Positions 1 through 32,368 of a stretch of 32,368 nucleotides of DNA are shown piece after piece (the stretch's first letter is position 1; each line of letters starts with the position of its first letter). Below the pieces are notes generated by a model. The model was not told the origin of the DNA and searched no databases. It worked only from the letters and a program-made list of their open reading frames with translations. The stretch spans positions 1 to 32,368 of the forward strand of contig JADHWA010000005.1 in the NCBI GenBank assembly GCA_016783715.1. Reading direction: 5' to 3'. Source of the DNA: Candidatus Omnitrophota bacterium (GTDB lineage Bacteria > Omnitrophota > Gorgyraeia > Gygaellales > Profunditerraquicolaceae). The translations under genes were made by a program, and so were the position numbers.

Positions 1-155
1 CATTCGGTATAGACAGGTTCAACAAAAAATTCACGCGCTGTTAGAAGTAATTTCTCAAAAACGGTCTTACTTATACAAAGAATCTTCCTTAACTTCCCCT
101 CATAAAGGAGGGGGTAACGATCTATGGTATCATTTCCAGACTCAGATAAATTCAT
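1..155 (-). CDS. Partial hypothetical protein (N-terminus MNLSESGNDTIDRYPLLYEGKLRKILCISKTVFEKLLLTAREFFVEPVYTE), runs off the window edge
   Basis: Open minus-strand frame from ATG at 155 to the window edge, divergent from gspE; below the ORF-track length cutoff; family not recognised. Confidence 0.35.
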   Translation of the reverse strand, partial: MNLSESGNDTIDRYPLLYEGKLRKILCISKTVFEKLLLTAREFFVEPVYTE

Positions 156-157
156 AC

Positions 158-186
158 TTTACATTTCGGCTATAATCGGGTATACT
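158..186 (+). promoter_or_regulatory. Sigma70-type promoter candidate for the gsp operon
   Basis: TTTACA (158-163), 17-nt spacer, TATACT (181-186), upstream of gspE. Confidence 0.45.
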
Positions 187-275
187 AAAAGTAAGATTTA
201 TCCCCTTCATAACCCTTCGCGGTAATAGGATACCCCATCACCAGGCATTATATAATTTTAGAATAGAGGGGAAGA

Positions 276-1982
276 ATGAACAAGGAAAACAGCCAGCTAA
301 TCGGCCAATTACTGGTTAGCGCAGACTTAATCAACCAGGAACAGCTGGAGAGCGGATTACGCCATCAGAAGAAAAATGGTGGTTTTATCTGCACTGCACT
401 CGTCAAGCTGGGTTTTGCCCCAGAAATTGAGGTTTTTAATCTTCTTTCGCGGCAATTAAATATACCCTATATCCGGTTAAAAGAGAAAAGAATAGATCCA
501 GAGGTAGTTAAAAAAGTCCCTGCCAAATTTGCCATCCACTATAAGATCATCCCGCTGGAATTCAAAGATAAGACCCTGAAGATCGCAATCAGCGACCCTC
601 TAGATATCCATACCCTTGACGATATAAAACTCCTTCTAGGGGTTGAGATTGAAGCAGTTTTAGCCACCGAAACTGAGATTTTATCGCTAATCAGGAAATG
701 CTATGGCGTGGGCGCAGATACCTTAGAGAGTATTGTGGCCAAAGAAAGTTCAACAAAGAAGCTGGAGGTCTCGGGCAGCAAGGTCGAGAAGATCGAGGAG
801 ATGGCAGAGGATGCCTCGATAATCAAGTTCGTCAACCAGATAATACGAGAAGCGATTAAAGACCGCGCCACCGACATACACCTTGAACCATTTCAGAAGG
901 AACTGCGTACCCGCTACAGAATCGACGGAGTCCTCTATGATATCAACATCCCTGAGACGATCCGCTACTTTCACTCCGCTATTGTCTCGCGTGTAAAGAT
1001 AATGGCTAACCTCGATATTGCCGAGCACCGCCTGCCACAGGACGGAAGAATCAAGATAAATGTCAATTCTAATGAGTTGGACCTGAGGGTCTCAGTCCTT
1101 CCTACGGCCTTCGGAGAAGCGGTACATATCAGAATCTTAAGCCCGCAATTCTTCCTGGAACTTAGGAAGTTGGGGCTATTACCCGAAGACCTTGAGATCA
1201 TCGCGGAGGTTATCAAGAAACCCCATGGAATAATTTTTGTCAGCGGACCGACCGGCAGCGGAAAATCCACCACCCTCTATGCCTGCTTAGAAAAGATTAA
1301 CTCCAGCGGTATAAAGATTATCACCATCGAAGACCCTATAGAATATCAGCTAAGGGGAATAAATCAAGTGCAGGTCATCCCTGCGATAGGGTTCAGCTTT
1401 GCCGGTGCCCTCAGGCACATGCTAAGGCATGACCCTGATGTGATGATGGTCGGAGAGGTCAGGGATTTCGAGACCGCGGAGATTGCGATCAGATCGGCCC
1501 TAACCGGGCATTTAGTTTTTTCGACGCTCCATACCAATGACGCTGCGGGTTCGGTCACCAGGCTCCTGGAGATGGGAATCGAGCCGTTCTTAGTATCCTC
1601 TTCCTTAGTATGCCTGGTTGCACAACGCCTGGTAAGGCTAATCTGCCCGAAATGCAAGAAGCCTGATAAATCAAGGAAAGATATTATAAGCCAGATTCGG
1701 GGTAGCTTAGATTTCGACACAAAACAGGCGCAAATTAGCGAAGGAGAGGGATGCCAGGAGTGTAGATTTACAGGATTCAAAGGACGTACCGGAATCTACG
1801 AGATCCTGCGTATCAGCCAGCCGATACGAGAACTGGTCTTAAAGGGAACTTCCAGCCAGCAGATTAAGCAGCAGGCGGTCTCCGAAGGCATGCGCACACT
1901 CAGGCATGACGGACTCCGAAAGGTGATCTCGGGACTTACCACCTATACCGAAGTAATGCGCGTAACTCAAGAAGACGAATAA
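276..1982 (+). CDS. gspE: Type II secretion / type IV pilus assembly ATPase GspE (PilB family)
   Basis: Walker A GPTGSGKSTT, EDPIEYQLRGINQVQV, HDPDVMMVGEVRD, CPKC...CQEC zinc motif; SD-like GAGGGGAAG upstream. Confidence 0.95.
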   Translation: MNKENSQLIGQLLVSADLINQEQLESGLRHQKKNGGFICTALVKLGFAPEIEVFNLLSRQLNIPYIRLKEKRIDPEVVKKVPAKFAIHYKIIPLEFKDKTLKIAISDPLDIHTLDDIKLLLGVEIEAVLATETEILSLIRKCYGVGADTLESIVAKESSTKKLEVSGSKVEKIEEMAEDASIIKFVNQIIREAIKDRATDIHLEPFQKELRTRYRIDGVLYDINIPETIRYFHSAIVSRVKIMANLDIAEHRLPQDGRIKINVNSNELDLRVSVLPTAFGEAVHIRILSPQFFLELRKLGLLPEDLEIIAEVIKKPHGIIFVSGPTGSGKSTTLYACLEKINSSGIKIITIEDPIEYQLRGINQVQVIPAIGFSFAGALRHMLRHDPDVMMVGEVRDFETAEIAIRSALTGHLVFSTLHTNDAAGSVTRLLEMGIEPFLVSSSLVCLVAQRLVRLICPKCKKPDKSRKDIISQIRGSLDFDTKQAQISEGEGCQECRFTGFKGRTGIYEILRISQPIRELVLKGTSSQQIKQQAVSEGMRTLRHDGLRKVISGLTTYTEVMRVTQEDE

Positions 1983-1996
1983 ATATAAATCCGACA

Positions 1997-3193
1997 ATGC
2001 CAAAATATAGCTATACAGCAAAGGCTGCTCCGCAGAGAGTATTAAAAGGCATCATTGAAACCGAGTCTGCCCAGGAAGCGATTAACAGGCTTAGTAAGAA
2101 AGGATACTATATCCTGTCACTTAATAGCCAGGAGGTTGCAGCTGAGCGCTCAAAATTATTCTTTCGCACGGCATCCCCCAGAGAAATTACCACCTTTACC
2201 CGCCAGATTGCCACATTGATTGAGTCAGGCCTGAACATTATCAACGCCCTGACGATTGTCTCAAATCAGGCGCACAATAAGCATCTAAAATCTGTCCTGC
2301 TTGATCTAATCGCCAGGATAAAAGACGGCTCTGCCTTCTCAGAGAGCCTGGCCGCACACAGGGATATCTTCAGTGCGCTTTACATAGCCCTTATTCGCAC
2401 CGGAGAGGCCAGCGGGAACCTGAGTATCTCGCTGCAAAGGATTGCTCAATTCCTGGAAGATGAGGAAGAGTTCAAAAATTCACTGCGCGCAAGCCTGATA
2501 TACCCGGGTTTTGTCATGTCAGTCGGGACACTTACCGTAATCGTCTTGCTGGCTTTCGTAATCCCGCGGCTTGTCTCTATGTTTGAAACTATGGGACAGA
2601 CTCTTCCGCTACCTACCCTGATGCTAATTAACTTTTCAGCACTATTACGCAAATATTGGTGGTTTATTCTATCATCAGCCGCAGTGCTCTTCTTTTTCTT
2701 GCGCAGGTTTTCCAAGGCTCCGCAGGGGAAGGCATATTTTGATTTGCTAAAACTAAAAATGCCGGTCGCCGGAAGAATTTTTCTAAAGGCTGAAGTCGGC
2801 CGCCTGATGCGGGCGCTATCTCTTTTGTCCTCCAGCGGAATCCCGATCATCACTGCCTTAGAGACTGCCACTAGCGTAGTGGGGAATCAGGTACTTTGCA
2901 GGGAGCTGGCGATATTCAAAGAGGAGATCACAAGGGGGGGCAGCCTTTCAGAGTGCTTCAGGGGTTCGAAGTTTTTCCCGGAATTTACCAGCAGCATCAT
3001 CGCAATCGGCGAAGAAACAGGAAGGCTTGAGAAATCTTTCCTGCGTATCGCCGATGACTACGAAACCGAGACCCAGCGTCTCCTAAAGTCGCTGGTCCGC
3101 CTGGTTGAGCCGGTTATAATCCTGATACTCGGGTTGATCGTAGGTTTTATCGTATTATCCATGCTTCTGCCGATATTCCAGATAACAGTTTAA
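1997..3193 (+). CDS. gspF: Type II secretion inner-membrane protein GspF
   Basis: FTRQIATLIESGLNIINAL and duplicated T2SSF-like domains with TM segments; follows gspE. Confidence 0.93.
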   Translation: MPKYSYTAKAAPQRVLKGIIETESAQEAINRLSKKGYYILSLNSQEVAAERSKLFFRTASPREITTFTRQIATLIESGLNIINALTIVSNQAHNKHLKSVLLDLIARIKDGSAFSESLAAHRDIFSALYIALIRTGEASGNLSISLQRIAQFLEDEEEFKNSLRASLIYPGFVMSVGTLTVIVLLAFVIPRLVSMFETMGQTLPLPTLMLINFSALLRKYWWFILSSAAVLFFFLRRFSKAPQGKAYFDLLKLKMPVAGRIFLKAEVGRLMRALSLLSSSGIPIITALETATSVVGNQVLCRELAIFKEEITRGGSLSECFRGSKFFPEFTSSIIAIGEETGRLEKSFLRIADDYETETQRLLKSLVRLVEPVIILILGLIVGFIVLSMLLPIFQITV

Positions 3194-3212
3194 ATTAGGG
3201 AGGAAAAGATCT

Positions 3213-3608
3213 ATGGATAGCTCGTGGCCAAAAAGATATGGTTTTACACTAATAGAACTAATGCTGGTTGTAATTATTATCGGTGTCTTAGCGGCAATTG
3301 TAACGCCTCGTTTCATCGGCCGTGACCAAGAAGCAAAGATCGCCGCCGCCAAAGCTAATATCACCAATATTTCGATTGGTTTAGATATGTTTGGGATGGA
3401 TATGGGCAGTTATCCTGATAGTCTTAGTGAACTGATGGTAGATCCCGGCTCCGATGATAAATGGAGAGGCCGATATCTGAATAAAGCCCCTGATAAGGAC
3501 CCCTGGGGTAACCCCTATATCTATGAACCGGAAACCGCCGAGGGCGGCTACAGACTTTGTTCGGAAGGTCCCGATAAGGAAGGCAGCTTAGATGATATCT
3601 GCAACTAA
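3213..3608 (+). CDS. gspG: Type II secretion major pseudopilin GspG
   Basis: Prepilin signal YGFTLIELMLVVIIIGVLAAIV; DPWGNPYIYE; GPDKEGSLDDI ending typical of GspG. Confidence 0.95.
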   Translation: MDSSWPKRYGFTLIELMLVVIIIGVLAAIVTPRFIGRDQEAKIAAAKANITNISIGLDMFGMDMGSYPDSLSELMVDPGSDDKWRGRYLNKAPDKDPWGNPYIYEPETAEGGYRLCSEGPDKEGSLDDICN

Positions 3609-4062
3609 AAGGCTCTCTCGCCGGCGGGGATTTACATTCATAGAGCTGATGGTGGTAATCATAATCATCACGGTATTAACCAGTATATCCGCCCCGCTTT
3701 TTAAGAAGACCTTCGCTAAGATCCAACTGGACCAGACACTCAGACAACTGCAGACATTTATCGGTTTCCTGCATCAGCGCTCGGTGATCGAAAGAAAGAT
3801 TATCTATCTTAAGGTGGATAACCAACAAAAGCAATACTGGGGCCAGATACACGATAGCCCGGCGCGCCTCCGGAGTTACTCCTTTCCTGAAAAATTTATC
3901 CTGGATGTAAAAAAAATTACAAACCCGCAGGATGAATCTATTCTATTCTACCCTGACGGGGCAATTGATGCGGTTACTATTGAGATATCGACACCTGAAG
4001 AGAAAAGCTTATCTATAACCACCGAAGGGGTCTATGGGGGTGCAAAGATTAAGGATGAGTAA
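3592..4062 (+). CDS. gspH: Type II secretion pseudopilin GspH-like
   Basis: Prepilin signal RRGFTFIELMVVIIIITVL; position in operon; overlaps gspG. Confidence 0.8.
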   Translation: MISATKRLSRRRGFTFIELMVVIIIITVLTSISAPLFKKTFAKIQLDQTLRQLQTFIGFLHQRSVIERKIIYLKVDNQQKQYWGQIHDSPARLRSYSFPEKFILDVKKITNPQDESILFYPDGAIDAVTIEISTPEEKSLSITTEGVYGGAKIKDE

Positions 4063-4411
4063 TAGAGGATTTTCATTATTAGAGCTAATCATAACCATCG
4101 CGATATTATCTATCGGGATCGTCTCTATCCTACAGACAATCTCCTTCTCGGGACAGGTGTGGCATAAAGCACAGGACTCAACCAGGGCAGTCTTTCTTGC
4201 ACAAGATATAATGCAGAAGGCTGATTTTGATGAATTAAGGGGAATGATCATCGAGGGGGTCCAAGAGGGTAAGACCAAGGGGCTTAACTGGAAATCTTAT
4301 ATAAGGCCCCTGGCTGAATCCGAACTATACCAGATGGATCTTGAAGTCGCCTGGGGCCAGCCGCCGATAGAAGATCAAATCAACATCACCACTTACCTGA
4401 GAGCAAGATGA
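4055..4411 (+). CDS. gspI: Type II secretion pseudopilin GspI-like (ORF track start 4034; ATG 4055 gives a conventional short leader)
   Basis: MSNRGFSLLELIITIAILSIG prepilin signal; operon position. Confidence 0.8.
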   Translation: MSNRGFSLLELIITIAILSIGIVSILQTISFSGQVWHKAQDSTRAVFLAQDIMQKADFDELRGMIIEGVQEGKTKGLNWKSYIRPLAESELYQMDLEVAWGQPPIEDQINITTYLRAR

Positions 4412-5025
4412 ACAAAACAAAGGGACTGACTCTACTTGAGCTGATTATCGCATCGGCAATATTCACTGTAGTTATGGCAGCTCTCTATACCAGCTTCTCA
4501 TCAGGGACATTTGGCACAAAGTCTATTGATGATTCAATAAAACTGACCGGCCGGGCACGATTAATTCTAGGGAAATTAAATTCTGACCTTATAAATTCTT
4601 TCGTCTTTAGCGAAGAGGAGGCGCGTTTTTCAGGCAGAGAGGATCAACTAACCTTTATGGCGCTTACAGATTCATTTATCGAAGACGCCTTTATCCGGGA
4701 ATACTCCTTAGTCTCTTACACCCAGGACCAGGAGCGCCTGCTTCGAGTCTGCCGGAAGAATAAGCAGGCCCTCAACCCGAACTCAGAGGTTACCCCTCAG
4801 GAATTATCCGCTGGCGCCCAGATTAAATTTGAATACGGATACTACTCCATAGCGGATGACCGAATTATCTTTAAAGACAGCTGGGCTACCGAAGGAACGG
4901 ATCCGCTACTCGAAGAAGAGAAGAATCCCCCATTAGCCGTTAAGGTAAACTTAACCCTGGGCAGGCAGAAGGCTCAGAGCTTCGAGAGAACCATATATAT
5001 TCCCTACACTCAATTAGTAAGATGA
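4408..5025 (+). CDS. gspJ: Type II secretion pseudopilin GspJ-like
   Basis: KGLTLLELIIASAIFTVVMAALY prepilin signal; ATGA-type overlap; operon position. Confidence 0.8.
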   Translation: MNKTKGLTLLELIIASAIFTVVMAALYTSFSSGTFGTKSIDDSIKLTGRARLILGKLNSDLINSFVFSEEEARFSGREDQLTFMALTDSFIEDAFIREYSLVSYTQDQERLLRVCRKNKQALNPNSEVTPQELSAGAQIKFEYGYYSIADDRIIFKDSWATEGTDPLLEEEKNPPLAVKVNLTLGRQKAQSFERTIYIPYTQLVR

Positions 5026-5999
5026 AGAAGAAAGCGCAGATATTAATTATCGCCCTCTGGATAATGGTCATATTAGCGGTTCTGGCGGTAAGTATCGGAT
5101 ATAGGGTCTCCCTTGCGCTACGCCTGGGTTCTTATCAAAGGGAAGACCTAAAATCCCTCTATCTGGCTAAATCAGGGGTAAATCAGGCTATAGTCGAGAT
5201 CAACCGGGACCTAACGCAGACTGACAGTTTCTCCGACAGTTGGGCAGAGAATGAGGAGGCTTTTAAAAGGATCGCCTTTAGCCAGGATTCCTCTGAATTT
5301 GCCTCTGTTTCTTATACAGATTCAAACGGAGAGGAGATATTCGGCGTGCTGGATGAAGAAAGGAAGATCAATATCAACACCGCCGCAGAAGAGTTGCTGG
5401 CAGTATTATTGGAAAAAGGCGGGATAACTGCGCAAGAAAGCAGGGATATCGCTTCAAATATACGTGCCTGGCGCAGTAACCTGGAGATTACTCCGGCAGA
5501 ATCACGAGATTACACTGCTCTGGGTTATGAGTGTAAGGGGGAGCCATTTACCAACTGCGCAGAGCTTACCATGGTAAAAGGAATCAACCAACAGCTATAT
5601 CGGGCAATAGAGGGAATCTTTACCGTTTTTGGAAACGGGGGCGTAAATATCAATACCGCAGAACCTGCAGCTTTAGAAGTGATTATTGCCAGCGCAATGA
5701 ATCAGGCCGGGATTAGCGATCAGGCGAAGCTTGAGGGCCTGCTAAGCGCGATACTCAGATATCGCCAGGATTACGGTCAATTTAACGAAGGAGACCTGGA
5801 TAGCCTGCTAAGAGTGCTGGATCTTGACCCGGCTGACTATGAACTGATCACTGTTGAACTCAGGAAGAATCTGGTTGTTGAATCGGATTTTTTCCGTATA
5901 ATATCTAAAGGAAGACTCGGCGTAGGCAAACCAACAAGACAAATTGACTGCGTATACGACCGCGAAATCAAAGAGTTGATATTCTGGCATGAAAGCTGA
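5022..5999 (+). CDS. gspK: Type II secretion minor pseudopilin GspK
   Basis: Hydrophobic N-terminus ILIIALWIMVILAVLAVSIGYR; INTAAEELL and ININTAEPAALEVI helix-hairpin-like repeats typical of GspK. Confidence 0.85.
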   Translation: MKKKAQILIIALWIMVILAVLAVSIGYRVSLALRLGSYQREDLKSLYLAKSGVNQAIVEINRDLTQTDSFSDSWAENEEAFKRIAFSQDSSEFASVSYTDSNGEEIFGVLDEERKININTAAEELLAVLLEKGGITAQESRDIASNIRAWRSNLEITPAESRDYTALGYECKGEPFTNCAELTMVKGINQQLYRAIEGIFTVFGNGGVNINTAEPAALEVIIASAMNQAGISDQAKLEGLLSAILRYRQDYGQFNEGDLDSLLRVLDLDPADYELITVELRKNLVVESDFFRIISKGRLGVGKPTRQIDCVYDREIKELIFWHES

Positions 6000-7426
6000 T
6001 GAAAAGGATAGCCGCTAATATAAAGAAGAACGGAATTTTTGTCCTGCAAGTTGAGGACCAGACTCTAAAGATCCTCAAGGCAGGCCCTAAGGGTGCATCG
6101 GTAACAGTCTCGGTACAAGAGGCGATCAAAATCTCAGGCGGCCTAGAAAATCCGGATATGGCTATTCAGGCAAAGATACTATTAAGTAATCTCGGCTACC
6201 GCAATCAGCCCCTAATCTTTTGCCTACCGCGAAAAAGTGCAACCTGCCACTACCTCAAGATCCCAAGCAAAAAGACCGAAGAAATAGAGAGCATGATTGC
6301 CTATCGGGCACCCAGACTTCTGCCGTATGAGATCAGCGAACTAGTCACCGGCTATGAGCTTATCCGTTCTGATAATCAGGGTTACTCTCACATAAACTTA
6401 AGCATTATCCACAGAAAGATCGTCGACAAATTAACAGAGCTTTTTAGCCAGCTTGGGGGAAAGAATATATTCTTCGCATTAAGCCCCTACGGGGTATCCA
6501 ACCTTTTCTTTTACGACAACCCCAAGAGTAAAGAATTAGCCATGCTTATCGATGCCGACCTAAACCGAATAGAGGTGTCAATTGTCCGGCAGGAGAAGCT
6601 GGTATTTAGCCGCTCCTTCATGACCCCTGATCTCTCAGGCCAGTCAGATAATTTATTTTTAGATGAAATCAAGAAAACCTGCGACTCATATAAAAAAGAG
6701 ACTGCAATAGAGTTGCCACAAAATTGCTATCTCTTCGCAGAGCAGGCGCTGGCGGCCAGGCTTACCGGGATACTGACTAAGGCTGGCATGAAAACAACAG
6801 GAGGCCAGCAGAGTAAGAGGATTATCTCTCAAACAGGAGAACTCGACAGCTTGCTAAATTCAAAAAACTCCTATTTCAACCTGCTGGGGCTGCCTCTTAT
6901 TCGCCTGCCGCAGTCGCTGAACTTACTCCCGCTTAATCTAAAGAATCAGATGCAAAAAGCCGATCGCCTCAAAGAAGTCTTAACTACGGGGCTTCTGGTA
7001 GTCCTGATCCTGGGGGTCTGGTTCTTGGCCGGCTTTAAAAACTATAAAAACAAACTACAGCATCTCTCAAGCATTGAGAGCCAACTTCAGGAGATCAGCA
7101 AAGAAGCCGCGCCATTAGAACGGATGGAGAGAAGGTTACGCATACTAAAAAAACAGGCCCAGGATACGACCCCGGTGATTGATTTTCTGTACGCAAGCTA
7201 CAAAAACATCCCTGAGGGGGTCTATCTGCGCAACCTCTCCTATGAAAACCAAGAGGTCCTGATCCTAAAAGGAGAAGCCCCGGAATTAAATAAAGTCTTC
7301 GAATACGTAAACCGGCTTGAGAAGTCTGAGGCTCTAAAGGGTTACGAGGCAGAGGTTAAACAGGCGACTAAAAAGCGAAGCGAGTCTTCTTTGGTCAGCT
7401 TCGAGATCGTCTGTCAGAAGAGATGA
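5999..7426 (+). CDS. gspL: GspL-like protein (PilM-like actin fold plus PilN-like TM/periplasmic part)
   Basis: N-terminal PilM-like region, single TM TTGLLVVLILGVWFLAGF, coiled coil; operon position. Confidence 0.75.
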   Translation: MKRIAANIKKNGIFVLQVEDQTLKILKAGPKGASVTVSVQEAIKISGGLENPDMAIQAKILLSNLGYRNQPLIFCLPRKSATCHYLKIPSKKTEEIESMIAYRAPRLLPYEISELVTGYELIRSDNQGYSHINLSIIHRKIVDKLTELFSQLGGKNIFFALSPYGVSNLFFYDNPKSKELAMLIDADLNRIEVSIVRQEKLVFSRSFMTPDLSGQSDNLFLDEIKKTCDSYKKETAIELPQNCYLFAEQALAARLTGILTKAGMKTTGGQQSKRIISQTGELDSLLNSKNSYFNLLGLPLIRLPQSLNLLPLNLKNQMQKADRLKEVLTTGLLVVLILGVWFLAGFKNYKNKLQHLSSIESQLQEISKEAAPLERMERRLRILKKQAQDTTPVIDFLYASYKNIPEGVYLRNLSYENQEVLILKGEAPELNKVFEYVNRLEKSEALKGYEAEVKQATKKRSESSLVSFEIVCQKR

Positions 7427-7956
7427 AAAAACTACTTACAAAAAGAGAAAGATTTTTTGTCTACATCACCGCCTCGGCGGTAATCTTTACTATCTCCTAT
7501 AATACGGTTATTGAGCCGCTCGTGGATAAAGACAGGGACCTCAACATAGAGATCAGCAGCAAGGAGATCAAATTAAAGAAATACAAGGAGCTTCTCGGGC
7601 AAGGCGATCAACTGCAGAAGATCTACAAAAAATACCTCTTCTCTGAGGGTAATCCCGCGGATATCCAGGATACTTTTTTGGGGGCTCTCAGAGAGCTTGA
7701 GAAACTGGCAGGAGCCTCTGGCGTTGTGATTCTGGATATCAGACCGGATCAAAGAAGAAAAGGCAAAGGTGAGTTAAGCGAGTCCACAATCGAGCTGAAA
7801 TCTGAGGGTACCCTGAAGAACTATCTAACCTTCATCTACAAGATAGAGAACACCCCGTCGCTTTTAAAGATTAATAAGTTGCAACTGGGCAGCAAGACAA
7901 ATTCAGAGCTTTTAGAAGGCCGCTTTACTATCGGCCAGATACTAATTTCTGACTAA
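7423..7956 (+). CDS. gspM: GspM/PilO-like protein
   Basis: N-terminal TM and periplasmic region; last gene of the gsp operon, overlaps gspL. Confidence 0.65.
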   Translation: MKKLLTKRERFFVYITASAVIFTISYNTVIEPLVDKDRDLNIEISSKEIKLKKYKELLGQGDQLQKIYKKYLFSEGNPADIQDTFLGALRELEKLAGASGVVILDIRPDQRRKGKGELSESTIELKSEGTLKNYLTFIYKIENTPSLLKINKLQLGSKTNSELLEGRFTIGQILISD

Positions 7957-7981
7957 ACAATTTTGCTGTTGATATAATATT

Positions 7982-8119
7982 ATGCCTGAATGGTTCCCTC
8001 CAGTTGAATGTCCGAAGTGCCACAGCAAGGATACCCGTTTTGTCGAGCCGCGTTATGAGGCTTCAATATACGAGTGTAACCTCTGCGGATGCCGTTTTGA
8101 AATTATTGAAGAGGGGTGA
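7982..8119 (+). CDS. 45-aa zinc-ribbon protein (MPEWFPPVECPKCHSKDTRFVEPRYEASIYECNLCGCRFEIIEEG)
   Basis: Two CxxC knuckles CPKC...CNLC; complete ORF missing from track; the listed ORF 8004-8201 is in a different frame. Confidence 0.7.
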   Translation: MPEWFPPVECPKCHSKDTRFVEPRYEASIYECNLCGCRFEIIEEG

Positions 8120-8287
8120 AGCTCTATTGGCCTTATCGGCCAAAAGCATCTTCACTTGCTTCGGCGGGTTTCGCCGAAGCAGGATCCGCCTTCGCTCATG
8201 AGAACTTTCGTCTTTGGCTTCGGTGGATTACCCTCTACGAAATCATCTGCGGCCTTACGGCCGCCTCTTACTGGGAAGGTGGGTAAG
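8116..8287 (+). repeat. Structured intergenic element A (multi-hairpin)
   Basis: GTGAAGCTC start; TTGGCC/GGCCAA hairpin; GCTTCGGCG(8158-8166)/CGCCGAAGC(8172-8180); GCGGCC-TTAC-GGCCGC; ends GGGTAAG; related to 8356-8479. Confidence 0.65.
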
Positions 8288-8293
8288 AATTTT

Positions 8294-8315
8294 GCCTAAA
8301 TAATAGGCTTTTTTT
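8294..8315 (+). terminator. Rho-independent terminator
   Basis: GCCTA-AATAA-TAGGC followed by T7. Confidence 0.8.
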
Positions 8316-8340
8316 GGTGGATCTTCAGCGGAATTTATTG

Positions 8341-8346
8341 TATAAT
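8341..8346 (+). promoter_or_regulatory. -10 box candidate upstream of element B/carB
   Basis: TATAAT, element B starts 10 nt downstream; no good -35 found. Confidence 0.35.
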
Positions 8347-8355
8347 TCTTCTCCA

Positions 8356-8479
8356 GTGAAGCTCAACGACCTAACGGTCGTAGCATATTTAAGTTGCTTC
8401 GGTGAATCCCGCCGAAGCAGTATCTGCCCGGCATTCATCTACGGCCTTACGGCCGTAGCTTTCTGTGTATGCGGGTAAG
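8356..8479 (+). repeat. Structured intergenic element B, in the carB leader
   Basis: GTGAAGCTC; ACGACC-TAAC-GGTCGT; GCTTCGG(8396-8402)/CCGAAGC(8412-8418); CTACGGCC-TTAC-GGCCGTAG (8439-8458); ends GGGTAAG as in element A. Confidence 0.65.
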
Positions 8480-8569
8480 CAAATCAAACCCAATTAAGAC
8501 GCATACCAAAGAAACATTTATGGACTACGGTATTACTAATCTTAAATCCATCAAAATAAGAGGAGCACT

Positions 8570-11500
8570 ATGCCTAGAAGAGATGACATAAAGAAGGTGC
8601 TAATTATCGGCTCAGGCCCAATTATTATCGGACAGGCCTGTGAATTTGACTACTCAGGAACCCAGGCCTGCAAAGCCCTGAAAGAAGAGGGCTATGAGGT
8701 AGTCCTGGTTAATTCAAACCCTGCCACGATCATGACTGATCCCGGTATGGCGCATAAGACCTATATTGAGCCGTTGACAATCGGGTATCTTGAAAAAATC
8801 ATAGAGAAAGAGCGACCGGATGCCCTGCTGCCTAACTTAGGAGGCCAGACCGGACTAAATCTTTCTTCAAGCCTCTACAAGTCAGGGATACTGGATAAAT
8901 ACGGGGTTAAGGTCATCGGCGTCAAGATTGACGCTATTGAGCGCGGCGAGGACCGCCTGGTATTCAAAGAAACAATGCAAAAGCTAGGGCTGGAGCTCCC
9001 TAAGTCAGAGATATGCTACTCAGTTGAAGGGGCCGAGAAGATCGCTGAAGTAATGAAATATCCGGCTGTGATCAGGCCGGCTTATACAATGGGCGGAACC
9101 GGAGGAGGGATAGCCTATAACGTCGAGGAGCTCAGGACGATCGTAACCAGAGGCCTTGCGGCAAGCCTGGTAGGCCAGGTGCTGATAGAGGAGTCTGTTA
9201 TCGGGTGGGAGGAGCTTGAGCTGGAGGTAGTCCGGGATCAAAAAGATCAAAAAATCACCGTCTGCTTCATTGAAAATATAGACGCTATGGGGGTGCATAC
9301 CGGAGACAGTTTTTGCGTAGCACCAATGCTCACCGTCCCGGAAAAATTACAAAAAAGAATGCAGGATGCCTCTTATAAAATCGTCGATGCAATCGGGGTT
9401 ATCGGAGGGACTAATATCCAGTTTGCCCATAACCTTGAGGATGACCGGCTGGTAGTTATTGAGATAAACCCTAGGACTTCGCGCTCTTCGGCCCTGGCAT
9501 CTAAAGCAACCGGATTTCCAATCGCCTGGATCTCTACAAAACTGGCAACCGGGATTACCATGGATGAGATACCTTACTGGAAAGAGGGGACACTCGAAAA
9601 ATACAAGCCAAGCGGAAAATATGTGGTAATAAAATTTGCCCGCTGGGCATTTGAAAAATTCCCTCAGGCAAAAGATATTCTCGGCACGCAGATGAAGGCC
9701 GTAGGCGAAGTAATGAGTATCGGCAAGACCTTTAAGGAAGCATTTCAAAAATCTATCCGTTCCCTTGAAATCAAAAGATACGGGCTTGGAGGAGCAAAAA
9801 ACTTTAAAAGCCTTTCCCTGGAAAAGATCAAAGGAAAGCTTAGATTCCCTTCCAGTGAAAGGATCTTTCTGATCTATGAGGCATTAAGAAAAGGAATGGC
9901 GGTCGAAGAGCTTTACAAGATAACCCATATCGGCAGATGGTTCCTTACACAGACCAAAGAGTTGGTGGAGTTCGAGGAAGAATTGCTTAAGTCCTCATGG
10001 TCAAATCTTACCGATAGCGCACTAATTAAGGCAAAGGAGTGGGGATTTTCAGACAGATATCTGGCGGGGCTCTTTAAGATAAAGGAAAAGGAAGTAAGGG
10101 AGAGGCGGCTTGCTCTGGGGAAAAGGGCAGTTTTTGAACCGGTGCCTGTAAGCGGAGTTAATGATGCAGCTTATTATTATTCGACTTACTGCAACGATAA
10201 AGATACCGTGGCGGTATCCCCAAATAAGAAGATTATGGTTTTAGGCGGAGGCCCTAATAGAATCGGGCAGGGGATTGAATTCGATTATACCTGTGTCCAT
10301 GCTGCCTATACCTTGCGCGATGAAGGCTATGAGTCGATTATGGTCAACTGTAACCCCGAGACAGTCTCTACTGATTACGACACCTCCAATAAGCTCTATT
10401 TTGAACCGCTGACCGTAGAGGATGTCCTGGCGATCTACGAAAAAGAAAAGCCCGAAGGAGCAATTGTGCAGTTTGGCGGACAGACCCCGCTTAACATAGC
10501 CCAAGAATTAAAGGATAATGGCGTCAAGATTCTGGGAACTTCACCGGAAAGCATCAGTTTTGCAGAAGATAGGAAGCATTTCCGCCAGAAGATGATAGCG
10601 CTTGGCATACCTCAACCAGAGAGTGATACGGCAATGTCGCTGAATGAGGCGATAGAAACCGCCAAAAAGATAGGATACCCCCTGATGGTCAGGCCATCCT
10701 TTGTTCTAGGGGGGCGGGGTATGGAGGTTATCTACGATGAGGAGATGCTAAAGATTTACGCAGAAGAAGCCATTCGGGTAAACCCGGAGCACCCGATGTT
10801 GATCGACCGGTTCTTAGAGCATGCCATCGAGGCAGAAGTAGATGCGCTCTGCGACGGCGAAAATACTTTTGTTGCCTCGGTTATGGAGCATATCGAATAC
10901 GCCGGAGTTCATTCCGGAGATTCGGCATGCACCATCCCCACCAGGACGATATCAAAGAAATCTCTTGATCTGATCGAAAAATATACCGCGGCGGTCGCTA
11001 AAGAGCTGGGGACGGTTGGCTTAATCAATATCCAGTACGCGATATGTAGCGATAAGGTCTATATCCTGGAAGCCAACCCTCGGGCATCACGAACAGTGCC
11101 ATTAGTATCCAAAATAACAGGTATGCCTATAGCCCGCATAGCCACTCAATTAATGCTTGGTAAAAAGCTGAAGGATTTTCCGGAATTAAAGAAATCCGAA
11201 TTAAAGCACGTAGGGGTAAAGGAAGCAGTATTTCCTTTTAACATGTTCCCGGAAGTTGACCCGGTATTGGGTCCGGAGATGCGCGCCACAGGAGAAGTCA
11301 TGGGAATTGCCGAGACCTTCGGACTTGCCTTTTATAAGGCTCAGGAGGCAGTCGGCGCAAAGCTGCCCTTAGAGGGGAAGGTACTACTGACAGTAGCCGA
11401 CAAAGATAAGCACGAACTAATCCCCCTGGCAAAAAGGATAGAGAAGCTTGGTTTTAAGATTTACGCAACGGAGAATACAAGCCGCCTTCTAGAGAACAAA

Positions 11501-11800
11501 GGCGTAAAGAACACCCGGATAAAAAAGCTTCATGAAGGCAGGCCCAATATCGTCGATGCCATAAAGAACAATGATATCCAGCTCATAGTAAACACCCCTA
11601 TCGGCAGAGATAGCAAATATGACGACAGCTATATACGCAGGATGGCGATACAAAAGAAAATACCTTATATCACCTCTATTGCCGCAACCGAGGCCAGCAT
11701 TGAAGGAATCGAAGCCGCCAAGACCAAAGAAATCGAGGTAAAACCGCTACAAAGTTTCTATACAAAAGAGGTCGAGGAAACGGTAAAAGACATCCTATAA
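8570..11800 (+). CDS. carB: Carbamoyl-phosphate synthase large subunit
   Basis: IGSGPIIIGQACEFDYSGTQACKAL, two duplicated ATP-grasp halves (GGGPNRIGQGIEFDYTCVHAA), MGS-like C-terminus; full length. Confidence 0.97.
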   Translation: MPRRDDIKKVLIIGSGPIIIGQACEFDYSGTQACKALKEEGYEVVLVNSNPATIMTDPGMAHKTYIEPLTIGYLEKIIEKERPDALLPNLGGQTGLNLSSSLYKSGILDKYGVKVIGVKIDAIERGEDRLVFKETMQKLGLELPKSEICYSVEGAEKIAEVMKYPAVIRPAYTMGGTGGGIAYNVEELRTIVTRGLAASLVGQVLIEESVIGWEELELEVVRDQKDQKITVCFIENIDAMGVHTGDSFCVAPMLTVPEKLQKRMQDASYKIVDAIGVIGGTNIQFAHNLEDDRLVVIEINPRTSRSSALASKATGFPIAWISTKLATGITMDEIPYWKEGTLEKYKPSGKYVVIKFARWAFEKFPQAKDILGTQMKAVGEVMSIGKTFKEAFQKSIRSLEIKRYGLGGAKNFKSLSLEKIKGKLRFPSSERIFLIYEALRKGMAVEELYKITHIGRWFLTQTKELVEFEEELLKSSWSNLTDSALIKAKEWGFSDRYLAGLFKIKEKEVRERRLALGKRAVFEPVPVSGVNDAAYYYSTYCNDKDTVAVSPNKKIMVLGGGPNRIGQGIEFDYTCVHAAYTLRDEGYESIMVNCNPETVSTDYDTSNKLYFEPLTVEDVLAIYEKEKPEGAIVQFGGQTPLNIAQELKDNGVKILGTSPESISFAEDRKHFRQKMIALGIPQPESDTAMSLNEAIETAKKIGYPLMVRPSFVLGGRGMEVIYDEEMLKIYAEEAIRVNPEHPMLIDRFLEHAIEAEVDALCDGENTFVASVMEHIEYAGVHSGDSACTIPTRTISKKSLDLIEKYTAAVAKELGTVGLINIQYAICSDKVYILEANPRASRTVPLVSKITGMPIARIATQLMLGKKLKDFPELKKSELKHVGVKEAVFPFNMFPEVDPVLGPEMRATGEVMGIAETFGLAFYKAQEAVGAKLPLEGKVLLTVADKDKHELIPLAKRIEKLGFKIYATENTSRLLENKGVKNTRIKKLHEGRPNIVDAIKNNDIQLIVNTPIGRDSKYDDSYIRRMAIQKKIPYITSIAATEASIEGIEAAKTKEIEVKPLQSFYTKEVEETVKDIL

Positions 11801-11843
11801 TCAGAAACAAGTGGATGTCTTGATTAGATAGATTTAAAAAAAA

Positions 11844-11945
11844 CAGATTACAGTGATTACAGGATTAAAGTGATGAATGTTTTAATCTCTGTAATCTAAC
11901 AAAATCACAGTAATCAGGCATAATCAATGGTAATCCTGAGGATTA
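11844..11945. repeat. Intergenic inverted-repeat cluster upstream of guaA-like gene
   Basis: AGATTACAG (11845-11853)/CTGTAATCT (11889-11897); ATTAAA/TTTAAT; CAGGATTA (11860-11867)/TAATCCTG (11931-11938); TAATCCT-g-AGGATTA (11931-11945). Confidence 0.6.
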
Positions 11946-11961
11946 TACCAGGAGGTAAGTT

Positions 11962-12930
11962 ATGGTAAGCATTAAGGAGATAAAAGCAGTAGACTTAAAC
12001 CCGCAGGATTTTATAAACCAGAAGGCTGATGAGATCTCGAAAGCGGTGGGTGACGGCGTTGCGATCAACGCACTCTCAGGAGGCGTTGACTCCTCCGCTG
12101 TAACCATGCTAGGACATAAGGCGCTAGGGAGAAGGCTTAAAACCTACTTCATTGACAACGGCATTATGCGTAAAGATGAACCGCAAAAAATAGCCGCGCT
12201 CTTTAAGGGCCTGGGCGTCGATGTTGAGATTATCGATGCCAGGGATAAATTTTTTAAGGCTTTAAAGGGTATAACCGACCCAGAGGAGAAGAGAGAGGCA
12301 GTTACACAGACCTTTTATAAGGATGTATTTGGAAAACTGGTTAAGCAGAGCAACGCGAAATACCTGCTTCAGGGAACTATCCTTACTGATGTCGATGAGA
12401 CGGTCGCCGGCATCAAAAGGCAGCATAATGTCTTTGAGCAGCTCGGAATAGACCCTAAAGAGGCGTTTGGATATAAGATCCTTGAGCCCCTGGTGCAACT
12501 GCGCAAAGACGGTGTGCGAAAAGTTGCGGCTGCTTCAGGGCTGCCTGAATCATCGTTTAACCGCATGCCTTTCCCGGGACCGGCTTTGGCGGCAAGAGTA
12601 ATAGGAGAGGTGACCCCTGAAAAAATCGAGACCGCCCGAAGTGCAACCTCGATATTAGAGGAGGAGTTATCCTCAATAGAGGCCTTCCAGTATATGGCTA
12701 TCCTGCATGAAGACAGGGTCACCGGCATGCGCAACGGAAAAAGAGAGTTCGGAAATCAGATTGAGATCAGATGCTGGGACAGCCTGGACGCAAGAACCGC
12801 CACACCCACTGACCTTCCATACGCTACTCTGCGGAAATTAGCAGATAGAATGGTACAGGAGGTCCCTGGTGTCGTAAGCGTCACTTATCATATAGCTACC
12901 AAGCCGCCATCGACGATGGAAGTAGTTTAA
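11962..12930 (+). CDS. guaA: GMP synthase-like PP-loop ATPase + dimerisation domain, without GATase domain
   Basis: SGGVDSSAV PP-loop, LLQGTI, MPFPGPALAARV, C-terminal KPPSTMEVV; no N-terminal class I GATase. Confidence 0.8.
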   Translation: MVSIKEIKAVDLNPQDFINQKADEISKAVGDGVAINALSGGVDSSAVTMLGHKALGRRLKTYFIDNGIMRKDEPQKIAALFKGLGVDVEIIDARDKFFKALKGITDPEEKREAVTQTFYKDVFGKLVKQSNAKYLLQGTILTDVDETVAGIKRQHNVFEQLGIDPKEAFGYKILEPLVQLRKDGVRKVAAASGLPESSFNRMPFPGPALAARVIGEVTPEKIETARSATSILEEELSSIEAFQYMAILHEDRVTGMRNGKREFGNQIEIRCWDSLDARTATPTDLPYATLRKLADRMVQEVPGVVSVTYHIATKPPSTMEVV

Positions 12931-12950
12931 AGATAAAAATCCTTACCAAA

Positions 12951-12989
12951 ACCCCTTGATTCCGGAAGCAGCGGATCAGGGGGTTTTTT
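12951..12989 (+). terminator. Rho-independent terminator
   Basis: CCCCTTGATTCCG/CGGATCAGGGGG stem then TTTTTT. Confidence 0.9.
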
Positions 12990-12990
12990 C

Positions 12991-13019
12991 TTGACAATAG
13001 TAGAATTTTATGATAATTA
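12991..13019 (+). promoter_or_regulatory. Sigma70 promoter candidate for the ATP-grasp operon
   Basis: TTGACA (12991-12996) with 17-nt spacer to TAATTA (or 15 nt to GATAAT). Confidence 0.5.
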
Positions 13020-13090
13020 TATTTTTAAATGAGCATATGAGTATATAGGAATATACTAATAAATAACTGTATATTTATAGGAGATCACAG

Positions 13091-14119
13091 ATGAAAATTG
13101 GCATAACGTATAACCTCAAGGAAAATGTTTTGCCGGAAGGAGAATTAGACAGCGAACAAGTAGAAGAATTTGACTCACCGCAGACGATTAACGCGATATG
13201 CGCAGTATTCGAAGCATACGGTTTTAAAACAACGAGGCTGGGCGGAGAAACAAATATCATTGAAAAGATAAAAACAGAAAAGCCCAGTTTTGTATTTAAT
13301 ATCGCAGAAGGATACTGGGGGCGAAACCGGGAGGGGCAAATCCCTACTATCTTAGAGATAATGAACATGCCTTATTCAGGATCTGATCCTCTGACACTTG
13401 CATTAACCCTTGATAAGGTTATGGCAAAAAAGATACTCCGCATGAAAGGGATCCCTACTCCGAAATTTGCCGTTATTAAAAAATGGGGTGAATTAATAAA
13501 TATAGAGAATAGGCTTACTTACCCCCTTGTGGTAAAGCCAGCATGGGAAGGATCAAGTAAGGGCATATACTCCACATCTGTCTCGAATAGCAGAAATGAA
13601 TTGCGCAAGAGCGTGCAGAAGCTTTTTGAAAGGTATGCTGGTCAACCTATTCTGGTTGAGGAATTTATACGTGGAAGAGAAATTACCGTGGGGGTCCTGG
13701 GAAACAGTCCTGCAAAAATTATGGGCCTCATGGAGATAAAGATGAAGGGCGGAGATGAGGACAACTTCATATACTGCCTGGAGACCAAAAGAGATTGGCT
13801 TAAAAAAGTAGAATATATAATCCCGCCCAGAATTGAAAAAAAGCTCCATTATGCCTTAAGCCACAACGCCCTTACGGCCTTCAGGGAATTCGGCTGTAGA
13901 GATGTTGCCAGGATTGATTTTCGAATAGGCAGAGATAACCAACCATATCTGATAGACATTAATCCTCTGCCTGGCCTTACACCCGGATATTCTGATTTGG
14001 TAATTATGACCCAAATGTCCGGAATAAATTACAGCCAGCTGATTTTCTCGATCCTCAACACTGCATTTTCACGTTATGGAATAAGCAGCAATATCACTAA
14101 ATTAACTAAGGTCGCTTGA
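13091..14119 (+). CDS. D-alanine-D-alanine ligase-like ATP-grasp protein
   Basis: Ddl-like KPAWEGSSKGI, ILVEEFIRGREITVGVLG, DINPLPGLTPGYSD. Confidence 0.85.
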   Translation: MKIGITYNLKENVLPEGELDSEQVEEFDSPQTINAICAVFEAYGFKTTRLGGETNIIEKIKTEKPSFVFNIAEGYWGRNREGQIPTILEIMNMPYSGSDPLTLALTLDKVMAKKILRMKGIPTPKFAVIKKWGELINIENRLTYPLVVKPAWEGSSKGIYSTSVSNSRNELRKSVQKLFERYAGQPILVEEFIRGREITVGVLGNSPAKIMGLMEIKMKGGDEDNFIYCLETKRDWLKKVEYIIPPRIEKKLHYALSHNALTAFREFGCRDVARIDFRIGRDNQPYLIDINPLPGLTPGYSDLVIMTQMSGINYSQLIFSILNTAFSRYGISSNITKLTKVA

Positions 14120-14121
14120 AT

Positions 14122-15126
14122 ATGAAAAAATATGATTTCGCCTTAGCCTGGGACGGCAATAACACAGAAAAGTTCATCAAATGGATTAAGCGCGAATGCG
14201 CTGCGCGCACACTGAATTTCATTCTGATCGACGAAAGCAATGTTTCTCGAGTAATCAAAAACCTTGAAAAAGGAAAAATCAAGATCAATTTTCTTCTTGA
14301 TACAGCAGCGGACTATTATATACCAAAAGACCCCTTTACAAGGCTCTGCTATGCCGCCAAAGACGCTGAGGGCTTTGTGGCCTGTGATCCCGATGATGCC
14401 AGGCAGGCTTCTAATAAGGCGGTAACTCACTACGACCTGCTGGATGCCCACATCCCGGTTCCCTATACGGTAGTGGTACGCAACTGGGAACCAGATAACT
14501 TCAAGTTAAGTAAAGAGGAATTAAAAAAGCTTGGGAGGCCATTTATCATAAAGCCGGCAAGCGGATTCGGCCAAAAAGGGGTAGTAAAGGATGCTACCGG
14601 GTCGATCGTGGAGATCGCTAAGGCGCGGCACTTTAATAGGGGGGATAACTTCCTTTTACAGGAAAAAATAGAGCCTTATTCACTAGGAGAGAATCAGGGA
14701 TGGTTCCGGGTGTATTTTTTGTTTGGCGAAATAATTCCCTGCTGGTGGAATACGGAAACCGGCTGGTACAAACACGTTACTTTAAGAGAAATGTATAACT
14801 ACCGGCTACTGCCGCTTGCAAGAATAATCTCTGAAATAGCCAGGATAACCGATATGGATTTCTTCTCTTCGGAGATAGCAATGACAATTAATCAGAATAA
14901 GGAAAAGAAGTTTGTCGCCATTGACTATGTAAACGACCAGCCGGAACTCTGCGTGCGCTCAGAAAAGTTTAACGGCGGATTTGTTGGAGGACCCGTATCT
15001 GATGTTGTAGAGCATATAGCAGAAAAGGTGGTCGAGATCGCCTGGAGGATGTCAAGGGGCCTGCCGACGGGAATTAATCGCTCAATATGGCTGAACAAGG
15101 CAAGGACCGAAGATGAAAGTATTTAA
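14122..15126 (+). CDS. ATP-grasp family protein (ORF track start TTG 14116; ATG at 14122)
   Basis: RPFIIKPASGFGQKGVV, LLQEKIEP, IDYVNDQPELCVRS; overlaps both neighbours. Confidence 0.7.
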   Translation: MKKYDFALAWDGNNTEKFIKWIKRECAARTLNFILIDESNVSRVIKNLEKGKIKINFLLDTAADYYIPKDPFTRLCYAAKDAEGFVACDPDDARQASNKAVTHYDLLDAHIPVPYTVVVRNWEPDNFKLSKEELKKLGRPFIIKPASGFGQKGVVKDATGSIVEIAKARHFNRGDNFLLQEKIEPYSLGENQGWFRVYFLFGEIIPCWWNTETGWYKHVTLREMYNYRLLPLARIISEIARITDMDFFSSEIAMTINQNKEKKFVAIDYVNDQPELCVRSEKFNGGFVGGPVSDVVEHIAEKVVEIAWRMSRGLPTGINRSIWLNKARTEDESI

Positions 15127-16057
15127 TGCATTTAAAAAACCCCGCCGTCTTAAAAGAGGCGATACTATTGGCATTGTAGCACCGGCCTGGACATTTGACC
15201 GCAGTAATTTTATCAAAGGCCTTAAAAAACTAAGTGACCTTGGCTTTAAAATAAAATATGATCCTTCGATTTTTCATGAGTACTGGTCAATGGCAGGCCA
15301 TGACCGGGAGAGGGCAGAGCAGATCAACCGCATGTTTGCCGACAGGCAGGTAAAAGCGATATTCTGCGCCAAGGCAGGATATGGCTCACTCAGAACCCTT
15401 CCTTATTTAGATAAAAAGATCATAAAAAAGAATCCCAAGATTTTTGTAGGCTACAGCGATATAACCATACTTCTATCCTACTTGCAGAAGATAGGCAGAA
15501 TGGTAGTCTTTCACGGCCCGGTCGTATCTGGAGAGATATGCGAAGGGATGAACCCGATTACTTTTAAACACCTATTGCGCGCAATCATGAAGCCATACAA
15601 ACTAGGGCAGATGAAATTCAGCAGCCTAAAATCTCTGCGGCCCGGTAAGGCTAATGGTATTTTGGTTGGCGGAAACATGTCTTTGATTGTAAGTAGTATA
15701 GGCACCAGCTATGAGATCAATACTGATAATAAAATACTCTTCCTGGAAGATGTAGGAGAAGATTTGGAGACAATCGATAATTACCTGATGCATCTTAAAC
15801 TGGCGAAGAAATTCCAAAAAGTAAAAGGTATCATATTCGGCAGGATGATCGGATGCGTTGATCATTCTGGTAAAAAATATACCATTAAGCATATATTAAA
15901 TGATATACTGGGAGATCTGGATATTCCAATAATATACGGATTTCCGTCAGGACACAGGATATTCAAAGATATCAACATTACTCTCCCTTTTGGTGTATCA
16001 GTTACTTTAGACGGCTACAAGACAAAACTGATAATCAACCGGGCAGCGGTTAAATAA
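15113..16057 (+). CDS. LD-carboxypeptidase / S66 family serine peptidase (LdcA/MccF-like)
   Basis: RLKRGDTIGIVAPA, AGYGSLR, GYSDIT nucleophile, FLEDVGED (Glu), GFPSGH (His). Confidence 0.9.
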   Translation: MKVFNAFKKPRRLKRGDTIGIVAPAWTFDRSNFIKGLKKLSDLGFKIKYDPSIFHEYWSMAGHDRERAEQINRMFADRQVKAIFCAKAGYGSLRTLPYLDKKIIKKNPKIFVGYSDITILLSYLQKIGRMVVFHGPVVSGEICEGMNPITFKHLLRAIMKPYKLGQMKFSSLKSLRPGKANGILVGGNMSLIVSSIGTSYEINTDNKILFLEDVGEDLETIDNYLMHLKLAKKFQKVKGIIFGRMIGCVDHSGKKYTIKHILNDILGDLDIPIIYGFPSGHRIFKDINITLPFGVSVTLDGYKTKLIINRAAVK

Positions 16058-16091
16058 AGGCATTTTTTTAGATTAAGATGAGGTATCTATA

Positions 16092-16427
16092 ATGAATATT
16101 AGGAGGGTTCGTCAGATACTTAAATCATTCGCAGATGACACCAGATTACGGATCCTCAGTCTTCTCGATCATGGCGATCTGACTGTATCCCAGATGTGCC
16201 GGATACTGAGGAAGAACCAGTCCAATCTTTCAAAACATCTTATGCGGCTGCGGCTGACTGGCCTGGTAGGGGATCGCCGTGAGAGCCTAAATGTCTACTA
16301 CCACCTCACAAACCCCAAAGATCCTTCACTTAAAAAATTGCTCAGATCTGTTATTGATTCACTTTCAGGCCTAGAAATTTTTAAACAGGATGTATGCCGG
16401 CTTAAAACATTAAAAACGAAAGGTTAA
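16092..16427 (+). CDS. ArsR-family winged-helix regulator
   Basis: FADDTRLRILSLL, VSQMCRILRKNQSNLSKHLMRLRLTGLV; no ELCVCDL metal site. Confidence 0.85.
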   Translation: MNIRRVRQILKSFADDTRLRILSLLDHGDLTVSQMCRILRKNQSNLSKHLMRLRLTGLVGDRRESLNVYYHLTNPKDPSLKKLLRSVIDSLSGLEIFKQDVCRLKTLKTKG

Positions 16428-16437
16428 TCTCGGACAG

Positions 16438-17118
16438 ATGATGGAGAAAATGGAAGAGACTGTGCACAAGGATATTAACGCAGAAAAAACCTCTAAGAAG
16501 GTATCGGTAGTAATATTTAAACAAAGCATAATCCCGGTAATCATTGGGATATTAATTTTTGCCGCTTTCTGGTTTCTTTACGCCGAATACGGCCAGGCTT
16601 ATAGAAAACAATTAGATAAAGCAATCCAGATAATAATAATTCTCTTTGCTACTTACTGGACATATAAGATCGCTAGCGCACTGTTTGGCTGGTATGCCGC
16701 CAATATCGCGCGCAAGACAGAGACTACTCTTGATGACAGATTTATGCCCCTATTTAGAAGAATATCAGCTACTATTATCTGGACGATCGGCTTGATCATC
16801 CTCTTAAGCAAGCTCGGCGTCAATATAAATGCTCTGATTGCCACTTTAGGGATAGGCTCCTTAGCCATAGCCCTGGCTGCCCAGGATACCATCTCTAATA
16901 TAATCTCCGGTTTCTTGATCATGATCGACAGTCCTTTTTCAATAGGAGACACTATTAAGCTGCATACCGGAGAAAAAGTCAAGGTACTGGAGATCGGGAT
17001 AAGGCGCAGTAAATTCCTGGCGGAAGATAACGGTATCGTAATTATGCCTAATCTGGATTTAAGCAAGAGCAAAATCACAAACTATTCTAAAAATAGGGGA
17101 GAAAAAGACGATGTTTAA
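16438..17118 (+). CDS. MscS-type mechanosensitive channel, short form
   Basis: LGIGSLAIALAAQDTISNIISGFLIMIDSPFSIGDTI pore/beta region; ends right after IMPNLDLSKSKITNYSK. Confidence 0.85.
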   Translation: MMEKMEETVHKDINAEKTSKKVSVVIFKQSIIPVIIGILIFAAFWFLYAEYGQAYRKQLDKAIQIIIILFATYWTYKIASALFGWYAANIARKTETTLDDRFMPLFRRISATIIWTIGLIILLSKLGVNINALIATLGIGSLAIALAAQDTISNIISGFLIMIDSPFSIGDTIKLHTGEKVKVLEIGIRRSKFLAEDNGIVIMPNLDLSKSKITNYSKNRGEKDDV

Positions 17119-17761
17119 AGGAGCGATCTTTGATTTAGATGGTGTTATAGTCAATACGGTACCGCTTCATTTTGAGGCCTGGAAGAAGATGTTTTCGGAA
17201 TATAAAGTAAAATTTGATTTCCAAGACTATAAAGCAAAGGTAGATGGGATCCCCCGTTACGACGGAACAAAGGCAATCCTAAAAGGTCTTAGCGAGAAAG
17301 AAATAAAGGAAGCCGGGGATCGAAAACAAAAATTTTATTTAGAAAGTATTGAGAAAAACGGAGTGGAGGTGTATGATAGTAGCGTTGAACTGATCAAAGA
17401 ACTCAAATATAATAATATAAAAATTGCCTACGCCTCAGCGAGCAGAAACTGCAGAAAAATATTGGAGAAAACAGGGTTGAGTGGGCTGGGGGATGCGATA
17501 ATTGACGGTAATATTATAACCCGCGGTAAGCCAGACCCGCAGATCTTCCTTATGGCTGCAGAACAGATAAACTGCAAGCCTGCTGAATGTGTAGTCTTTG
17601 AAGATGCAGTGTTGGGGGTACAGGCGGCCATAAATGCCAAAATGGTTTGCGTAGGAATTGACCGCTACCAAAACTCCTTAAGGCTCGTAGGTGCAAATAT
17701 CATAGTAGAGGACCTCTCAGGGATAAGTTATACGCAAATCCTAAAACTCTTCGCAAAATGA
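17111..17761 (+). CDS. pgmB: Beta-phosphoglucomutase-like HAD hydrolase
   Basis: GAIFDLDGVIVNTVPLHFEAW, YASASRN, GKPDPQIFL, VVFEDAVLGVQAA. Confidence 0.88.
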   Translation: MFKGAIFDLDGVIVNTVPLHFEAWKKMFSEYKVKFDFQDYKAKVDGIPRYDGTKAILKGLSEKEIKEAGDRKQKFYLESIEKNGVEVYDSSVELIKELKYNNIKIAYASASRNCRKILEKTGLSGLGDAIIDGNIITRGKPDPQIFLMAAEQINCKPAECVVFEDAVLGVQAAINAKMVCVGIDRYQNSLRLVGANIIVEDLSGISYTQILKLFAK

Positions 17762-20088
17762 AAAATTATTACGCCAAATATAATAAAGAATACAGCTGGC
17801 TGATTAAGGAGGAGGGAGGGGTAACCACCCTTCAGGGAATAAGAGAGTCTCAGCTGGCACTGGGAAACGGATTCCTGGGGAGCAGGTCGGTTCTGGAAGA
17901 AATACCTTATGATGCTAAACCCGGCACATATATCGCCGGCCTGTATGATACTGTCGGCTCACAGGTCGCAGAACTGATAAACCTGCCTAATCCATTTAAC
18001 TTCAAGATGACCGTTGATGGCGAAAAGCTCGGCGTTATCGCTATGAATACCTCAGAACATAAAAGAACTCTAAACTTAAGGCACGGCATCCTGTCGCGTT
18101 ATACCATATTCCGCGATACCAGAAACCGCAGGTATGACTACCAGAGCCTCAGATTTCTGTCGATGTCAGAGAAGAATATCGGGATCATGCAGATCGCTTT
18201 CACCGCATTGGATGCAGAAGCAAACATCTCTATTGAGACCGGTATCGATACCTCGGTCTCTAATGCCGGAACAGTAACTGAGGGCCGCAAGAAACACTTC
18301 AGGGTTAAAGAGCTGGGCCAATTTAAAAATGAGGGATTTCTGGTAACCGAAACATTCAACAAGGAATACAAAATAATCTTTAGAAGCGGCTTTTATTATC
18401 AGACTAACGGCAAGAAGACCTATGCCAAGGATAATGTATTTGAATTAAGGCTGCGTAAGAACCAAACGATTATATTTACCAAGGTATTTTGCATAGACTT
18501 CGTCTCAAAAGACTCCAGCCTGGAAGCTACTAAAAAATCATCAGAAAAAAAATTCAGAAAAGCATTTCACTCAAAGTTCACCAGAATTCTGAATAATCAT
18601 ATCAAGGCATGGGAAAACCTCTGGAGCCAGGCAGAGGTTTCTATTTGGGGAGCCCCGGAAGTAGAAAAGGTAATGCGTTTTAATATCTATCATATGCTGA
18701 TCTGCGCCAGGGGAGACAACGGCTTCTCCAGCATAGGAGCAAGGGCGCTAACCGGAGAAGGCTACAGAGGCCATATCTTCTGGGATACGGAGATATTTCT
18801 GCTTCCTTTTTATCTCTATACTTTGCCGGAGGTAGCCAGGAGTATGCTCCTATACCGCTATAAGAGACTTGGTGCAGCAAGAATAAGGGCCAAAGAACAC
18901 GGCTATAAAGGAGCAATGTTCCCATGGGAGTCTGCTGCTTCAGGCAGCGACCAGACCCCTGACAGGGCAAGGGATTTAGACGGAAGCGTAATTAAGATAT
19001 TTACCGGTCAGCAGGAACACCACATTACCGCAGATATTGCTTATGCCTTTTATCATTACTACAATGTAACGCATGACGAGAAGTTTCTTGCCGATTACGG
19101 CTATGAAATATTCTTTGAAACAGCAAGGTTCTGGGCATCGCGTGTTGAGTACAACAAGAAAAAGAAAAAGTATGAAATCAGGAATGTCATCGGGCCAAAT
19201 GAATTCCATGATAATGTAAATAATAATGCCTTCACTAATATCATGGCGAAGTGGAACTTAATCATCGCCTGCAAGATGAACGATAAGGCAAAAAAATATC
19301 ACCGTCAGGCCCTTAAAAGCTTATCTGAAAGAATTCAATTATCCGAGCAGGAAATAAAGGAATGGAGGCGGATCGCCGCACACATAACGCTCAAAATGGA
19401 CAAAAAACAGGTAATTGAAGAATTTGACGGCTACTTTAAGAAAAAGTTCATAAAAATCAACTCCTGGGACGAAAATAATCTACCGATAGTAAATAAAAAA
19501 ATAAGGGCAAAAGACTATAAAAAGACGCAGTTCGTAAAGCAGGCGGATGTCCTAATGCTATTATATCTGCTCTCTGATGTCTTTAACTACCGGACTAAAA
19601 AGAATAATTACGATTTTTATATAGAACGGACACTCCATAAATCATCCCTTAGCCTTCCGATCTATGCGATTATGGCGCTTTATACCGGAGACCGTGGCCA
19701 GGCCTACCGCTTCTTTAACACCTCAGCGCATGTAGATATAGCCAATATACACAGATCTACAGAGGACGGTATCCATGCGGCCTGCATTGGGGGTAGCTGG
19801 CAGGCTCTGATTAACGGGTTCGCCGGAGTACAGATAGAAAAAGAGATTCTCTCAATCAACCCGCGGCTTCCTTCCGGATGGAGAAAAATCCTCTGTTCGA
19901 TACATTGGAGAGACTCTCAGATTAAGTTGGAGATTGATGATCAAATGGTAAAGCTAAGGCTAACCGCAGCGCAAAATAAGAGGATTCGTTTAAAAATCTT
20001 TGGCAGGCTTTATAATATAAAGAAATCAACAGTTTTGACTATCAAGAAGGACAAAGCCGGGAAAAAAGAGCAATCGTATTATTTATGA
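17758..20088 (+). CDS. Glycoside hydrolase family 65 disaccharide phosphorylase (kojibiose/maltose/trehalose phosphorylase-like)
   Basis: GHIFWDTEIFLLPFY, GYKGAMFPWESA, catalytic-region IGPNEFHDNVNNNAFTN; paired with pgmB. Confidence 0.9.
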   Translation: MKNYYAKYNKEYSWLIKEEGGVTTLQGIRESQLALGNGFLGSRSVLEEIPYDAKPGTYIAGLYDTVGSQVAELINLPNPFNFKMTVDGEKLGVIAMNTSEHKRTLNLRHGILSRYTIFRDTRNRRYDYQSLRFLSMSEKNIGIMQIAFTALDAEANISIETGIDTSVSNAGTVTEGRKKHFRVKELGQFKNEGFLVTETFNKEYKIIFRSGFYYQTNGKKTYAKDNVFELRLRKNQTIIFTKVFCIDFVSKDSSLEATKKSSEKKFRKAFHSKFTRILNNHIKAWENLWSQAEVSIWGAPEVEKVMRFNIYHMLICARGDNGFSSIGARALTGEGYRGHIFWDTEIFLLPFYLYTLPEVARSMLLYRYKRLGAARIRAKEHGYKGAMFPWESAASGSDQTPDRARDLDGSVIKIFTGQQEHHITADIAYAFYHYYNVTHDEKFLADYGYEIFFETARFWASRVEYNKKKKKYEIRNVIGPNEFHDNVNNNAFTNIMAKWNLIIACKMNDKAKKYHRQALKSLSERIQLSEQEIKEWRRIAAHITLKMDKKQVIEEFDGYFKKKFIKINSWDENNLPIVNKKIRAKDYKKTQFVKQADVLMLLYLLSDVFNYRTKKNNYDFYIERTLHKSSLSLPIYAIMALYTGDRGQAYRFFNTSAHVDIANIHRSTEDGIHAACIGGSWQALINGFAGVQIEKEILSINPRLPSGWRKILCSIHWRDSQIKLEIDDQMVKLRLTAAQNKRIRLKIFGRLYNIKKSTVLTIKKDKAGKKEQSYYL

Positions 20089-20101
20089 ATGAGGTGAAAT
20101 A

Positions 20102-21280
20102 ATGGCAAAAAATAAATTAAGCATAGCGCATCTGCATTGGGGATTTCCGCCGGTGATCGGCGGCGTTGAAACACACCTGACAATTCTCCTCCCAGAGTTA
20201 GTGCGTCTGGGACACAAAGTTAACCTGCTAACCTGTCCCTTTGAGGACGTAAAAGCAGAAGATACCTACAGGGGAGTCGGAATTTACCGGCAGCCGATTA
20301 TGGATTTAAACTGGCTGGCAAAGCGCGGTGTAAACGGTATTACCGAGGAGGTCCGGACTACCTACAACAAATTTATAGATAATGTCAAGCCGGATTGCCT
20401 CCATGCACACAATATGCATTATTTCAGCAAAATTCATGCAATAGAACTTCAGAGAATCTCCCAGAAAAAAGGAATAGCTCTTTTTCTAACTGCGCATAAT
20501 GTCTGGGATGATAGCCTCTTTCTTGACATGATAAAAAGAGTTAAATGGACACACATCATTGCAGTAAGCCACTTTATCGCAAGAGAGATCATAGGAACCG
20601 GTTACAATCATAGGAATATCACGGTAATCCATCATGGAATCGACCAGAATATTTACTCTCCGAAAATCGATCCTTCGTCTATTTATAGAAAATATCCCGT
20701 GCTTAAAGGCAAGCGTGTGATCTTCCATCCTGCAAGAATGGGCCTGGCCAAGGGCTGCGATGTCACCATCAAGGCGCTACGTATAATCAAGAAAAGATTT
20801 CCTGATGTATTACTGATTCTCGCCGGCACAAAAAACATAATTGACTGGGGCTTGACACAGGAGAAAGATATTGCCTATATGGTAAGCCTGGTTAATTTTT
20901 TGGGCGTAAAGGATAACGTTCTGATCGACTCATATTCTTTAGATGATATGCCAAAACTATATGCGGCCTCATCCGTATGTGTTTACCCCTCAACAGCCTC
21001 AGAACCTTTTGGGCTGACTATGTTAGAGGCGCTTTCATCCGGTAAACCGATGATCGTAACCAACACAGGGGGAATGCCGGAGATAATTAAAGAGGGAGTT
21101 AACGGGTTTATCGTCCCAATTAAAGATTTTGAATCGCTGGCATCGCGGATCATACAATTATTAAGGGATGATGACCTGCGCGAAAGACTTGGTAATACAG
21201 GCCGCCAGATGGTTGAGCAGCAATACACCAAGGAGATAGTGGCGCATAACACACTCAATATCTATAAAAAATTCTGCTAA
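20102..21280 (+). CDS. GT4-family glycosyltransferase
   Basis: GGVETHL, HNVWDD, VIHHGID, PSTASEPFGLTMLEALSSGKPMIVTNTGGMPEII. Confidence 0.9.
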   Translation: MAKNKLSIAHLHWGFPPVIGGVETHLTILLPELVRLGHKVNLLTCPFEDVKAEDTYRGVGIYRQPIMDLNWLAKRGVNGITEEVRTTYNKFIDNVKPDCLHAHNMHYFSKIHAIELQRISQKKGIALFLTAHNVWDDSLFLDMIKRVKWTHIIAVSHFIAREIIGTGYNHRNITVIHHGIDQNIYSPKIDPSSIYRKYPVLKGKRVIFHPARMGLAKGCDVTIKALRIIKKRFPDVLLILAGTKNIIDWGLTQEKDIAYMVSLVNFLGVKDNVLIDSYSLDDMPKLYAASSVCVYPSTASEPFGLTMLEALSSGKPMIVTNTGGMPEIIKEGVNGFIVPIKDFESLASRIIQLLRDDDLRERLGNTGRQMVEQQYTKEIVAHNTLNIYKKFC

Positions 21281-21310
21281 AAAAACTGGGGTAGTTTAAG
21301 ATATCAGGGA

Positions 21311-21358
21311 CCGCTTCTATTTTAAAGGAAAGGGCAAAAAAATAGAAGCGGTTTTTTT
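21311..21358 (+). terminator. Rho-independent terminator
   Basis: CCGCTTCTATTTT / AAAATAGAAGCGG perfect 13-bp stem followed by T7. Confidence 0.93.
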
Positions 21359-21411
21359 GGAAGCGTTTGCGTTTTTTTCTTGTAAAACGTTTATAAAAGT
21401 ATTAAATAAGC

Positions 21412-21454
21412 TTGACAGTTTTGCTTTTTCTTGATATGCTCTCTATATAGAGAG
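21412..21454 (+). promoter_or_regulatory. Sigma70 promoter with palindromic operator candidate
   Basis: TTGACA (21412-21417), 17-nt spacer, TATGCT (21435-21440); perfect palindrome CTCTCTATATAGAGAG (21439-21454). Confidence 0.65.
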
Positions 21455-21690
21455 TGAGGGGAATAATTATCCATAACATATATCTTATCAAAGATTTAGC
21501 GAGAATAACAGGGTATTCTATCCATACAATCAAATACTATTTAAAAATTGGCTTAATCAAGGAGACCAGCCGAAGCCCTGAAACAAATTTTCGCTACTTT
21601 GACGATGCTACTGTAGATTCTTTAAAGAGGATCCGAGAATTCCGCAGACAGGGTAAATCGATCAAAACAATAGGTAATGAGCTATTATAA
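21454..21690 (+). CDS. MerR-like HTH regulator (start codon uncertain)
   Basis: YLIKDLARITGYSIHTIKYYLKIGLI ... NFRYFDDATVDSLKRIREFRRQGKSI; GTG start, overlaps next gene. Confidence 0.75.
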   Translation: MRGIIIHNIYLIKDLARITGYSIHTIKYYLKIGLIKETSRSPETNFRYFDDATVDSLKRIREFRRQGKSIKTIGNELL

Positions 21691-22501
21691 AGTAATTGGA
21701 TTAGAGAAGGAACCCTTCTCAACCAGTCCCGACCCTCAGTTTTTCTATCATTCAGCCAGTCATCATACCGCCCTTAAACGTCTGGAGATCTCCCTGAGGC
21801 TGCGCCGCGGGTTAAATGTGATCTTAGGTGACGTAGGGACAGGCAAGACTACACTCTCACGCGTACTGCTGCAATCATTCAAGGAAGAACAAGACTTTGT
21901 CTTTCATATGATCCTTGACCCAAGCTTTAAATCAGAATTTCAATTTCTTTTGAGCCTGGTCAAGATGTTTAATATTACCCCGCAGTTTAAATCTACGCTG
22001 GATTTCAAGGAGGCGCTCCAGAAGTACCTATTTCAGGCGGGCGTGGAGGAGAATAAAACAATAGTCCTCTTAATTGATGAAGGACAGAAGATCACCACCG
22101 AAAACCTGGAAGTCCTAAGGACTCTATTAAATTTCGAGACTAATGAATCAAAGCTGCTGCAGGTAATTATTATGGCCCAGGTGGAGCTTCTGCCGAGAGT
22201 TAAGCGAATCCGTAATTTCTCAGACCGAATCGCTTTGAAATATACAATCAACCCCTTCGACGAAACAGAAACCAGAGAGATGATCGAATTCAGGCTAAGG
22301 GAGGCGGGTTTCCGAGAGCCGGGGGAGCTTTTTACGGATCAGGCGATACGCCTGATCTATCAACATACACAGGGCTATCCGCGCAGGATCTCTATGCTCT
22401 GTCATGATGCAATAGAGACTATCGTGATGAAGGAGCAGCCAAAGGTTGACGCAAAAATTATAGATTATTTAATCGCAGAAGAAGTAGGTGCCGGCATATG
22501 A
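21677..22501 (+). CDS. gspA: GspA/ExeA-like AAA ATPase
   Basis: YYKVIGLEKEPFSTSPDPQFFYHSASHHTAL, Walker A GDVGTGKTT, Walker B IVLLIDEGQ. Confidence 0.88.
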   Translation: MSYYKVIGLEKEPFSTSPDPQFFYHSASHHTALKRLEISLRLRRGLNVILGDVGTGKTTLSRVLLQSFKEEQDFVFHMILDPSFKSEFQFLLSLVKMFNITPQFKSTLDFKEALQKYLFQAGVEENKTIVLLIDEGQKITTENLEVLRTLLNFETNESKLLQVIIMAQVELLPRVKRIRNFSDRIALKYTINPFDETETREMIEFRLREAGFREPGELFTDQAIRLIYQHTQGYPRRISMLCHDAIETIVMKEQPKVDAKIIDYLIAEEVGAGI

Positions 22502-23133
22502 GAAAAGGTATCTCACCGGAAGAAAAGCTTTTAAACTTAATTAAGAACCAAAAGAAGAACCCAGGGCCCGGCATGGCAGGCGCCATAGAGATCAAAGGTA
22601 TTACCGGAGCCACCCCGGTGATTCGGGCTTCCGGGCAGATCGCCGAGTATATACCCAGGAGGTATTTCTCTCTTAAGCGCTTGCGAAAAATTTTCAGGCT
22701 GATCCTGGCGGTTTCATCGCTATATTTGCTATATACTTTTATAAATCCTGCGATCAACCTAAAGAAAACAGATACTACAGAGCCTCTTACGATACAGGCA
22801 AAGACTTCCAATATAGACCAGGATGATAATCTCAGGCCACTGGAGTTCTATCTTAAGGGAATTAGCGAAAAACAGATATTTGCCACCGCTGCAGCTGGCC
22901 TTGGCTCCTCCAGCACTGCCAAGAGCTTAAGCGACACAGATCTACTAAAGGAGATAAGTCTTGTGGGAATCATCGGAGGCGATGACCCGCAGGCGGCGAT
23001 AGAAGATAAAAAGATTCAGAAAACCTACTACCTAAAAAAGGGCCAATTCATACGGCAGTTCCAGATCGAAGATATTCAAGACGGAAAGGTTATCCTGGGT
23101 TACAGAGGGCAGAGTTTTGAATTTTATCTCTAA
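22498..23133 (+). CDS. GspC/PilP-like protein with single TM and homology-region-like domain
   Basis: TM segment LILAVSSLYLLYTFI; SLVGIIGGDDPQAAIEDKKIQKTYYLKKGQFI; precedes secretin. Confidence 0.6.
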   Translation: MRKGISPEEKLLNLIKNQKKNPGPGMAGAIEIKGITGATPVIRASGQIAEYIPRRYFSLKRLRKIFRLILAVSSLYLLYTFINPAINLKKTDTTEPLTIQAKTSNIDQDDNLRPLEFYLKGISEKQIFATAAAGLGSSSTAKSLSDTDLLKEISLVGIIGGDDPQAAIEDKKIQKTYYLKKGQFIRQFQIEDIQDGKVILGYRGQSFEFYL

Positions 23134-23166
23134 AAATACTTCCCTCAAAGATAATAAGGAGTTAAG

Positions 23167-24999
23167 ATGATTAAGAAAGTACTACTGTTTACGATATCGT
23201 TGACTTTATTAATCTGTTTTGCCTACCCCGGACTTGCTCAAGAGCTTGCCCCTACGGCGGAAGAGAATGGCCAAATCTCCCTTGATATAAAGGGAATGGA
23301 TGTGGTGGATGTGCTGAAGATGCTGGCAAGTCGCTCGGGACTTAATATTGTTGTCGGCAAGAATGTCTCAGGAAGAGTAACCCTCTTCTTAAAAGATGTT
23401 AACATCTGGGATGCCTTTATAATTATCCTTCTCTCTAATGATCTTGCCTATGAAGAGAAGGGTGGCATTATCAACGTAATGACCCAGAGGGAATATGAGG
23501 CTTCCTACGGCAGGCGCTTCCAGGATAATAAGCAGGCAAAGATTGTCCAGCTTCAATACGCCAAGGCAACTGCCCTCTCTGTGGCACTGAATCAGATTAG
23601 GACTACTCAGGGAAAAGTAGTAGCCGATGAGACATCTAACACAATCGTAATTATTGATACCCTGGAGAAGATCAGGGAGATGGAAGAGTTTATAGCAAGC
23701 GCAGACCTCCCTCTTGAAGTCCGTGTATTTGACTTAAACTATGCGTCAGCAGAGCCCTTAAGTAAAAAGATAGAGGAGACGATTACCAAAGGCGCCGGGG
23801 CGATAAGAATAGACGAACGCACGAATAAAATAGTAGTTACGGATTACCCTGCTAAGCTCGATGAGATCTCAAAGATAATCGAGGCCTTTGACGAGAAGAC
23901 TCCACAGGTCTTGATTGACGCCCAACTTATCCAGGTAAACCCCTCCGATAAGCTGGAGATGGGGGTAGACTGGGACTACTGGCTTCAGAAATACTTTGAT
24001 ATCAAGGCCTCACTTGCCATAAACACCGCAAATACCTTATTAGTCAGCACCGCAACCAGCACCCCTACAAAAGAGGGGGAGTATAAGGCGGTACTTGATA
24101 TCTTGCGTACTATCGGCGATGTGAAAATACTCTCAAGCCCCAGGATCATGGTTCTGAATAACGAAGAGGCCAGGATACACGTAGGGACAAGGGACGCCTA
24201 TATTACCTCTACTACTTCACAGGCAGGCACCGGAACCACCGTCATCTCGCAAAGCGTCAACTTCGTGGATACCGGAATCCAGCTGCATGTAACTCCAACT
24301 ATCAGCCGAGACGGATTTGTAAAGATGAATATAAAGCCAGAAATTAGCGAATCTACGCGTACCGATATTAAATCCGAAGGTACCATAACTCAGGTCCCGA
24401 TCGTCTCCACCTCAGAAGCAGAAACCACGGTAATGGTAAAAGACGGGGTCACTATTATTATCGGCGGCTTAAGAAAAGATAAGAGAGAGAAGACGGTAAA
24501 AAAGATCCCCTTGTTAGGGGATCTTCCCGGCATAGGGTTCCTTTTTAGGAGCACCAGCGATAACGTTACCGCAACCGAGCTGGTAATTCTTATAACACCG
24601 CACATAATCAGCGGCGAACACCCGCTCACCGAATTTGCGCAGATTCCGCCAAAGGCCGGAGCAAGGGCAAAAATGGTCAAGGGCAAAATCATTACCGAAG
24701 AAATAGATACCCAGCCGAATATCAGCAATAGCGCATATCACAATATGATTGCCCAGAGGATAAAGAATAATACCGTCAGAAATACAAATAGTGGGCAAAT
24801 CAACGGCGATATAGAGATCTCCTTTACTCTGGATTCCAGGGGCCACCTCCTCGCAGACCCCGAAATCATCTCTGCGAGCAACCAACTACTCATCCTGCCT
24901 ACCCTAGAAAGCATCAGGGGAGCTGCGCCATTTCCTTCATTTCCTCCCGGACTTAATAAAACAGAGGAGAGATTCCAATTAACCCTGGAATACAAGTAA
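23167..24999 (+). CDS. gspD: Type II secretion secretin GspD with C-terminal TonB/TolA-like domain
   Basis: Signal peptide, N0/N1/N2 domains, VPIVSTSEAETTVMVKDGVTIIIGGL, IPLLGDLPGIGFLFRS, TELVILITPHII; C-terminal GDIEISFTLDSRGHLLADP...IRGAAPFPSFPPGL. Confidence 0.93.
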   Translation: MIKKVLLFTISLTLLICFAYPGLAQELAPTAEENGQISLDIKGMDVVDVLKMLASRSGLNIVVGKNVSGRVTLFLKDVNIWDAFIIILLSNDLAYEEKGGIINVMTQREYEASYGRRFQDNKQAKIVQLQYAKATALSVALNQIRTTQGKVVADETSNTIVIIDTLEKIREMEEFIASADLPLEVRVFDLNYASAEPLSKKIEETITKGAGAIRIDERTNKIVVTDYPAKLDEISKIIEAFDEKTPQVLIDAQLIQVNPSDKLEMGVDWDYWLQKYFDIKASLAINTANTLLVSTATSTPTKEGEYKAVLDILRTIGDVKILSSPRIMVLNNEEARIHVGTRDAYITSTTSQAGTGTTVISQSVNFVDTGIQLHVTPTISRDGFVKMNIKPEISESTRTDIKSEGTITQVPIVSTSEAETTVMVKDGVTIIIGGLRKDKREKTVKKIPLLGDLPGIGFLFRSTSDNVTATELVILITPHIISGEHPLTEFAQIPPKAGARAKMVKGKIITEEIDTQPNISNSAYHNMIAQRIKNNTVRNTNSGQINGDIEISFTLDSRGHLLADPEIISASNQLLILPTLESIRGAAPFPSFPPGLNKTEERFQLTLEYK

Positions 25000-25037
25000 A
25001 AATAATCTAAATATACTGATTTAACACTCCCAATCTA

Positions 25038-25064
25038 GGGCAGGATTACCCCTGCCCTTTTCTT
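25038..25064 (+). terminator. Rho-independent terminator
   Basis: GGGCAGG-ATTACC-CCTGCCC followed by TTTTCTTT. Confidence 0.85.
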
Positions 25065-25092
25065 TGACATATTCAATATTGTGTGCTATATT
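25064..25092 (+). promoter_or_regulatory. Sigma70 promoter
   Basis: TTGACA (25064-25069), 17-nt spacer, TATATT (25087-25092). Confidence 0.7.
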
Positions 25093-25108
25093 AAACATGA
25101 GGGAAGCA

Positions 25109-25447
25109 ATGGATCTAAGAGAAAAGAGAAGATATTCCCGCGTAAAACTCAAAAGCCCATTACATTTTAACATCAGAGGCAGAGGGGATTTTAGCGATAC
25201 AGTATCGGAAGATATAAGTGCAGGCGGTATATGTTTTACAAATAATCAATATATTGCCCCTTTAACAAATCTGATGTTAGAATTAAAGCTTCTATCTCGA
25301 GTCCTGAACGCTATTGGAAGAGTAGTCTGGGTGAACCCGCTAGCGCATTCAGATAGGTACCGGATGGGGGTAGAGTTTGTTGAATTGGACCCACAGAAAA
25401 AACTGTATCTCTCTGAATACATTCTGATGCAGGAAAATATCCTTTAA
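25109..25447 (+). CDS. PilZ domain protein (start revised from 25064)
   Basis: MDLREKRRYSRVKLKSPLHF, DISAGG; SD-like GAGGGAAG; track start lies in the promoter. Confidence 0.8.
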   Translation: MDLREKRRYSRVKLKSPLHFNIRGRGDFSDTVSEDISAGGICFTNNQYIAPLTNLMLELKLLSRVLNAIGRVVWVNPLAHSDRYRMGVEFVELDPQKKLYLSEYILMQENIL

Positions 25448-25468
25448 CCAAAGAGAAAGGTAATATTC

Positions 25469-25717
25469 ATGGCAGATCAACAACAACCAGAGGCAAAACC
25501 AGCAGAGAAACCGGCAGCAGAGGCAAAACCAGCAGCTGAGGCAAAACCAGCAGCAAAACCAGTTGCACAACCAGCAGCAGAAGTAGAAAAGCAGACAAAT
25601 TGCCTGGGATGCAATAAACCCTTAATAAAAGGTAAGGTTTATTACCGTAACGGAAAATACTATTGCAACAAAAAGTGCTGGAAGAAGGCAATTGCGCCTA
25701 AGGAAGAGGAGAAATAA
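25469..25717 (+). CDS. Ala/Lys/Pro-repeat protein with C-terminal zinc-binding finger
   Basis: EAKPAAEAKPAAKP repeats then CLGCNKPLIKGKVYYRNGKYYCNKKCW. Confidence 0.75.
   Translation: MADQQQPEAKPAEKPAAEAKPAAEAKPAAKPVAQPAAEVEKQTNCLGCNKPLIKGKVYYRNGKYYCNKKCWKKAIAPKEEEK
25491..25581 (+). repeat. Degenerate tandem repeat encoding EAKPA units
   Basis: Repeated GAGGCAAAACCAGCAG blocks. Confidence 0.75.
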
Positions 25718-26100
25718 TGGCCAGGACAAAGAAAGAAAAGAGAGAGCACCCTAGAATAGAGCATCGTCTTCCGGTCAAAATAGTCGCTAACGGTTACGAC
25801 TTCAGCACCGAGACACAAAATGTAAGCTGCTTCGGTGCATATTGCCGTATATCAAAATACGTGCCGCCATTCACCAGGGTAGCAGTCAAGTTAAACCTTC
25901 CGATCGCCACCGGAGGCGCAAAAAAAGTGTGCTCTTTCGAATGCAAGGGGGTAATCGTCAGGACCGAAGATGAGGCGGGTGGAGGCTTTAATATCGCCGT
26001 CTACTTCAACCGGATCCAGGATCCTCAAAGAAAAATTATCTCTAAATACGTTAACCAATTTATACCTCAGGAGCCTCCGTCCCGTCTAAAAGTCTCCTAA
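25717..26100 (+). CDS. PilZ domain protein
   Basis: KREHPRIEHRLPVKI (RxxxR) and NVSCFGAYC (NxSxxG). Confidence 0.8.
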   Translation: MARTKKEKREHPRIEHRLPVKIVANGYDFSTETQNVSCFGAYCRISKYVPPFTRVAVKLNLPIATGGAKKVCSFECKGVIVRTEDEAGGGFNIAVYFNRIQDPQRKIISKYVNQFIPQEPPSRLKVS

Positions 26101-26625
26101 ATGGGCAAGATTAGATCTACCCCGCCAGTAAAACTAATTGTTGGATTTATCTACCATCAAGAGAAATATCCCTTAGCTGCCCAAAAAATTCTAATAAAGC
26201 ATTTCGGCCCTGTAGATTTTACCAGCAGACCGCTTGCCTTTGGTTATACCGATTACTACCAGAAGGAATTCGGGGCGGATCTAAAAAAAAGCTTCATCTG
26301 CTTCAAGAAATTAATCAATCCTGTGGCGATCGCAAAGGTCAAACATCTCTGCAACCGGATAGAGGAGAAACTATCCGGCGGGGCCACCGGCCGTCTGATA
26401 AATATCGACCCTGGATACCTCACCCTTGCAAAGTTCGTGCTTGCCACCACAAAAGACTACTCTCACCGAATCTATCTAAATCGCGGAATATATGCTGAAA
26501 TAACTCTATCCTATAAGAAAAATTCATTTTGCAGCTTACCCTGGACATATCCGGACTACGGATCTGCCGAATATATCGCCATATTTAATCAGATTAGAGA
26601 GATTTACCACAAGCAGATACTATGA
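26101..26625 (+). CDS. DUF4416 family protein
   Basis: NIDPGYLTLAKFVLATTKDYSHRIYLNRGIYAEITLSY, PWTYPDYGS. Confidence 0.85.
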   Translation: MGKIRSTPPVKLIVGFIYHQEKYPLAAQKILIKHFGPVDFTSRPLAFGYTDYYQKEFGADLKKSFICFKKLINPVAIAKVKHLCNRIEEKLSGGATGRLINIDPGYLTLAKFVLATTKDYSHRIYLNRGIYAEITLSYKKNSFCSLPWTYPDYGSAEYIAIFNQIREIYHKQIL

Positions 26626-27581
26626 AATACCCCCGATATATTGAATCTTATGAAAATGGCGCCTTGGAGAGACTGGCTGATACTGCCTGGGAGATGCTTG
26701 GTTCCTGCGCTCTCTGCCCGCGCAGGTGTAATGTAAACAGGCTCAATGACCAAAAAGGCTACTGCAGAACAGGCAAAAAAGCCGTTGTCTGCAGCTATAT
26801 GGCTCATCTCGGAGAAGAACCTCCTATCTCTGCAAGTAAAGGTTCAGGAACTATATTCTTTTCAAACTGCAACATGAGTTGTACATACTGCCAGAACTTT
26901 AAATTCAGCCAGCTCGACGAAGGAAGAAGAGTAGAAATCGAGGAATTAGCCGGTTTTATGCTCGAGCTCCAAAAACAGGGATGTCACAATATAAACCTGG
27001 TAACCCCTACCCATATCATGCCCCAGATCCTAAAAGCTCTTCTATTGGCTGTAGCTAAGGGGCTTTCTATTCCTATATGCTACAACACCAGCGGCTATGA
27101 ACTCCCCCAGGTAATAAAGATGCTAGAGATTGTGGTAGACATATACCTCTCAGATATGAGGTATGCTGACCGCCAGATGGCAGAAAAGTACTCCCAGGCA
27201 CCTGACTACCCGAAATATAATCAAGATTCCATAAAACTAATGCACCGGCAGACCGGCATACCCACAATCTCGGAGGACGGGGTCATCAGAAGAGGCCTGA
27301 TCACCAGACTCCTGGTCTTGCCTAATAACATATCCGGGACCGAGGAGATCGCCAGATTTCTCTCAAGTGAAATCTCAAAGGATACCTACATCAGCCTGAT
27401 GAGCCAATATTTCCCCTGTAATAAGGCTGACCAGATCAAAGAACTCTCCCGGAGAATTACCCTTGAAGAATATGAAGACGCGGTTAAAATAATACATAAA
27501 TACGGCCTCTATAACGGGTGGGTCCAGGAATCAGGAGGATTGGCCCGCTTTGCCGGAACCAATATAAAGAAGAATATCTGA
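26622..27581 (+). CDS. Radical SAM protein, PflA-like
   Basis: CALCPRRCNVNR and radical SAM motif CNMSCTYCQN. Confidence 0.9.
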   Translation: MKYPRYIESYENGALERLADTAWEMLGSCALCPRRCNVNRLNDQKGYCRTGKKAVVCSYMAHLGEEPPISASKGSGTIFFSNCNMSCTYCQNFKFSQLDEGRRVEIEELAGFMLELQKQGCHNINLVTPTHIMPQILKALLLAVAKGLSIPICYNTSGYELPQVIKMLEIVVDIYLSDMRYADRQMAEKYSQAPDYPKYNQDSIKLMHRQTGIPTISEDGVIRRGLITRLLVLPNNISGTEEIARFLSSEISKDTYISLMSQYFPCNKADQIKELSRRITLEEYEDAVKIIHKYGLYNGWVQESGGLARFAGTNIKKNI

Positions 27582-27583
27582 GT

Positions 27584-29131
27584 ATGCAAGCCAATACCTT
27601 ACAAGAAATCCTTAGGAAGACGGCCAAAGATCATCCTCAAAATACCGTAATCGTCTTCGGCAGAAAAAAGATTACTTACCAGCAGCTTGATGAAATTACT
27701 GACCAGATCGCTGCCGGACTAATTGAGCTTGGCCTCAAACAAGGTGAAAGAATAGCATTGTTCTTAGATAACTGCCCTGAGTTTATAATTAGTTATTACG
27801 CCATTTTAAAAGCAGGGGGAGTGGTCGTCCCGATAAACTATATGTTCAAAATGGAGGAGGCTAAATTCATCCTTCAAGACAGTGAGGCGGTAATCCTGAT
27901 TACCTCACGCGTAAACATTGAGATGGCCAAAGAGCTGCGGCTGAGGATCGACAGCCTAAAGGATATTATCATCTCAGCAAGCACCCAAGAATCCCTCCAC
28001 GACCTGCAGAAGATAAAGAGCCATCGCATTGGGAAATTGAATAAGATTGAATCAGATCCCGCTAATCTGGCAGTACTACTTTATACCTCAGGCACCACCG
28101 GCTTCCCAAAGGGTGCGATGCTCTCACACCATAACCTGGTCTCCAATGCCCGGGATTCATCCCGGGCGATTAAGGCAACCCAGAAGGATGTGGTAATCTG
28201 CATACTGCCACTATTCCACTCATTTGCTGCTACCGTCTGCATGAACCTGCCGATACAGGTAGGGGCAAAGATAGTAGTTATGAAAGCAGTTCGGCCTTTT
28301 AAGAGAATAATCCGGACGATCAGGAAGAACAGGGTAACGGTATTTGCCGCCATACCTTCGATATATACAATTTTAAATAATATGAAGATCCCTAAAGTCT
28401 TCCACAGCCCGCTGATAAAACTGTTTAACCCGATAAAAGTGTGTATCTCGGGTGCCGCGGCCCTGCCGGTTGAGACATTCAAGGAATTCCAGAAGAAATT
28501 CCGCATCCCGCTGCTTGAAGGTTATGGCCTGACTGAGGCCTCCCCAGTTGTCACGCTTAATCCGATACAGGGCTTAAGGAAACCCGGCTCAATCGGCATC
28601 AGCCTCTCCCCAAGTATCAAACTTAGAATAGTAGACACCTATGATCGCGACCTCGGCCCTGATGAGATAGGGGAGCTATTAGTCAAGGGGCCAAACGTCA
28701 TGGCCGGCTACCATAAGAACCAGGAAGCAACCAGGGAGACATTAAAATCCGGATGGCTCTACACCGGAGATATGGCCAAGTTCGATAGCAATCACTATTT
28801 CTATATCGTGGGAAGAAAAAAGGAGATGGTTAATGTCAGGGGGCTAAATGTCTACCCCAGAGAGATAGAAGAAGTTCTCTATCAGAACTCCAAGATAAAA
28901 GAAGCAGCAGTCATAGGGATCGCTGACCAGCATAAAGGAGAGGTGCCCAAGGCATTCTTAGTCTTAAAGGACGGTGAAACTGCTACCGAGCATGAGATTA
29001 TCCATTACCTAAGGGAGAGACTGGCATCCTATAAAATACCTAAATACGTAGATTTCAGAAAGGCCCTCCCAAAAAATGCAACCGGCAAGATATTAAAACG
29101 CCTGCTTAAAGATGAAGAGGACACAAATTAA
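27584..29131 (+). CDS. Acyl-CoA synthetase / AMP-dependent ligase (start revised from 27518)
   Basis: LLYTSGTTGFPKGAMLSHHNL, GYGLTEASPVVTLNP, WLYTGDMAKFD, PKNATGKILKRLL. Confidence 0.93.
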   Translation: MQANTLQEILRKTAKDHPQNTVIVFGRKKITYQQLDEITDQIAAGLIELGLKQGERIALFLDNCPEFIISYYAILKAGGVVVPINYMFKMEEAKFILQDSEAVILITSRVNIEMAKELRLRIDSLKDIIISASTQESLHDLQKIKSHRIGKLNKIESDPANLAVLLYTSGTTGFPKGAMLSHHNLVSNARDSSRAIKATQKDVVICILPLFHSFAATVCMNLPIQVGAKIVVMKAVRPFKRIIRTIRKNRVTVFAAIPSIYTILNNMKIPKVFHSPLIKLFNPIKVCISGAAALPVETFKEFQKKFRIPLLEGYGLTEASPVVTLNPIQGLRKPGSIGISLSPSIKLRIVDTYDRDLGPDEIGELLVKGPNVMAGYHKNQEATRETLKSGWLYTGDMAKFDSNHYFYIVGRKKEMVNVRGLNVYPREIEEVLYQNSKIKEAAVIGIADQHKGEVPKAFLVLKDGETATEHEIIHYLRERLASYKIPKYVDFRKALPKNATGKILKRLLKDEEDTN

Positions 29132-29594
29132 TAATAAGTTCTTAAGGTCGATCAAGTTTATTTATCATAAGATCTTCAGAATCAATGATTCACCGCAAAG
29201 AATAGCCCTGGGGTTCGGCCTGGGGGTATTCCTGGGGATCCTCCCCGGGACAGGGCCGCTGGCTTCACTGGTCCTGGCGACCTTTCTTTGTGTAAACCGT
29301 GCCAGCGCCCTCTTAGGCAGCGTGCTTACCAACACCTGGCTGAGCTTTGTTACATTCCTGCTATCTATAAGAATCGGGTCTTTCTTTCTTGGCTTAGAGT
29401 GGCAGAGAGTAAAGACAGGGTGGGACGGGCTGATCACTAACTTCTCCTGGAGGTCTTTGCTAAAAATCTCGAACTTGGAGATTATCCTGCCGGTAGCTCT
29501 GGGCTATCTTGTTATCGGCTTAGTCTCAGGAGCACTGGCGTACCTTATGGTAATCATAGTCCTGGCGTTCAGAAAGAAAAAGAGAGGCAGATGA
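29112..29594 (+). CDS. DUF2062 membrane protein
   Basis: SPQRIALGFGLGVFLGILPGTGP and TM segments. Confidence 0.85.
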   Translation: MKRTQINNKFLRSIKFIYHKIFRINDSPQRIALGFGLGVFLGILPGTGPLASLVLATFLCVNRASALLGSVLTNTWLSFVTFLLSIRIGSFFLGLEWQRVKTGWDGLITNFSWRSLLKISNLEIILPVALGYLVIGLVSGALAYLMVIIVLAFRKKKRGR

Positions 29595-30580
29595 AAAGAT
29601 CAACACTGATCAATCTGATTGTTACCTTGATATCGATATTTGCGGTGCTCTTGACCGCTGAAATCATCATGCGTTTTGCCTGGAAGATGGGTGGGTGGGT
29701 AGAGCGCCCGATATACCAAAGAAGCTTCAATCCATACCTGCGATATGAACTTGTACCGGGAGAGAATTTTTCTGCAACCTCTATAAATGCCGATGGCTTT
29801 CGTGGCCGGGATTACCAGGTACCTAAAGGTCCCGAAACCTTTCGCATAATCATGGTAGGGGACTCTGAAACCCTCTCAGTCAAACTCCCTGATAAAGATA
29901 CCCTCCCATACCAGCTGCAAGAACTATTAAACCAAAACTCTGAGGGTATCAATTATGAAGTTCTTAACTTCGGGGTAGAAGGGTATTGCACCTTTCAGGA
30001 GCTGGAGATGCTTAAAACTAAAGGATTAAAATATGAGCCGGACCTGATTATCCTAAACTATGTCCTCAATGATCCTGAGCCAGGTGAGTACTACTTCCAG
30101 AAAAACTTTTTCATCCGCCACAGCGCGCTGGTTCGCTACTTCACCTTTAGGATAAAAAAGAGGCTGATAAAAAAAGAACGGAAAGCATTAGGCATCGACA
30201 CCGAGATCGACAATTATTACTATTACCATCAACCAAAGTATTTCGACAGGGTAAAGGATGCCATACTGGAGATGTCGGAGATCGCCGGTGACTCCAACCA
30301 TAAACTACTGGTGGTGATATTTCCGACCTCAAGTATCATGGTCAAGGACTTTAGGGCCAACTACCCGTACTGGCCGCTGCATGAGTTAGTCAGGGGGATA
30401 AAATCAAAAAATATGGCTACCATTGACCTGCTCGATGAGTTTAACCGCCTCAACTTAACCCCCCAAGAAGTTTCAATCGATTATGAGTACGATGAAAGCC
30501 ATAAAAACCCGCATGCTCTTGGCGTAGCAGCAGAGTATATATACCGTACCATGAAAAAGGAAAGATTAATTCCTCAGTAA
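29591..30580 (+). CDS. SGNH/GDSL-type hydrolase with N-terminal membrane anchor
   Basis: N-terminal TM, MVGDSET block I, NFGVEGY, VLNDPEPG, DESHKNPHALGVAAEYIY. Confidence 0.75.
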   Translation: MKRSTLINLIVTLISIFAVLLTAEIIMRFAWKMGGWVERPIYQRSFNPYLRYELVPGENFSATSINADGFRGRDYQVPKGPETFRIIMVGDSETLSVKLPDKDTLPYQLQELLNQNSEGINYEVLNFGVEGYCTFQELEMLKTKGLKYEPDLIILNYVLNDPEPGEYYFQKNFFIRHSALVRYFTFRIKKRLIKKERKALGIDTEIDNYYYYHQPKYFDRVKDAILEMSEIAGDSNHKLLVVIFPTSSIMVKDFRANYPYWPLHELVRGIKSKNMATIDLLDEFNRLNLTPQEVSIDYEYDESHKNPHALGVAAEYIYRTMKKERLIPQ

Positions 30581-30587
30581 ACTCCCT

Positions 30588-31712
30588 ATGGAAGAGATTA
30601 AAATTACTATTGTCGGCGCAGGTGCACTCGGCCTGGCGATAGGGTATGAACTATCAAAGTATTATCCGGATATATTTATTCTCGAGAAGAATCCGGCTTT
30701 CGGACAGGAGGCCAGCTCCCGCAACAGCGAGGTGATACATGCCGGGATCTACTATCCGCAAGACTCCCTCAAGGCAAAGACATGTCTGGAGGGCAAACAC
30801 CTAATCTATGAATTCTGCCGAAATTTTAATATAGCGCATAAAAAACTAGGGAAGCTGATTGTAGCTACAAAACAGGATGAGATTGAGGATTTAGAAGGAC
30901 TGCTGCAGAACGCCAGGAAAAATGGGATTGATGACCTGACCCTCCTTGATAAAAAGGAAATCCAAAGAATTGAGCCGCAAATTACCGCACTGGCAGCAAT
31001 TCACTCGCCATCCACAGGAATATTCGATACACACAGCTTTATGAAGGCCCTTTCTTCTGGCTTGGTCTCCTGTGGAGGCCAGATTGCTTATAACACGGAA
31101 TTAATTGCAGCTAAAACCACAGGAGGAAAAATAGATATTACGGTCAGAGATAACAAAGAAGGTGAATTTGGCTTCTCTACGCAGACCCTGATCAACTGCG
31201 CCGGGCTAAACTCCGAAAGGATAGCCAAATTAATAGGACTTAACCGTCAGGATTATAAGATTAAATACTGTAAAGGCGATTACTTTAGAGTCTCTGCTGC
31301 GAAATCCCGGAGAGTCAACCGGCTGGTTTACCCAATCCCTAAAACCACGGGGGCTGGCCTAGGAATCCATGCTACACCGGACCTCACCGGTTCTCTGCGC
31401 CTGGGACCGGATGATCAATATATCAAGGAGATAGACTACAATATTGATAATTCCAAGAGCGTTGCCTTCGCTAGTAGCGTCAGACCATTTCTACCTTTTA
31501 TTGAACCAGAGGACCTCAATCCGGATACCTCCGGAATCAGGCCTAAGCTAGCTGGCCCAAATGAAGGATTCCGCGATTTCCTAATCAAAGACGAAACAGA
31601 GTCAGGCTTCCCAGGATTAATCAACCTGATCGGTATCGAATCCCCGGGACTAACCTCCTCGCTATCGATCGCAAGGCAAGTAAGAAACCTCGTCGATAAA
31701 CACCTCATGTAA
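30588..31712 (+). CDS. LhgO-like FAD-dependent oxidoreductase (L-2-hydroxyglutarate oxidase family)
   Basis: IVGAGALGLAIGYELSKYYPDIFILEKNPAFGQEASSRNSEVIHAGIYYP, KGDYFRV. Confidence 0.9.
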   Translation: MEEIKITIVGAGALGLAIGYELSKYYPDIFILEKNPAFGQEASSRNSEVIHAGIYYPQDSLKAKTCLEGKHLIYEFCRNFNIAHKKLGKLIVATKQDEIEDLEGLLQNARKNGIDDLTLLDKKEIQRIEPQITALAAIHSPSTGIFDTHSFMKALSSGLVSCGGQIAYNTELIAAKTTGGKIDITVRDNKEGEFGFSTQTLINCAGLNSERIAKLIGLNRQDYKIKYCKGDYFRVSAAKSRRVNRLVYPIPKTTGAGLGIHATPDLTGSLRLGPDDQYIKEIDYNIDNSKSVAFASSVRPFLPFIEPEDLNPDTSGIRPKLAGPNEGFRDFLIKDETESGFPGLINLIGIESPGLTSSLSIARQVRNLVDKHLM

Positions 31713-31742
31713 AATAAACGATAAATATTTTTTAAAAAAATG

Positions 31743-31770
31743 TAGACAAAAAACAATTTTGTGTTATAGT
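31743..31770 (+). promoter_or_regulatory. Sigma70-like promoter
   Basis: TAGACA (31743-31748), 16-nt spacer, TATAGT (31765-31770). Confidence 0.5.
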
Positions 31771-31798
31771 CATTTCGAACTAGAAACACTAAAAATTC

Positions 31799-31892
31799 CG
31801 CCCTAAGAAAACAAAGATGTTTTTTTAGAGCGTTTTAGCCACGGATAAAGACGTCCAACATTAGACTTCTGATGATTTTTTACAAGGACGTC
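31799..31892 (+). promoter_or_regulatory. Structured 5' leader (two hairpins) of the mini-rubredoxin ORF
   Basis: CGCcCTAAGAAAACA/TGTTTTTTTAGaGCG hairpin 31799-31832; GACGTCC (31850-31856)/GGACGTC (31886-31892). Confidence 0.45.
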
Positions 31893-31917
31893 TATATCTA
31901 TAGATAAGGGGTAGCAA

Positions 31918-32052
31918 GTGGAGATATTTCGCTGTACCGTTTGTGGGGAGGTGATTTTCATAGGGCGTACTGTTGAGGATTTTTTTGATCGTTGGACCTG
32001 CCCGACCTGCGGAAAAAAGAGGGATAAATTAGAGAAAGTATCTAAACGGTAA
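31918..32052 (+). CDS. 44-aa rubredoxin-like zinc/iron ribbon protein
   Basis: MEIFRCTVCGEVIFIGRTVEDFFDRWTCPTCGKKRDKLEKVSKR; GTG start with AAGGGG SD; absent from ORF track. Confidence 0.75.
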   Translation: MEIFRCTVCGEVIFIGRTVEDFFDRWTCPTCGKKRDKLEKVSKR

Positions 32053-32078
32053 AAAGGTGGCTATAGATTATAGGTGCG

Positions 32079-32100
32079 AAAAAATCCCGCATCGCGGGAT
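32079..32100 (-). terminator. Minus-strand Rho-independent terminator
   Basis: Minus strand reads ATCCCGC-GAT-GCGGGAT followed by a T-run. Confidence 0.8.
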
Positions 32101-32281
32101 CAAACACAAAAATTATGTGCGGAACATTCAGAGCTTAAGTCCAAACCCGATAAAGCCCACCCCTTATTCAGAGGCCTAATTGCCGCAGACGTTACCTGCA
32201 GGGCCACAAAATAATCATATTAGCTTAAAAAATCTTAAACCCCATAGATCTCAATGGTATTGCCTGATAGCTTTTATTATG
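32079..32281 (-). ncRNA. Candidate rod-shaped structured ncRNA (6S-like in size and shape)
   Basis: Minus strand: extended -10 TGGTATAAA (32296-32288), nested stems CAUUGAG/CUCUGAAUG, UUAAG/CUUAA, AAGCU/GGCUU, UUAUUU/GAAUAA, GGCC/GGCC, UGCAG/CUGCG, then terminator. Confidence 0.4.
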
Positions 32282-32323
32282 ATAAACTTTATACCAGAGA
32301 GGTTAGTAAATAGGAGAAATAGC

Positions 32324-32368
32324 ATGAGATCACATACCCGGGGCGGCTTTACATTGATAGAATTGCTG
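32324..32368 (+). CDS. Type IV prepilin-like protein, N-terminus only
   Basis: MRSHTRGGFTLIELL prepilin signal; SD AGGAGA; runs off the window. Confidence 0.85.
   Translation, partial: MRSHTRGGFTLIELL

Follow-up and report, generated by a model that had tools for sequence, protein, structure and literature searches.

We sought to determine whether the type II secretion system (T2SS) secretin encoded in a 32,368-nucleotide stretch of Candidatus Omnitrophota DNA (contig JADHWA010000005.1; hereafter the window) truly ends in a domain of the kind found at the C-terminus of TonB and TolA, which span the cell envelope to contact outer-membrane proteins, and what such a domain may do at the end of an outer-membrane channel. 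A sequence-only reading had placed the domain at 24724-24996 (residues 520-610) and had suggested a role in self-docking, gating or coupling to the outer membrane.

The protein is a secretin by its general profile, while its subfamily is less sharply defined (Table 1). Its score lies far above the cut-off of 27.5 bits for Pfam Secretin (PF00263), and stays below the curated cut-offs of both TIGR02517 (T2SS GspD equivalog, 351 bits) and TIGR02515 (T4P PilQ, 284 bits). Because the GspD and PilQ scores fall short in this way, the T2SS label is given on the basis of GspE-M in the same window. The N-terminus is a signal-peptide-like segment followed by the secretin domains, and the Secretin_N region forms two E-H-E-E-H repeats in a full-length single-chain model whose overall confidence is low (pTM 0.38). 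The core, the Secretin_N repeats and the T2SS gene neighbourhood are those of GspD and PilQ secretins. The window secretin differs from them in scoring below the curated cut-offs, in its TonB-type end, and in the S-domain: no match to a known S-domain family was found in it, and no pilotin gene was recognised next to it.

Table 1. Features of the secretin gene and its neighbourhood in the window
Feature	Coordinates	Strand	Evidence
Secretin gene, 610 aa, GspD/PilQ-like	23167..24999	+	Pfam Secretin 169.9 bits; NCBIfam PilQ 277.6, GspD 252
N0/STN-like domain, weak, aa 40-104	23284..23478	+	STN 19.7 bits, GspD_N0 18.2 bits, both below cut-off
Secretin_N repeats, about aa 121-247	23527..23907	+	Two Secretin_N stretches, 79.4 bits
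Secretin core, aa 313-481, C-terminal end TELVILITPHI	24103..24609	+	Pfam Secretin
Linker, aa 482-520, mostly disordered	24610..24726	+	pLDDT < 50 over aa 485-517
TonB/TolA-type C-terminal domain, aa 522-610	24730..24996	+	Profile, fold and tree evidence
GspB/GspC-like inner-membrane protein, 211 aa, directly 5' of secretin	22498..23133	+	T2SSB E 0.004, T2SSC E 0.02, weak
ExeA/MshM-like AAA ATPase, 274 aa	21677..22501	+	AAA_22 64.5 bits; TIGR03015 171 bits
T2SS cluster: GspE, F, G, three more N-methylated pseudopilins, K, PilN-type GspL, GspM-position protein	276..7956	+	Pfam

The gene order around the GspB/GspC-like protein and the secretin is the same in relatives L063, L100 and L146, and likewise in a Candidatus Omnitrophota genome, the only close named relative obtained from the genome-collection scan. 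The GspM-position protein (177 aa) has no Pfam match. The ExeA-like ATPase consists of an AAA domain only, and no peptidoglycan-binding domain was matched in it. The genes directly 3' of the secretin (25064-26097) encode two proteins with PilZ domains and a small zinc-finger-like protein rich in Ala, Lys and Pro. In L063, the tail-bearing GspD is followed shortly by a large exported protein (L063:5616-9041) that has FN3-like repeats and, by eye, resembles peptidase C25 (gingipain); it is a possible T2SS substrate.

The identity of the C-terminal domain was assessed from profiles, orthologs and the predicted fold. Pfam TonB_C (PF03544) matches residues 544-610 of the window secretin with 22.6 bits (E 1.4e-4), just below the gathering cut-off of 24.6, and the domain is therefore called TonB/TolA-type here rather than a member of Pfam TonB_C. 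This score alone is not decisive, and the 12 ortholog tails settle the identity: with the window tail included, TonB_2 matches 13/13 and TonB_C 12/13, with a best E value of 3.4e-9. The isolated window tail also matches TonB_2, at about residues 522-606. In the PDB, the tail profile matches the C-terminal domain of Helicobacter pylori TonB (E 1.3e-6), the nearest solved structure. An AlphaFold2 model from 13 sequences has the order helix, two strands, helix, strand that defines the TonB_C fold, with pLDDT > 90 over most of the domain, and the top Foldseek matches of this model in the PDB are the C-terminal domains of TonB, HasB and TolA (best E 2.1e-4, probability 1.00). In profile, fold and order of strands, the domain agrees with the TonB/TolA/HasB C-terminal domain (PF03544, PF13103, TIGR01352). 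The known domains sit on inner-membrane-anchored proteins, whereas this one is the C-terminus of an outer-membrane secretin; the Tyr-Pro motif is also absent from the GspD tails. The TonB/TolA-type domain at the C-terminus of the window T2SS secretin is genuine, and the sequence-only reading had identified it correctly and with the right coordinates. The two outcomes it had named as speaking against the claim, no profile match and a different fold, were examined, and neither holds.

Next, we asked how far the tail is kept. The closest orthologs in 40 relatives end in this tail as well; two close orthologs, L010 and L013, stop cleanly before it and share with the window secretin a linker stretch of the form GE..L.EF....P..GA..KM.KGKII. 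When 128 genomes of the order were searched with the tail profile and the reading frames of the matches were checked for a secretin core, 30 distinct tail-bearing GspD-type secretins were confirmed. In 18 aligned GspD-type sequences, the tail residues Y, G, F, G, P, PF and F are invariant. The dN/dS of the tail is 0.14-0.44 in two close pairs, which indicates purifying selection, looser than on the core. In the GspD orthologs L055 and L076, an in-frame TAA lies just before the tail domain or early in it. Since L010 and L013 have no tail and L055 and L076 carry stop codons, the tail is dispensable in some lineages. These losses and stops, and the faster evolution of the tail than of the core, would fit a tail that was acquired neutrally or is decaying and has no function of its own. 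We regard this as very improbable, for the domain has been kept in the 30 distinct GspD-type secretins counted above, shows invariant residues in the 18 aligned and purifying selection in the close pairs, and recurs on channel families that are unrelated to one another. Secretins of the phylum that have no such tail (L017, L019, L029 and others) often show a disordered-looking stretch and then, at the very end, a short motif such as MKGIKKY or LKGIKEF, possibly a pilotin-binding peptide.

The same domain is found on a second class of secretin. The other secretin of the window genome is of the Tad (CpaC/RcpA) type, adjoins RcpC/CpaB and CpaE-like genes, and scores 50.4 bits with TonB_C and 48.6 bits with TIGR01352, both well above cut-off; the PF03544 cut-off is also passed by L067, L104, L107, L108, L119 and L122. 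Within Omnitrophota, the domain was verified in 30 Tad (RcpA/CpaC) and other-type secretins, besides the 30 of GspD type. In most secretins of both groups the tail reaches to 0-3 residues from the protein C-terminus, and across tail-bearing secretins the linker between core and tail measures 21-199 residues. Searched phylum-wide, the Tad tail had matches in 247/285 genomes, many of them TonBs; 20 loci fetched from these matches comprised 18 tail-bearing secretins, one TolC-family protein and one GDSL lipase. A GDSL-lipase-like protein at L123:1-1992 has the TonB-type domain at its C-terminus. The Tad-type secretins L108:875-3196 and L119:1-2871 (minus strand) have two such domains in tandem at the C-terminus. 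A tblastn search of 72,556 plasmids with the Tad secretin of the window genome returned 1,044 records and no place covering 80% of the query, a weak hint that Tad secretins encoded on plasmids are without the domain.

Channels of the TolC family carry it as well. In 10 genomes (L078, L154-L161 and L173; L120 holds the same protein as L154), a TolC-family outer-membrane efflux protein has TonB_C at its mature N-terminus, as in L154:838-2679 (minus strand), L155-L161, L173:916-2793 and L078:1529-2626. Sister proteins have AMIN (L162, L164, L168) or TPR (L163) in the same N-terminal slot. In Omnitrophota, the phylum compared here, it is a lineage-wide habit to equip multimeric outer-membrane channels with a TonB-type domain at their periplasmic end, and the window secretin is one case of it.

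In a tree of the domain, the 30 GspD tails form one clade (support 99), the main Tad tails another (95), and a third (95) unites one group of C-terminal domains from TonBs of Omnitrophota. The GspD and Tad tail clades are separate and lie near different TonB groups. The domain may have been acquired several times, or once and then moved, as the AU test does not reject a tree in which all secretin tails group together (p 0.63-0.64). Most Tad tails keep the Tyr-Pro motif that the aligned GspD tails lack, and the GspD tails may therefore bind in a different mode.

Identity, fold, conservation and recurrence of the domain are shown by these data; we then turned to its role. The N0 domain lies at the far, inner-membrane end of the secretin vestibule. 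Under self-docking or gating, the tail would bind the STN-fold N0 of its own or a neighbouring subunit, as TonB engages TonB-dependent receptors, and the window secretin does have a weak N0/STN match. Several observations make such docking in cis quite unlikely. The scanned Tad-type secretins have T2SS-T3SS_pil_N, a TonB_C match stronger than that of the window secretin and no Pfam match to STN or N0, and the TolC-type ducts likewise bear the domain without a recognised N0/STN. Some linkers are also very short: those of Tad-type secretins go down to 21 residues, estimated as too short to reach the N0 ring, and that of the window secretin, which is disordered, has 36. In favour of an N0 target, N0 resembles the signalling domain of FpvA, and the TonB-type proteins ExeB and TonB3 have been proposed as N0 binders (PMC4098917, PMC5285504). 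Docking on N0 in trans is a possibility, since others propose a TonB-type partner on N0 for ExeB-ExeD (PMC4098917) and TonB3-PilQ (PMC5285504). Of the roles first suggested for the tail, coupling or docking at the outer membrane fits the evidence, and self-docking on its own N0 is disfavoured by the Tad secretins, the TolC ducts and the short linkers.

A second alternative is energy coupling, in which a Ton motor (ExbB-ExbD) or a heterodimer with TonB would pull on the secretin and make secretion or assembly dependent on the proton-motive force. One profile matches both the tail domains and Omnitrophota TonBs, and type IV pili of Pseudomonas aeruginosa need the Ton-like complex PocAB-TonB3 (PMC5285504). 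A relative has an ExbB-ExbD-TonB-TonB cluster (L101:1-2264), and a TonB gene stands two genes from a tail-bearing GspD in L100:2439-5736 and about 8 kb away in L088:1166-12049. Within the L101 cluster, the first TonB C-terminal domain resembles the Tad secretin tails and the second the GspD tails. In L100 and L088, a CobO-like gene lies between the TonB gene and the tail-bearing GspD, and in L088 the TonB gene is accompanied by a TonB-dependent receptor. Against coupling, the C-terminal domain of TonB normally grips the outer-membrane target and is not the end that receives force, and ExbB and ExbD were not found in the window genome, although that genome is 65% complete. A TonB/TolA energy transducer has an N-terminal inner-membrane helix, a disordered spacer and coupling to ExbB-ExbD or TolQ-TolR; the window secretin does not have this build, and in particular lacks an inner-membrane anchor or ExbD-binding segment. 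In working, it resembles at most the C-terminal part of TonB. We hold energy coupling to be unlikely.

We infer instead that the tail is a docking module and not an energy transducer, since TonB's inner-membrane anchor is absent and the chain should emerge on the periplasmic side. Specifically, the tail would act in the periplasm beside the outer membrane, capturing a strand of a partner or the cell wall and so placing or anchoring the channel, a reading to which we give a probability of about 45%. Judging by known secretin structures, the chain would emerge past the secretin core on the periplasmic side of the outer membrane, the site of pilotin binding in other secretins. There a ring of 12-15 subunits would display as many TonB-type domains, each with an exposed edge strand. 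The C-terminal domains of TonB and TolA bind their targets by strand addition to their own sheet (PMC12204202), and the edge strand might similarly capture a strand of a candidate partner, be it a lipoprotein of the outer membrane, an assembly factor or a protein linked to the cell wall. Alternatively, the domain may bind the cell wall directly. In either case, delivery, positioning or anchoring of the secretin ring would need no classical pilotin tail. In P. aeruginosa, formation of the secretin requires the last four residues of RcpA, which are the binding site of the pilotin TadD (PMC10499894); the TonB-type domain occupies this same terminus, a pilotin-like position that fits docking. AMIN domains in PilQ bind peptidoglycan (PMC5285504), and the swap for AMIN or TPR in the sister ducts, together with the ExeA-like ATPase that has no matched peptidoglycan-binding domain, points to envelope anchoring or partner recruitment. 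Counted against docking are the lost or interrupted tails of L010, L013, L055 and L076, the lack of the Tyr-Pro motif in the GspD tails and the weaker selection on tail than on core. It is possible, though doubtful, that the TonB-type domains of GspD, Tad and TolC ducts all plug into one common envelope partner, a shared hub that docks or energises export. If true, parts of the Ton system would be used in reverse of their usual role in import.

Each known system offers part of this arrangement. RcpA-TadD is likewise a Tad secretin whose extreme C-terminus docks on an outer-membrane lipoprotein, but its docking site for the TPR pilotin is a stretch of four unstructured residues, whereas the RcpA-type proteins of Omnitrophota end in a folded TonB-type domain (PMC10499894). 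In ExeAB of Aeromonas and PocAB-TonB3 of Pseudomonas, a TonB-like protein is proposed to act on the secretin as a separate polypeptide in trans, whereas in Omnitrophota the two are fused (PMC4098917, PMC5285504). PilQ with AMIN is also a secretin with an added envelope-anchoring domain, but its domain is N-terminal and binds peptidoglycan, while that of Omnitrophota is C-terminal and of TonB type (PMC5285504). Literature searches of papers available without subscription found none that describes a secretin ending in a TonB-type domain, and the Omnitrophota survey paper discusses RcpA and contains neither the word 'secretin' nor 'TonB'. As far as we searched, it is the combination that is new; the parts were already known.

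Omnitrophota have been described as a phylum with many nanobacteria that are likely predators or parasites (PMC10066038). The action of TonB-like proteins on secretins was proposed from fold similarity and genetics for ExeB-ExeD (PMC4098917) and TonB3-PilQ (PMC5285504). A natural fusion, conserved in a phylum and repeated on secretins and TolC-type ducts, is independent gene-fusion evidence for a link between TonB and secretins, and the fused secretins are compact proteins that make this old idea directly testable. The finding also suggests that outer-membrane channels may be placed without a classical pilotin tail.
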